Assembly (NCBI GenBank): GCA_021299835.1
Contig: JAJTER010000001.1
Coordinates: forward strand, 49,706-113,705
DNA from: Saprospiraceae bacterium
GTDB lineage: Bacteria > Bacteroidota > Bacteroidia > Chitinophagales > Saprospiraceae
Direction: 5' to 3'
Length of the DNA stretch: 64,000 nt
Part shown: positions 1 to 64,000 of the stretch, one piece after another
Position numbering within the stretch: the first letter of the stretch is position 1
Layout: each line of letters opens with the position of its first letter
The notes under the pieces: generated by a model
What the model was told of the DNA's origin: nothing
Databases searched by the model: none
Seen by the model: only the letters and a program-made list of their open reading frames with translations
Translations under genes and position numbers: made by a program

Positions 1-1177
1 AAGGTACTTCTGGCATATTTAAGTCTTTTTGTAATTGCTTCAAAATCCTTTCCGTAGGTGTTTGTTTCTTTTCTTTACTTAAAAGATCTTTCTTTTTTTG
101 AAGTTTATAGTAAAGCACATTTCTTTCTGAGAGTTCTAATAATTTTTTCTTATCACCAATTTGAGGTACGGTATTTTTTACATTGGTTTCAGTTAAGACA
201 ACAGGGATTGACGTAATTATTTCAGGAGCAAAGCTATTGAACCTATCCCTGATGATTGGAATAGCTAAAGACAGTAAATCTTCCGGTTCTTCTTCCTCCA
301 GTTGAAGGGTAAGTTCCTGAGTATGAGCCTGAATAATAGCGCCATTGACCACCCTCAAATAATTGATATAAGCCTCTTTTTCATCTGTTAAAATGGTAAA
401 AACATCAACATCCCTGATAGTATGGCTTACAATGGTGGATTTAGCCTGATAGTCTTCAAAAGCAGCTAATTTTTCTTTAATAGCCTGTGCTTTTTCAAAA
501 GCCAGTTCTTCAGCATATTGGTTCATTATTTTTTTGAAATGCTGCAATACAGAACTAAAATGGCCTTTAAGTATATTCTTAATTTGTTCTATTTTTTCAT
601 TGTAGATAAGCTCTGATTCTAATCCTGCACAGGGCCCCATGCAATTTTTTATATGGTATTCAAGGCAAAGTTTAACTTTTCCATCTCTAATATTTTCCTC
701 ACTCAGATTAAAAACACAGGTTCTTAGAGGGAATAGTTGTCTGATTAATTCTAATATTATTTTTAGCCTACCTTTTGAGGTATAAGGTCCAAAATAAACA
801 GATCCATCTCTAATGACTCTGCGGGTAATGATTACCCTGGGGAATCGTTCATTTTTAATGCAAATATAGGAGTAGGATTTATCATCTTTGAGGGAAACAT
901 TATATCTTGGCTGGTGCTCCTTTATGAGGGCACTTTCTAAAAGCAGCGCATCAGTTTCAGATTCGACCATGGTAAAATTGAGAAAATCAGCATTTTTAAC
1001 CATGATGCGGGTTCGAAAAAGACGATCCCGTCTCTCTCCGAAATAAGAAGAAACCCTATTCCTTAGGTTTTTAGCTTTTCCTACATAAAGAATGGTTCCA
1101 TCCTGTTTACAAAATCGGTAAACACCTGGTGTTTTAGGAATGGTTTCTGCCAATTCCTTATATTCCTCCGTTGTCAT
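1..1177 (-). CDS. uvrC: Excinuclease ABC subunit C (UvrC), truncated by left window edge
   Basis: Minus-strand translation from ATG at 1177: MTTEEYKELAETIPKTPGVYRFCKQDGTILYVGKAKNLRNRVSSYF... (GIY-YIG domain), then ...YFGPYTSKGRLKIILELIRQLFPLRTC...CLEYHIKNCMGPC; open at base 1, so missing from the ORF track. Confidence 0.95.
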   Translation of the reverse strand, partial: MTTEEYKELAETIPKTPGVYRFCKQDGTILYVGKAKNLRNRVSSYFGERRDRLFRTRIMVKNADFLNFTMVESETDALLLESALIKEHQPRYNVSLKDDKSYSYICIKNERFPRVIITRRVIRDGSVYFGPYTSKGRLKIILELIRQLFPLRTCVFNLSEENIRDGKVKLCLEYHIKNCMGPCAGLESELIYNEKIEQIKNILKGHFSSVLQHFKKIMNQYAEELAFEKAQAIKEKLAAFEDYQAKSTIVSHTIRDVDVFTILTDEKEAYINYLRVVNGAIIQAHTQELTLQLEEEEPEDLLSLAIPIIRDRFNSFAPEIITSIPVVLTETNVKNTVPQIGDKKKLLELSERNVLYYKLQKKKDLLSKEKKQTPTERILKQLQKDLNMPEVP

Positions 1178-1189
1178 AAAGGTTGGAAT

Positions 1190-1780
1190 CTAAGCTATTG
1201 CGGTATCTCTTAAAAAATCAATTTCCACTAATTCGCATAAAATATGTCCTACCAGCATGTGACATTCCTGAATTCTTGGGGTATCAGTAGATGGAGCCTT
1301 AAAAAGATAATTACTTAATGGGTCCATTTTGCATGTATTTTGTCCTGTAAAACCTATAGTAATGATATCGTTTTCCCTGGCATATTCAAAAGCCTTGATA
1401 ACATTTTGTGAGTTGCCGGAGGTTGAAAGCCCCACCAGAATATCACCTGGTTTCCCTTTGGCGGTAAGTAAACGGGAAAAGACCTTTTCGTAACCATAAT
1501 CGTTAGCTACGGCCGTTAAAAAAGCATTATCAGCACTTAATGCTTCAGCATTTAAGGGTTTTCTGTCAAAGTAGTATCTGCCGGAGAGTTCAGCAGCAAG
1601 ATGCATGGCATCGACAGCACTACCGCCATTTCCGCAAAACATTATTTTATTGCCATTTCGAAGCGCATCAATCATCCGTTGAGCCATTTCACTCATTAGA
1701 AGGGTTAGTTCCGTATTATTTAAAAGGGCTTGTTTACTTTCAACAGACTCTTTAAATCTTTTAGTAATAATTTCTTGCAT
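1190..1780 (-). CDS. gmhA: Phosphoheptose isomerase (sedoheptulose-7-phosphate isomerase), SIS domain
   Basis: FCGNGGSAVDAMHLAAELSGRY, LVGLSTSGNSQNV, IQECHMLVGHILCELVE motifs. Confidence 0.88.
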   Translation of the reverse strand: MQEIITKRFKESVESKQALLNNTELTLLMSEMAQRMIDALRNGNKIMFCGNGGSAVDAMHLAAELSGRYYFDRKPLNAEALSADNAFLTAVANDYGYEKVFSRLLTAKGKPGDILVGLSTSGNSQNVIKAFEYARENDIITIGFTGQNTCKMDPLSNYLFKAPSTDTPRIQECHMLVGHILCELVEIDFLRDTAIA

Positions 1781-1864
1781 GATTGTATTGTTGGTAAACC
1801 AATGGAAAAGTCCTCAAAAGTACATAAAATAGATTATTTTTGAGGTTCATCAATAAGATATGGC

Positions 1865-2992
1865 GTGAAAATAATTTTGATCGGTACAGCACACCCATTC
1901 AGAGGCGGACTTGCTTCTTTCAATGAACGGTTAATGACTCAATTTCAAGAGGAAGGTCATGAAGTAATGATTTTAAATTTTACGCTACAATATCCCTCAT
2001 TTTTATTTCCCGGAAAAACACAATTCAGCGATAGCCCTGCTCCGGAAAATCTACAAATCACAAGACAGGTTAATGCCATAAATCCATTTTCCTGGATTCG
2101 GAACGGCTTGTTCTTACTATCTCAAAAGCCTGATATCATTCTTTTTAAATATTGGCTTCCTTTTATGGCTCCTTGTTTTGGTGTTATTTCTATGATAGCC
2201 GGGTGGAGGAAATCGATCAAAAGACTGGCCATTTTAGATAATATCGTTCCTCATGAAAAAAGGTTTTTAGACGCTTTGCTTACTTCATTCTTCGTTTGGA
2301 ATATAGATGCTTTTTTAGCAATGAGCCATTCCGTGGCTTCCGATGTAAAGCGTTTTACTCTTAAAAAGAAATGTGTTCTAAGCCCTCATCCATTATTTGA
2401 TAATTTTGGACCTCCTGTAGATAAAATGATTGCGAGGAATTATTTTGGATTAAATGAAGATCAAAAAGTTCTGTTGTTCTTTGGATTTATCAGACCCTAC
2501 AAAGGGCTTGATTTGCTAATAGAAGGATTAGCAAAAACAAAAAGTGAAAACATAAAATTAATTATAGCCGGGGAGTTTTACACAGACGAAAAACCTTATT
2601 TCGATCTGGCAAAACTATGGGGAATTGAAGATAAATTGATCTGGAAAAATCATTTTATCTCCAATGAGGAGGTTGGACTTTACTTTTGTGCCGCCGATCT
2701 TGTCGTGCAGCCTTATAAGCATGCAACACAAAGTGGCGTCACTCAAATTGCCTATCATTTCGAAAAACCAATGATTGTAACTGATGTTGGTGGTTTAGCT
2801 GAAATTGTTCCCGATGGAATTTCTGGTTATCTGGTTTCGCCAAATGCAGAGGACATTGCAGCTAAAATAGATTATTTTTATGAAAATCCCGAGCAGGGTC
2901 AAATCTTAGAAAAGGGCTTGCGTCAGGAAAAAAAGAAATATCTTTGGTCGGTTATGACTAAAAATTTGATTGACTTATCTCAAAATGTTTGA
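1865..2992 (+). CDS. Glycosyltransferase family 4-like (group 1)
   Basis: N-terminal GTAHPFRGGLASFNERL; C-terminal LLFFGFIRPYKGLDLLIEGLA, PYKHATQSGVTQIAYHFEKPMIVTDVGGLAEIV. Confidence 0.85.
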   Translation: MKIILIGTAHPFRGGLASFNERLMTQFQEEGHEVMILNFTLQYPSFLFPGKTQFSDSPAPENLQITRQVNAINPFSWIRNGLFLLSQKPDIILFKYWLPFMAPCFGVISMIAGWRKSIKRLAILDNIVPHEKRFLDALLTSFFVWNIDAFLAMSHSVASDVKRFTLKKKCVLSPHPLFDNFGPPVDKMIARNYFGLNEDQKVLLFFGFIRPYKGLDLLIEGLAKTKSENIKLIIAGEFYTDEKPYFDLAKLWGIEDKLIWKNHFISNEEVGLYFCAADLVVQPYKHATQSGVTQIAYHFEKPMIVTDVGGLAEIVPDGISGYLVSPNAEDIAAKIDYFYENPEQGQILEKGLRQEKKKYLWSVMTKNLIDLSQNV

Positions 2993-2997
2993 ATATG

Positions 2998-4017
2998 ATG
3001 GTTCGCTGTAAAGCACCTCTGCGCATTGGGTTAGCAGGTGGTGGAACAGACGTTAGTCCTTACACAGATCAATATGGCGGTGCCATTTTAAACGCTACGA
3101 TTAGTTTATTTGCCTACGCTTTTCTGAAGCTGAGAGATGACCACCACGTGGTTTTAAAGGCGATGGACAAGCAGGAAGAGGTGAATATTGAGGTGAGTCC
3201 TCTTTTAAGGCTGGATGGTAATTTAGATTTGGCAAAGGGCGTTTTTAATCGGTTGGTAAAGGATTTCAATATTCCCATTCGGGGTTTTGAATTGACCACT
3301 TATGTAGATGCTCCTCCTGGCTCAGGATTAGGTTCCTCTTCTACCTTAGTAGTTGCTATTTTAGGCGCTTTCGTAGAGGCGTTTAAGCTTCCCCTTGGAG
3401 AATACGATATTGCTCATTTAGCCTATTCCATTGAACGGGAAGATTTGAAAATGGCCGGGGGAAGACAGGATCAATATGCTGCCACTTTTGGCGGTTTTAA
3501 TTTCATGGAGTTTGGTGCCAATGACAAGGTGATTGTCAATCCTTTAAGAATTAAGGAAAAAGTGCTTTTTGAATTGGAGAATAATCTGGTGTTATTTTTT
3601 ACAGAAACCTCCAGGCTTTCATCTTCTATTATTCAAAAGCAACAAGACAATGTAAATAATAATGTTTTATCTTCCATTGATGCCATGCACCAGTTAAAGG
3701 AGCAAGCCATATTAATGAAGGAAGCGCTCTTAAAAGGTGAAGTCAATCAGATCGGAGAAATTCTTCATTTTGGTTGGCAGCAGAAAAAGGCAATGGCGCA
3801 GGGAATTACCAATGATTCTATTGATCTTTATTATGAAACGGCTATGAACGCAGGCGCAACAGGTGGGAAAATTTCAGGAGCTGGTGGTGGGGGCTTTATG
3901 ATTTTTTATGCCCCTGAAAATCATAAGTTTAAGGTTATTCGTTCTTTAGAAAAAATAGGAGGCAAAGTCCTTCCATATCAGTTTGTTCAATACGGAATGG
4001 TAAGTTGGGGATTATGA
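2998..4017 (+). CDS. hddA: GHMP kinase, D-glycero-D-manno-heptose 7-phosphate kinase-like (HddA-type)
   Basis: CKAPLRIGLAGGGTDVSPY, PGSGLGSSSTLVVAILGAF, GATGGKISGAGGGGFMIFY GHMP motifs; near gmhA. Track ORF starts at a TTG at 2989; ATG at 2995/2998 is more likely. Confidence 0.75.
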   Translation: MVRCKAPLRIGLAGGGTDVSPYTDQYGGAILNATISLFAYAFLKLRDDHHVVLKAMDKQEEVNIEVSPLLRLDGNLDLAKGVFNRLVKDFNIPIRGFELTTYVDAPPGSGLGSSSTLVVAILGAFVEAFKLPLGEYDIAHLAYSIEREDLKMAGGRQDQYAATFGGFNFMEFGANDKVIVNPLRIKEKVLFELENNLVLFFTETSRLSSSIIQKQQDNVNNNVLSSIDAMHQLKEQAILMKEALLKGEVNQIGEILHFGWQQKKAMAQGITNDSIDLYYETAMNAGATGGKISGAGGGGFMIFYAPENHKFKVIRSLEKIGGKVLPYQFVQYGMVSWGL

Positions 4018-5441
4018 TACATGGATATTTATTGGTTTTTATCGGCATTTATCTGCTTGGGACTGTTTTTATTGGTTGGTGGGCTTCAAGTAAAGTTAAA
4101 ACTACCAAAGATTTTGTTATCGCTGGGCGTCGGTTACCCACAAGTCTGGCCGCTTGCGCTTTATTTGCTACCTGGTTTGGCTCGGAAACCATACTGGGTG
4201 CGCCGGCAGAATTTGCAGAAAACGGTGTTCTAGGTATTATTGAAGATCCCTTTGGTGCCGCTCTTTGCTTAGTTCTAGTCGGTCTCATTTATGCCAGGCC
4301 TTTATACAGACTAAATATTTTAACTTTCAATGATTTTTTTAAAATGAGATTTGGAAGAATAGCTGAAATCACCTCCGCTGTTTTTATGATCCCCTCTTAT
4401 TTTGGATGGATTGCAGCTCAGTTGGTCGCTTTGGCCATTGTACTGAAAACAATTATTGGCATTCCCTTAATTTATGGCATTATATTATGTACGGTCGTGG
4501 TCGTATTTTATACCTATTTTGGTGGAATGTGGGCTGTTTCTATTACCGATGCTGTTCAATCTATTATGATTATCATTGGTTTACTGCTTCTGGCCTATTC
4601 TTTATCAAATCAGGCTGGAGGCGTTCAGGTGGTTTTAGATGCTCAACCCGAAGGCTTTTTTCGTTTCTTGCCCGAAGCAAAACCAATGGCTGTGTTGGAA
4701 TATTTCGCCGCATGGATTACCATAGGATTGGGTTCAATACCCCAACAAGATGTTTTTCAGAGGGTTATGGCAGCAAAATCGGAAAATACTGCCGTTAAAG
4801 CAGGGGTGATTGCCGGTTTGATGTATCTAACAGTGGGCTTAATCCCTTTATTTATCGGGCTATGCGCAAACTACTTATACCCATCATCGAATCCGGCGGA
4901 TACCCAAATGATTATTCCGGTCATTGTTTTAGAACATGGATCATTATTTTTACAAATCGTTTTTTTTGGTGCCCTTCTGTCTGCTATTTTAAGTACGACT
5001 TCCGGGGCTATTTTAGCTCCGGCAACGGTTATAGGAGAGAATATTTTAAGGCCAATGTTGAGGAATAATTCCGATAAATTAATGCTTCACACGATGAGGC
5101 TTTCAGTCGTTGGTGTAGCCATTTGTGCTGCATTTCTGGCAACAAGTAAATCAAATATATACGAGTTGGTCGGAATGTCCTCAGCCTTAAGTTTAGTTGC
5201 CTTGTTTTTTCCCTTAACCGCTGGACTATTTTGGAAATCAACGTCAAGGATTGGGGCTATTTTGAGCATGATTAGTGGATTGTTTGCCTGGACATTATCA
5301 GAATTCGTCTTTCATAGCCATATACCAAGCATCCTAATTGGAGGTGGAGTTAGTCTTTTTTTCATCATAATAGGTAGCTTACTATTTCCCGATGATAGCC
5401 ATAAGTTGTTTTTAGATAATTCAAAGCAAGCTACAATGTAG
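4014..5441 (+). CDS. Sodium:solute symporter (SSS) family transporter
   Basis: Polytopic protein with DFVIAGRRLPTSLAACALFATWFGSETILGAPAEFAENG; ATG at 4014 overlaps the hddA TGA (ATGA). Confidence 0.85.
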   Translation: MIHGYLLVFIGIYLLGTVFIGWWASSKVKTTKDFVIAGRRLPTSLAACALFATWFGSETILGAPAEFAENGVLGIIEDPFGAALCLVLVGLIYARPLYRLNILTFNDFFKMRFGRIAEITSAVFMIPSYFGWIAAQLVALAIVLKTIIGIPLIYGIILCTVVVVFYTYFGGMWAVSITDAVQSIMIIIGLLLLAYSLSNQAGGVQVVLDAQPEGFFRFLPEAKPMAVLEYFAAWITIGLGSIPQQDVFQRVMAAKSENTAVKAGVIAGLMYLTVGLIPLFIGLCANYLYPSSNPADTQMIIPVIVLEHGSLFLQIVFFGALLSAILSTTSGAILAPATVIGENILRPMLRNNSDKLMLHTMRLSVVGVAICAAFLATSKSNIYELVGMSSALSLVALFFPLTAGLFWKSTSRIGAILSMISGLFAWTLSEFVFHSHIPSILIGGGVSLFFIIIGSLLFPDDSHKLFLDNSKQATM

Positions 5442-6486
5442 GGTCGTAACTTAATATGGCCGTGGCAAGTCTTTGAATATCTTCTGGTAAGTGGAGCGCA
5501 CTCAAAACTATTCTGGTGATGGGCTCGTCCAGTGACGTTGGATAGGGGAAATGGGAGACGTACATTTGATGAAGGAGTAAATGGTTTGATAGTGTTTTTT
5601 TTGTCGAAAAATGTACGGGGTATCCAGTTACACTTCTTAATACCTGATTATCAGTTCCAATAAGATTTTCAAATTGTGTTAAATTTTGAAGTAAAACGGT
5701 TCGCAAAGCTTTATAATGGTCTTGCATTTGAATCCAGGTATCTAAATAAGCGGGCGAAGCAGGCGATGCTCCACCAAAATGAGGGCTATCCCATATTTTG
5801 TCTATCCAATATTTATTACCGGCAATGACTCCGGCGGGAATGCCCAATCCTTTACCCATACTTCCTATTACGACACCGTGAACCTGTTCAGGCAAGGTCA
5901 GGGACGACAAAATGCCACTACCGTCCTTTCCTCGAATACCCAGTGTATGGGATTCGTCTAAGACCAAAATAATTTCTCGCTTATTTCCCAGTCTTTGCAG
6001 CCAGTTAAAATCATATTCTATAACTTGTAGGGAATCAATGGCATTGCTGTAAATAAAAAGAGGTGGACCAGACTGATGGCTTTTTAAAATACAAGTTTCT
6101 TCCCACTCGCTTCTGCTGCTAAAACTTTCGGGGATATCTAACCACAGGGCAGGATGAGCATTGGGAGCAAATATTAATTCACCAACAGAGGTAAAAACCT
6201 TATAGGCTAAAATTCCTGCTAAAGTACCCGAGGAAACTGTTAATGCTGCTTCTTGTCCAAGGTACCTGGCTAATAATTCCTCCGTTTCTTCATAAACAGC
6301 CAGGCGCATGAAACCTACCCTGGAACTTCCAAAATTACTGCCATACTGACTTATGGAGGAGGCTAACCTTTCATGAAAAACGGGGTCATTCGCTATGCCC
6401 AAATAGCTTGTTCCACTAAAATATAAAAGGGCGGATCCTTCACAAAACATCCATCTGCCTGGTTGGTGACTCAGGTTATATATCAT
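5431..6486 (-). CDS. PLP-dependent alpha-oxoamine synthase (BioF/KBL-like) family enzyme
   Basis: YFSGTSYLGIANDPVFHERLASSISQYGSNFGSSRVGF, LVLDESHTLGIRGKDGSG, GSMGKGLGIPAGVIAG (probable PLP Lys). Confidence 0.75.
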   Translation of the reverse strand: MIYNLSHQPGRWMFCEGSALLYFSGTSYLGIANDPVFHERLASSISQYGSNFGSSRVGFMRLAVYEETEELLARYLGQEAALTVSSGTLAGILAYKVFTSVGELIFAPNAHPALWLDIPESFSSRSEWEETCILKSHQSGPPLFIYSNAIDSLQVIEYDFNWLQRLGNKREIILVLDESHTLGIRGKDGSGILSSLTLPEQVHGVVIGSMGKGLGIPAGVIAGNKYWIDKIWDSPHFGGASPASPAYLDTWIQMQDHYKALRTVLLQNLTQFENLIGTDNQVLRSVTGYPVHFSTKKTLSNHLLLHQMYVSHFPYPTSLDEPITRIVLSALHLPEDIQRLATAILSYDPTL

Positions 6487-6516
6487 AAATGAATATTTTT
6501 CAAGGTAATAGAATAA

Positions 6517-7530
6517 TCAAATAATTTTAGCGCCGATACCATTTCGATGGGGAAGAACTACCTCGCCATGTTCTATGACAGCCCCTTCAGCAGGGTCATT
6601 AGACAATAAAAGAGCGCCATCCATATCGACATAATCTAACAAAGGCAATAGATGGGCAATGGCTGTAATGCCAACGGACGACTCTGTCATACAACCAACC
6701 ATAACTTTCATATTCAGTTCTTTAGCTTCTTGTATCATCCGAAGCGCGGGGGTAAGTCCGCCACATTTCATTAGTTTTATATTTACCCCATGAAAATATC
6801 CGGCGCAGCGTTTTACATCTTCTTCCTTTTGACAACTCTCGTCGGCAATCACAGGCAAAACGCATTTTTCAAATAAGAGCTTTTGTCCTTCCCAATCTTC
6901 AGGTTTTAGGGGTTGTTCGATAAATTCAACGCCCAAATTTTTCAATTCTGGAGCATAAGCTAAAGTTTCCTCCGCGGTCCAGGCAGTATTGGCATCTACC
7001 CGAAAAACAGCGGTAGTATGCTTTCGAAGATGTCTTATGATGTTTAAATCATCTTTTGTTCCCAGCTTAATTTTATAGATAGGCCAGGGCATTTCATTCA
7101 TTTTAGCAACCATTTCCTCTGTTGGACCAAATCCCAGTGTATAATCTGTCAAAGGATTATTTTGGTATTGCAGCCCCCATTTTTTATAAAGAGGTAATCC
7201 TTCTATCTGAGCTAAAAGATCGTGCGCCGCCTCGTCCAGAGCACATTGTTCAAAGGGATGATTTTTTAGCAGAGGATGAAGCAGTTCCCAATATTTCTCT
7301 GCCGTTACCAGAGGGGTAGATTCAATGATGGGCTTCCAGGCATTAAATCGATGAATCATTTCATCTTGATCGAGTCCATAATATTTAGTAGCGGTAGCTT
7401 CGCCGTATCCCGTATAAATACCGTTGGAAAGGGAGATAATAACGGTGGGCTGATAATCTCTGGAACCATGGGTGATTCTAAAAGTATGACGTAGTTTTAA
7501 CTGAAAAGGATGGACATTTAAGGTAAGCAT
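6517..7530 (-). CDS. L-Ala-D/L-Glu (dipeptide) epimerase, enolase superfamily
   Basis: MR/MLE signatures: YKIKLG, FRVDANTAWTAEETL, EFIEQPLKPEDWEGQ, VIADESC, NIKLMKCGGLTPALRMI, VGCMTESSVGITAIAHLL. Confidence 0.88.
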   Translation of the reverse strand: MLTLNVHPFQLKLRHTFRITHGSRDYQPTVIISLSNGIYTGYGEATATKYYGLDQDEMIHRFNAWKPIIESTPLVTAEKYWELLHPLLKNHPFEQCALDEAAHDLLAQIEGLPLYKKWGLQYQNNPLTDYTLGFGPTEEMVAKMNEMPWPIYKIKLGTKDDLNIIRHLRKHTTAVFRVDANTAWTAEETLAYAPELKNLGVEFIEQPLKPEDWEGQKLLFEKCVLPVIADESCQKEEDVKRCAGYFHGVNIKLMKCGGLTPALRMIQEAKELNMKVMVGCMTESSVGITAIAHLLPLLDYVDMDGALLLSNDPAEGAVIEHGEVVLPHRNGIGAKII

Positions 7531-7545
7531 TATCGTTAGAAAGGG

Positions 7546-8595
7546 TTAAGCAGTGGGAGACTCCAGGTAAGTTAACGTTTTATTCTCTGTATCAAGTTCG
7601 GCTAATATACCTACGGGTAAAGTAAAATTATTAGGTACATGGCCGAAGGAGAGACCATACACTGCTGGAACATTAAGATCGCCTAGCCGGTCAAAAATTG
7701 TTTCTTTCAGGGTTAGTGATTCCTCATCTTTTTTAGGATTGCACCCCTCGAAAACACCTAAAATCAAACCTTTAGCTTTATGAAGATTTGCTGATTGCCT
7801 CAATTGGGTGAACATTCTATCCAGACTATAAGGACGTTCGTCAATATCTTCCATGAACAATAATTTATCAGTAGCATCAAAAGCAAAGGGCGTTCCCGCA
7901 AGAGCGGCAAGAAGACTTACATTACCACCCATTAACCTTCCCGAAACTTTTCCAGCTTGTATGCTGTAAGGTTTAAAATGCTCTCTTTCAGGGGTTAATT
8001 CCTCTGTTGCTAAATTAATAACATAAGGTTTTGTAAAAGAATCAAAGAGAACGCCTTTAATATGTTGAACCGTATACGGAGTCCAGGTAGCCGCTGCCAC
8101 CTGACCGTGAAACCCTACCAGGCCAGTTCGAAGGAAAATGGCTTGAAGTAAGGCCGTTATGTCACTGTACCCAATGAGTATTTTAGGATTATTCCTGATG
8201 AGTTCATAATTGATGTTGGGTAAAAGCCTGGAACAACCATAACCACCACGGGCACACCAAATAGCTTTAATGGAAGGATCTTCAAAAAAAGTATGAAGGT
8301 CTTCCAGTCTTTGTTCATCCGTTCCTGCCGTGAAGCCTCGTTTTTCTCTGACATACTTTCCGGGAACCACTTGCAGGCCTAATTGAGTAAGATTATTCAC
8401 TGCTTTTTCGTAGCCGGCATCGGGAACATAACTTCCGGGGGTGATTAAGCCAACTTTATCACCGGGAAGGAGTCTCTGTGGCTTGATAATATCTCTATCT
8501 GCCTTCAAAGAAGCAACAGGACGCTTTGATGTGGACGCTAATAATGAGCCAAGTATCCCCATTGAAGCAAGCTCATGAAAATCTCTCCTATTCAT
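7546..8595 (-). CDS. LD-carboxypeptidase (peptidase S66 family) with Tat-like N-terminus
   Basis: LLPGDKVGLITPGSYV, IKAIWCARGGYGCSRLLPNINYELI, ILIGYSDITALLQAI, GGNVSLLAALAGTPF, FMEDIDERPYSLDRM; N-term MNRRDFHELASMGILGSLLAS. Confidence 0.9.
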   Translation of the reverse strand: MNRRDFHELASMGILGSLLASTSKRPVASLKADRDIIKPQRLLPGDKVGLITPGSYVPDAGYEKAVNNLTQLGLQVVPGKYVREKRGFTAGTDEQRLEDLHTFFEDPSIKAIWCARGGYGCSRLLPNINYELIRNNPKILIGYSDITALLQAIFLRTGLVGFHGQVAAATWTPYTVQHIKGVLFDSFTKPYVINLATEELTPEREHFKPYSIQAGKVSGRLMGGNVSLLAALAGTPFAFDATDKLLFMEDIDERPYSLDRMFTQLRQSANLHKAKGLILGVFEGCNPKKDEESLTLKETIFDRLGDLNVPAVYGLSFGHVPNNFTLPVGILAELDTENKTLTYLESPTA

Positions 8596-8687
8596 AATTT
8601 TGTATTAAATCGGTAAGTGTTATTCAAAAGTAGTTATTTTGTGCGAAATTAAAGCAGAATTGATTCAGTGCTTATTTTTATATATAA

Positions 8688-10022
8688 ATGAATATGAATA
8701 AGGAGTCCGGGCATTTAAAACGTGTTTTAATCATTCTATACTATTGGCCACCTTCAGGTGGAGCAGGTGTACACAGGTGGTTGAAATTTGTTAAATACTT
8801 AAGAAACTTTGGCTGGGAACCTATCGTTTATGTCCCCTCAAATCCGGATTATCCCATCATTGATTCAAACCGTCTGGATGAAATTCCATCGGATATTGAA
8901 ATTATTAAAAGACCAATTTGGGAACCCTTTTCTCTTTACAGAAAATTTACAGGAAAGAAAAAGGATACAAAAATGGATTTCGGGCATTTGGTTAATGTCA
9001 AAACCTATATTCAAAAGGGTTGGAAAGAAAGACTAGCTATCTGGATACGGGGGAATTTTTTTATTCCTGATTCCAGGGTATTTTGGGTAAACCCTTCTTT
9101 TCGTTTTCTTTCTGATTATTATAACAAAAACAAATTTCAAGCCGTTATTTCATCTGGTCCACCTCATTCTTTACATTTGATTGCCTTAAAGTTAAAGTTA
9201 AAATTCAATGTTCCCTGGATGGCTGATTTTCGAGATCCCTGGTCTGAATATTTTTCAGCCCTGATGTTGTCAAAATGGGCCGTTAATAAACATACTACCC
9301 TAGAAAAAAGAATTTTGCAAACGGCCGATAAAGTAGTGGTCATCGGCAGGAATATGCAAATGCAGAATTTTGAAAATGCAGGTATTCATTCTGATATTGT
9401 CATGAATGGTTTTGATATAGATGATTATCAGCGCTTAGAAAAACCTCTTGTAAAGAAAGAAAAATTTACCCTCCTCTATGCTGGTACGCTCTCTCAAAGA
9501 AGAAATAATTCTTTGTTTTGGAAGGTTATTAAAAGTCTTATTGATACTAACGAATTATTTGCTTCGAAATTAAATATTCAGTTAGTTGGCAAAGTTGATA
9601 GTTCTGTATCAGAGGATATTAAAAAATATAATCTTGAATCTTTTATAGATATTGTTGACTTTATTCCATTTGAAGAAGTGGTGAAAAGGCAAATGGAAGC
9701 TACGGTTCTTTTACTTTTTGTTGATAATTTTGAAGGTGCAAAATGGGTGCTGACAGGAAAGTTTTTTGAATATTTAGCGTCAAATAGACCTATATTAGCC
9801 CTTGGGCCAATAGGGGGAGATTTGTCAGCCGAAATAACTAATACTTCGTCGGGTTTGTTGGCAGATTATAATGATGAAGAAAGTATGGAGAAGGCTATCT
9901 CTATTTTCTTTAATCAGTATTTAGACCAATCTATTTTTTCATTTCAGAATAAAAACATTGAAAAATATAGTCGTTTGGGTTTAACTCAAAAAATAGCCTC
10001 CTTATTAGACGAAATGATTTGA
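8688..10022 (+). CDS. Glycosyltransferase (group 1/family 4-like)
   Basis: [65 protein letters not shown]. Confidence 0.8.
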
Positions 10023-10050
10023 TGATTCAAATCCTAAAATAATTAAAAAA

Positions 10051-11922
10051 ATGCTGGAAAATAATTACTCAGAAGATAATATCATTTCACTTGACTGGCG
10101 GGAACATATTCGATTGAGACCCGGTATGTATATCGGTAAATTGGGAGATGGTTCTACCCCTGATGACGGTATTTATATCCTTATAAAGGAGGTAATAGAT
10201 AATACTATCGACGAATTTGTGATGGGCTTTGGAAAACAAGTGCTGATAAAAATGGATGATCATTCCATGGAAATCAGGGATTTTGGACGGGGTATTCCGC
10301 TGGGAAAAGTTATTGAATGCGTTTCCCAGATAAATACAGGTGGAAAATATGACTCTAAAGCTTTTAAAAAATCGGTGGGCCTTAACGGTGTAGGTACTAA
10401 AGCTGTTAATGCTCTTTCCTCGAAATTTATGGTTACTTCCTACCGTGATGGGAAACAAAAAAAGGCAGCTTTCAATCAGGGGATGCTGCTCGATGAATCT
10501 GCTCTGCTCGATGCTACAGAATCAAACGGTACTTGGGTTTATTTTGAACCTGATGCTGATATATTTAGGAATTTTCGTTTCAGAAAGGAATTTATCGAAA
10601 ATCAACTCTGGAATTATGCCTATTTGAATGCAGGCCTGAAACTCATTTTCAATGGCACTACCATCGTTTCTAAAAATGGCTTGTTAGATCTTTTAGAGCG
10701 TAAAACAAAAAATGATGAGTTGCGATATCCAATTATTCATCTGAAAGGGGAGGATATCGAATTGGCCATTACCCACGGAAATCAGTATGGAGAATTGTAT
10801 TATTCTTTCGTAAATGGTCAGAATACTACCCAGGGTGGGACGCATTTACTGGCATTTAAAGATGCCATCGCTAAAACCGTGGCCGAGTTCTTTAAAAAGA
10901 ACTACGATAGAAGAGATGTTTTAAGCTCTATCATGGCAGCTGTAAGTATTCGGGTGGAAGAACCTGTCTTTGAGTCTCAAACGAAGACAAAACTTGGATC
11001 TTCTCACATGGGCCCTGATGCTCCGTCCGTGCGAACGTTTATTGGGAATTTTGTCAAAGAACAACTGGATAATTATTTACATAAAAATCCTGAAATCGCC
11101 AAGTTAATTGAAAAGCGAATCTTGCAGTCTGAAAGAGAAAGAACTGAAATTGCAGATATTAAAAAACTCGCTAATCAAAGGGCAAAAAAGGCAAACCTCC
11201 ACAATAAAAAATTGAGAGATTGCCGTATTCATTTTAATGACCCTCCTAAAAAGGTGAGCGATGAAGATCGGCATAAATCAACCCTCTTTATAACAGAAGG
11301 GGACTCAGCCAGTGGTTCTATTACTAAAGCGCGAAATGTTCAGTTTCAGGCTGTTTTCAGCTTGCGTGGAAAACCTTTGAATTGTTTTGGAATGACTAAA
11401 AAGGTCGTTTACGAAAATGAAGAGTTTAATCTTTTGCAGCACGCGCTAAATATTGAAGACGGTATCGAAGACCTTCGCTATAATCAGATTGTCGTCGCAA
11501 CGGATGCCGATGTCGATGGAATGCATATCAGATTGCTTCTGCTTACCTTTTTTCTGCAATTCTTCCCCGATCTTGTTCGAAGTGGACATGTTTATATTTT
11601 AGATACCCCGCTTTTTAGGGTGAGAGATAAGAATCAAAAGTTTTATTGTTATTCAGAAAAGGAAAAACAAGAGGCGATAACAAAATTAAAAGGTAAACCT
11701 GAAATTACCCGATTTAAAGGTCTTGGGGAAATTTCTCCCGGCGAATTTAGTAGCTTTATTGGCTCAGACATAAGACTGGATCCGGTTTTCCTTAATGATG
11801 AAACAGATATTGATGAGATTCTGGCCTACTATATGGGTAAAAATACCCCTTTAAGACAGGAATTTATTATCGGGAATCTTCGCTATGAAAAAAATGACAT
11901 CCTTGAAATTGCAGGCATTTGA
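10051..11922 (+). CDS. parE: Type IIA DNA topoisomerase subunit B (topoisomerase IV B/ParE-like)
   Basis: [116 protein letters not shown]. Confidence 0.92.
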
Positions 11923-12017
11923 TTAGTAATTATGTCCGAATTTTAAAGGAGTTTTTCGTTTCCCTAAGTGATTTATCTGACATCTTCGCAATGGCATAAA
12001 TATTGCCAATGTATTCA

Positions 12018-12049
12018 CCCCAATACAAAAGAATGCCTTTGGGGTTTTT
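12018..12049 (+). terminator. Putative rho-independent terminator of the topoisomerase gene
   Basis: CCCCAA (12018-12023) ... TTGGGG (12039-12044) followed by TTTTT; 15-nt loop. Confidence 0.45.
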
Positions 12050-12091
12050 ATCTGACATATTGTCATATTGATTTATTTATTAAATAATACC

Positions 12092-14509
12092 ATGTTCGAA
12101 ACATTTTTTGGAAATCAGGAAAACGATGATGATACTGAATTCATGCCTATAATTCCCATGGAAGACGATGGCTCTATGGGGAAGATGGGTAAAATTCCTG
12201 GACACATGCCAATCTTAGCACTCAAAAATACCGTGCTTTACCCTGGCGTTATCATTCCAATAACCGTTGGTAGAGATAAATCAATCAAATCAATTAAAAA
12301 GGCATTTGATACCAGTAGCAGGGCTATCGGTGTACTCTCTCAACGAGATATTCAAAAAGAAGATCCAGGAAAAGCAGACTTATACGAAATTGGTACTGTT
12401 GCTAAAATAATGAAGTTGCTTCGTATGCCCGACGGAACGACCACAGCTATTTTAAGAGGTCAGAAAAGATTTAGATTAGATGAACTTACGAAGCAAAAGC
12501 CTTATTTAGAGGGATCTGTTTCGCTCCTCGAGGAGCAGAAAAGAAGCGGAGGTCTTGAGTTTACAGCGCTCATTTCTACTATTATGGATATGGCGAAAAA
12601 GATTATTGAGCTTTCCCCAAATATTCCTTCCGAGGCTATCGCTATGTTAAAAAGTATTGAGGATAATACCTTTTTACTCAATTTTATTGCCTCTAATTTA
12701 AATTCAACTATAGAGGTTAAACAGCTTATCCTGGAAACGGATGATCAGGCAGGTAAGGCTGAGCTTATCCTTGGGGAAATTTCCAGGCAGTTACAATTGC
12801 TCGAATTTAAAGACCAAATCGAAAATAAAGTTCGCGTCGATATAGATAAACAACAAAGAGATTATTTCTTGAATCAACAATTGAAAACGATTCAGGATGA
12901 GCTGGGGCAAAATCCACAAGAAGAGGAAATAACAAGAATTTCTGCCAAAGCGGAAAATATTAAATGGTCTGAAAAAACAGCTAAGCATTTTCAAAAAGAA
13001 TTGGTCAGACTGAAAAGAATTAATCCGCATTCGCCAGATTATAGTATGCAGATTACTTACCTCGATTTGCTTACTGAACTGCCTTGGGATAAAACATCCG
13101 CAGATATTTTCGACTTGAATAAAGTAAAAAAGACGCTGGATGCAGATCATTTCGGTCTCGAAAAGGTCAAGGAACGTATTATAGAACACCTTGCTGTTCT
13201 AAAACTAAAGGGTGATATGAAAGCACCTATCATCTGTTTGGTTGGCCCTCCAGGTGTTGGTAAAACCTCTCTTGGAAAGTCTGTCGCCAAAGCATTAGGT
13301 AGAAATTTCATTCGCATGTCATTAGGTGGTATTTCTGATGAAAGTGAAATAAGAGGACATAGAAAAACCTATATCGGTGCTATGCCGGGTAGAATTATTC
13401 AATCGCTGAGACGTAGCGGTACCAATAACCCAGTGTTTATCTTAGACGAAATCGATAAAATTAACAGGGATTTTAGAGGGGACCCTTCTTCAGCTCTCCT
13501 GGAAGTGCTTGATCCTGAACAAAATAGTACTTTTCAAGATAATTACCTGGAACTTGAATTCGATTTGTCAAAAGTACTTTTTATAGCCACAGCAAACTCT
13601 CTGAGTACTATTCAGCCTGCGCTATTGGATAGAATGGAAATCATAGAAATAAGTGGTTATTCCGTAGAGGAGAAAATGGAAATTGCCAAAAAATACCTCA
13701 TTCCTGAACAATTGGAAGCACATGGTCTTCAAAAGAAACATATTAAATGGAAACCAGCGGTTCTTGAGTTTATTATACAACATTATACCCAGGAATCTGG
13801 TGTTAGAAATCTGAGTCGTCAGATAGCTTCTGTGATGAGAACCATCGCAAAATGGGTGGCAGGTGAAGAGGAATATCAACCTGAATTGACCAACCTTATG
13901 GTAAATAAGTTCTTGGGCCCCACAATTTATAGTCCGGATCAATATACCGAGAATAAAACCCCCGGGGTTGCTATTGGTTTGGCATGGACTCAAATGGGTG
14001 GTGCTATTCTTTTTGTGGAATCTTGTCTGACAAAAGGAAATGGTAAACTTATCATGACCGGAAATTTAGGCGATGTGATGAAAGAGTCGGCTACCACCGC
14101 CTTGAGCTTCGTTAAAGCTCATGCGGAAGAACTGAACATAGATATGGAGTTATTGGAAAAAAGAGATATCCATTTGCACATGCCTGAAGGAGCCATTCCT
14201 AAAGACGGTCCATCTGCAGGTATAACCATGCTTTCAGCCATTACTTCAATCTATACCGGAAGAAAAGTATTACCTTTTCTCGCTATGACAGGTGAAATAA
14301 CGCTGAGGGGAAAAGTGCTTCCTGTTGGTGGAATAAAAGAAAAAATACTGGCAGCTAAAAGAGTGGGTATGAAGGATATAATCCTTTGTAAGGAAAATGA
14401 AAAGCATATTCTTGAAATAAATCCTGAGTATATTAAGGGTTTAAATTTCAAATACGTTACCGATATGTTTGAAGTTTTACATCTAGCTTTGGAACCGGCT
14501 AATAAATAA
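12092..14509 (+). CDS. lon: ATP-dependent Lon protease
   Basis: [20 protein letters not shown], Walker [48 protein letters not shown], catalytic [11 protein letters not shown]. Likely ATG at 12092 (MFETFFGNQ). Confidence 0.97.
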
Positions 14510-14569
14510 TTTGCCTCTTATTTGGTTTTTTTGTATTTTTAAACGAAATAAATCGAACCATTTAATTAG

Positions 14570-15262
14570 ATGGTGAGTCTTTATCTCAAATATCAGGGCA
14601 TGAATCTTTATTATATACGTTTTACTTCGCTTTTGGTTTTTTTGTTGACTTTAAACCTAGCGTTTAGTCAGAAAAACAACAATGATCAACAGCAATTGGT
14701 GCAATTTTCAGGGTTAATTCTCGATGGAAGTGATCAGGCCGAGCTCTTTCCTGTCCCTTATACGAATATTCTTATTAAGGGGAAAAATAGAGGTACTTAT
14801 GCCGATTTAAAGGGTTTCTTCTCTATCGTTGTTGAAAAAGGAGACGTAATTATTTTCTCCGCTGTGGGCTATAAAACCATCGAATTTCAAGTCGATAAAG
14901 ATTTGAAAGATGACAAGTATTCTATTGTTCAGCTCATGTCCCAAGATCCATATAATCTTCCTGAAACCGTTGTCTTTCCGTGGCCAAGCAGAGACCATTT
15001 CAGACTTGAATTTCTCGCAATGGACGTAACTCCGGAACTTCAAAAAATTGCCGCTACCAATATGGCTAAAGAGGTTTTAAAGAAAGCGGAATCCGCAGTT
15101 GCCTACGACGGGAACGAAAATGCAGATTATTTCATGAGGCAGCAAGCATCAAATTTTTATCATTACGGGCAGAGACCTCCTATGAATATTTTTAATCCAA
15201 TTGCCTGGAAAAAATTCTTTGATGCCTGGAAAAAGGGAGATTTTAAAAAGAAAGATGACTAA
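14570..15262 (+). CDS. Secreted protein with CarboxypepD_reg-like domain
   Basis: Signal peptide, then VQFSGLILDGSDQAELFPVPYTNILIKGKNRGTYADLKGFFSIVVEKGDVIIFSAVGYKTIEFQV. Confidence 0.65.
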   Translation: MVSLYLKYQGMNLYYIRFTSLLVFLLTLNLAFSQKNNNDQQQLVQFSGLILDGSDQAELFPVPYTNILIKGKNRGTYADLKGFFSIVVEKGDVIIFSAVGYKTIEFQVDKDLKDDKYSIVQLMSQDPYNLPETVVFPWPSRDHFRLEFLAMDVTPELQKIAATNMAKEVLKKAESAVAYDGNENADYFMRQQASNFYHYGQRPPMNIFNPIAWKKFFDAWKKGDFKKKDD

Positions 15263-16107
15263 TTTGGATAAATTCGCTTCTTTCCCCATAATAAAAGCTG
15301 CATTCCATACATACTTAGGCAGAAAAGCAAAGAGGTAAAGGTCAAAATCCCTAATCCAACATAGACCTTGGTCGTTTGCATGTTTATATAAGCAATCCGG
15401 TAACTATAGAAATCGGAAAAAATAAACAGCGTGTGAATGATAAATAGGAAAGAAAATAATTGAACAAGTATTTCTAAATAAACAGTTTGTCGTCTCTTTT
15501 GAATACTTCCCGAACTTTTTTTCTTTACTTTGATGTACCTCAGACTAAAAAATAAGTAGGCAAAAAATTGGCCTAAATAGGCCGCCGTTTCTAAACTTCC
15601 AAAAAACGGATTAGTTTCCGGGGATATCTTCGGTAAAAGTCCGCTGTGATACCCCAAAAAGGTGATAAAAAAGTACATTACCTGACCTATCGGTAGTAAA
15701 AAGTGCTTGGCATCAGTCCATCGGAATTGATATGTTGGAAATAAGGCGATTTTAATGTAATAGAAAAAAAGAACAGGTAATGCCAGGGTAAAGTAAATAG
15801 GCAGAAATCTTATTCTTGGGTACAATTCAAAAAATCCAAGAATTCTTAAGACAAAGTGAAGTTGTGTAAACCCAAAAGCAAGAAGAAGTAGAGCAAAAAA
15901 TAGGTAAGATCGAGGCTCATTCTCCTTCTTAAAATAAAATCTGATGCCAACTAGTAAAGATAGAGTGATAGCAAAACCAATGATCGCTATGACTATCCAA
16001 TAATAGATGGTGTGCGACTCCAAAGATTGGAGCACGCGGAATAATTCCATTCTGTCTGGGTTTATTTTGTCAAAGGTAACATTCTTTTTTTCAATGCCAA
16101 AAATCAC
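15259..16107 (-). CDS. Polytopic membrane protein resembling the sensor half of transmembrane AraC regulators; no DNA-binding domain
   Basis: About 7 hydrophobic segments; YFTLALPVLFFYYIKIALFP...KHFLLPIGQVMYF; ends at LLWGKKRIYPN with no HTH. Confidence 0.5.
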   Translation of the reverse strand: MIFGIEKKNVTFDKINPDRMELFRVLQSLESHTIYYWIVIAIIGFAITLSLLVGIRFYFKKENEPRSYLFFALLLLAFGFTQLHFVLRILGFFELYPRIRFLPIYFTLALPVLFFYYIKIALFPTYQFRWTDAKHFLLPIGQVMYFFITFLGYHSGLLPKISPETNPFFGSLETAAYLGQFFAYLFFSLRYIKVKKKSSGSIQKRRQTVYLEILVQLFSFLFIIHTLFIFSDFYSYRIAYINMQTTKVYVGLGILTFTSLLFCLSMYGMQLLLWGKKRIYPN

Positions 16108-16180
16108 TGTCTCTCCATTATTTCTTCACTAAAATGACTAATGTCACCTATTATTTTTGCGTTCACTTTAAAGCCATCGA

Positions 16181-17461
16181 ATGAAACAATATACCCCTGT
16201 TACTCCCGAAGAAGCAGTATCCTTCATCAAATCTAATGATAATATCTTTATCCATAGTGCAGCAGCCTCACCCCAGGTACTGGGTAAAGCTTTAGCTGAA
16301 AGGCATCATTCCTTAAGAAATGTCACCATTTACCAAATTCATACAGAAGGTCATGCTCATTATGCTGATGAAATTTGTAAGGATGCCTTTTTGATAAAAA
16401 GTTTATTTACCGGAGCCAATATGAGGGAAGCTGTGGAAGCGGGAAGAGCAGAATTTGTTCCCATTTTTCTAAGTGATATTCCCTATCTTTTCAGACGTAA
16501 AAAAGTCCCATTGGATGTCGCGTTGCTTCAGGTTTCTCCTCCTGATAAAGCTGGATTTTGTTCATTAGGTGTTTCCGTTGATACTTCCCTGGCTGCTGCC
16601 GAATGCGCTACCCTTAGAATAGCTGAAATTAATCCCAATATGCCCAGGACTCATGGAGACGGAAATATTCATATCAGTAAGTTTCACCGTGTTACGGAGG
16701 TTAATTATCCACTTCCTACGCACATTGTTTCAGTTCCCAATGAGGTGGAAATTAAAATTGGAGAGAATGTAGCGGGATTGGTAGAAAATGGGGCAACCCT
16801 TCAAATGGGTATTGGCGCTATTCCAAATGCAGCTTTGTCCGCTATGAAAAATCATAAGGAATTGGGTATTCATACGGAAATGTTTTCCGATGGTATTATT
16901 CCCCTTATTGAAAGTGGCGTAGTTACCAATCAGCATAAAACAAAGCATAAAGGTTATGTGGTTACTGGTTTTATGATGGGCTCTTCCTATCTATATGACT
17001 ATGTAAATGATAATCCGCTTATCAGAGTTTTAGACATTATGTATGTTAATGATACGGCCGTTATAAGACAATTGCCAAAGGTAACAGCTATAAATAGTGC
17101 CATAGAAGTAGATTTGACAGGTCAGGTTTGTGCCGATTCCATTGGTACCCGTATTTATTCCGGCGTGGGCGGTCAAATGGATTTTATAAGAGGGGCAGCG
17201 CTTTCTGAAGGCGGTAAACCTATTATTGCCCTGCCTTCTTTAACCAGTAAAGGGGTAAGTAGGATCACCCCCATGCTAAAACCTGGTGCAGGTGTGGTTA
17301 CTACGCGCGCCCACGTTCAATTTATTGTGACAGAATACGGTATTGCCGATCTTTTTGGGAAAAGTATTCAAGAAAGGGCCAGGGCACTTATAAATATCGC
17401 TCATCCCTCGGTTAGAGAGTCATTGGAAAAGGCAGCACGGGAAATTTGGCGTCTTAAATAG
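16181..17461 (+). CDS. Acetyl-CoA hydrolase/CoA-transferase (4-hydroxybutyrate CoA-transferase-like)
   Basis: LLQVSPPDKAGFCSLGVSVD, GATLQMGIGAIPNAAL, GIHTEMFSDGIIPLIESGVVT, VNDTAVIRQLPKVTAINSAIEVDLTGQVCADSIGTRIYSGVGGQMDFIRGA. Confidence 0.9.
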   Translation: MKQYTPVTPEEAVSFIKSNDNIFIHSAAASPQVLGKALAERHHSLRNVTIYQIHTEGHAHYADEICKDAFLIKSLFTGANMREAVEAGRAEFVPIFLSDIPYLFRRKKVPLDVALLQVSPPDKAGFCSLGVSVDTSLAAAECATLRIAEINPNMPRTHGDGNIHISKFHRVTEVNYPLPTHIVSVPNEVEIKIGENVAGLVENGATLQMGIGAIPNAALSAMKNHKELGIHTEMFSDGIIPLIESGVVTNQHKTKHKGYVVTGFMMGSSYLYDYVNDNPLIRVLDIMYVNDTAVIRQLPKVTAINSAIEVDLTGQVCADSIGTRIYSGVGGQMDFIRGAALSEGGKPIIALPSLTSKGVSRITPMLKPGAGVVTTRAHVQFIVTEYGIADLFGKSIQERARALINIAHPSVRESLEKAAREIWRLK

Positions 17462-18245
17462 GACTTTCATTTAATGGGTGACGGTAAGCAATAAATGAGG
17501 GATTTAATAGCGATGGTTTATTGTAAACCATTGGATTACCCTCCGCTGCATTAATTACAATGCCACCTGCCACCGTCAATATGCACTGCGCAGCCGCAGT
17601 ATCCCATTCGCTGGTTGGCGCTAATCGCGGATAAATATCTGCTTCCCCAGAAGCAAGTAATAAAAATTTCAATGAACTGCCTCTGGTAACTAACGCTGGT
17701 TCAGATAACTTCTGAATAAATTGTGCCGTTTCTTCATTTAAATGACTTCGTGATGCCACTACTTTCAACCCTTTTTCATGAATAGAAAAGGGGGTGGTTT
17801 TTAATGCACTGGTTATTCCATTTTTTGTGGAAAATGCGCCTGTTTCTTTATCCGCATAGTATAAATCACCATTCACAGGTTGATACACTACACCCAATAT
17901 TGGTTCGCCTTCCCTGATTAACGCAATATTTACAGTGAAATCTCCATTTCGATGAATAAATTCCTTGGTTCCATCCAGTGGATCTACCATCCAGCACATT
18001 TGGTAGTCCTTCCTGATATTATAAGGTTCCATTTTGTTCTCTTCTGAAATAATAGGTATGTCTGGATATTTTTCAAGTAATGAGCGGCAAATAATTTCGT
18101 TTGCCTGACGGTCCGCTTCCGTTAATGGAGAGCTATCGGCCTTGTTTTCAATGTGAAATTCAGGTTGATTATATATTTGAAGTATAGCTGCGCCAGCTTC
18201 TTTAGCAATAATAACTACTTCATGTACCACGTCATTCAGATTCAT
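17454..18245 (-). CDS. cysQ: 3'(2'),5'-bisphosphate nucleotidase CysQ
   Basis: KADSSPLTEADRQAN, PIISEEN, WMVDPLDGTKEFIHRNGDFTVNIALI, SEWDTAAAQCIL inositol-monophosphatase-fold motifs. Confidence 0.92.
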   Translation of the reverse strand: MNLNDVVHEVVIIAKEAGAAILQIYNQPEFHIENKADSSPLTEADRQANEIICRSLLEKYPDIPIISEENKMEPYNIRKDYQMCWMVDPLDGTKEFIHRNGDFTVNIALIREGEPILGVVYQPVNGDLYYADKETGAFSTKNGITSALKTTPFSIHEKGLKVVASRSHLNEETAQFIQKLSEPALVTRGSSLKFLLLASGEADIYPRLAPTSEWDTAAAQCILTVAGGIVINAAEGNPMVYNKPSLLNPSFIAYRHPLNESPI

Positions 18246-18318
18246 GTTCTATTTTTTGGTAATTTATGGAAAAAGTTCTGTTGTTTTGTACTTTGTTTCA
18301 CGCTTTTAATCTTACAAA

Positions 18319-19332
18319 ATGAATAAAATTTTAGTAACGGGTGGTTGTGGATATATTGGAAGTCATACGATAGTCGATTTAATAGACCATGGTTTTGACG
18401 TTATCAGCGTGGATAATTTAATCAATGCGTCGGAAAAATCGTTGGACGGAATTTATAAAATTACTGGAAAAAGGGTGAAAAATTATCAGGTGGATCTCAC
18501 TGATGATAAAGCACTGGAAAATATTTTTGCAGAGAATACCGATATCGTAGGAGTGGTTCACTTTGCAGCCTTAAAAGCAGTGGGAGAATCTGTAGAAAAG
18601 CCGTTGTTGTATTATCGTAATAATCTCATTGGGTTATTAAATTTACTGGATAATATGACCAGGTATAATATTCCTAATTTAATATTCTCCTCTTCCTGTT
18701 CTGTTTATGGAAATACAACGGAATTACCCGTTACAGAAATGACGCCAAAACAAGAGGCGGAATCCCCTTATGGCAGAACAAAACAAATGGGGGAGGACAT
18801 ATTATGGGATTTGTCTAAAACAAATAGTACAATGAACACCATTTTATTGCGCTATTTTAATCCCGCTGGGGCGCATGAAAGTGCTTTTATTGGAGAGTCA
18901 CCTGCGAATATTGCATCAAATCTGATTCCGGTTATAACCGAAGCTGCCGCTAACAAAAGACCTCCACTTACCATTTTTGGCACAGATTATCCTACACGAG
19001 ATGGCTCCTGCATACGCGATTATATTCATGTCATGGATTTGGCCAATGCACATACCCTGGCTCTTCAACATTTATTGAGCAATAAAAATGAAGAAAAATG
19101 TACGGTCTTCAATTTGGGTATTGGCAAGGGGGTTAGTGTTTTAGAAGCCCTATCGGCCTTTGAAAGGGAAACTAACGTGCGCGCTCCCTTCACTTTGGGA
19201 GAAAGACGCCCAGGGGATGTCATAGAAATTTACGCTGATTTTACTAAGGCTGCGAATACATTGGGCTGGCAGCCAAAACGTAGCATTGGTGACATTATGC
19301 GTACGGCCTGGGCATGGGAAAAAGTAAAATGA
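18319..19332 (+). CDS. galE: UDP-glucose 4-epimerase
   Basis: ILVTGGCGYIGSHTIVDLIDHG, YGRTKQMGEDIL, RYFNPAGAHESAFIGE, DYPTRDGSCIRDYIHVMDLANAH. Confidence 0.95.
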   Translation: MNKILVTGGCGYIGSHTIVDLIDHGFDVISVDNLINASEKSLDGIYKITGKRVKNYQVDLTDDKALENIFAENTDIVGVVHFAALKAVGESVEKPLLYYRNNLIGLLNLLDNMTRYNIPNLIFSSSCSVYGNTTELPVTEMTPKQEAESPYGRTKQMGEDILWDLSKTNSTMNTILLRYFNPAGAHESAFIGESPANIASNLIPVITEAAANKRPPLTIFGTDYPTRDGSCIRDYIHVMDLANAHTLALQHLLSNKNEEKCTVFNLGIGKGVSVLEALSAFERETNVRAPFTLGERRPGDVIEIYADFTKAANTLGWQPKRSIGDIMRTAWAWEKVK

Positions 19333-19341
19333 TATAGCTAT

Positions 19342-19830
19342 TTACTTGTCTGCATTATATTTTGAAACAGTCAACCGAGTGCGTTCCATTTCTCTGCGAT
19401 TGTCTTTTTCTTTAATCGCCTCTCTTTTATCAAACTCTTTTTTACCCTGGGCTAAAACAATTTCAATTTTAACAAAGCCTTTATCGGTGAAATACATCTT
19501 GTAGGGAACGACCGTTAATCCCTTCTCGGTTACTCTTTTTTCCCATTTTTTTAGCTCCTTTTTTTGGAGTAATAATTTTCTAATGCGACGTGCATCGTGA
19601 TTATAATAGGTACCATTCTCATATTCTGTTATATATAAGTTTCTAATAAATAATTCTCCTCTTTCAAAGAGACAATAAGCATCGGAAAGATTAACTTTTC
19701 CACCACGAACCGATTTTACCTCTGTTCCAGTCAACATAATGCCAGCTTCCAGTGAATCGAGGAACTGGTATTCAAATCGAGCCCTTTTGTTAATAAAATC
19801 GGGGGTATTTTTTTTCTTTTTATCGGCCAT
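19342..19830 (-). CDS. smpB: SsrA-binding protein
   Basis: ARFEYQFLDSLEAGIMLTGTEVKSVRGGKVNLSDAYCLF, KKELKKWEKRVTEKGLTVVPYKMYFTDKGFVKIEIVLAQGKKEFDKREAIKEKDNRREMER. Confidence 0.97.
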   Translation of the reverse strand: MADKKKKNTPDFINKRARFEYQFLDSLEAGIMLTGTEVKSVRGGKVNLSDAYCLFERGELFIRNLYITEYENGTYYNHDARRIRKLLLQKKELKKWEKRVTEKGLTVVPYKMYFTDKGFVKIEIVLAQGKKEFDKREAIKEKDNRREMERTRLTVSKYNADK

Positions 19831-19836
19831 TTTAAA

Positions 19837-22197
19837 TTATTCTTTAACTGGAATATTTTGTTTTCCTTTCGAATCTTGAATGGTTCGCATCATCTCAATT
19901 CTTCCATTCATTGGAATTCGTGTTTTAACTTCACCACCCCTGAGATTTAATATCAGGAAATCAGTTATTTTCCTATACAAATGCAATCGACTACTTCCCC
20001 CACTAATGCTGTGATTTTTATTCGGATAAAAATAGGTATCAAACTGTTTATCTTCATTAATCAGCACATTAGCCATTTCTGTGGTATGTTGAAAGTGAAC
20101 ATTATCGTCTGCCATACCGTGAATGAGCAAATATTTACCTTTTAATTGATGGACAAAATGAACAGGAGCATTATCATGATACCCTTTGGGGTTTTCTGAC
20201 ACAGTGCGCATATATCTCTCTGTATAAATATTGTCGTACCACTTCCAATGAGTAACAGGGGCAACGGCAACGGCTGCTGAAAATACATCATTTCCCTTTA
20301 GTAAACAAAGGGAGGACATAAATCCTCCGTAACTCCACCCAAAGATTCCTATTCGAGAAGCGTCAACAAAAGAAAGATTTCCTAAATATTTTGCCGCCTC
20401 GATTTGGTCTTCCGTTTCATATTTTCCCAGTTGTAAATAGGTCATTTTTTTAAATGCTGACCCCCTGCCACCGGTTCCCCGATTATCAACACAGGCAACA
20501 ACAAACCCTTTTTGAGCAAGTAATTGAAACCACCAATAGTTTTGGCCTTTCCATTGATCTGTAACTTGCTGACTACCAGGTCCTCCATACACAAACATCA
20601 ATACGGGATATTTCCCCTGTGGATTAAAATTAGCAGGTTTAATCATCCATCCATTTAATTTTACTTTTTCAGACGTTTGAAAATCGAAGAAATCAACAGG
20701 CTGAACTGTAAGAGAAGCTTGAGTAGATCTTAAGGCATCATTCTCTTCCAAGCGCTTTATTTCAGTACCATCGGCAGCATTTATGGAGTAAACGGGTGGG
20801 CGTGAAATACTGGAATGGGTTAAAATAAAAAGGGATTTTGTAGTATTAAACTGAGCACTATTCCACCCTGGCTCCTCGGCAATTTCTTCTAATTTTGAAC
20901 CATCAAGCTTAATGCGACAAATTTGTCTTTCCTTTGGATTATTCAACGCCGCTTGAAAATAAAGCCATCCTGTTTTCTCCTCCATCCCATAAAAATCAGT
21001 GACCTCCCATTGACCTTTGGTGATAGATTTTATCATTTTGCCATCTTTACTATATAGATAAAGATGATTCCAACCGGAGGATTCACTGGTTCGGATAAAT
21101 TGGTCTTTTTCAATTAAGAAGGTGAGATTATCATTGATATCCACATAAGTATCTTCCTTTTCTTCCAATAGAGTAGATAACTTACCCGACACACTTTCCA
21201 TTAGAAACCATGTAAGGTGATTCTGATGTCTGTTTAAGGTTAAAAAACTTAATTGGTCGCTCGTATTTGTCCATTCAATGCGTGGAATATATTCAATAGA
21301 TGGATCAGTAACGGCGAAAGATGTTTTTTTTGTTGAGAGGTTATAAATACCTACGCTAACTTTGGCATTTTCTTCACCAACTTTTGGGTATTTATATGTA
21401 ACATACTCAGGATGAGCTGCTCCATTAAAGTTGGTCATAGTAAATTGAGGTACTTTTGATTCGTCAAATTTAAGGAATGCTAAAAATTTACTGTCCGGCG
21501 ACCATTCAAAAGCTTTCGATAATCCAAATTCTTCCTCATAAACCCAATCGCCCGCTCCATTAATAATATTATTTTTAGACCCATCTGAAGTCACTGAAAT
21601 ACTTGTATGGGTGAATATATCCCATATAAAAAGATTATTTTCAAGTACATAAGCAACCTTGTTTCCATCGGGTGAGAAGGTAGGATAGCTTATTTTTTTT
21701 CCATTTTCTATGCTTTTAAGGAGTTTAGTTTTTCTGTCAAAAAAAAAGACGTTGGCTTTACTTGATCTTCTGTATATAGCTTCCTGATGGACTAGTATTA
21801 ATAGTTTTTGTTCGTCAGCGCTAAATGAATAGTTACTAACGGGCCCATTTAGTATAGATTTATAGGCATCATTTTCTGCGTCAAAAATAGTTTCAATCTC
21901 ATCGCCTGTGAGCAGATGGTAGGAAGTAATCTTGCCCTTTTGGTTCTTTGTAAAATGCTCTCCATTGGCTAAGAAAAAAAATCCGGGTACTGTTTTTGCA
22001 GCAAATTTGTTTTCCTTCCAAATATTCTCCAGATTAAGTTCGTTTCCAGGTGCGTTCATAGTCGTTTGGGCTATTATTGGCATAAAATAGAATATCCACA
22101 GGAGAAATACAAATAAACGCATAGAAGGTTGGATATAGTTATTAAACAATAAAAGGTACTTCAATGTAACACTTTTTGAATAATTGTAGTTTTTCAA
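19837..22197 (-). CDS. Dipeptidyl-peptidase IV family serine peptidase (S9B); mature start probably at MRLFVFLLW
   Basis: GGPGSQQVTDQWKG, VACVDNRGTGGRG, GIFGWSYGGFMSSLCLLK, HGMADDNVHFQHTTEM, YPNKNHSISGG. Confidence 0.93.
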   Translation of the reverse strand: MKNYNYSKSVTLKYLLLFNNYIQPSMRLFVFLLWIFYFMPIIAQTTMNAPGNELNLENIWKENKFAAKTVPGFFFLANGEHFTKNQKGKITSYHLLTGDEIETIFDAENDAYKSILNGPVSNYSFSADEQKLLILVHQEAIYRRSSKANVFFFDRKTKLLKSIENGKKISYPTFSPDGNKVAYVLENNLFIWDIFTHTSISVTSDGSKNNIINGAGDWVYEEEFGLSKAFEWSPDSKFLAFLKFDESKVPQFTMTNFNGAAHPEYVTYKYPKVGEENAKVSVGIYNLSTKKTSFAVTDPSIEYIPRIEWTNTSDQLSFLTLNRHQNHLTWFLMESVSGKLSTLLEEKEDTYVDINDNLTFLIEKDQFIRTSESSGWNHLYLYSKDGKMIKSITKGQWEVTDFYGMEEKTGWLYFQAALNNPKERQICRIKLDGSKLEEIAEEPGWNSAQFNTTKSLFILTHSSISRPPVYSINAADGTEIKRLEENDALRSTQASLTVQPVDFFDFQTSEKVKLNGWMIKPANFNPQGKYPVLMFVYGGPGSQQVTDQWKGQNYWWFQLLAQKGFVVACVDNRGTGGRGSAFKKMTYLQLGKYETEDQIEAAKYLGNLSFVDASRIGIFGWSYGGFMSSLCLLKGNDVFSAAVAVAPVTHWKWYDNIYTERYMRTVSENPKGYHDNAPVHFVHQLKGKYLLIHGMADDNVHFQHTTEMANVLINEDKQFDTYFYPNKNHSISGGSSRLHLYRKITDFLILNLRGGEVKTRIPMNGRIEMMRTIQDSKGKQNIPVKE

Positions 22198-22209
22198 AAG
22201 GCAATTAAA

Positions 22210-23691
22210 TCATTGCTTCAACAATGATTCTAAAAGTAAGTCTATTTCTTGCGCCTTTTTCTTTTTCTCTCTTTGAACGGGTGGTGCCGCTCTTTCTTTA
22301 CAATCACTAATAGGACACCTTTCACAGGTAGTATGAACTTGTTTTTGGACTATTTTATCACTGTTTAAAAAAGCTATTTTTTCGTTTAGTTTATCATCTA
22401 ATAAAATACCCAAAGTTAAGCTAACTTTTGCCCCAGGTCTCGGATAGTTTAATCTGGAATGAGTTAAACAAAGATAAGATTCTCTGTTTTCCTGAAAACG
22501 TGAAATTTCTGCATGCATCATAGATTCTTCCTTGTTTTCATCATTTAAAATGGAAGAGACTGCAATCCACCTTCTACAGTAATGTTCAGCAAGATTGTTT
22601 CCGTGAGGTTGATGTTTTTTATTCAAATGCAATTCCCTGTCAACCTTCAGCGATTCCTCTCCAGGGTGATAGACAAAGCGCATAAAAAAAATATCCTTCA
22701 AGCCGAAAAATTGAGGTAGTATATTGGTCATCCGATGAAAGAACATTTCCGGGGTAACCATTGATTTATCCATTAATTGAGAAAAATGGTGAGGATTCCA
22801 AGCTTTTTGATTGAAAATGCGCTGGATTTCACTAATAAATGGATCTTTTGGTAAATGTAGGGCTACAGAAAAGTAAATGGCTTTAGAATGATTTAGCACC
22901 TCTTCAAATACTTTTCCCTGGGAAATGGATGAAGTGTAGGCTCTCTCTTTTAAATGTAAGAAATTAAACGCCAGTTCTTTACCAAATGAGAAGGATCGTT
23001 GCATGCCATTTAAACTCCCTTTGAGAAGAAGCTGTTTTGATTTTGGTAAAAACAAATAGTATAAATGGTTTAAATTTTCATATTTGTCCAAACCCTTATA
23101 GTCAATATTATAATCAAACGATTCTGATAATATATCTGCCAGTAGTTTATCGGAAATGGGTCTCTTATTTGGCACGTCAAATGCTGTAATGAATTGTTCT
23201 GCCGCAGATTCTATCTCCTCAAAATAATTTTGATGCATTTCGAGAAATGATCTCAAAGCGGCAAAATAAAAGTTTTCCTGCCTTACCGCATAGTTCCTGG
23301 AAAGTTCTAACAGCGTAGATATTAGTGCGCCAACCCGAGTAGGTGCCTGAGCAATGATTTCCACTACTTTTGACAGGTCAATACCAAATAAATCTAAGGG
23401 CAATTCATTTAAAAAATTGGAATCCAATAATTCGATAATAGTATCCAGACCGTCTTCTGTATTGAAAGTTACCAATCTTTCAGGTGATTGACCCAAAGCA
23501 GAGGCCAGAGACTGTAATTTGTCAGCTTTGGGAAATTTTTTGCCTTTCTCAATTTCATTCAAATAAGAAACTGAAAGGCCAGTTTGATTCGATAATTCTA
23601 AAAAAGAATATCCCAGCGCCTGTCGAAGTTGCTTAACTTTAAGACCAAATAGAATCCGGTTTGGAATATGTTTGTTATTCATAATCCACAA
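22210..23691 (-). CDS. XRE-family regulator with C-terminal four-Cys region (RamB/ScfR-like, DUF2083-type)
   Basis: N-term HTH KQLRQALGYSFLELSNQTGLSVSYLNEIEKGKKFPKADKLQSLASALG; C-term CERCPISDCKERAAPP. Confidence 0.75.
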   Translation of the reverse strand: MWIMNNKHIPNRILFGLKVKQLRQALGYSFLELSNQTGLSVSYLNEIEKGKKFPKADKLQSLASALGQSPERLVTFNTEDGLDTIIELLDSNFLNELPLDLFGIDLSKVVEIIAQAPTRVGALISTLLELSRNYAVRQENFYFAALRSFLEMHQNYFEEIESAAEQFITAFDVPNKRPISDKLLADILSESFDYNIDYKGLDKYENLNHLYYLFLPKSKQLLLKGSLNGMQRSFSFGKELAFNFLHLKERAYTSSISQGKVFEEVLNHSKAIYFSVALHLPKDPFISEIQRIFNQKAWNPHHFSQLMDKSMVTPEMFFHRMTNILPQFFGLKDIFFMRFVYHPGEESLKVDRELHLNKKHQPHGNNLAEHYCRRWIAVSSILNDENKEESMMHAEISRFQENRESYLCLTHSRLNYPRPGAKVSLTLGILLDDKLNEKIAFLNSDKIVQKQVHTTCERCPISDCKERAAPPVQREKKKKAQEIDLLLESLLKQ

Positions 23692-23723
23692 ATTAACGAA
23701 TTCTTTTTGATAAAAGGTACAAT

Positions 23724-23757
23724 AAAAAAGGATGTCACCTTAAAGATGACATCCTCT
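23724..23757 (-). terminator. Putative terminator downstream of the AraC-type gene
   Basis: Minus strand: AGGATGTCA-TCTTTAAGG-TGACATCCT followed by TTTTTT; 9-bp perfect stem. Confidence 0.75.
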
Positions 23758-23857
23758 AACTTGGAGTAATTATAATGTTACAAATAAAAACAAAATTATT
23801 GGTAAATCGGCAGAGTAAATAGTCAAAATAAGAAAACATGATAATCAAATCAGGAAT

Positions 23858-25486
23858 TTAAGACATTTCTTTACTAAGGCTGACGTAATACGCAGGCGTT
23901 AATCCAGTTGTTTGTTTGAAAACCCTGATGAATGAGGATGCGTTTCCAAATCCACAGACCATAGCAATGTCTTGAATACTACTATTCCTGTTTGGTTCTA
24001 GTAATAATTTTTTTGCCTCTTGAACTCTCAATGTATTGATATAGTGATTGAAGTTCATTCTTGCATATTTATTTACAGACAAGGAAATGTATTTGTCATT
24101 TGTACCCAATGCGGTACTTACATCTGAAATAGTTATGCTTGGCTTAAGATAAAATTTTTCACTTTCCATGAGTTGTTGAATCTCAGTAAACAACAAATAA
24201 AGTTTTTGGTCATTACCATCAATATCTGAGACTATTTTGTCATGAATTGGTTTGTCTTGCGGGGTGTGATTAAGCTGAAATATTTTTCTGTAGCTTGCAC
24301 GTAGTTTTAAATAAAAAACGATCCCTAGGACTAATAGGATTATAAATATTATAGTTAGTATGGTAAATAGAATAATGGTCCGGTTTTTATTCTTATTTGC
24401 TTTTGCCAGTTTTTTTAGAGATTTGGTTAATTCATCTTTTTCGTATATGATAGACCATTGTTCGTAATCGGATGTAAAGTTATCCGTCATTACTTTTACA
24501 TTCTCTTCATCATATTTTTTTAAAGATTTTTCAAACTCGGGGAGATTCCCTTCATAAGCATTTAACTTTACTTTTAAGGCTAGGAAATGGGTGTATTTCT
24601 CTGGATTTGGATATTTGAGCAGATTGTTTTCCGTCTCTTTTAAAAGCCCTTTGGCAGTTGCCAGGTCCTTTTTCTTAATATACAATTCAATGCCGTTATT
24701 TAAAACATAAGCATTGAACCCGTAGGTTTCAAATCTGCTACTTAAATTTTTAGCTTGGATAAAATAATATTCAGCTTCAGCATATCTTTCCAGGGCAGTG
24801 TAATTATCGGTTAAATTGGAATATATTTTAATAATGTTAGAAGTATCCCTTATAGTTTCAAATAAAACTTTACCTTTTAATAATTCTTCAATTGCTTTTT
24901 CTTTGTCAAACAGATTGTAGAAAACAGAAGCATTTAAGAAAGTCAGGCCTAAGTTAGATGTATCCTTAATGTTAAAAAAATAGTTTTGGGCCGTTTTATT
25001 TAGTCGCAGGGCATTTTTGTAATCTCCTACTTTTGACTTTAACATGGCAATATTTATCCATGTTTGTGCTATGCCAAAGGAGTCTTTTCTACCCTCTGCT
25101 ATTTTCAAAGACTTGTGGTAGGCTATTTGGGCGTCATCGAATTTACCGACTATCTCGTAATTAACACCCAGATTATTAAGGCATTTCTCTGAAAAAGCTA
25201 TGTTTTCCTTTGCATAGGCTTGTTTTAAGGCGTTTTGGAAGTATTTTGCAGAAACTATGTTTCGATCTTGATAATAAAAGATGAGTCCAAGGGCATAACT
25301 TGATTTTGCTATGGAACTATCCACATTATTTTTCAGGGCATCTTCCAATAATATATCAGCCAAACGCCTGGCTTTTTCCAAATCAGAAGGTATAAAGCTC
25401 ATGATTTCCTTCAGCGTAGGAGGTTTTTGACCTATATTTAAATTAGGTAGAAGAAAACAAAGTAAGAAAAAGATCTTTTTTAACAT
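23858..25486 (-). CDS. Transmembrane TPR/AraC-family transcriptional regulator
   Basis: TPR-like repeats, one TM helix (RTIILFTILTIIFIILLVLGIVFYLK), C-term AraC HTH (SSIQDIAMVCGFGNASSFIRVFKQTTGLTPAYYVSL). Track ORF begins at 25579; a start near MLKKIFFLLCFLL is likely. Confidence 0.8.
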   Translation of the reverse strand: MLKKIFFLLCFLLPNLNIGQKPPTLKEIMSFIPSDLEKARRLADILLEDALKNNVDSSIAKSSYALGLIFYYQDRNIVSAKYFQNALKQAYAKENIAFSEKCLNNLGVNYEIVGKFDDAQIAYHKSLKIAEGRKDSFGIAQTWINIAMLKSKVGDYKNALRLNKTAQNYFFNIKDTSNLGLTFLNASVFYNLFDKEKAIEELLKGKVLFETIRDTSNIIKIYSNLTDNYTALERYAEAEYYFIQAKNLSSRFETYGFNAYVLNNGIELYIKKKDLATAKGLLKETENNLLKYPNPEKYTHFLALKVKLNAYEGNLPEFEKSLKKYDEENVKVMTDNFTSDYEQWSIIYEKDELTKSLKKLAKANKNKNRTIILFTILTIIFIILLVLGIVFYLKLRASYRKIFQLNHTPQDKPIHDKIVSDIDGNDQKLYLLFTEIQQLMESEKFYLKPSITISDVSTALGTNDKYISLSVNKYARMNFNHYINTLRVQEAKKLLLEPNRNSSIQDIAMVCGFGNASSFIRVFKQTTGLTPAYYVSLSKEMS

Positions 25487-25520
25487 GAAAAATGGTTTGA
25501 TAATAGGTCTCAATCTCATA

Positions 25521-26513
25521 TCATAGGGTTCCCGCATGTTCTCTATAAATAACAGCCAATAACAATTGACCCACCGCACGCAAAGTATTACGATCTATTT
25601 TATCCAGGGTATCTTCAGGTGTGTGCCAGTGGGCTACGAAACCTGTTTGAGTGTCGATAGGCCTGTTTATAATGTCAATCGTTGGAATCTGAGCCAGCGT
25701 ATTTAAAAAATAATGATCATCGGTGATAGCTCCAACCTGGTCATTGACAAAATAGTTTCCATAGCCCATAGCCTGGCCCAGTGTCCATACTTTTTCGACT
25801 ACATTTCCTGCAAATTGCACTGATATTTCCTCTTTTGCAAATCTTGCTCCCGAGGCACCCACCATATCCAGGAGGATACCATAATCAGGTTTGGCATTGG
25901 CCGGATAAATTAAATTTCTTGAAAAATATTGACTGCCCAGACACCAGTATTCTGATGCTCCACCATTGCTATCTCCATAATCTTCTAAGTCGAAAAACAC
26001 CAGATCAACGCCAAAATCTACCGGATTAAGTTGTAATTGTCTGGCAATCTCCAATAGTACACCAACCCCGCTGGCCCCGTCATCAGCGCCTAAAACGGGC
26101 CTTTTTTTATCCCCAATGGTAAGGGGTGAATCGGTAAATGGTCTTGAATCCCAATGTGCACATAATAATATTCTTCTTTGAGCTGAAGGGTTAATTTTAC
26201 CGATGATATTATTACCGTTCAATATTTTACCATCAAATGATTTAGCAGTAAATTTTTGCTCAATGACATCAGCCCCGAAGGATTTAAGGGAAGAGGAAAG
26301 ATAGTTCTGGCAAGCAATATGTGCCGGGGAATTGGGAATCCTGGGTCCAAAAGCTACCTGTTGGGCAACATATTTAAAGGCGGAATCTCTCTCAAATCTA
26401 GGCACTTTAATAGTAACTTCCTTTTCCTCTACCTTATTTTTGGCATCAGACTGACAACTTTGAAGGGCCGAAAAAAAGAACAACCCAAGGATGAAAAGAA
26501 TTCTAATATTCAT
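25521..26513 (-). CDS. M28-family metallopeptidase / glutaminyl-peptide cyclotransferase-like lipoprotein
   Basis: Lipobox FSALQSC; AHWDSRPFTDSP, GADDGASGVGVLLEIARQL, DLVFFDLEDYGDS, HWHTPEDTLDKID. Confidence 0.85.
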   Translation of the reverse strand: MNIRILFILGLFFFSALQSCQSDAKNKVEEKEVTIKVPRFERDSAFKYVAQQVAFGPRIPNSPAHIACQNYLSSSLKSFGADVIEQKFTAKSFDGKILNGNNIIGKINPSAQRRILLCAHWDSRPFTDSPLTIGDKKRPVLGADDGASGVGVLLEIARQLQLNPVDFGVDLVFFDLEDYGDSNGGASEYWCLGSQYFSRNLIYPANAKPDYGILLDMVGASGARFAKEEISVQFAGNVVEKVWTLGQAMGYGNYFVNDQVGAITDDHYFLNTLAQIPTIDIINRPIDTQTGFVAHWHTPEDTLDKIDRNTLRAVGQLLLAVIYREHAGTL

Positions 26514-26548
26514 AAGAATGAATTAAAAATGAATAAAAAATTTTCTAA

Positions 26549-27601
26549 TTAAGACGAGAAATGTGTCCAACCCTGAGCCGTAATGGCATGTCTGTTTCCA
26601 CCTTTCGTATGCAACGTTACGCCGTCTTCCGCCGGGACTATTTCCCCGATAATAAAAATATCAGTTAAAAACTTTATTTTATCAATATCTTCAGGCTTCA
26701 CGGTAAATAATAGCTCATAATCTTCCCCCCCACTCAAAGCGCAGGTAATGGGGTCAAGTCCAAATTGAATGGCTTGCAATTCAGTATCAATTAACAAGGG
26801 AACCCCTTCTTCTTCAATAAATGCACCTACGTTTGATTGTTTGCATAAATGAAAAACCTCTGAGGCAAGACCATCAGAAATATCCATCATAGATGTAGGA
26901 ATAATATTGTTTTTGTCAAATAAATCAATAATATCAACTCTTGCTTCTGGTTTTAACTGTCTGCCAATGAGATAATTATTTTCACCAAAATCTGGCTGAA
27001 TTTCTGGGTTATCCAAGAATAATCTTTTTTCCCTTTCAAGCAATTGTAAACCTAAATAGGCCGCACCTAAGTCTCCGGAAACACAGATCAGATCACCAAC
27101 TTTCGCCCCATTTCTGTAAACCAGTTTTTCCTGAAGTCCTTGGCCTACCGCAGTAATACTTAGTACTAATCCTCTGGGTGAAGAAGTGGTGTCGCCTCCA
27201 GCCAGATCCACACCATACCTTTCACATGCTTTTTTAATTCCCCAGTATAACTCTTCAACGGCTTCTACGGAGAAGCGATTGGAAATACCAATGCTGACGA
27301 AAATCTGTTTTGGTATTGCATTCATTGCATAAATATCAGATAAATTCACAACAACTGCCTTATAACCAAGATGTTTAAGAGGATGATACATTAAATCGAA
27401 ATGTATGCCTTCGATAAGCATATCAGTGCTTACCACTGTTTTAAATCCTTCATTGTCAATGACGGCCGCATCATCGCCGATACCTTTAAGGGTAGATTTA
27501 TTTACAACAGAAAATGGTTTAACTACTTTGTCAATGAGACCAAATTCCCCAATAGTATGTATCTCCGTTCTCGTTGTTTCTTTATTATCTGAGGTGTTCA
27601 T
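26549..27601 (-). CDS. thiL: Thiamine-monophosphate kinase
   Basis: GEFGLIDKV, GIGDDAAVI, STDMLIEGIHFDL, HLGYKAVVVNLSDIYAMNAIPKQIFVSIGI, GGDTTSS, MMDISDGLASEVFHLC, GGEDYELLFTV. Likely start MNTSDNKETTRTEIHT. Confidence 0.93.
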   Translation of the reverse strand: MNTSDNKETTRTEIHTIGEFGLIDKVVKPFSVVNKSTLKGIGDDAAVIDNEGFKTVVSTDMLIEGIHFDLMYHPLKHLGYKAVVVNLSDIYAMNAIPKQIFVSIGISNRFSVEAVEELYWGIKKACERYGVDLAGGDTTSSPRGLVLSITAVGQGLQEKLVYRNGAKVGDLICVSGDLGAAYLGLQLLEREKRLFLDNPEIQPDFGENNYLIGRQLKPEARVDIIDLFDKNNIIPTSMMDISDGLASEVFHLCKQSNVGAFIEEEGVPLLIDTELQAIQFGLDPITCALSGGEDYELLFTVKPEDIDKIKFLTDIFIIGEIVPAEDGVTLHTKGGNRHAITAQGWTHFSS

Positions 27602-27605
27602 TCCT

Positions 27606-29108
27606 TTAGTTTTTGTTTTTATCGATAAATAAATCTGACTTGTAATACATCCATAAATTTGGAATGGATGGGCCCAGGCAGTTGCTTTTCTCAAATGAGG
27701 GTAACTTTAAGCCACATGCCTGTACTAAATCATAAGAAAGAGATTTCATCTGACATTGATTGTCTTCTAAATACAATAATTTTCCTGATGTTGTTTCAGT
27801 CAGGCATTCATAATCTGCAAATGCAGCCGCATGGCTTACTGTATTTTGTAAAAAAGAAAGCACGTGAACGTTGATGTTTTTATCAGACAGAATTTTCGCC
27901 GACGTGCATATATCTTGCGGAGGATATGGACAGGTATTAGCTCCGTCACTAATAACAATCAATGACTTACGTGAATTTGAATGTGTAGAAAATAAATCGG
28001 GTGAAAGAGCCAGCATTTTAGCTAATGGCGTACTCCCTTCTGGTAAAATACTGGAAATGGTGTTTTGAATATCTTTTATTGAGGTTGTTCCCACCTTTTT
28101 CCAGACTGTTTGTGGTGTATGGCAGTCGCCTCCAATACTACCAATACCAACCTGCTTATCCGTATTTAAAATACCTAAAATCCGGTTGGTGAGCCATTGT
28201 GCCGTTCGAAATCGGTCTAAACCGCTGCAAGTCACTTTTTCAGTTATCATTGACCCGGAAATATCTAATAAAAAAACTACTTCGTCGTTCGGCTGAATAG
28301 CTAATTTATTTAGCAGCGCGGCTTCCCAATCAGCTGAAATTTGATCTACATTTAATGCTGGTTTTTTAACGATTGGGGCCGAAAAATCTAAACATAAGGT
28401 GTCATTTAACAGGCTAAAGTTGTGTTGCGCATATATATTAGACGGATCAGCAAATAATGATTTTTGAAAATAAGAGGCTGACCTAAACAAACTGACAGGG
28501 AAGATATGCCCATGTAATTTCTTTTCATTGGATTTATCAAGATTCATCCCCTGATTGGCAAAAATCGAAAAACCGATGGCATTGTGTATTATACTCACCA
28601 TCGTTTTCTCTCCCATTAATTCAAAGTTTTTTTGCGCAGTTTTAAGAGATATCTGCGCTTCATCAAAGCGGGTATTGTAAATCTGAATCATTCCTTTGAA
28701 AAAACTGATTAATGCTTTTTTCTCTTGTACGTCAGATTCATTTCCTTTGATTAATTCATTGGATTTTCGCAATAGCTCTTCCGCTTCTTTTAATTTGTTT
28801 AATTTCCCCTGCGTCAGTGAATACGATAAACAGAATGAAAAATTAGTAGGAATATTAGCGTGAGCTGAATGAAAATACTGATTTGCCAGGGGAATGTTAC
28901 CTTCTTTGAAATGACTTACTCCAGTAAAATAGTCTTGAAAAGCTTTCGTGGGATTACCTTTTATCGGCGAAACAGGCGGATTTATCCATCCGGTCAACAT
29001 GATTACGAGCAATATTCTGAAACCAATAAACATCAGATAAAAAATGTAATTAAGGAACAAAGCGTAAGGCAATAAACTGAGCGATGATACCAATAATAAA
29101 ACCGCCAT
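27606..29108 (-). CDS. TPR and von Willebrand factor A domain protein
   Basis: VVFLLDISGSMITEK (MIDAS), SLIVISDGANTCPYPPQDIC; N-terminal TM and TPR-like region. Confidence 0.7.
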   Translation of the reverse strand: MAVLLLVSSLSLLPYALFLNYIFYLMFIGFRILLVIMLTGWINPPVSPIKGNPTKAFQDYFTGVSHFKEGNIPLANQYFHSAHANIPTNFSFCLSYSLTQGKLNKLKEAEELLRKSNELIKGNESDVQEKKALISFFKGMIQIYNTRFDEAQISLKTAQKNFELMGEKTMVSIIHNAIGFSIFANQGMNLDKSNEKKLHGHIFPVSLFRSASYFQKSLFADPSNIYAQHNFSLLNDTLCLDFSAPIVKKPALNVDQISADWEAALLNKLAIQPNDEVVFLLDISGSMITEKVTCSGLDRFRTAQWLTNRILGILNTDKQVGIGSIGGDCHTPQTVWKKVGTTSIKDIQNTISSILPEGSTPLAKMLALSPDLFSTHSNSRKSLIVISDGANTCPYPPQDICTSAKILSDKNINVHVLSFLQNTVSHAAAFADYECLTETTSGKLLYLEDNQCQMKSLSYDLVQACGLKLPSFEKSNCLGPSIPNLWMYYKSDLFIDKNKN

Positions 29109-29718
29109 ACACCTGCATGGGTTGGTGCGCTTTTAAATATAACCGACTGCTGCCAACTAAGCCTGCCAAGAGGATAAAAAATAAAAAAATCAGCGGAAGG
29201 GGTATCAAATAAATGGCGTCATTCCGTCCTTGAAATAATAGTTCGGCCTCTTTGTGTTGAAAAAGAAAAACCAGAATAAATCCTAAAATACCGCCAATGC
29301 CCACGGTATGCGCACTGATTTTATCAAAGATATTGATGAAAAATGCAAGGAATAAACCAATGGATGCGCCTAAAATAGCTCTGCTAAAGGAAGGGGGTAT
29401 GTCTGGATTGTCTAATAAATTTCTAAACATCCAAAGGTAGAAAATGCCGGATATTATATATGGTGCAATTCTGTCTTCTTTTTCAGGTAGCTCAATTGAT
29501 TTTGCAAGACCTATAAAGGTTAGCATTAAAACAGCAAAAGCGGGGATAAAAAAAGTAGTTAAAAATATTCTTATAAATAGAATAATTGCTCCGGGATCTG
29601 ACCATTTGGTGAATCCAAAGTCAAAAGGATTAATAAGAAGCAACAATATATAAATATAAGTGATGGCCAATAAAGGATGGGTTATCCACGATATAAAGCT
29701 TGCGGAAGTACGAAGCAT
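29050..29718 (-). CDS. Polytopic membrane protein, possibly PAP2-like
   Basis: Multiple TM segments; C-term LAGLVGSSRLYLKAHQPMQVYGGFIIGIIAQF resembles the PAP2 C-terminal motif region. Confidence 0.5.
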   Translation of the reverse strand: MLRTSASFISWITHPLLAITYIYILLLLINPFDFGFTKWSDPGAIILFIRIFLTTFFIPAFAVLMLTFIGLAKSIELPEKEDRIAPYIISGIFYLWMFRNLLDNPDIPPSFSRAILGASIGLFLAFFINIFDKISAHTVGIGGILGFILVFLFQHKEAELLFQGRNDAIYLIPLPLIFLFFILLAGLVGSSRLYLKAHQPMQVYGGFIIGIIAQFIALRFVP

Positions 29719-29840
29719 CTTTTTTTTAGCTAAATATAAGGTTTGTAGTGGAATAAATACAACCTTATACTAAATTCATTACATCTTTAGAATAAATGTA
29801 CCTTATATTAGCGTTATAATTGAATTAATTGAACAACTAA

Positions 29841-30392
29841 ATGTATAACATGAGAACGACCCTTCGGCTAGCTAATGGTTTCGTCCAAAAAGGGATGATA
29901 GCCACTTTGTTCTTTCTTTTCTTTGCCGTTTTTACTCACGCACAACGTGTAGCTTGTGTTGATATGAGTAAAATACTGGAAAATTTAGGTGACTATAAAG
30001 CCGCACAACTTGAATTAGATGAAATGAGCGCGCGCTGGAAACAAGAAATTGCCCAGGAATACGACAAAATTAAGGCAATTTATAACAGGTATCAGTCGGA
30101 ACAAGTTTTATTAAGTGATGATCAAAGAAAATCGAGAGAAGACGAAATCATGACGAGAGAAAAAGAAGTGAGAGATTTACAAAATTCAAGGTTTGGTCCT
30201 GATGGTCAACTGTTTAAACGAAGGCAAGAACTCGTCCGTCCAATTCAGGACAGGGTCTATGCCGTCATTGAAACTTATGCAACAGAGAGAGGATTCGATT
30301 TTATTTTTGATAAAGCGAGCGCGTCCGGAATTATCTTTTCAACGCCAGCTTTTGATAAAACAGAGGATATTAAACGTATTTTGGGGAAATAA
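29841..30392 (+). CDS. OmpH/Skp-family periplasmic chaperone (copy 1)
   Basis: Signal peptide; VACVDMSKILENLGDYKAAQLELDEMSARWKQEI...PIQDRVYAVIETYATERGFDFIFDKAS. Confidence 0.85.
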   Translation: MYNMRTTLRLANGFVQKGMIATLFFLFFAVFTHAQRVACVDMSKILENLGDYKAAQLELDEMSARWKQEIAQEYDKIKAIYNRYQSEQVLLSDDQRKSREDEIMTREKEVRDLQNSRFGPDGQLFKRRQELVRPIQDRVYAVIETYATERGFDFIFDKASASGIIFSTPAFDKTEDIKRILGK

Positions 30393-30473
30393 CCGTTTTT
30401 TTGCAGAAAATAGTCACTTTTTTCTTACATTCGCGCCACAACATTTTAAAAAGCGCATTAAATTAAATACTTT

Positions 30474-30986
30474 ATGAGAAACATCATTTTATTAACCGCA
30501 GTAGTCCTTATGGGTGTTATGGGCGGAAATACTTTAAGTGCTCAAAAATTTGGATATTTAAATTCTCAGGCAATTCTTGCAGAGTTACCCGAAGTTAAAC
30601 AGTCTGAAGCTGAACTTGAAGCTTTGCAAAAACAGTTGCAGAAAAAGGGTCAAACCATGTTGGAAACACTACAAGCTGATTATCAGGTTATGCAAAAGAA
30701 AGTGGATAGCGGCGAATTGTCTCCTAAAATGCAAGAGGAAGAAGGAAAAAAATTACAGGTTCGCGAGGAAGAGTTAAATAAATTTCAACAGGAGATGATG
30801 AATACCCTGCAGGAAAAAAGAAATACACTCCTTAAACCTATTTATGACAAGCTGACGGCAGCTTTAAAGGTCGTAGCTCAGGAAAATGGTTACGCTTATA
30901 TTTTTGATCAGTCTATACTTTTATTTTCTGATCCTGCAGGTGATGTCAGTGCGCTCGTAAAAGCTAAATTAACAGCAGCTAATTAA
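30474..30986 (+). CDS. OmpH/Skp-family periplasmic chaperone (copy 2)
   Basis: Signal peptide; KFGYLNSQAILAELPEVKQSEAELEALQKQLQKKGQ...PIYDKLTAALKVVAQENGYAYIFDQS. Confidence 0.88.
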   Translation: MRNIILLTAVVLMGVMGGNTLSAQKFGYLNSQAILAELPEVKQSEAELEALQKQLQKKGQTMLETLQADYQVMQKKVDSGELSPKMQEEEGKKLQVREEELNKFQQEMMNTLQEKRNTLLKPIYDKLTAALKVVAQENGYAYIFDQSILLFSDPAGDVSALVKAKLTAAN

Positions 30987-31004
30987 TAAATTTTAATACT
31001 TTTT

Positions 31005-31805
31005 ATGGCTTCGTGCCGTCCTATAGGTATTTTTGATTCTGGCGTTGGGGGCTTGACAGTCGCCAACGCCATTTCTTTGTTGTTACCTGACGAAACCATT
31101 TTCTATATTGGTGATACCGCTCGTATTCCTTATGGAAATAAATCAAAGGATGATATTGAAAAATTCAGTTTGGAAATGACTAAATTCCTGCTGGATAAAG
31201 ATTGTAAAGCTATCGTAATTGCTTGTAATACAGCTTCGGCTTATGCTTTAGAAGCAGTGAGAAATACTTATTCTGACATTCCAGTTATCGCTATGGAACC
31301 CGCCGTAAAGCCTGCCATAGAGCATTCTAAAACCGGTACTATTGGGGTATTAGCTACGCTGGGCACTTTGAAAAGTGATAGGTACAGTCATCTTAAAGAT
31401 AAATTTGGACAAGGTATTCAAATATTGGAGAATCCTTGCCTCGGACTGGTTGATAATATTGAAGCAGGAAAATGGAATGATCCGGAAACTATTTTGTTGC
31501 TGGAAACCATCCTTAAACCTATGGTGGATGCTCAGGTGGATCACATTGTTTTGGGCTGCACCCATTATCCTATTGTTATTCCCCTCATTGCCAATATTAT
31601 GGGCGATTCCGTGCAACTCGTAAATCCGGCGCCAGCTATCGCTAAACAGGTTTACAGGCAATTAACCGAACGTAATTTGTTGTGTGTCGATACCTCTCTA
31701 AAAGAAAGTAGCCCAAAACACACTGTTTGGGCTACCGGTTCTACGCTAAGTTTTAACTATCTTCTGAAAGAATTATTACCAAACAGTGAACTGATTCATT
31801 GGTAA
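31005..31805 (+). CDS. murI: Glutamate racemase
   Basis: RPIGIFDSGVGGLTVANAI, IYIGDTARIPYGNKS, IACNTASAYAL, HIVLGCTHYPIV. Confidence 0.96.
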   Translation: MASCRPIGIFDSGVGGLTVANAISLLLPDETIFYIGDTARIPYGNKSKDDIEKFSLEMTKFLLDKDCKAIVIACNTASAYALEAVRNTYSDIPVIAMEPAVKPAIEHSKTGTIGVLATLGTLKSDRYSHLKDKFGQGIQILENPCLGLVDNIEAGKWNDPETILLLETILKPMVDAQVDHIVLGCTHYPIVIPLIANIMGDSVQLVNPAPAIAKQVYRQLTERNLLCVDTSLKESSPKHTVWATGSTLSFNYLLKELLPNSELIHW

Positions 31806-31817
31806 TTATCTTAAGTA

Positions 31818-32927
31818 TTACACTTTATTTATAAGAGATTTCTTAGAAAGGAATAGTTGTAATTCCTGGTTGATTACCAATTCATTGTTCTGAAGGGTAT
31901 TCCATTTCTTTAAATCTTCTACTTTCACTTTAAATAAATTGGCAATGCTTTCTAAAGTCTCATCTTTGCTAATCACATAAGTGGTTTGAAATAGATCCTT
32001 TTGATTTTCAATTTCCTCTGCCATTATTTTACGTAGTTGACCTATTCCCTCCGCTGGCAAAATAATCAAATGACCAAGTTCAGAACGAGGTATTTGGTGT
32101 TGCTTAAAGGAAGGGTTCAATTTTGAAATCGCTCCAACAGATAATTGTGTGGCTTTCGCTATCTGTTCAAATGACATCTGCTTGTGAACTCTCACTGAGC
32201 GGAATCCCTCCTTAGCCATCACAGGAGATTTTGGAATAAGATTGTGCTGAGCGTAAAATTTAGAAACATAAGCTGCTGCAACAAAGGCAGGTACATACAC
32301 CTGAGTTTCTCTCGGTAAATATTTACTTAGTTTACTGTACTCCTTAGATCCCGCTAATTTAACAGCAGAAAGTACTTTTGACGGTCCACTGTTATAAGCA
32401 ATTAGTACTAATCCCCAATCTCCAAATTGATCATATAACGCTGATAACATTTTTACAGCAGCGTGAGTAGATTTATATACATCCATGCGCTCATCCAATA
32501 AAGGATTTACAGTAAGCCCATAATTGCGTGCAGTGTGAGGCATTAATTGCCATAAACCAGCTGCACCAGCGCCAGATGAAACACCTGCATTCATGCCTGA
32601 TTCTATAACAGGAAGGTAACGTAATATTTCAGGTAAACCTTCTTTTTGTAATTGTGCATCAAAAATAGCATGGTACATTGCTGATCTGCCAAGCATAGCC
32701 TCCGTCTCATTTCTTCCCAGGATAGTGTAATTCTGAATTCTACTTAGTAAATCATCGTTCACCTCAAATTGCATAGGCAATTTTAATGAGGCTAATCTGT
32801 CACTAACCATTTTATGGGTAGTTGACGACCACGGCTCGGAAATTTCCGCGGATTTGAGTGGGTTGGTTAATGCAATAACGATTAGCATCATAATGCTGGT
32901 TATTGCATTTTTTGTTTTGTTTTTCAT
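31818..32927 (-). CDS. Lytic transglycosylase (MltD-like) with C-terminal LysM
   Basis: RYLPVIESGMNAGVSSGAGAAGLWQLMPHTARNYGLTV, AYNSGPSKV, YVISKDETLESIANLFKVKVEDLKKWN (LysM). Confidence 0.88.
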   Translation of the reverse strand: MKNKTKNAITSIMMLIVIALTNPLKSAEISEPWSSTTHKMVSDRLASLKLPMQFEVNDDLLSRIQNYTILGRNETEAMLGRSAMYHAIFDAQLQKEGLPEILRYLPVIESGMNAGVSSGAGAAGLWQLMPHTARNYGLTVNPLLDERMDVYKSTHAAVKMLSALYDQFGDWGLVLIAYNSGPSKVLSAVKLAGSKEYSKLSKYLPRETQVYVPAFVAAAYVSKFYAQHNLIPKSPVMAKEGFRSVRVHKQMSFEQIAKATQLSVGAISKLNPSFKQHQIPRSELGHLIILPAEGIGQLRKIMAEEIENQKDLFQTTYVISKDETLESIANLFKVKVEDLKKWNTLQNNELVINQELQLFLSKKSLINKV

Positions 32928-33320
32928 AGGACTAAATCGGACAAAACAACGATAAATAAAAATTTTATCTGCTGTCTCGCCACTTGGAGCCTAAACTCCT
33001 TTTGTGTGTTCATGGAATATGTTGCAAATTTAAGCCCTTTACACGAACAATTCCAGTGTTTTTAAAGATTGACGATAACGTTAACAATTCAAAAACCCTT
33101 TAAAATTAATGCTTTTGAAGGTTAAACAGTCTGTAGCTCCCTATTTCATTGACCTTACAGATTATAAAAATTATTAATTTCAGAAAAATTAAATTTGTTT
33201 TTTTGCGGTAAAACAAATTTTTTAAGAAAAAATTAACGTTTTTATTAACAAAAAAGGGATAATTCTTTGTCGTTGGAACGAATGAAGCCGTTCGTTACAT
33301 ATATATGAAAAAGACAAACA

Positions 33321-33941
33321 ATGGATACTTTTTCATTCTCATCAGAAAAATTGCGCGATATTCAATCATTGATTTTACACTTTGACAGGGTTAAGGTTCA
33401 ATTGATGGATAATAAGCAACTGAATTTAATTCCCTTTCATGATACTTATTTCCTTATTACAAAATCAGTATTTAGTAAATTAGGCACAGGTTTTTTTGAA
33501 AATGATGAAAATATGACCTCTTTTGTTCTGTCCTTTGCTAAGTTCTATTTTGATGCCCTAAATCAATATTTCAAAGGAGAATCAGTTTCTGCTGCCTGGC
33601 AATTTATGTTTAATCAATGTGAAAAAAATCACTTGCCTCGTTTTGTTTATCTTTTATTAGGCGTTCACGCACATATTAATCAGGATCTTTCCCTGTGCGT
33701 TAGAGCATTAGATTTTGGTGTAACTTTTAAAAATGATTACCTCGCCATAAATCATATCATAAAGGGAAAACTGGCAGAGGCAATAGCTCAATTAGATGAA
33801 AAATCTATTTTTTTGAAGCGCATTTTAGAAAATGGTTTGTTTCTATATCAAATGCCTATGCACCAAATCATTGTCTTATGCAGAAATCTGGCTTGGGATA
33901 AAAGCCAGGAGGTGGCTACTGCGGAGTTAGTTTATGCTTAA
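33321..33941 (+). CDS. Conserved hypothetical protein (DUF5995-like)
   Basis: Good ORF; LLLGVHAHINQDLSLCVRAL motif recalled from DUF5995-type proteins; family assignment tentative. Confidence 0.5.
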   Translation: MDTFSFSSEKLRDIQSLILHFDRVKVQLMDNKQLNLIPFHDTYFLITKSVFSKLGTGFFENDENMTSFVLSFAKFYFDALNQYFKGESVSAAWQFMFNQCEKNHLPRFVYLLLGVHAHINQDLSLCVRALDFGVTFKNDYLAINHIIKGKLAEAIAQLDEKSIFLKRILENGLFLYQMPMHQIIVLCRNLAWDKSQEVATAELVYA

Positions 33942-34823
33942 ATGATCCAATAATTGGGGGTAAAAGTGAGCAAATGCTTCTTTGGGCATGGTATGGCCCA
34001 TCCCTTCCACAATGATTAATTCTGCGGCTTTATTCAAAGAAGCTAACTTAGACGCATGGTTTACAGGAACAATTGGATCAGCACTGCCATGTATAATCAA
34101 AAAGGGTATATTAATTTTGGGAATACCTTGAATTCTTGAACCTGAGGCAATGATAGCACAAAATTGTTGATACCTTGCTTTTGGATTCTGTCCTTTTCTT
34201 ATGTCAATGCTCTCGGTCACTATTTTTCTAAGTTCTTCCTCATCGTATCGAAATTTAGTTCCATTTAAATAACGGAACATTTTCATGTAAAATTTGACGG
34301 TAATTTGGGGATGAAGTACAGGGTGATTTATATGGAAATGTTTGAATAGAAAAGGTAAAAGAGGAAAATATAATTTTTCCTGCCATTTTTCTGTTAAACT
34401 TACATCATACATAAACGCCGATGACATGATAGAACATATCGATAAAATTCTCTCGGAAAATGATATGGCCAGTCGCTGCGCAATCATTCCTCCCATGGAA
34501 ACGCCAATAAGATGAACTTTTGGAAGATTTAAATAATCAATTAGAAAAATGGAATCTTGTGCCATATCTTCTAAGGTATAAGGGCTTTTTCTATGCCATG
34601 TATCATTCAACCAGGTAGATTTTCCTATGTCACGGTTGTCAAACCGAATGCAGTAAAAGTCATTATCCAATAACGGTTGAATGAATTCTCCAGTGAATGC
34701 AAGACATTGTGCATCTAATCCCATAATTAATAAAATGGGGGGATTCGCTTCGTTTCCAAAAGTTTCGTAATACAGGTCTATTTTATTAGGAAGCGAGGCT
34801 ATTCCAAATCTTGTTGGGTTCAT
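33927..34823 (-). CDS. Alpha/beta hydrolase
   Basis: PPILLIMGLDAQCLAF, FDNRDIGKST, HLIGVSMGGMIAQRLA, LIIHGSADPIVP, GMGHTMP. Confidence 0.88.
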   Translation of the reverse strand: MNPTRFGIASLPNKIDLYYETFGNEANPPILLIMGLDAQCLAFTGEFIQPLLDNDFYCIRFDNRDIGKSTWLNDTWHRKSPYTLEDMAQDSIFLIDYLNLPKVHLIGVSMGGMIAQRLAISFSERILSICSIMSSAFMYDVSLTEKWQEKLYFPLLPFLFKHFHINHPVLHPQITVKFYMKMFRYLNGTKFRYDEEELRKIVTESIDIRKGQNPKARYQQFCAIIASGSRIQGIPKINIPFLIIHGSADPIVPVNHASKLASLNKAAELIIVEGMGHTMPKEAFAHFYPQLLDHLSIN

Positions 34824-34867
34824 TTAATGGTTAATTTTGTACCTTAGTCGTTGCAATTCTGATAAAT

Positions 34868-35470
34868 ATGCGCATTTTATTTCTTTTTTCAGCCTTTTTT
34901 TTTCAAAATCTGATATTAGGTCAAGTTTTGCCATTCGTTGAATTGACGGAAGATAAAAATGAGATGGTACTGGACATCCGCTACGCAACATCGGATAATT
35001 TTACAGGTACCCGACTTTACGATTGTGGGCGTTGTTTCCTTCACCCAACTGTAGCCAAAGCTTTGCAACGTGCCGCGGAAGATTTTAAAAAACAAGGATA
35101 TAAAATCATTCTATTTGATTGCTACCGGCCACTTTCCATACAACGAAAGTTATGGGCAAAAGTTCCCGATGCCAGGTATGTTACCCCGCCAACTAAGGGT
35201 TCAATGCATAATAGAGGCGCTGCAATAGATATTTCCCTTCAGGAAATTAAATCAAAAAAGGAGCTGGACATGGGAACACCTTATGATTTTTTTGGTAAAG
35301 AGGCTTACATGGATTACCAGGGGCTATCGGCAGTAGCCTCTAAAAATAGGAAAATATTGCATAATACACTGATGAAATATGGATTTAAGCCTATCAGGAC
35401 AGAATGGTGGCATTTCTCTTTTAGTGGTAGTGGTGCCACTATCTCGGAGTGGAACTGGACCTGCCCATAA
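34868..35470 (+). CDS. D-Ala-D-Ala dipeptidase (VanX/DdpX-like, M15D), exported
   Basis: Signal peptide; DIRYATSDNFTGTRLYDCGRCFLHPTVAKAL, FDCYRPLSIQRKLW, SMHNRGAAIDIS, EWWHFSF zinc/catalytic motifs. Confidence 0.92.
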   Translation: MRILFLFSAFFFQNLILGQVLPFVELTEDKNEMVLDIRYATSDNFTGTRLYDCGRCFLHPTVAKALQRAAEDFKKQGYKIILFDCYRPLSIQRKLWAKVPDARYVTPPTKGSMHNRGAAIDISLQEIKSKKELDMGTPYDFFGKEAYMDYQGLSAVASKNRKILHNTLMKYGFKPIRTEWWHFSFSGSGATISEWNWTCP

Positions 35471-35564
35471 GCTATGATTAACACCTCTTTAACATTTATT
35501 TTCATTTTCCATAGACCTTTATACAAACATTGTCGGTTTTAATAATACCTTAAATTTTATTCAA

Positions 35565-38120
35565 ATGCGATACTCCTATTTTATACTTATTCTCTTTTTG
35601 TCTAATGTAGCGGCTATCGCTCAAAAGGACACGGTTTTTATTTGGGTGGATGGCCTATGTGGCATGTGCAAAAATAGAATAGAAAAGGAAGCAATAAAGG
35701 TAGAAGGCGTCGGTGCGGTCAATTATAATGTGTATAATAATATTTTATCGGTTGTGCCTTCATCTGCCTCTTTCAATAATAATACATTGCAAATGGCCAT
35801 TGCCGGCATTGGGCATGATACAGAAAAATACAAGGCAGATTCGTTGATATATGAAAGTTTACACGAATGTTGCCATTATCGGGATCCTCAGTTAAGAGCA
35901 GATCATCTTGAAAAACTAGATGCCTCAGCATCGGTTTCAGGTACCGTTTACCTGAAAGGAGAGGGTAATAAAATACCAGCCGTGGGTGCTTCCGTTTATT
36001 GGGAAGGCACCAATCTAGGTGAATTTACTAATGAAAATGGTGAATTTACCATTCCTCGTGCCGGTACAACTTCTCTTTTGGTTTTTTCCTACGTAGGCGA
36101 ATCCTCAGATTCTGTAGATATGAGAGGTCAAAGGGAGATAAATATTACGCTCGGTGGGGGGTATGAATTGCAGGCCATTGAAATTAGTTATAAGAAAAAG
36201 GCGACGTCTTATTCTTTTTTAACCCCAGGAAAAGTTCAACTCCTGGGGGAAGGGGAATTGGCAAAAGCAGCTTGTTGCAACTTATCGGAAAGTTTTGAAA
36301 CTACGCCTTCCATAGATGTTTCTTTCACAGATGCCGTAACTGGAACAAGACAAATTGAAATGTTAGGTCTTTCTGGAGCTAATATGTTGATTACCAGAGA
36401 AAATATTCCCGATATCCGTGGCCTTTCCGCCATTTATGGCCTGACTTTCTTGCCAGGAACCTGGGTGGAGGGTATTCAGTTAAGCCCTGGCATTGGTTCT
36501 GTAGCTAACGGTTTTGAAAGTATTTCAGGTCAAATAAACGTGGAATTAAAAAAACCTGAAAATAGTGAAAAACTATATTTTAACTTTTATGCCAATGAAA
36601 TGAATCGTTTTGAGGCTAATTTGAACCTCGCTCATTCCCTGAATGAAAACCTACACACAGGGTTACTCTTACATGCAAAAAGGCAGAGGGATCAAATGGA
36701 CAGAAATGAGGATCATTTTATGGACGGCCCTATCGGAGACCAATTTATATTGGCTAATCGTTGGAAATTTAATACCTCCAATGGAATACAAGGTCAATGG
36801 GGCCTTAAAGGCACTTTTATTCAAAATAATAGCGGGCAGTTATCGGGTGCAAATCACGTCCATCCGGGAACAGGTGTGTACAATCCATGGTTAGCCAGTA
36901 TGGATACCCGTAGGGTGGAAGGTTGGTATAAAATGGGCTATTTATTTCCCGATAAGCCAAAAACAAGTGTCGGTTTACAACTTTCAGCTTTAAATCATGA
37001 TCAAACGGGGTTTTTCGGTAAAAGAAAATATGACGCTTTTCAACAATCTTTTTATGCGAATTTACTCTACCAATCTATTATTGGAAGTACTGACCATGTT
37101 TTTAAAAGTGGTTTGAGCTATCAATATGATCGCTTTGATGAAACTATGGGCGAATCAAATTTCCTCAGAAATGAATCTGTTCCCGGCGTTTTTTCTGAAT
37201 ACACCTATAATTATTTAAATAAGGTTTCCCTGGTTGCTGGATTAAGAGCAGATAACCATAATCAATACGGGTTCTTTGTTACCCCGCGCTTACATTTTCG
37301 TTTTTCTCCCAATGAGAAAACAGCTTTTAGACTGGTTTCAGGCAGAGGTCAAAGAACGCCCTCTGTTTTTGCTGAAAATATTGGTGCCATGGCTTCTTCC
37401 CGCAGTTATCAGATTGTAAATCCTCAGCCAAATATTCCTTATGGTCTGAACGCGGAGGTAGCCTGGAATTCTGGTATAAGTTTTTCTCAGGAATGGCAAC
37501 TTTTTAATAAACCTACCATCTTAAATATAGAGCTTTTTCATACCCGATTTGTTAATCAGATAGTGGTAGATTACGATGCCAATCCTCAAAAAGTCTTATT
37601 CTATAATCTGAATGGAAAATCTTATGCTACCAGCTTTCAATCGCAAGTGGACATAACCTTTTTTCCCTGGCTAGACGTTCGATTAGCCTATCGATTTAAT
37701 GATGTCAAAACAACCTACCAATTAGACTTACTTCAGCGTCCTTTTGTGTCTAAACACAAGGCATTTGCCAATTTTGCCGTTGAAACTGCTTCGAGTGGGT
37801 GGAAATTGGATGCAACGATTCAATGGCAAGGTCAGAAAAGAATTCCGGACTTAAGTGGTAATCCGGCAGCAGTTTTCGCCATAGATGAATCTCCAGATTT
37901 CTTTATTGTAAATGCTCAGGTAAGTAAATCAATTGGGAAAAAATTAGAACTGTATCTTGGGGTTGAAAATTTACTTAATTATAAACAAGATTATCCTATC
38001 ATTAGTGCCGACGACCCTTTCAGCGAATGGTTCGATGGCTCCATGGTGTGGGGTCCTGTTTTTGGTGGAATGGCCTATACTGGTCTAAGATTTAAGATTG
38101 ACTCTCCCTCAAAAAAATAA
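35565..38120 (+). CDS. TonB-dependent receptor with N-terminal HMA and CarboxypepD_reg-like domains
   Basis: Signal peptide; GLCGMCKNRIEKEAIKVEGVGAVNYNVYNNILSV (HMA CxxC); SGTVYLKGEGNKIPAVGASVYWEGTNLGEFTNENGEFTI; C-terminal beta-barrel ending GGMAYTGLRFKI. Confidence 0.88.
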   Translation: MRYSYFILILFLSNVAAIAQKDTVFIWVDGLCGMCKNRIEKEAIKVEGVGAVNYNVYNNILSVVPSSASFNNNTLQMAIAGIGHDTEKYKADSLIYESLHECCHYRDPQLRADHLEKLDASASVSGTVYLKGEGNKIPAVGASVYWEGTNLGEFTNENGEFTIPRAGTTSLLVFSYVGESSDSVDMRGQREINITLGGGYELQAIEISYKKKATSYSFLTPGKVQLLGEGELAKAACCNLSESFETTPSIDVSFTDAVTGTRQIEMLGLSGANMLITRENIPDIRGLSAIYGLTFLPGTWVEGIQLSPGIGSVANGFESISGQINVELKKPENSEKLYFNFYANEMNRFEANLNLAHSLNENLHTGLLLHAKRQRDQMDRNEDHFMDGPIGDQFILANRWKFNTSNGIQGQWGLKGTFIQNNSGQLSGANHVHPGTGVYNPWLASMDTRRVEGWYKMGYLFPDKPKTSVGLQLSALNHDQTGFFGKRKYDAFQQSFYANLLYQSIIGSTDHVFKSGLSYQYDRFDETMGESNFLRNESVPGVFSEYTYNYLNKVSLVAGLRADNHNQYGFFVTPRLHFRFSPNEKTAFRLVSGRGQRTPSVFAENIGAMASSRSYQIVNPQPNIPYGLNAEVAWNSGISFSQEWQLFNKPTILNIELFHTRFVNQIVVDYDANPQKVLFYNLNGKSYATSFQSQVDITFFPWLDVRLAYRFNDVKTTYQLDLLQRPFVSKHKAFANFAVETASSGWKLDATIQWQGQKRIPDLSGNPAAVFAIDESPDFFIVNAQVSKSIGKKLELYLGVENLLNYKQDYPIISADDPFSEWFDGSMVWGPVFGGMAYTGLRFKIDSPSKK

Positions 38121-38250
38121 CTAAAGCTAAATAAGCCAATGTGATGGGAAAGGATAAAAAATGGATTCGTTTTTAAGATTATTCCCGATGGATAATAGGT
38201 ATTTTACGATAGGTTTTACAAGCGAAATTCACCCCTAACGCTCGGTTCTG

Positions 38251-38280
38251 AATCAGGATTTACAGGATTTTGAGGATTAC
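38251..38280. repeat. Period-9 AGGATT repeat in the convergent intergenic region
   Basis: tcaggattt / acaggattt / tgaggatta at 38253-38279. Confidence 0.6.
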
Positions 38281-38371
38281 AGTGAACGTCTTCGTTTTAA
38301 ACCTACTGTTTATTGGACGCTGAAATCTACGGTATATTCTCACAGGGCCATAGGCCCGCCTTCTTTGTCAC

Positions 38372-39250
38372 TTAGTTGTTCCAAACCTTCTTTTTCAACA
38401 GAGATAAAAGGTATAGTCCGTAGCCACTTTTTATGTAAATGTTTCCAAGTTTTTCTAATTGTTCGTCATCTATGAATCCCATTTGCCAGGCCACCTCTTC
38501 TATACAGCCAATTTTTAAGCCCTGTCTTTCCTCAATCACCTGAATAAACTGTCCAGCTTGCATTAAAGACTGGTGGGTACCCGTGTCTAACCAGGCAATT
38601 CCTCTTCCCAATACGCCAACAGACAATTGTCCCATAGCTAAATAATGTCGATTAACATCGGTAATTTCATATTCTCCTCTTGGACTAGGTTGTAGATTTT
38701 TTGCAATATCTACAATTTGATTATCGTAAAAATATAAGCCGGGAACGGCAAAATTTGATTTTGGATTTTCAGGTTTTTCCTCAATAGAAATAGCCCGGAA
38801 ATGCTCGTCAAATGAAACTACCCCATACCTTTCCGGATCAGCTACGGCATAGGCAAATACTTTTCCCCCTGTAGGATTATTTGCAGCTTGCATAATTTCG
38901 TTCAAGCCATTTCCGTAAAAAATATTATCTCCAAGAATTAACGCGGCAGAATCACCATTTATAAAAGATTCCCCCAGAACAAACGCCTGTGCTAATCCGT
39001 TAGGTTCAAACTGCGGGACGTACGAAAAATGACAACCAATCTGTGATCCGTCTCCTAATAATTTTTCAAAATTGGGAAGGTCCTCAGGGGTTGAAATGAT
39101 TAAAATATCTTTTATTCCAGCTGACATTAAAGTTGACAGCGGATAATAAATCATGGGTTTGTCGTAAACTGGCATTAATTGTTTACTTACGGCAAGGGTT
39201 AAGGGATATAGACGAGTACCTAATCCACCTGCTAATATGATTCCTTTCAT
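38372..39250 (-). CDS. rmlA: Glucose-1-phosphate thymidylyltransferase
   Basis: [92 protein letters not shown]. Confidence 0.97.
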
Positions 39251-39627
39251 GTTAAATTAATTAAGTTATTATTCATAATTCTTCTGGCTCTTAAAATAAG
39301 TTCCGCTGGTTTAAAGGGTTTCGGAAGGAAATCATCAACATTCAGGTCAAAAGCTGCCATAATACTTTCCTCCTCCTCAGGATCTGCTACTAACAGTATG
39401 CCTAAAGGAGAGGTATATTCTTTTCTTAATTTTTCAATAATGGCCAAACCTGTTTTCTTTTTCATATCCAAATCAACAATAAGCATATTTGGCTTTTCGA
39501 CAGAAATAAAATGTAAAATATCAGATAACTTAGGGCAATATAAAACCTGGTAACCTTGTTTTTTAAGCCTGAATTCAATAGCGGATAAAAGGATTTCTTC
39601 GCTTTCCAAAATAACTATTTTTTTCAT
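39247..39627 (-). CDS. Single-domain response regulator receiver protein
   Basis: Receiver fold: [22 protein letters not shown] (phospho-Asp), [19 protein letters not shown]; no output domain. Confidence 0.85.
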
Positions 39628-39645
39628 AATAAAACTAGGTTAGAA

Positions 39646-39993
39646 TTAATCCCTGGGTAAAAAAATAAATTGAGCGCCGAGATCACTCAGAGTGAACAGA
39701 CAAAAAAAGAAATCAGGATCTTTAAAAACACTTCTAAAATGATCCACTCTCTCCATTTGAATTATTTTCTTTGTTGCTAATTCTTCGAGGGTAGATAAAT
39801 TAAGGGACCATTTATTATTTGACGGGTTTCTTTGCACCAGAGGAATCCCAAGTTCAATATCTAATTGGGAAACAATAAAAATGGGATATTTTGAAATTCC
39901 CTCATCCAGTAAAGTTTCGGAGGCCTTATTCATCACCGATGAAAAAGGGATTAAATCATTTTTTAATTGTTGGTATTTTTCTTCCAGCTCCAT
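39646..39993 (-). CDS. Small conserved protein of unknown function
   Basis: 115-aa ORF between rlmD-like and receiver genes on the same strand; MELEEKYQQLKNDLIPFSSVMNKASETLLDEGISKYPIFIV; no recognised domain. Confidence 0.65.
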   Translation of the reverse strand: MELEEKYQQLKNDLIPFSSVMNKASETLLDEGISKYPIFIVSQLDIELGIPLVQRNPSNNKWSLNLSTLEELATKKIIQMERVDHFRSVFKDPDFFFCLFTLSDLGAQFIFLPRD

Positions 39994-40007
39994 GGGTTAA
40001 TTAAGGA

Positions 40008-41432
40008 TTATTTCAGCGATAAAAGGGCAACATTTTCGATATGATGCGTGTGAGGGAACATATCTACGGCTTGCATTTGCAAAATATGGTATTTTTCTGA
40101 AAGAATATTTAAATCTCTTGCATGGGTGGCCGGATCGCAACTAACATACACTATTTTTGGCGCTGCTACAGCTAACAAAACGGCCACTACGTCGGGATGC
40201 ATACCTGCCCGGGGAGGGTCTGTAATAATCAGATCGGGTTTTCCAAACTGCTGAATAAGTTCTGAATGAAAAAGAAAGCGAACATCACCGGCGATAAAAT
40301 CAACATTTTCGATATTATTATCTTTGGCATTTACTTTAGCATCTTCAATAGCAGCGGCGATTTCTTCGATCCCAATAATATGTTTTGCATTGGCTGCCAG
40401 ATAAAGTGCAATGCTACCCAGTCCGGTATAAAGATCATACACAATTTCTGTACCCGTAAGATTAGCGAAATCTTTAACTATATTGTAAAGATTGACTGCC
40501 TGTCTTGTATTGGTTTGAAAAAATGATTTTGGACCGATTTTGTAAGTCACATGCCCAAGTTTCTCGTGAATGGATGTTTTTCCTGCTAAATGATGCATTT
40601 CCAAATCGTAGAGACTGTCGTTCATTTTAGTATTTACGCAATAAAACAAAGAAGTAATTTCTGGCAAAGCTGTTTTAACCTCATGTAAAAACAAGGATAT
40701 TTTTTTAGCATCGTCTTCACCAAAGGCTATGACCACCATTATTTCTCCCAAAGTTGTCACTCTTAATAACAGCGTTCTCAAAAAGCCTTCGTGATTTCTT
40801 GGGTCATAAAAAGATAAGTCCTGTGAATAAGCAATCGTACGAATGGTATTGCGAATATGGTTTGCAGGTTCTTGCTGTAAGCTACAGTGTTGTATGTCAA
40901 TGACTTTATCGAATGCACCAGGAGGGTGAAATCCAAGAACGGGAGAAAATTTATCTTCTCCCATAGCCATTTCTGCATCGGTAAGCCATCGTCTGTTGCT
41001 GAAGGTGAATTCCATTTTATTTCTATAAAAATAAATGGGGTCTGCTTTAAAAATGGGATGCCAAAGATCAACACTAAGTTTACCGATTCTGGAAATAGCG
41101 TCTTTAACAACCTTTTCTTTTTGTTCTAACTGGGTGTCGTAGTTGAGATGCTGCCATTTACACCCACCGCACTGTGCAAAATGGGAACAAACGGGTTCAA
41201 CTCTGCTGGCGCTAAGGCTTAAATAAGACATAACCTGTCCTTTATAAAACCCCTTTCTTTTTCTAAAAACTTTAATCAGCGCTTTATCACCTGGAACGGG
41301 ACCAACGGCAAAAACGGTTTCACCTGTTAAGGATTTTCCAACACATTGTCCTTTATCGGCAATGCCATGAAAATGAACTTCTAGAATGGACTCGGAAGAT
41401 TTTTTTTGAGACATAAAATAATTAGTTAACAA
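40008..41432 (-). CDS. rlmD: 23S rRNA (uracil-5-)-methyltransferase (RlmD/RumA family)
   Basis: TRAM-like N-term, CSHFAQCGGCKWQHLNYDTQLEQKEKVV (FeS), DLYTGLGSIALYLA, ITDPPRAGMHPDVV, IVYVSCDPATHARDL. Confidence 0.92.
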   Translation of the reverse strand: MLTNYFMSQKKSSESILEVHFHGIADKGQCVGKSLTGETVFAVGPVPGDKALIKVFRKRKGFYKGQVMSYLSLSASRVEPVCSHFAQCGGCKWQHLNYDTQLEQKEKVVKDAISRIGKLSVDLWHPIFKADPIYFYRNKMEFTFSNRRWLTDAEMAMGEDKFSPVLGFHPPGAFDKVIDIQHCSLQQEPANHIRNTIRTIAYSQDLSFYDPRNHEGFLRTLLLRVTTLGEIMVVIAFGEDDAKKISLFLHEVKTALPEITSLFYCVNTKMNDSLYDLEMHHLAGKTSIHEKLGHVTYKIGPKSFFQTNTRQAVNLYNIVKDFANLTGTEIVYDLYTGLGSIALYLAANAKHIIGIEEIAAAIEDAKVNAKDNNIENVDFIAGDVRFLFHSELIQQFGKPDLIITDPPRAGMHPDVVAVLLAVAAPKIVYVSCDPATHARDLNILSEKYHILQMQAVDMFPHTHHIENVALLSLK

Positions 41433-41509
41433 AGTTAAGGGGACTCGAAGGTCGAATCCCCTTAAAAATATATGATAATCTTAAAAATAAAAGCTTGATT
41501 ATGATTTTA

Positions 41510-42583
41510 TCATACATCAGCACCGTCAAAAACATCCTCATCATCAATGACTGCGGCCGTTTTTGATTTACTGACTTCCATGCTTTTAAATTTTTCTTTA
41601 ATTTTCAACTCCAGCTCATGAGCAACTTCTGGATTATCATCTAAAAATTGCTTTGCGCCTTCTCTTCCCTGCGCTATTTTAGCACCATTATAACTGTACC
41701 AGCTACCACTTTTCTGAATAATATCGTGTTCTGCACCAAGGTCAACAATTTCTCCATTTTTAGAGATACCTTCCCCAAAAGTAATATCAAATGAAGCCAC
41801 CCGGAAAGGAGGCGCCATTTTATTTTTAACAATTTTGACTTTAACCTGATTTCCAACCAGATTTCCATCTTTATCTTTTATGGCTGCACCTGATTTACGA
41901 ATATCCAAACGTATGGAGGCATAAAATTTAAGCGCATTTCCACCTGTTGTTGTTTCCGGGTTACCGAACATGACGCCAATTTTTTCCCTTAGCTGATTTA
42001 TAAAAATACAGCAGCATTGGGTTTTACCTATAGCGGCAGTTAGCTTACGCATGGCCTGTGACATCAGCCTTGCTTGAAGACCCATTTTGGAATCCCCCAT
42101 TTCGCCTTCAATCTCACTCCTTGGAACCAGGGCCGCTACGGAATCTATAACAATAATATCAATAGCACCTGAACGAATTAAATTTTCAGCAATCTCAAGC
42201 GCTTGCTCCCCGTTGTCAGGTTGAGAAATTAATAAATTTTCAGTATCAACGCCCAGGTTTTGTGCATAACCTCTGTCAAACGCGTGTTCAGCATCAATAA
42301 AAGCAGCAATACCACCTTGTTTCTGTGACTCGGCAATAGCGTGAATAGCCAGTGTGGTTTTTCCGGAAGATTCAGGCCCGTAAATTTCAATAATCCTTCC
42401 CTTAGGAAATCCATTGATACCTAAGGCTATATCTAAACCTAGTGAACCTGTTTGAATTACATCAACCTGAACAATTTGTTTGTCGCCAAGCCGCATGATA
42501 GTACCCTTACCATAGGTTTTCTCCAATTTATCGACCGTAAGCTGGAGCGCTTTTAATTTTGCCTCTTTTTCCTGTTGTGCCAT
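41510..42583 (-). CDS. recA: Recombinase A
   Basis: [89 protein letters not shown]. Confidence 0.99.
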
Positions 42584-42624
42584 TTATTAAAGTGTTATAT
42601 GTCAAGAAGAACAAACCCTTATGA

Positions 42625-42632
42625 CAAAAGTA
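42625..42632 (-). promoter_or_regulatory. Putative Bacteroidota -7 element (TACTTTTG) upstream of recA
   Basis: Minus-strand TACTTTTG about 42 nt upstream of the recA ATG fits TAnnTTTG; -33 TTG not perfect. Confidence 0.4.
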
Positions 42633-42720
42633 AATAAATTGTTTGTAAAAGCAGTTAAATCGGACTACTTTTTAAAAAAAATGTTTGAATCTGTAGGTTA
42701 AAGACAGTATATTGAAAAAA

Positions 42721-42957
42721 TCAGAGCGCAGTATCTCTAATTTTTTCTTTGCGGCTATAGGAAAGTATACTTTGTAGCGTTTTGTTAGCTGGGTTTTTTC
42801 TGAGCCTGGGCAAGCGTTGAATAGCTGTCTTCAGTTCTTTGTAGGTGTCATTCAAATAACTATCTACGTGAAGCGCTTCCGTTATTCGGATATTATCGGT
42901 TTCACTCGATTCGCTGTAGATAAACTGAAGAAGTTGGTTTTTGGTAATGCTTCTTTG
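42721..42957 (-). CDS. Small hypothetical protein
   Basis: MQRSITKNQLLQFIYSESSETDNIRITEALHVDSYLNDTYKELKTAIQRLPRLRKNP...; short ORF upstream of recA. Confidence 0.5.
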   Translation of the reverse strand, partial: QRSITKNQLLQFIYSESSETDNIRITEALHVDSYLNDTYKELKTAIQRLPRLRKNPANKTLQSILSYSRKEKIRDTAL

Positions 42958-43053
42958 CATATAACTTGGTATTAAAGGTAATATCAATACAAAAACGGTT
43001 TCAGGTGAATTAATATTGCCTTTAATACCAATGGTCCTGTACAGCTATTTATA

Positions 43054-43488
43054 TTAACTTTTTACGCGGTACCATGTTTGCGTGCGAGAAAGCCCTGTCC
43101 AATGTTTACCCTTTACTTTTAATTCATTTTCAGTGGTCTCGGATAGCCAAATGGTGCAGTCATAATAGTTCCCTGTTACAGGATCTAAAATATTAGCTCC
43201 TTTCCATTCTTCGCCCGATTTTACTAATCCATCAATAAGGATCATGCCAATCAACGGCTTATTGGCTTTATCACCTTTACACTTTTCACAAACGGTATCC
43301 GCTGGTTTTAATAACAATTTTGTTACTTTACCATAAACCTTTCCATTTTTTTCATAAAGCTCCATATAAGATTTTGCCTCTTTTGTCTCATCATCTATGG
43401 TTTTCCAAATGCCTAATGGACTTGATTTTTGTGCTAATAGTGCAGAAGTAAAAAACAACAGACTTAAAGAAAAAACTAATTTCCACAT
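43054..43488 (-). CDS. DUF2147 family secreted protein
   Basis: Signal peptide; SPLGIWKTIDDETKEAKSYMELYEKNGKVYGKVTKLL...PLIGMILIDGL...WKGANILDPVTGNYYDCTIWL. Confidence 0.85.
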   Translation of the reverse strand: MWKLVFSLSLLFFTSALLAQKSSPLGIWKTIDDETKEAKSYMELYEKNGKVYGKVTKLLLKPADTVCEKCKGDKANKPLIGMILIDGLVKSGEEWKGANILDPVTGNYYDCTIWLSETTENELKVKGKHWTGLSRTQTWYRVKS

Positions 43489-43553
43489 GTGATAGTTAAT
43501 TTGAAGATTAAAAAATGATTAATTAAAAATGTAACGTAAAATAATCAACGATT

Positions 43554-44153
43554 TTATTCCGTCCACGAAAATTGGTCGATTATTTTTTGAATATCTTTAA
43601 TCATAAAATCATGAATTGGCGCCAGTGAATCAATATCAATCTTTGATTTTACATAAAAAACACCCCTAACAAAATGTTTTTTATTGTCCGTAAGATAAAA
43701 TTGATAAGGCGTAGCCGCAGGCCCTTTAATGTGAAATTCTATACCAGTTACATCGGGCGATATATTTAGCTGAACCTCGTCTATATAATTTGCCTTTTTG
43801 TTGTGAAAATGAGCCATTTTAAACGCGTCGTTTACCAATTTATCCAATTGATTCTCTCTCGTAACAGGATAATAACTAAAGTGTACACTTCCATTAAATG
43901 AGGGTAATTGTAGGTTAAACCAATTATCCTTTTTTGCTGATTCTCCTGTTAAGGACGAATCCCTGGTTACTATATAATAATCAGGATATTGAAAGTGTAT
44001 GGGAATATTCGCCTGTTTATAATCCACTAATTTACCTGATGGAAATTCAACGCGTGGGTATCCTCTCTGTTTAGGTGAGAGGATATCAGAACGCTCGCAA
44101 CTGAAAAGAAAACTTAGCAATAAAAAAGACAATAAACATGGTTTTTTATACAT
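43554..44153 (-). CDS. gldD: Gliding motility lipoprotein GldD
   Basis: Lipobox LSFLFSC; RGYPRVEFP, NWFNLQLPSFNGSVHFSYYPV; adjacent to gldE-ssb-mutY. Confidence 0.88.
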   Translation of the reverse strand: MYKKPCLLSFLLLSFLFSCERSDILSPKQRGYPRVEFPSGKLVDYKQANIPIHFQYPDYYIVTRDSSLTGESAKKDNWFNLQLPSFNGSVHFSYYPVTRENQLDKLVNDAFKMAHFHNKKANYIDEVQLNISPDVTGIEFHIKGPAATPYQFYLTDNKKHFVRGVFYVKSKIDIDSLAPIHDFMIKDIQKIIDQFSWTE

Positions 44154-44183
44154 GGCGAAGTAATGAAAATGGTTTTATTTAGC

Positions 44184-45185
44184 TCAAATTAACTTCCGGA
44201 CACGCATCTGTTCAATTCGTCTGCTCGATGCAGCCGTGATTTCAAAATTAAATCCCATGATTTCCAAATGAATATTCTTCGCTGGCAATTCTCCATATTG
44301 TGACAAAATAAGTCCCGCAATAGAGTCCGCTTCGCTGTTTAAATCATCAAAATGATTAGATTCAATTTTCATTATACTACAGAAATCCTGAATGAGCGTT
44401 TTTCCTTCAAACATATAACTTCCATCTTCCATTATTTGGTACACAATGTCTGGTTCATCATCAAATTCATCTTGAATTTCACCAAAAATTTCTTCCAGGA
44501 CATCTTCCATCGTTATTAAGCCAGCTGTGCCACCATATTCATCCACTACAATAGCCAGATGTTGTCTCTTCGTTTGGAAAGCACCAAGAACCTGATCTAT
44601 TTTTTTTGCCTCGGGTACATATAGGACAGGGGTTCTGATAAGTTTTTGCCAGGCGTAGTCTTCGTTTTTTTCATGTTCTAATCCTATCAAATCCTTAACA
44701 TGTAATAAACCAGTGACGCTGTCCAGATCGTTTTCATATACAGGAATCCTGGAATAACCTGATTCGCGAATTATTTCCAATAAATGATGGTAATCAGTCG
44801 ATGTGCTGACAGAAATTATACTCACTCTGGCTTGCATAATTTGACGAACCTGAACTTCTCCAAGTTTATCAATTTTAGCCACCATTTCCTTTCTTATCTT
44901 TAAATGGTGAGATGAACGACCTTCATTTTCTGGATTATTACTGACGGTAGAGGCCTGTTTAATCTGTTTTAATTCAACTTTTAAACCCAGAAACTGCCTG
45001 ATGAACATTAGTGCAAGCACAATGATAACAAAAATGAATACAATGCCAATGAAAATGGAAGGAGCATCAATAACTAAAAAAACAGGGAAAAATACCTTTT
45101 TGTGAAGGTTGTTTTGCGCAATCAAGCCGCTTAGCGGCCAATGTTTACAATAGGGACTATCCCCAGAAGGAGGCTCGGTATCCAA
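44184..45185 (-). CDS. gldE: GldE-like CBS-domain / CorC_HlyC protein with short N-terminal membrane region
   Basis: VRQIMQARVSIISV, GYSRIPVYENDLDSVTGLLHVKDLI, HLAIVVDEYGGTAGLITMEDVLEEIFGEIQDEFDDE; only about one clear TM segment. Confidence 0.85.
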   Translation of the reverse strand: MDTEPPSGDSPYCKHWPLSGLIAQNNLHKKVFFPVFLVIDAPSIFIGIVFIFVIIVLALMFIRQFLGLKVELKQIKQASTVSNNPENEGRSSHHLKIRKEMVAKIDKLGEVQVRQIMQARVSIISVSTSTDYHHLLEIIRESGYSRIPVYENDLDSVTGLLHVKDLIGLEHEKNEDYAWQKLIRTPVLYVPEAKKIDQVLGAFQTKRQHLAIVVDEYGGTAGLITMEDVLEEIFGEIQDEFDDEPDIVYQIMEDGSYMFEGKTLIQDFCSIMKIESNHFDDLNSEADSIAGLILSQYGELPAKNIHLEIMGFNFEITAASSRRIEQMRVRKLI

Positions 45186-45293
45186 AATGAATGGTATTTA
45201 TTCGGAAATATTATTAACTCGTAAAATTAATTAAATTTTCCTTAGTTTCTTCGCTATTATGCTCAAAAAAAAGACTGTAAGTCAATGTTAATT

Positions 45294-45716
45294 TTAAAAA
45301 GGTAAATTTTCCCCTTCCTCAGTCACATTTTCTGACGACTTTTGAGTGACCGCTGCGGCTGAATTTGCAGGTGCCTGAATGTCGCTACCTGGACTTCTTC
45401 TCTCCAAAACCTTAAACATAGTACCCACTACTTCTGTCGTTTTTCGGGTTTTGTTTTCTGCATCTTGCCAGGTCCTGTGTGTAAGCTTTCCTTCCAGGAA
45501 TATAGTGCTTCCTTTCTTCAAATACTTCACCGCATTATCCGCCTGGTTGCGCCATAAAACAATGTCATGCCATTCTGTGGTTTCCTGCCAGTTTCCTTCC
45601 TTGTCCTGGTACTTTTCACTGGTGGCAATAGAGAAATTTACCCGGTTGCTTCCATTGTCTAACGTTCGTTGTTCAGGATCTTTTCCTAAATTTCCAATAA
45701 GCATTACTCTGTTCAT
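45294..45716 (-). CDS. ssb: Single-stranded DNA-binding protein
   Basis: MNRVMLIGNLGKDPEQR...NFSIATSEKYQDKEGNWQETTEWHDIVLWRNQADNAVKYLKKGSTIFLEGKLTHRTWQDAENKTRKTTEVV. Confidence 0.97.
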   Translation of the reverse strand: MNRVMLIGNLGKDPEQRTLDNGSNRVNFSIATSEKYQDKEGNWQETTEWHDIVLWRNQADNAVKYLKKGSTIFLEGKLTHRTWQDAENKTRKTTEVVGTMFKVLERRSPGSDIQAPANSAAAVTQKSSENVTEEGENLPF

Positions 45717-45851
45717 AACATTTGATTGTGATGGTTAATAGACACAATGTAGGTCTCTTTTTTTAATTTGCATCGGACATTAAATATATTTTTTCGACCT
45801 GTTTAAAATGTATTTTATCCGTTTAAATAAATTTAAAATATTGATATACAA

Positions 45852-46925
45852 TTATTTATATTCAAATAATGCTGTATTATTAACTATAAACTGACGTAGA
45901 AATTTTGGAAAGGCAAAATCGTTTATATTTGTTAAAGGTATCATTTCAAGATTATCTCCTGCTAATTTTTCTTCCATCCCCGCTAAAGTTACTTGATGGA
46001 AAAATAAATGAATTCTTTGGTGTGTTAATAATTGCTGATCTGTATAATTCAGTATTTGTATTTGATTCTCCACAATGGAAACTCCCCCAATCTGAATTCC
46101 CTCCAATGGAAATTCCCAACGCTCGTCCCTTGTTTCAATGAATGGTAAGGTGTATAATCCTCTCCAGATATCTTTTTCTTTTCTGTGGGATAAAAATATA
46201 TATTTCCCTGCCTTAACAAGAAACAAATGGAAATATCTGTTTCTTAAGGGTTTTTTGACTTTTTTAAAGGGGAAATCTCGCTGATTATCTGTTAAATAGG
46301 AGGTACAATGATCGGCAAAAACACATTGGTCACACAATGGTGAGGCCGGTAAACAAACCGTTGCACCAAAATCCATGATGGCCTGATTAAAACCAGCTGG
46401 ATTTTCCTTGTCCAGCAGTTTATCCGCAATATCTTGTATTATTTTTCTACCCTTTGATGTTGTGATGTCTGCTATGACAGAAAAAATACGGGAAATTACT
46501 CTGTGCACATTTCCGTCTAACACAGCACAGGGAAGCGAAAATGCGAAGGAGGCTATGGCAGCCGCAGCATAAGGACCGACTCCTTTAAGTTTTATAATTT
46601 CTTCGTACCGTTCAGGGAAAACGCCGTTAAGTTCATTAACGATGTACTTGGCGCTCCAATGCAGATTTCTTGCACGGCTGTAATAACCAAGTCCTTCCCA
46701 ACATTTGAGTACCTCAGCTTCTGAGGCCTCAGCCAAAACAAAAACATCGGGGAAGGTTTCTAAAAATCTGGTGTAGTATGGCAAACCTTGTAAAACTCTG
46801 GTTTGCTGAAGAATTATTTCAGATATCCATATTTTATATGGGTCTTTCTCGTTTACCCAAGGAAAGGGTCTTTTAAGTTGAAGATGCCATTCCTTGAGTA
46901 AATCCTGAAATAATTTAGGTAACAC
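45852..46925 (-). CDS. mutY: A/G-specific adenine glycosylase
   Basis: WISEIILQQTRVLQGLPYY, LKGVGPYAAAAIASFAF, VLDGNVHRVISRIF, FeS motif CLPASPLCDQCVFADHC. Confidence 0.96.
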   Translation of the reverse strand: MLPKLFQDLLKEWHLQLKRPFPWVNEKDPYKIWISEIILQQTRVLQGLPYYTRFLETFPDVFVLAEASEAEVLKCWEGLGYYSRARNLHWSAKYIVNELNGVFPERYEEIIKLKGVGPYAAAAIASFAFSLPCAVLDGNVHRVISRIFSVIADITTSKGRKIIQDIADKLLDKENPAGFNQAIMDFGATVCLPASPLCDQCVFADHCTSYLTDNQRDFPFKKVKKPLRNRYFHLFLVKAGKYIFLSHRKEKDIWRGLYTLPFIETRDERWEFPLEGIQIGGVSIVENQIQILNYTDQQLLTHQRIHLFFHQVTLAGMEEKLAGDNLEMIPLTNINDFAFPKFLRQFIVNNTALFEYK

Positions 46926-47456
46926 TTAGGCTTCTGCAGAGAAATGAATATCGCTGTATCTGTTGCCTAATTTATCTTTTAGTTCTTTTCTGGCAAAGAA
47001 AATTCTACTTTTAACTGTACCAAGGGGTAAATCGAGTTGATCAGCTATCTCCTGATATTTGAAGCCCTGATAATGCATCATGAAGGGAACTTTAATACTA
47101 TCGTCCAGGGATTCGATTAGCCCGGAAAGTTCATCTAAAATCATGTTTGATTCAGCTTCGTTATTTATAGCCGCTCCCCCTGTGTTTATGTAATACAGAT
47201 TCTCTGTATCGTCAATGATGGTGTTCGCCTTGCTTTTCTTACGGTAATTATTTATAAAAATATTTTTCATTATTGTAAATAACCATGCCTTTAGATTAGT
47301 ATCCGGACGGAATTTATCTATGTTAGTCATGGCACGGAACGCAGTCTCCTGAAATAAATCTTTTGATTCCTCCGTGTTTTTAGTCAGGTTATAAGCAAAT
47401 GCATTTAACACTGAACTCATTTGATGGAAACGATTATAAAATTCTAGCTGAGACAT
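46926..47456 (-). CDS. ECF RNA polymerase sigma factor
   Basis: LFQETAFRAMTNIDKFRPDTNLKAWLFTIMKNIFINNYRK (region 2), FMMHYQGFKYQEIADQLDLPLGTVKSRIFFARKELK (region 4). Confidence 0.93.
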   Translation of the reverse strand: MSQLEFYNRFHQMSSVLNAFAYNLTKNTEESKDLFQETAFRAMTNIDKFRPDTNLKAWLFTIMKNIFINNYRKKSKANTIIDDTENLYYINTGGAAINNEAESNMILDELSGLIESLDDSIKVPFMMHYQGFKYQEIADQLDLPLGTVKSRIFFARKELKDKLGNRYSDIHFSAEA

Positions 47457-47703
47457 AAAATTGTTTTTGAATGAGATTAAACAAAATAACTTTTTTGTTG
47501 AACCAAATCTACGGATTAGTTAAACAAAATACAACAAATAGGACAATAAATTTTTGAATTATTCAAAATTATAGGGGAGATAAGTTTATAAATCGTTGAT
47601 TATTAGTAATATAATAACAAAATTTATTTTATTATTCATTCAAAAAAAATTGAAAGTTGATTAAAAATATTTCTCTTTTCATACAAAAGAAGGAAAATAT
47701 AGG

Positions 47704-48795
47704 TTATTTCTGCGCTTTGTGCACAGCGATAAGAGCCAGAGCAAGGAAAATAAGATTGGGAATCCAGGCGGCCAGAAGGGCAGGTAAATTATTGCCCATA
47801 GCAAATACCTTAACGAATTTTGAAAAAAGGATATAAACTGCGCCAATGCCAATACCCATAGCCAGGTGAAGCCCAATACCACCGCGTACTTTTCTGGCGG
47901 CAAGGCTTACCCCAATAAGTGTTAGTATTAAAATGGTGAATGGTTCTGCATTCCTTCGGTTCCATTCTAAGGTGTATTTTCTAATATTCCCCGCACCCCG
48001 TTCTCGTTGAAGAGCAATAAAGCGAAGTAATTCCGGGGAAGTCATCATATTTTGCTGTCCTGAAAAATCTACAAAATCATCAGGAGAAAGATTTAAAGTG
48101 GTATCAATAAACTCGGTATTTGAAAACTGAAAGGATTCCTTCAGGCCATCAAAATGGCGTATTTGATATTCTGTAAGCCTCCATTTTCCCGTTTTGACCT
48201 GGTAAGCAGCATTATTTGCCTTAAGTAGCTTCACTAATTGTTGTCCTTCGTATTGTTCAATTCTGAAATCGCGCGCGGTACTGTCCGGTTTTCTGTAATA
48301 TCCGATATACACTTTTGTTTGTGGGGCAATAAATAAATGAACGTCTCTTGTCTTACCTTTATCTTCGTTTTTATCAATGTACTTATAGGTGATTCTCATC
48401 AAATGTTGCTGCCCCCAGGGAAGTATAAAATGACCGCCTAACCAATGTACGAGGGTGAGTATTCCCGCGGCGTACAGATAAGGTCTGAGTAAACGGTTAA
48501 AGGGAATGCCCGCGCTTAACATGGCCATTATTTCCGAATTTCCGGCCAACCTGGAGGTGAAGAATATAACGGCAATGAGCGTGAAAAGCGGCCATAACAT
48601 GCCACTTATAAAGAGCATGAAACTAGGGAAATATTCTAAGAGTATTTCCCGTCTGGTGATTGGCTCTTCTAAAAATATCTGAATTTTTTCACTAAAATCT
48701 ATGATTACCGAGATCATCAAAATGATGAGGAGGGTAAAAAGAAAAGTGGATAAAAATTTCTTAAAAATATATCGATCTAGCAGGTTGAATGACAT
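47704..48795 (-). CDS. LptF/LptG (YjgP/YjgQ) family permease
   Basis: LLDRYIFKKFLSTFLFTLLIILMISVIIDFSEKI, LIAVIFFTSRLAGNSEIMAMLSAGIPFNRLLRPY. Confidence 0.92.
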   Translation of the reverse strand: MSFNLLDRYIFKKFLSTFLFTLLIILMISVIIDFSEKIQIFLEEPITRREILLEYFPSFMLFISGMLWPLFTLIAVIFFTSRLAGNSEIMAMLSAGIPFNRLLRPYLYAAGILTLVHWLGGHFILPWGQQHLMRITYKYIDKNEDKGKTRDVHLFIAPQTKVYIGYYRKPDSTARDFRIEQYEGQQLVKLLKANNAAYQVKTGKWRLTEYQIRHFDGLKESFQFSNTEFIDTTLNLSPDDFVDFSGQQNMMTSPELLRFIALQRERGAGNIRKYTLEWNRRNAEPFTILILTLIGVSLAARKVRGGIGLHLAMGIGIGAVYILFSKFVKVFAMGNNLPALLAAWIPNLIFLALALIAVHKAQK

Positions 48796-48809
48796 ATAAC
48801 ATTACTTTA

Positions 48810-49988
48810 CTAAAGTCGAAAATCTAAGGATGGAATAAGGCTGTTTTTCCAGGTAGAGAATGTTCCTTTTTCAATCTGTACTCTTGCTTCGGCCATTAAA
48901 GATAAGTAAAAACTTAAATTGTGAAGGGTAGCAATTTGCATGGCGGTTATTTCATTGGCTTTAAATAAATGCCGCAAATAGGCCTTGGTATAAATCTGAC
49001 TTGTTTTTGCGTTGCTGGTCGGATCTATGGGGTCAAAATTATCTTTCCATTTAGCATTATTTATATTTATTACCCCGTTCCAGGTGTAAAGTAAACCATG
49101 TCGGGCATTCCTACTGGGTAAAACACAGTCAAACATATCTATGCCTAAAGAAATACCTTCCAGCAGATTTACTGGCGTGCCCACACCCATTAAATATCTT
49201 GGTTTTTCAAGGGGTAAGATTTCACAGACGCTGGCGGTAGTTTCATACATTTTTTCTGCCGGTTCGCCTACAGAAAGACCGCCTATGGCATTTCCCTCCC
49301 GGTCCAGATCTCTTATGGTTTCCGCAGACTCTTTTCTTAAGTCGGCATAAGTGGATCCTTGTACAATAGGAAATAACGTTTGTTGATAGCCATATAAACC
49401 CTCTGTTTCGTCAAAGCGGGTGCAACACCTTTTTAGCCATCTATGGGTTAAATCCATCGATTTTTTAGCATAATCATAATCACACGGATAAGGTGGACAT
49501 TCGTCAAATGCCATAATAATATCTGCCCCAATGATTCGCTGTATGTCCATCACTTTTTCAGGCGTAAATACGTGGGTACTGCCATCTATATGGGATTGGA
49601 AAATGACGCCTTCTTCCTTTATTTTTCGTTGAGATGCTAAAGAATATACCTGATATCCACCACTATCAGTCAACAATGGGGCGTCCCAATGCATGAATTT
49701 ATGCAATCCACCTGCCGCAGATAATATATCTGTTCCTGGTCTTAAATATAAATGATAGGTATTTCCAAGTATAATTTTTGCTGCAATGGGATCTATTAAT
49801 TCATGCTGATGAATGGCTTTCACACTGCCCAATGTTCCTACGGGCATAAAAATAGGCGTAGGAATATTTCCGTGTGCCGTCGAAATCTGGCCCGTTCTGG
49901 CAGATGTTTGGTCATCTTTTTTTAAAATAGTAAATTCAAACAAGGGTCGTATAATTATCTGGTTATATTTGATATCTGTGGCTATCAA
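48810..49988 (-). CDS. tgt: tRNA-guanine transglycosylase (queuine tRNA-ribosyltransferase)
   Basis: PIFMPVGTLGSVKAI, LGNTYHLYLRPG, LLTDSGGYQVYSLA, MAFDECPPYPCDYDYAKKSMDLTHRW, GIDMFDCVLPSRNARHGLLYT. Confidence 0.97.
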   Translation of the reverse strand: MIATDIKYNQIIIRPLFEFTILKKDDQTSARTGQISTAHGNIPTPIFMPVGTLGSVKAIHQHELIDPIAAKIILGNTYHLYLRPGTDILSAAGGLHKFMHWDAPLLTDSGGYQVYSLASQRKIKEEGVIFQSHIDGSTHVFTPEKVMDIQRIIGADIIMAFDECPPYPCDYDYAKKSMDLTHRWLKRCCTRFDETEGLYGYQQTLFPIVQGSTYADLRKESAETIRDLDREGNAIGGLSVGEPAEKMYETTASVCEILPLEKPRYLMGVGTPVNLLEGISLGIDMFDCVLPSRNARHGLLYTWNGVININNAKWKDNFDPIDPTSNAKTSQIYTKAYLRHLFKANEITAMQIATLHNLSFYLSLMAEARVQIEKGTFSTWKNSLIPSLDFRL

Positions 49989-51360
49989 ATTTTAATAAAA
50001 CGCCAATTAAAAGAGTGAATCCTATTAAGGATGAGCCTCCCTTACTCAATAATGGAAGCGGAATGCCTATGATTGGCATGATGCCCATGGTCATACCAAT
50101 ATTTACAAAAAAATGGACAAAAATAATCCCTACCACACTGTAGGCATAAATTCTTGAAAAATTTGAGCGTTGACGTTCAGCGAGGATGACAATCCGATAC
50201 ATGAGAAGCATGAAAATCAAGATGGTGGCGACGCTACCTATAAATCCGTGCTCCTCCCCAATGGTACAAAAAATGAAATCTGTCGCCTGTTCTGGAACGT
50301 AATTTAATCGCGTTATCTCCCCATTTAAAAATCCTTTTCCCTCAATTCCTCCGGAACTAATGGCTAATTTAGATTGCAAAACGTTGTATAAAGCTCCCCG
50401 TGGGTCACATTTTGATGGTTGTAACCAAACGTTTATTCTTTCTTGTTGGTGCGGACGAAGTATATTGTTAAAGCCATAATTGGCTGTAAAGGCTATACTA
50501 ACGCCAATAGCTAAAACAATAACTACAAAGGATATGGTTTTAAAGTTATTTTTTAGTCCATAAGCTATCGACAAAGCAACAGCAGCTGCTCCGTTAGCAA
50601 TTAATGTGATGGTATAAAATTCTTCGCGCACCAGAATATAAGAACCAATAGCCCAGAATATAACGCCTACCCTCCAGTTTAAAGCATTTTCAATACCTCC
50701 ACTTAAAAAATAAATAGCACAAACCAATAATCCTATAGTGATAATTACCGGCGGAACTACTAAGCCCAATATGACTAAGGTAATCAGATATATTCCTGTT
50801 AAATAATAATTTACTGATAATCCTTCACGATATAGGACAAAAGTAAAGGAGAGAAAAACTAACGCTGAACCTGCGTCGGGCTGCATTAAAACCAATAAAA
50901 TAGGCACAAAAAAGATGGCGAAGGCAGTGATTTGGGTTTTTACGTCTTTTAAATTCAGGTTAAAGGTTCCCAAAAAGGAGGAAACAGCCAGCGCCGTGCC
51001 AAATTTGGCCAATTCTGAGGGTTGTATCGAAAAGCCTCCAAACGAATACCACGAGGTTGCTCCCTTAATTTCTGTGCCAAATATTAGCACTCCAACGAGA
51101 AGTAACAGGGTAAAAGCGTAAATGAAATAGGCAAAAGTTTGCCAAGATTTCCAATCAATGAGAAATATAACCAAAAATAAAATCATGGCTATGGCCACCC
51201 ATATCATTTGTTTACCAGCACTGCTATTTAATAAACCCACTCTTTCAATCTCCCGCTGACTGACAGAAAAAACCATGAGAACGCCCAGCGCAATAAGGGA
51301 TATATAAAGCGAAAATATGACTAAATCGAAACTTCGCTGATCTCCACGGTTTCTTGACAT
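49963..51360 (-). CDS. rodA: Rod shape-determining protein RodA (SEDS family)
   Basis: FSIQPSELAKFGTALAVSSFL, VLMQPDAGSALVFLSF, LNYVPEQATDFIFCTIGEEHGFIGS, GIPLPLLSKGGSSLIGFTLLIGVLL. Confidence 0.95.
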   Translation of the reverse strand: MSRNRGDQRSFDLVIFSLYISLIALGVLMVFSVSQREIERVGLLNSSAGKQMIWVAIAMILFLVIFLIDWKSWQTFAYFIYAFTLLLLVGVLIFGTEIKGATSWYSFGGFSIQPSELAKFGTALAVSSFLGTFNLNLKDVKTQITAFAIFFVPILLVLMQPDAGSALVFLSFTFVLYREGLSVNYYLTGIYLITLVILGLVVPPVIITIGLLVCAIYFLSGGIENALNWRVGVIFWAIGSYILVREEFYTITLIANGAAAVALSIAYGLKNNFKTISFVVIVLAIGVSIAFTANYGFNNILRPHQQERINVWLQPSKCDPRGALYNVLQSKLAISSGGIEGKGFLNGEITRLNYVPEQATDFIFCTIGEEHGFIGSVATILIFMLLMYRIVILAERQRSNFSRIYAYSVVGIIFVHFFVNIGMTMGIMPIIGIPLPLLSKGGSSLIGFTLLIGVLLKFDSHRYQI

Positions 51361-51381
51361 GTTTGCAATGACGTTGGGTGA

Positions 51382-51789
51382 TTAAAACTTTGTCGCTAGT
51401 ACCATATCCAGGGTAAGCTTATTGTCTATTATTTCCATGGCACCCGGATATGTTTTCCTGAAGAAATATTTCGTCAAAATAGCTTCTTTTTTATCAAAAA
51501 AGGCACCTACTCTTAAATGGTAATAGGGCCTGTTATGTATAACTTGAAGAGGAATGTCCGGATAGCTTTGTTGGAATTTATTCTTCGTATTTTCTAAAGC
51601 AAGCCGATCGGTGGTCGCTATAATCTGAATTCTCCACCCATTTATATAGTCAGATTGCTTATTTGAAAGGGCATAACTTTTTATCAGGGCAGAAACCTCT
51701 TCGCTCTCTATGATTACCTGACCTTGTAAACTAAAACTGCCCAGGGTCGAATAAAGAAGGACGAACAAAAATATATATCTTAATTTCAT
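51382..51789 (-). CDS. Secreted SPOR-domain-like protein
   Basis: Signal peptide; YINGWRIQIIATTDRLALENTKNKFQQSYPDIPLQVIHNRPYYHLRVGAFFDKKEAILTKYFFRKTYPGAMEI. Confidence 0.7.
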   Translation of the reverse strand: MKLRYIFLFVLLYSTLGSFSLQGQVIIESEEVSALIKSYALSNKQSDYINGWRIQIIATTDRLALENTKNKFQQSYPDIPLQVIHNRPYYHLRVGAFFDKKEAILTKYFFRKTYPGAMEIIDNKLTLDMVLATKF

Positions 51790-51847
51790 GTCCAGTTTTT
51801 TGCAAATTTACGAAATGTTTTATTAACAGGGTTGACTTAAAAGTAGC

Positions 51848-52456
51848 TCAGCTAAATAAGGTGGCTTCTGGTTCTCCAAACGACCATTTGAATGTTTTTC
51901 TATGATGTTCCGTCAAACCATTCTCGTGGATAGCCTTTCTGTGATGTAAGGTAGGATAACCCATGTTTTTTTTCCAGTCATATAATGGAAATGAGGCATG
52001 AAGTGCCGTCATATACTCATCTCTATAGGTTTTTGCCAGAATAGATGCTGCTGCAATGGCCGCATATTTTCCATCGCCTCCTACATGACAGGAGTGTGGG
52101 ATATTAGGGTAATTTTTGAATCTGTTACCATCAATATGAAGGTGAGTGGGTAAATACTTCAATTGATCAATGGCACGGTGCATTGCTAAAAATGAGGCGT
52201 TTAATATATTAATCTGATCAATTTCGTCGGCCGACACTATGCCAATTGCCCAGGAAATAGCCTCCCGCTCAATAAAAGAACGGCACTTTTCTCTTTGTTT
52301 TTGCGACAATTTTTTTGAATCATCAAGATGGGGAATAATAGTATCAGAAGATAGAATGACGGCTGCCGCAAAAACAGGACCAGCTAAACAACCTCTTCCA
52401 GCTTCGTCACACCCTGCCTCATGTTCGTTGGTGTAAAGCAAATGATGATTGGCCAT
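51848..52456 (-). CDS. rnhB: Ribonuclease HII
   Basis: [69 protein letters not shown]. Confidence 0.96.
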
Positions 52457-52463
52457 GGTAGAA

Positions 52464-53097
52464 TCATTTAGAAGCTAAATCAGACAATTTGTCAAAAATC
52501 TCATCTAATTCTTCAAAAGATTTCAAGCCAGTTTTTTCTTCCGACCCGCCCGATAAGCAATATCCAAAGGGTTTAAAATGTTGGATATATTCTGCCACCT
52601 GATGGGCATCGCCATTGCAATAAATGAAAATTGGATACGACTGGCACAAGGTAACTAAGGCATCTTTCCAAAGGACAGATAAGGGTTCAGTTATATGTGA
52701 AAAATTTAATATATAATAATTAATCTTTCCAGCGTGTTGTTGTAGGAATGTAAACAAGTCAGGATCCGGTAGATTACTGTCAATCCTCATTTCTGCGAAT
52801 AGCGTGTAGGAATCTGGTATAATAGACAGCTCGTTATAGTCAAAAAGGGGGCCGAGTTGTATCGCATCAAGTCCTGCATTTTCTGTAATGGCTAAAATCT
52901 CTGTTGCAGAGGCATAATTAAATTCTCCAACGAAGGCAGGACCGCTTATCCATTCCCGGATAGCTTTTACAAATAGTGGACTGGACGCATTTTCTGACAA
53001 TGGGTCAAGATTGAAACCCATCCAGGCGACCTCCATGGAGGCAAAATATCTGGCATCTGTAAGATGAGACAGCGCATTTGCTTTTATGGAAATCATC
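52464..53097 (-). CDS. TrpF (phosphoribosylanthranilate isomerase)-fold protein, catalytic residues apparently substituted
   Basis: From ATG at 53097: [32 protein letters not shown]...AGLDAIQLG...YYILNFSH...[25 protein letters not shown] aligns along TrpF. Confidence 0.7.
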
Positions 53098-53986
53098 ACA
53101 AAAAATCCGATTTTTTTAATTCCAATGCCAGGTTTTCCAAGGCATTTTTTGAAAGAGGCACCAGGGGTAATCGAACATCTCTGGAACAAAGGCCAAGTAA
53201 TTCCATGGCACCTTTTACCCCCACTGGATTTCCTTCGACGTAAAGCCAGTCGTGAATATCGAGCATTTTATTGCTTAATGCGTTGGCTTCATGGAATAAG
53301 CGGTTATTGGCAAAATCTACCATTTGTGAAAATGTATCGGGTAAGGCATTGGCAATGACACTAATAGCACCGACGGCACCGCAAGCCATTAAGGGCACGG
53401 TTAGGGCATCGTCACCAGAGATAACATTAAAATGATCGGGCTTGTGTTTAAGTATTTGCATCACCTGGGCCATATTTCCTGACGCTTCTTTTACGGCAAT
53501 AAATTTTTCAGAATCTTTGGCCAGTCGCAAAATGGTATCAGCCGACATATTGGAGCCAGTTCTTCCTGGAACATTATATAAAATGATGGGGAGCGGGCAA
53601 ACTTCCTGAACCGCCATATAATGCTGATAAATACCTTCTTGCGGAGGTTTGTTATACGCGGGACTACTGGACATAATGGCGTCATACCCTTCCAGGGAGT
53701 AGCTTTGAACTCTTTGTTTTAGGAGGGCCGTCCAGTTACTTCCAAAAAGTCCGGCAACAAGAGGTACTCTGCCCTTTACAATGTCTTTGGTGAAAGTAAG
53801 CACTTCCCGACATTCCTGGCTGGAAAGGGTAATAGCCTCGCCGGTGGTGCCAAGGGAAACCAGATAATTTACACCACCCTTTAGGGTATGTTCAATAATA
53901 CTTTCCAGGGCATCAAAGTCGATGGCCTGATTTTTAAATGGCGTGATTAAGGCAACGCCAGTGCCATTAAAGGAGGGTTGATTCAT
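53096..53986 (-). CDS. dapA: 4-hydroxy-tetrahydrodipicolinate synthase
   Basis: GTGVALITPFK, VSLGTTGEAITLSSQE, PAYNKPPQEGIYQHY, ILYNVPGRTGSNM, AVKEASGNM, VISGDDALTVPLMACGAVGAISV. Confidence 0.97.
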   Translation of the reverse strand: MNQPSFNGTGVALITPFKNQAIDFDALESIIEHTLKGGVNYLVSLGTTGEAITLSSQECREVLTFTKDIVKGRVPLVAGLFGSNWTALLKQRVQSYSLEGYDAIMSSSPAYNKPPQEGIYQHYMAVQEVCPLPIILYNVPGRTGSNMSADTILRLAKDSEKFIAVKEASGNMAQVMQILKHKPDHFNVISGDDALTVPLMACGAVGAISVIANALPDTFSQMVDFANNRLFHEANALSNKMLDIHDWLYVEGNPVGVKGAMELLGLCSRDVRLPLVPLSKNALENLALELKKSDFL

Positions 53987-54524
53987 TCCTGACTTGTATT
54001 TTACCTAATAAATTTTCCATTTGTTTAAAAAATGTTTGGGGTGTGGTATCAGCTGGAACATCGAGCATAAGGTCATAGCAATGTGTATTATCCGTTGCTG
54101 GACCTATTCGAAGACCGGCAGGTGTCAGGGCAGTTATGTATTCAAGCAGTTCGTTTCGTTGAGCAGAAACGTGTATTACTACATCGACGGGTTGGTTTAA
54201 CCATTCATCGACGAGCGTTCCGATGGGCCTTCCGACCCAATCTATATTTTTTTTGTTCAGACAGGGGAAGGAGGTATCTACAATATCTTTAGATGCGGCG
54301 TTTAAACCTAGAAGGAAGGTTGTTTTGCCTTTTTTTTGCAAGGATTCGGCATATTTTTCAATACCTGAAATAACTTCAGGGTCTGCTGCATTGAAGAGAA
54401 AAGCAATAGATTTGGCCGTCGCAAAGGACAAAGATTTGGAGCTGACCTGTTTTAAACGGGAAATCAGCCCTTTATTCAGACTTTTATTAAAGTGGAAATT
54501 TTTGAAATTTTGCCAAATCTTCAT
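53967..54524 (-). CDS. Conserved Bacteroidota hypothetical (DUF6913-like)
   Basis: ATAKSIAFLFNAADPEVISGIEKYAESLQKKGKTTFLLGL...DWVGRPIGTLVDEWLNQPVDVVIHVSAQ...LRIGPATDNTHCYDLMLD. Confidence 0.6.
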   Translation of the reverse strand: MKIWQNFKNFHFNKSLNKGLISRLKQVSSKSLSFATAKSIAFLFNAADPEVISGIEKYAESLQKKGKTTFLLGLNAASKDIVDTSFPCLNKKNIDWVGRPIGTLVDEWLNQPVDVVIHVSAQRNELLEYITALTPAGLRIGPATDNTHCYDLMLDVPADTTPQTFFKQMENLLGKIQVRNESTLL

Positions 54525-54533
54525 AGGGATAAT

Positions 54534-55544
54534 TTACTTTTTCTTAGCCGATTTGTTTGAAGCAGCTGTTTCAATAGGCTCGGGAATGTCAAAAACTTCC
54601 TCATAAACCCCCATTTTGCTATATTTTTCAATTCTTTCTAAAATTCTTACCTCAGGATCTTTAGGTTGAATTTCTGCTAATGTTTCAATTATTTTGGCTT
54701 TTAGAAGTTCTGCCATTTCATCGGGATTAGAATGCGCGCCACCTATGGGTTCCTTGATAATCCCATCTATCAAACCCGCGGAAAACATATTGTCTGCTGT
54801 TAACTTAAGAGCATCTGCTGCCTGTTCCTTATAATCCCAGCTTCTCCAAAGAATAGAGGAGCATGATTCAGGCGAAATAACAGAATACCATGTATTTTCC
54901 AACATAAAGACACGGTCACCCAGACCTATGCCTATGGCTCCACCGGAAGCACCTTCGCCAATGATGACGCATATAATAGGTACGCGAAGTTGTGCCATTT
55001 CAAAAAGATTCCTTGCAATGGCCTCCGCCTGACCTCTTTCTTCAGCTTCAATGCCTGGAAAAGCACCCGGCGTATCAATCAAAGTGATAACGGGGAAATT
55101 AAATCGCTCTGCCAGTTTCATTAATCTTAATGCTTTCCTGTAACCCTCTGGATTAGCCATCCCGAAGTTACGGTATTGACGCATTTTGGTATTGATACCT
55201 TTTTGATGACCAATTATAACTACAGTTTGCCCATTAAAGGTAGCCAAACCACCCACAATCGCTTTGTCGTCCTGAAAATGCCGGTCACCATGCAGTTCAA
55301 TAAACCGGTCGCACATTTTATTAGTATAAAATAAAGTGTAAGGTCGCTCTGGATGTCTGGAAAGTTGTACCCTCTCCCAACCACTTAAGTTACTATATAT
55401 CTCCTTCCTCTTTTCGGAAATCTTTTCCTCGAATACACTGATCTGAGAACTAACGTCAATGTCACCCGCTTCTCCAATTTCTTTTAGTTTTTCCAATTGC
55501 TCGTAGAGAGAGGCTAAAGGTTTTTCAAATTCTAAGAAAATCAT
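54534..55544 (-). CDS. accA: Acetyl-CoA carboxylase carboxyltransferase subunit alpha
   Basis: [128 protein letters not shown]. Confidence 0.97.
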
Positions 55545-55660
55545 AGGAGATGGATTTAGTAATGAACAAGAATTTTAGCGCACTAAGGCGGGACAAAATT
55601 AGTAAATCATGTTAACTACTTTCGTTTTAAGAATTTTTTTTTCTTTTTTTCTCATAAGTA

Positions 55661-55691
55661 TTGATAATTTCGATAAATGATACTATTTTTG
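55661..55691 (+). promoter_or_regulatory. Putative Bacteroidota sigma-A promoter of the tRNA-Asp unit
   Basis: TTG (55661-55663) - 20 nt - TATTTTTG (55684-55691), matching TTG-N19..21-TAnnTTTG. Confidence 0.65.
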
Positions 55692-55722
55692 CAATCTCTT
55701 AATGCAAAGGCATTTTGATATT

Positions 55723-55796
55723 GGTTTGGTAGTTCAGTTGGTTAGAATACATGCCTGTCACGCATGGGGTCGCGGGTTCGAGTCCCGTCCGGACCG
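55723..55796 (+). tRNA. tRNA-Asp(GTC), copy 1
   Basis: 74 nt; acceptor GGTTTGG/CCGGACC, anticodon loop CTGTCAC in stem CATGC/GCATG, T-arm CGGGTTCGAGTCCCG. Confidence 0.95.
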
Positions 55797-55902
55797 CTAC
55801 TGCTTCATTATGAGGCGGTAACGTTGAGTCGCTGGAAACTGAGGTTTCTTTAAGTCGGCTTCCAATATATAAAGCTGGGGTTTTGCTTTGAAAAACCTAA
55901 AT

Positions 55903-55976
55903 GGTTCGGTAGTTCAGTTGGTTAGAATACATGCCTGTCACGCATGGGGTCGCGGGTTCGAGTCCCGTCCGGACCG
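55903..55976 (+). tRNA. tRNA-Asp(GTC), copy 2, followed by encoded CCA
   Basis: 74 nt identical to copy 1 except T->C in the 5' acceptor strand (GGTTCGG); followed directly by CCA at 55977-55979. Confidence 0.95.
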
Positions 55977-55987
55977 CCAATTTAAAA

Positions 55988-56018
55988 GGTCTCTGGTTAA
56001 AATCAGAGGCCTTTTTTT
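55988..56018 (+). terminator. Rho-independent terminator after the tRNA-Asp pair
   Basis: GGTCTCTG-gttaaaat-CAGAGGCC followed by TTTTTTT. Confidence 0.8.
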
Positions 56019-56223
56019 ATTTTATCTTTACATTTCGATTCAAGATAAGTCCTATTTTTTACCACATATTCTTTAACTAAATGTAATGATGGCAAGGCGA
56101 AGAAATAAAAATTTATTGAATCTATTAAACAATATTTTTAGATAATTATTCACGAAAAAATAAAACAGCTTACCTAAACTTTAGCATCACAGTTACCGCT
56201 TTTTAATGCATTTCCAATAAATA

Positions 56224-56259
56224 GTTCCAATTATGTGTTTTTTTACACATAATCGGAAC
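56224..56259. repeat. Long inverted repeat (14 bp plus one mismatch) upstream of the Gfo/Idh/MocA gene
   Basis: GTTCC-a-ATTATGTGT-tttttt-ACACATAAT-c-GGAAC. Confidence 0.85.
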
Positions 56260-56313
56260 ATAAGTTTGTGTTTTTTTCCCATCCCTATTTAAAATGGACT
56301 TTTTAAGCCTGAT

Positions 56314-56335
56314 ATTTTGAAATGTATTTCAAAAT
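56314..56335. repeat. Perfect palindrome, candidate operator
   Basis: ATTTTGAAA-TGTA-TTTCAAAAT, 55 bp before the ATG at 56390. Confidence 0.7.
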
Positions 56336-56389
56336 GATTAGATTAACCTTTGTATTGTATGTCCGTTTATCTAAAAACCTCTTACCCGT

Positions 56390-57679
56390 ATGAAAAGACG
56401 CGTATTTTTACAACAAGTCAGCTTGGCCAGTGCCGCTGTTTTCGCACAGCCTTATCTCATTCCCTTTAAACCGTCTAAGTACAAAACTGTGCTCATTGGC
56501 AGTGGTTGGTGGGGGCTGAATATTCTCAGGGAGGGTATCAGGACAGGTCAAATTGAAGTGGCCGCTCTCTGTGATGTGGACGATAATCAATTGACTAAAT
56601 GTAAAGCAGAGGTTGATAAACTGACAAATGACCGGCCTAAAACCTATAACGACTTTAGGGAATGTATTCAAAAAGAGAAACCAGATATTGTTATCAATGC
56701 AACTCCCGATCATTGGCATGCTTTAATAGCGATCGAGGCAATGAAAAATGGGGCGCACGTCTTTCTTGAAAAACCTATTTCACATACCGTAAAAGAGGGC
56801 ACGGCCATTGAAAAAGCAGCCAGGGATAACCAAAGGGTCTGTATCGTCGATTTTCACAGGCGCTATTCCCCACATAATGTAAGCGCTCAGGAATTTTTAA
56901 AGTCAGGTAAAGCAGGCAAGATTTATAAGGTCAAAGCTTTTGTTCATTATAATCAGGGCCTGGGTAAAAAGGAAGAGGAAATGCCGCCACCAAAGGGGTT
57001 GGACTGGAATTTCTGGTGCGGTCCGGCGCCTATGGTTAACTATAATCCCGGTATTCATCCCAGAGGATTTAGACACTATATGCAGTTTGCCAATGGTAAT
57101 TTAGGCGATTGGGGCCCGCATTGGTTTGACCAGATTCTTTGGTGGACGGACGAGATTATGCCCAAAAAGATTTACTCCGCTGAAAAATCTGACATCAGAC
57201 TTTCCTTAGCTAATGCTCCTGAAGAACAAACGGTTGTCTATGAATTCGAATCCTTTATCCTTTCCTGGGAACATACGCTGTTAAGTAATCACCCGGAAAG
57301 GCAGGGTGAAAACGTAGGGGTGTATTTTTATGGATCAGAAGGCGTCTTGCATTTGGGTTGGTTAAAAGGCTGGACTTTTTATCCCAATGATACTAAAAAG
57401 GAAATACTGAGGGAAGCGGCGCAATTGAATGATCCCGATCAGCAAAATATAAGTTTAGTCTGGAAGGATTTCCTGGAATGCATTCCCACAGGAAAAAGAC
57501 CGCATGCCGATGTAGCTCATGGAAGACATGCCACAAATATGGCTCTGTTGGGAAATCTTTCAGCAAAACTCGGTCGATCCATTGAATGGAATCATGAAAA
57601 AGATCTCATCGTGAACGATAAAGAGGCTAACGGGTTGTTAAAAAGAGAGTATAGAGCTCCATGGAAATACCCGGGCTAA
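56390..57679 (+). CDS. Gfo/Idh/MocA family oxidoreductase with Tat-like signal
   Basis: MKRRVFLQQVSLASAAVFAQPYL; VLIGSGWWGLNILREGIRTGQIEVAALCDVD, DIVINATPDHWHALIAIEAMKNGAHVFLEKPISHTVKEG. Confidence 0.92.
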   Translation: MKRRVFLQQVSLASAAVFAQPYLIPFKPSKYKTVLIGSGWWGLNILREGIRTGQIEVAALCDVDDNQLTKCKAEVDKLTNDRPKTYNDFRECIQKEKPDIVINATPDHWHALIAIEAMKNGAHVFLEKPISHTVKEGTAIEKAARDNQRVCIVDFHRRYSPHNVSAQEFLKSGKAGKIYKVKAFVHYNQGLGKKEEEMPPPKGLDWNFWCGPAPMVNYNPGIHPRGFRHYMQFANGNLGDWGPHWFDQILWWTDEIMPKKIYSAEKSDIRLSLANAPEEQTVVYEFESFILSWEHTLLSNHPERQGENVGVYFYGSEGVLHLGWLKGWTFYPNDTKKEILREAAQLNDPDQQNISLVWKDFLECIPTGKRPHADVAHGRHATNMALLGNLSAKLGRSIEWNHEKDLIVNDKEANGLLKREYRAPWKYPG

Positions 57680-57700
57680 AAAACAAGATATAATTTTTTT

Positions 57701-57742
57701 AAGTGCCTGAAAGTAAAGCTATTTTCAGGCACTTATTTTGTT
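57701..57742 (+). terminator. Terminator after the Gfo/Idh/MocA gene
   Basis: Perfect 12-bp stem AAGTGCCTGAAA / TTTCAGGCACTT, then ATTTTGTTT. Confidence 0.75.
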
Positions 57743-57849
57743 TACCTATGTTTAATGAATAAATAATAATGATAATTCACAATTAACAATTAAAAACCAT
57801 TATCTTGTTTCTGAAATTATTTTATAAATACCTAAAAACAATTGTATTT

Positions 57850-60800
57850 ATGCAAGCAAAAAGTCACCCTAAAATGGCGGCAATACTAGTTGCCTGTTTG
57901 TTGTCCCTGGGTTGGATGACGACAGCAATAGGTCAAACCGTGAAGGGAAAGGTTACAGACGAGAGGGGAGAAGCCCTTATCGGTGTTAACATTATTGTAA
58001 AGGAAACGTCAAAGGGTACTACCACTGATCTGGACGGTATGTACAGCATTGAGGTGTCAGGACCAAACAGTGTTTTGACGTTTACCTATCTTGGTTACGA
58101 ACCGAAAGATGTGGTAGTTAACAACCAAACGGTTATTAACGTGACCTTATCTCCCGATTCAAAAGTACTCTCTGAAGTAGTCGTTATCGGTTACGGTACG
58201 CAGAGAAAATCGGATTTAACGGGTTCGGTAAGTTCGGTTAAGGAAAATGACCTGCTTGAGCGTCCAAGCCCTTCTTTAAACCAGGCGCTTGCCGGTAGAA
58301 TGGCAGGTGTGCAGGTAAACAACAACTCTGGTCGTCCAGGTGGTCGTACAACTGTACGTGTTCGTGGTTTTAGTTCTATCAACTCTTCTAACAACCCATT
58401 ATATGTGGTTGACGGAGTTATGTTGCCACAGGGAACGCAAAATCAGTTTTCAAACGCGATTGACTATATCAATCCAAATGATATAGTATCTGTTGAAGTA
58501 CTGAAAGATGCTTCTTCTACAGCTATTTATGGTGCCAGAGGTGCTAATGGTGTAATCCTCATTACCACCAAAAAAGGTAAGGCAGGAGAAGGTATGGTTA
58601 CTTATAATGTGGACATGAGTGTCAACACGACAGGACCTAACAAACCAGATGTTTTGAATTCAGCTGAGTATATTGCAGTAGAAGATTTAGCTTGGAGAAA
58701 TATGGAGAAATATGACCCGGCAGGTTGGAAAGCAGGTAAATGGGCTTATCTTAATCCAAAACTTCGCCGTATTGATCCTCGTGTTTGGAATGCTGATGGC
58801 AGTCCTAAATTCGATACCGATTGGTTTGAAGAATCAACGCAGGAAAGTTTATCTCAAAATCACAATTTAGGTTTTAATGGTGGTAATGAGCGTACGCAAT
58901 ATGCCTTCTCTATGGGATATCGCGATGATCAGGGCTTAATCAAGACTACTTTTATGAAGCGTTATTCTGGTCGTTTTACGATCGATGATCAGATTAAACC
59001 TTGGTTGAAAGTGGGTGGAACTTTATCTTATAACAATCAGGCTGAAAGACTTTCAGATGTAAATGACGCGGTTTCTCGTCAGATTGTAGAAGATTTCCCT
59101 TTCCTTCCTGTAAAATATGAGGACGGTACTTATGCAAACAACAGAGATTTCCCTTTTGCTGAAGGTACTTTTAGCTCTGTTCACCGTTTAATGGGTCGTC
59201 AGTTTATACTTAACACCCAAACTACTTTAGGTAGTTTCTATGCTAATATCAAATTGGCTGAAGGCCTTGAATTTAGATCCGTTGCAGGTGTTAATATTCA
59301 AACGCAGGAAAACAATTCTTCTCAAACGAGGACATTGGCTATTGCAAACAGAGGAGAAGCTTCTGTTTCTAATAGAAAGGAAACTTTCTGGTCGTTGGAA
59401 AATTATTTGACTTACAATAAGTCAATCAATAAGATTCACAACATCAATGCACTATTAGGAGTTTCCTGGCAGCAGACAGATATCTTTGGTATCTCTGGTA
59501 ACTCAAGAACTTTTGCTACAGATTACTTCGGATTTAACAATTTGGGTGCAGCGGGTGTTATTGGCGGCGTAGGCTCTGATGGGGCTCAGTTTTCGTTCAA
59601 TTCTTATTTTGGAAGGGTTAACTATAGCTTGAAAAACAAATATTTAGTTACGGTTACGGGCAGAAGTGACGGATCGTCTAAATTTGGTGAGAATGAAAAG
59701 TTTGCCTTCTTCCCTTCAGGTGCCTTAGCCTGGAGAGTTTCTGAAGAAGATTTCTTAAAAGGAAATTCTGTTATATCTAACTTGAAGTTAAGAACCAGCT
59801 ACGGTCTGACAGGTAACTCTGAAATTCCTGCTTACTCTTCTCTTTCTTTGTTGTCTTCCAACTATGCAACCATCATTGGTGATGCTCGTGTTTCAGGAAC
59901 AGGTATTTCCCGTTTGGCTAACCCTAACTTACAATGGGAGAAAACAGCTCAAACAGACATAGGTGTTGAACTTGGTTTGTTCAATAATCGATTAAACATT
60001 GAACTTGACTACTACTATCGTTTAACTACCGATATGCTTCTTGACGCTCCCGTGCCTTCTACCAGTGGTTATACAACCATTCGTCGTAACGTAGGGTCTA
60101 TGGAGAATCAGGGATTGGAATTCTCATTAAATGCAACAATTGCTGACAGAGGTAAATTCCAGTGGACTTCTTTCTTTAATATATCAGCCAATAGAAATAA
60201 AGTGTTGTCTTTGGCTACGCCATCTGATATATTCAACGTAGGTGGACCTAACTTTACGAATCCAACGAATATTATTCGTATTGGCGAACCAGTAGGTTCT
60301 TTCTGGGGACTCACCCGTTTAGGTATCTGGAGCGAAGCTGAAAGAGCAGAAGCGGCAAAATTCACTTCCTATCGTAATGGTTTGACTATCTTGCCAGGTG
60401 ATATTAAGTATAAAGATTTTAATGGTGATTTCGCCATTACCGACGCAGATCGCAGTATCATTGGAAATGGTAGCCCTGATTTTTGGGGTACGCTTTCTAA
60501 TACCTTCCGTTTTGGAAATCTGGACTTAACACTCGATTTGCAATATAGTTACGGAAATGATGTAATGTTGATGAACCTTCACCCAAGTGAGGACCGTCAG
60601 GCATTGGCAAATAGCTACAGTTCTGTCTTAAATGCATGGACGCCTACTAACCAAAATACGATGATTGCAGAAGTTCGCGATACTAGAGCTGGATATGTTA
60701 CTAACGTAGATAGCTGGTGGATTAAGGACGGTTCTTTCCTCAGAGGTAGAAACTTGTTACTTGGTTATAACTTCCCGGCTGAAACACTAAGTAAATTGCG

Positions 60801-60990
60801 TTTGAGCAAATTACGTGTATATGCTTCAGCACAAAACTTCTTCCTGATTGTTTCAGACAAGATTATCGGCGATCCTGAGGTTACGCCTACCAATCAAGGT
60901 GGTGGAAACAGTGCCTTTTCTCAAGGTATGATCTGGCACAATTATCCGAAACCAACTGTATTATTAATTGGTGCTCAGGTTGCATTCTAA
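57850..60990 (+). CDS. SusC/RagA family TonB-linked outer membrane protein
   Basis: VKGKVTDERGEALIGVNIIVKETSKGTTTDLDGMYSIEV, EVVVIGYGTQRKSDLTGSVSSV, NPLYVVDGVM, VEVLKDASSTAIYGARGANGVILITTKKGK. Track ORF begins at a TTG at 57805; ATG at 57850 more likely. Confidence 0.96.
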   Translation: MQAKSHPKMAAILVACLLSLGWMTTAIGQTVKGKVTDERGEALIGVNIIVKETSKGTTTDLDGMYSIEVSGPNSVLTFTYLGYEPKDVVVNNQTVINVTLSPDSKVLSEVVVIGYGTQRKSDLTGSVSSVKENDLLERPSPSLNQALAGRMAGVQVNNNSGRPGGRTTVRVRGFSSINSSNNPLYVVDGVMLPQGTQNQFSNAIDYINPNDIVSVEVLKDASSTAIYGARGANGVILITTKKGKAGEGMVTYNVDMSVNTTGPNKPDVLNSAEYIAVEDLAWRNMEKYDPAGWKAGKWAYLNPKLRRIDPRVWNADGSPKFDTDWFEESTQESLSQNHNLGFNGGNERTQYAFSMGYRDDQGLIKTTFMKRYSGRFTIDDQIKPWLKVGGTLSYNNQAERLSDVNDAVSRQIVEDFPFLPVKYEDGTYANNRDFPFAEGTFSSVHRLMGRQFILNTQTTLGSFYANIKLAEGLEFRSVAGVNIQTQENNSSQTRTLAIANRGEASVSNRKETFWSLENYLTYNKSINKIHNINALLGVSWQQTDIFGISGNSRTFATDYFGFNNLGAAGVIGGVGSDGAQFSFNSYFGRVNYSLKNKYLVTVTGRSDGSSKFGENEKFAFFPSGALAWRVSEEDFLKGNSVISNLKLRTSYGLTGNSEIPAYSSLSLLSSNYATIIGDARVSGTGISRLANPNLQWEKTAQTDIGVELGLFNNRLNIELDYYYRLTTDMLLDAPVPSTSGYTTIRRNVGSMENQGLEFSLNATIADRGKFQWTSFFNISANRNKVLSLATPSDIFNVGGPNFTNPTNIIRIGEPVGSFWGLTRLGIWSEAERAEAAKFTSYRNGLTILPGDIKYKDFNGDFAITDADRSIIGNGSPDFWGTLSNTFRFGNLDLTLDLQYSYGNDVMLMNLHPSEDRQALANSYSSVLNAWTPTNQNTMIAEVRDTRAGYVTNVDSWWIKDGSFLRGRNLLLGYNFPAETLSKLRLSKLRVYASAQNFFLIVSDKIIGDPEVTPTNQGGGNSAFSQGMIWHNYPKPTVLLIGAQVAF

Positions 60991-61018
60991 ATTAGATATC
61001 TTAAAATTTTTGAAAGTC

Positions 61019-62575
61019 ATGAAAATAAAAAATATATCAAGTGCAGCTAAACGGTTTTGGTTACTCTTGTTTGTCGTTGTACAAATGAGTTGTAACGATT
61101 TTTTAACCGAAGTAGCTCCTTCAGCCCTTACGCCGGAAAGTTTCTACACGATCCCCGATCACGCCGAAGCGGCCATTGCTTCTGTTTATGCAGATCTTCG
61201 ATTTATGGGTAATGGTGCAGGTATCTTCTCTGCCAACTGGCAGTTATTGGAGGCGATGACAGGTACTTCTACCACGGAAACGGCTCAAAATTCAGATTTG
61301 AACAACCTTTATGGTCTAGTTCACGACGGAAATACTATCCACATCCGTAACTACTTCATTGGTTTATACAGAGTGATCGCTCAGGCAAACCAGGTAATCG
61401 ATAAAGTGCCTGCTATTACACCAATGGATGCGGCTCAGAAAAAACGTATTTTAGGTGAGGCTCAATTCCTTCGTGCCTCTGCTTATTTTATGGCAGTGCA
61501 ATTGTGGGGAGATATTCCTTTGATTACTAAGCCTCAAACGGCTTCTTCTGAAGATTTCAACCCTTCCCGTGCTTCTGTGGAAAGTGTGTATAAAGTAATT
61601 GTAGATGATTTAGTGGCTGCTGAAGCTGCTGGATTACCATGGATGGACGTTTCAGGTAGAGTGAATACGGCAGCAATAAAAGCACAATTAGCTAAAGTTT
61701 ATCTTACGATGGCTGGATTTCCTTTGAAAAAAGGGGCTTCTCACTTTAAATTAGCCGCTGATAAAGCGTTTGAGGTGATTACTTACGCAAATAGTAATCC
61801 AAATGTGATTAATCTGTTTACGAGCTATTATGATGTTCACAGAGAAAGTACTGAAAATAAGTTAGAGCACTTATTTATGTTACAGTATAATAATTCGGTG
61901 GCAAGTAACCCTATGGGTAACTTCTTCCCTAACTTTAAACCAGTTACTTTCAACGGTCCTGGTGGAACAGGTAGTTCTGTGCCTACTTCTGCTTTTTATA
62001 AGTCTTACGAAGAAGGTGACTTAAGAGCTAAAAATCAGGACGGTTATTTCTATACCAGCTATTTTACTAACGGAAATGGTGCGCCTTTCGAACTAGGTGC
62101 TCCTTATGTGTTTAAACATTTCAACCAGACATCAAACGGTTCTGCCGGAGTCGCTGGAACAAGAAATGATAACTTAAATGTTCCTCAAATCCGTTATGCA
62201 GAAGTACTTCTTACTTACGCCGAAGCGCAAAACGAGGTAGGTGGTCCAACACAGGCTGCTTATGATGCATTGAAGCGTATTCGTGACCGTGCTAAATTGA
62301 CTACGCCTGCCTTAGCTTCTCTAAGTGCTAATTCTTTCAGAGAATTGGTTTGGAAAGAGCGCTGGTATGAGCTTTGCTATGAGCAAATTACCTGGTTTGA
62401 TATGGTTCGCTTACGTAAAGCGTTCAATGAAAATACCAAAGGTTTCGATGAGTTCGTAGGTCATACTAACTTGAGTTCTAACCAAAAGTTACAGCAAAAA
62501 CATCTTCTTCTGCCTCTTCCAGTTCCGGAAATGCAGAATAACCCAAATCTTAAGCCGCAAAATCCTGGTTATTAA
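61019..62575 (+). CDS. RagB/SusD family nutrient-uptake lipoprotein
   Basis: MKIKNISSAAKRFWLLLFVVVQMSCNDFLTEVAPSALTPESFYTIPDHAEAAIASVYADLR; GEAQFLRASAYFMAVQLWGDIPLIT; C-term LPLPVPEMQNNPNLKPQNPGY. Confidence 0.96.
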   Translation: MKIKNISSAAKRFWLLLFVVVQMSCNDFLTEVAPSALTPESFYTIPDHAEAAIASVYADLRFMGNGAGIFSANWQLLEAMTGTSTTETAQNSDLNNLYGLVHDGNTIHIRNYFIGLYRVIAQANQVIDKVPAITPMDAAQKKRILGEAQFLRASAYFMAVQLWGDIPLITKPQTASSEDFNPSRASVESVYKVIVDDLVAAEAAGLPWMDVSGRVNTAAIKAQLAKVYLTMAGFPLKKGASHFKLAADKAFEVITYANSNPNVINLFTSYYDVHRESTENKLEHLFMLQYNNSVASNPMGNFFPNFKPVTFNGPGGTGSSVPTSAFYKSYEEGDLRAKNQDGYFYTSYFTNGNGAPFELGAPYVFKHFNQTSNGSAGVAGTRNDNLNVPQIRYAEVLLTYAEAQNEVGGPTQAAYDALKRIRDRAKLTTPALASLSANSFRELVWKERWYELCYEQITWFDMVRLRKAFNENTKGFDEFVGHTNLSSNQKLQQKHLLLPLPVPEMQNNPNLKPQNPGY

Positions 62576-62602
62576 TTAACCGATTTTTGGTAAAATGATT
62601 TG

Positions 62603-62645
62603 AAAGGCATTGTAGTTCTTAAAATGAGCTGCAATGCCTTTTTTC
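62603..62645 (+). terminator. Terminator after susD
   Basis: AAAGGCATTGTAG ... CTGCAATGCCTTT (13-bp stem with one G-U), then TTTTC. Confidence 0.8.
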
Positions 62646-62680
62646 TTTTTACACCTCAAAAAAGATTGTATTTTTGCATC

Positions 62681-64000
62681 ATGCAGAAGAATCCTTACTT
62701 TATCATTGATTTCGATAGTACTTTCACCCGCGTGGAAGCCTTAGATGTCCTGGCTGAAATTGTCCTGGCGCATTCCTCGAAAAAGGATGCCGTCGTTCAG
62801 GCTATTCACGAAATTACCAACCGGGGTATGAATGGCGAACTCGACTTCCGAGAATCCCTGACCCTTAGACTGGACCTCCTGAAGGCCAATAAAGATGATA
62901 TTCATCATCTGGCGGAAAGATTGAAAGCTCAAATCTCTCCTTCTTTTGAACGGAACCAAAAACATCTGTCAGCCCTTAAAGATACCGTTTATGTGGTGTC
63001 TAATGGTTTCAAGGAGTTTATTGTCCCCGTAATTGAAGCCTACGGCCTTTTACCCGACAACGTATATGCCAATACCTTCGTTTATGACGAGGAGGGGAAT
63101 ATTATTGGGTTCGATACAGAAAATCCGCTCTCGCGAAATGGGGGAAAATCACTGGTCATTAAAGATTTACACCTGAACGGTGACGTTTATGTCATCGGGG
63201 ATGGTGCCAATGATCTCGAAATATGGAAGGCTGGTTATGCTAATAAGTTTTATCTCTTCACTGAAAATGTTGAGCGCGAAAAGGTAAAGAAAGAGGCAGA
63301 CCATTTTGCCTCTACCGTCGATGAAATTTTGTACGAGTTGAATCTGGCCAGAAGCCTTTCTTATCCAAAAACAAGAATTAAGGTTCTTTTATTGGAGGGC
63401 GTTAACAAGGAAGCTGCCCTTGCTTTTGAAAAGGAGGCTTATCAGGTGGAAATTATTGACAGACCTTTGGACGATCAGGAATTGGCTGGAAAATTAAAAA
63501 CGGTGAATATCCTCGGTCTTACCTCCAGTCAAAAAATAACAAAGGATCTCTTGAAAAATACAAAAAGACTGATTAGTCTCGGTGTTTTTAGTTCCGATGC
63601 CTCAAAAATTGATATGGATGCTTGCTCCAGTCATGGCGTGGCCGTATTTAACGCTCCTTTCAGTCATGTGCGTTCTGTGGGCGAGTTTACCTTGGGTAAT
63701 ATGCTGGCCTTAAGCAGAGGGGGTGCAGGCAAAATGGGTCATGAGATTAGAGGAAAAAAGCTGGGTATCGTTGGTTACGGTAAAATAGGTTCGCAACTGG
63801 GTGTTTTAGCCGAAAACCTGGGCATGGAGGTCCTGTTTTTTGATATTGCCGACAAATCCCCCCTGGGAAATAGCAAAAAATGCAGCCAGCTGGATAGTCT
63901 GCTAATGCAGGTCGATTTTGTCTCCATTCATGTCAGTGAGCTGCCTGAAAATAAACATTTTTTTGGGGAATCCTTTTTCAACGCACTGAAACCATCGGCC
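62681..64000 (+). CDS. HAD phosphatase (SerB-like) fused to SerA-like D-2-hydroxyacid dehydrogenase; truncated by right edge
   Basis: Own translation from ATG 62681, 440 codons open to the edge: MQKNPYFIIDFDSTFTRVEALD...VVSNGF...VIGDGANDLEIW (HAD), then TRIKVLLLEGVNKEAAL...VFNAPFSHVRSVGEFTLGNMLALSRGG...IRGKKLGIVGYGKIGSQLGVLAENLGMEVLFFDI (SerA-like). Not in ORF track. Confidence 0.9.
   Translation, partial: MQKNPYFIIDFDSTFTRVEALDVLAEIVLAHSSKKDAVVQAIHEITNRGMNGELDFRESLTLRLDLLKANKDDIHHLAERLKAQISPSFERNQKHLSALKDTVYVVSNGFKEFIVPVIEAYGLLPDNVYANTFVYDEEGNIIGFDTENPLSRNGGKSLVIKDLHLNGDVYVIGDGANDLEIWKAGYANKFYLFTENVEREKVKKEADHFASTVDEILYELNLARSLSYPKTRIKVLLLEGVNKEAALAFEKEAYQVEIIDRPLDDQELAGKLKTVNILGLTSSQKITKDLLKNTKRLISLGVFSSDASKIDMDACSSHGVAVFNAPFSHVRSVGEFTLGNMLALSRGGAGKMGHEIRGKKLGIVGYGKIGSQLGVLAENLGMEVLFFDIADKSPLGNSKKCSQLDSLLMQVDFVSIHVSELPENKHFFGESFFNALKPSA

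Follow-up and report, generated by a model that had tools for sequence, protein, structure and literature searches.

The last gene of the window, by which we mean the whole 64,000-nucleotide stretch of DNA analysed here, encodes a SerB-like phosphatase joined to a SerA-like dehydrogenase, and raises the question of what the dehydrogenase half may do when residues for binding its usual substrate are missing from it. The original prediction held that a single reading frame joins the two domains, that the equivalents of Arg60, Asn108 and the loop with Trp139/Lys141 are lost from the SerA half and its GxGxxG motif is intact, and that this half may use another substrate, sense serine or NADH, or regulate the phosphatase. 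No publication on a SerB-SerA fusion or on a dead dehydrogenase half was found in the open-access literature searched, most subscription papers lying outside it. A fusion gene of Echinicola has reportedly been re-annotated from fitness data, which the papers available did not confirm.

Structure and location of the fusion gene

All the motifs on which the prediction was based were located in one frame, which opens with an ATG at position 62681 and continues to position 64000, the end of both the window and its contig (C109) (Table 1). The predicted protein is therefore cut at residue 440. Its C-terminus was sought in the rest of the window-genome assembly and not found, so that the remainder was read from six congeners (G001-G006) harboring the same gene with about 97-100% protein identity, in which the full-length product (locus L011/L039) has 616 residues. 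Contigs also break within this gene in several independent assemblies (window position 64000; L015, L017, L019 and L038).

The upstream neighbours are a susC/susD-like pair, set apart by a terminator-like hairpin, which suggests that the fusion gene may be transcribed separately from the susD-like gene. No sign of an operon was seen around it, and the genes downstream in one congener (L039) look unrelated. The sequence TATTTTTG is present at positions 62662-62680, a few bases 5' of the start codon; we take it to resemble the Bacteroidetes -7 promoter element, which would mean a very short leader.

Table 1. Coordinates of the fusion gene and its elements in the window.
Feature	Position	Strand	Remarks
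SerB - putative pseudo-SerA fusion gene	62681..64000	+	Open frame; first 440 of about 616 codons; runs beyond the contig end
SerB-like HAD-IB phosphatase half, residues 1-225	62681..63355	+	Matches human phosphoserine phosphatase (PDB); all classes conserve the motifs
SerA substrate-binding lobe remnant, N-terminal part, about residues 226-327	63356..63661	+	E. coli SerA alignment
SerA NAD-binding domain, first part	63662..64000	+	Retains GYGKIG and the equivalent of Asp181
Hairpin resembling an intrinsic terminator, located after the susD-like gene and before the fusion gene	62602..62642	+	
DFDST motif	62708-62722	+	Fusion frame
VSNG motif	62996-63007	+	Fusion frame
GDGANDLE motif	63197-63220	+	Fusion frame
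GLTSSQK motif	63515-63535	+	Fusion frame; Thr at the Arg60 position
FSHVR motif	63659-63673	+	Fusion frame; His at the Asn108 position
GGAGKMGH motif	63719-63742	+	Fusion frame
GYGKIG motif	63773-63790	+	Fusion frame; NAD motif

Both halves match their families with E-values far beyond chance. Values of about 1e-22 with phosphoserine phosphatases and about 1e-21 with the human enzyme (PDB) were obtained for the SerB half, and of about 1e-45 with E. coli SerA structures for the part of the SerA half contained in the window. The nearest solved relatives of residues 1-225 are a phosphoserine-phosphatase-like protein and human phosphoserine phosphatase, while residues 226-616 align across the full E. 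coli SerA, C-terminal ACT domain included (E about 1e-74).

Residues lost and retained in the SerA half

Alignment with E. coli K-12 SerA (numbering with Met as 1) bore out the predicted losses: in the window itself Arg60 is replaced by Thr and Asn108 by His, and the loop 127-141, with Trp139 and Lys141, is deleted, the alignment showing no equivalent arginine. The C-termini of the six congeners, whose motifs are also found in L019/L044, extend these losses to the catalytic set, with Arg240 changed to Asn, Glu269 to Lys and His292 to Gly, along with Gln301 to Glu. GxGxxG and Asp181 are kept in the window genus, as are His344, Asn346 and Asn364 of the SerA-type serine site in the ACT domain, which is recognized by Pfam PF22629 (39.5 bits). 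The fusion scores 379.5 bits with the NCBIfam SerA model NF008759, under its cut-off of 404. With its catalytic residues lost but its NAD motif and the serine-site residues of ACT preserved, the dehydrogenase half is probably a pseudoenzyme rather than a dehydrogenase with a new substrate. A structure model predicted from 8 sequences was too poor to use, with a mean pLDDT of 51 and values below 50 for the phosphatase half.

The window genome does contain a second, canonical SerA (L008:1668-2651), a protein of 327 residues without ACT domain in which the equivalents of Arg60, Arg240, Glu269 and His292 are intact; it belongs to a different SerA subfamily from that of the fusion (only about 25% identity). 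SerC is encoded elsewhere in the genome (C45:74482-75534). No other SerB-like protein was found there, the second match to the SerB model reaching 26 bits within an 824-residue frame. Given a separate SerA, SerC and no further SerB-like protein, the fusion is likely to be the SerB of a complete serine pathway.

Intact, dead and shortened fusions in Bacteroidota

Relatives were sought over the order, class and phylum, and about 70 full-length SerB-SerA fusions were found in Bacteroidota, most of which keep every SerA residue checked and are probably bifunctional. L105 and about 45 others have the same domain order as here (SerB, then SerA with ACT) and about 41-56% identity across the whole protein; unlike the window genus, they keep Arg60, Asn108, Trp139/Lys141, Arg240, Glu269 and His292, and this conservation, together with the score of L105 above the NF008759 cut-off (677.9 vs 404 bits), makes it probable that fusions of this type catalyze both reactions.

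Dead SerA halves, with varying degrees of loss, were identified in the window genus, G007, G020, G298, five genomes of family f32 and G315. In G007 and G298, Arg60 and Arg240 are lost and Glu269 and His292 kept, which looks like an early stage of the process. Arg240 is absent from all 11 dead full-length fusions, and the glycines of the dinucleotide motif and Asp181, invariant in live forms, are kept in all 11; some of these glycines may be conserved for the fold alone. Family f61 and G142, G200 and G287 have short forms of 420-500 residues that lack the NAD-binding domain and keep SerB, both pieces of the substrate lobe and ACT; these correspond to L162, L159-L173, L091, L180 and L169. Across the fusion classes the catalytic motifs of the phosphatase and the equivalents of its substrate Glu, Met, Phe and Arg are conserved, and none of the 28 dead and 47 live fusions examined lacks His344, Asn346 or Asn364.

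In a tree of the fusions built without the NAD-domain columns, the window genus is nested among intact fusions and there are at least five changes between live and dead states, four of them forced by well-supported branches, which points to at least five origins of dead SerA halves in Bacteroidota. A single origin was rejected, the best tree that groups all dead forms having a p-AU of 4e-57. The short form of G287 (L169) is placed apart from the others, so that excision of the NAD domain may have occurred twice, the position of some long branches (G287 and G315) being uncertain.

Adjacent but separate serB and serA genes are present in G073, G098, G329, G483, G509 and G555. They are likely to be either a precursor of the fusion or the product of its split, and suggest a route by which the fusion could arise. 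The genes of such pairs (L174-L179) often overlap. Two stand-alone SerA proteins, L157 (G591) and L158 (G309), are nearest to the fusion type and have intact catalytic residues and no SerB half; possibly they have lost it, which would be the reverse of having a dead SerA.

Selection on the fusion and alternative explanations

In the window genus, dN/dS was 0.00-0.03 for SerB, 0.00-0.08 for the first lobe, 0.00-0.17 for the NAD domain and 0.00-0.05 for ACT, indicating that all of these segments are under purifying selection, which is most stringent for SerB and ACT and least so for the NAD domain. The ratio of NAD-domain to SerB divergence was 2.0-4.8 in dead groups (the window-genus value being that of one pair) vs 0.3-1.2 in live groups. 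This relaxation, along with the loss of catalytic residues and the different stages of decay seen among lineages, could correspond to a functionless remnant that is tolerated on a working phosphatase. Such an explanation is unlikely, however, considering the low dN/dS of all segments, the invariance of the serine-site residues in 28 out of 28 dead cases and the short forms, which dropped the NAD domain yet kept ACT.

A separate SerA without ACT was found in 25 of the 28 dead-half genomes vs 21 of the 43 live-half genomes tested (Fisher p 7e-4, by simple counting). With phylogenetically independent pairs the association was not significant, there being too few informative pairs, and these always showed the expected direction or no difference; that the fused dehydrogenase was lost because it had become redundant is therefore plausible but not proven. 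Among the three exceptions, G200 has an intact 415-residue SerA instead, and no clear separate SerA was found in G631 and G142 (L226, L227), where the SerA half is dead or excised. The lack of ACT in the separate enzyme and its frequent coexistence with a dead half are also in line with a role of the latter in trans, whereby it would bind the short SerA and provide serine feedback, or hold the pathway enzymes together. We give this little credence, since the two SerA proteins belong to different subfamilies and the short forms have lost the NAD domain, one of the main surfaces for dimerization of SerA.

With respect to the phosphatase half, it contains the DxDST, SxG-type, GGK and GDGxxD motifs of the HAD-IB group and the substrate Glu, Phe and Arg residues, with Asn in VSNG where human phosphoserine phosphatase has Gly, and exceeds the cut-off of the subfamily model TIGR01488 (62.5 bits vs 45). 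Its score with the SerB model TIGR00338 (75 bits) is under the curated cut-off of 144, as is that of a live fusion (61 bits). This could indicate that it acts on another phosphomonoester and that the fusion serves another pathway, but the chances of this seem slim when the substrate residues match those of the human enzyme, the protein is the sole SerB-like one in a genome that also encodes SerA and SerC, and the phosphatase is joined to SerA and ACT; phosphoserine is its more probable substrate. Finally, a dehydrogenase acting on a new substrate, as contemplated in the original prediction, or using other catalytic residues was rejected as very improbable because the catalytic residues are missing, the whole set having disappeared from the window genus, where the congener C-termini offer no aligned substitute, even if the NAD motif and fold-defining residues are kept and the NAD domain is still somewhat constrained.

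A proposed model for serine control of the phosphatase

Because the SerA catalytic residues are lost and the serine-sensing domain is kept, we consider it reasonably probable that the fusion is a phosphoserine phosphatase in which a dead SerA serves as an allosteric module, through which serine, and perhaps NAD(H) as well, would regulate it. That part of the original prediction, sensing of serine or NADH or regulation of the phosphatase, gains support from the ACT residues, the NAD motif, purifying selection and the excision of the NAD domain only, while the part concerning another substrate is very unlikely to hold. The sequences themselves show the fusion, the loss of catalytic residues, the conserved ACT residues, purifying selection, the nesting among intact fusions, the repeated independent losses and the excision; from there we infer serine binding, the direction and mechanism of regulation and any role of NAD(H). 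The ancestor would have been a SerB-SerA enzyme active in both reactions; in the window genus, where a separate intact ACT-less SerA is present, the fused one would have lost catalysis, phosphate contacts and substrate loop, but not its NAD motif or the serine site of ACT. In a homodimer or tetramer, L-serine would bind where two ACT domains meet, and the signal would travel through the dead SerA body to the phosphatase half, resulting in end-product control of the last step of serine synthesis. Binding of NAD(H) to the Rossmann domain that was retained may contribute to structure or act as a second signal. More tentatively, the protein could be a two-input sensor, in which phosphatase activity is set jointly by L-serine bound to ACT and NAD(H) bound to the Rossmann site, and bifunctional enzymes would repeatedly have become single enzymes with a module derived from their former partner, the NAD domain being finally excised in some lineages.

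Adjacent serB and serA genes, intact fusions, dead SerA halves and excised NAD domains form a natural series, along which a catalytic domain seems to have turned into a regulator that keeps its ligand sensor, at least five times. With this series, the conversion of an enzyme into a pseudoenzyme regulator can be tested directly on orthologous proteins. Automatic annotation, for its part, can label fusions with a dead half as phosphoglycerate dehydrogenases, an activity that they have probably lost.

Compared with known systems, the SerA half aligns over the full length of E. coli SerA with about 36% identity and has in common with it the ACT serine-site residues and the NAD motif, but differs in the loss of catalytic residues, phosphate contacts and substrate loop and in being joined to a phosphatase. 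The phosphoserine phosphatases of human and Methanocaldococcus jannaschii share with the fusion the HAD-IB fold motifs and substrate residues, and lack any SerA or ACT part. SerB2 of M. tuberculosis is a phosphoserine phosphatase with two ACT domains, through which it is regulated by L-serine (PMC10564941). It thus offers a precedent for the coupling of phosphatase and ACT, with serine feedback, proposed here, although its ACT domains are N-terminal, while that of the fusion is C-terminal and accompanied by a dead dehydrogenase body.
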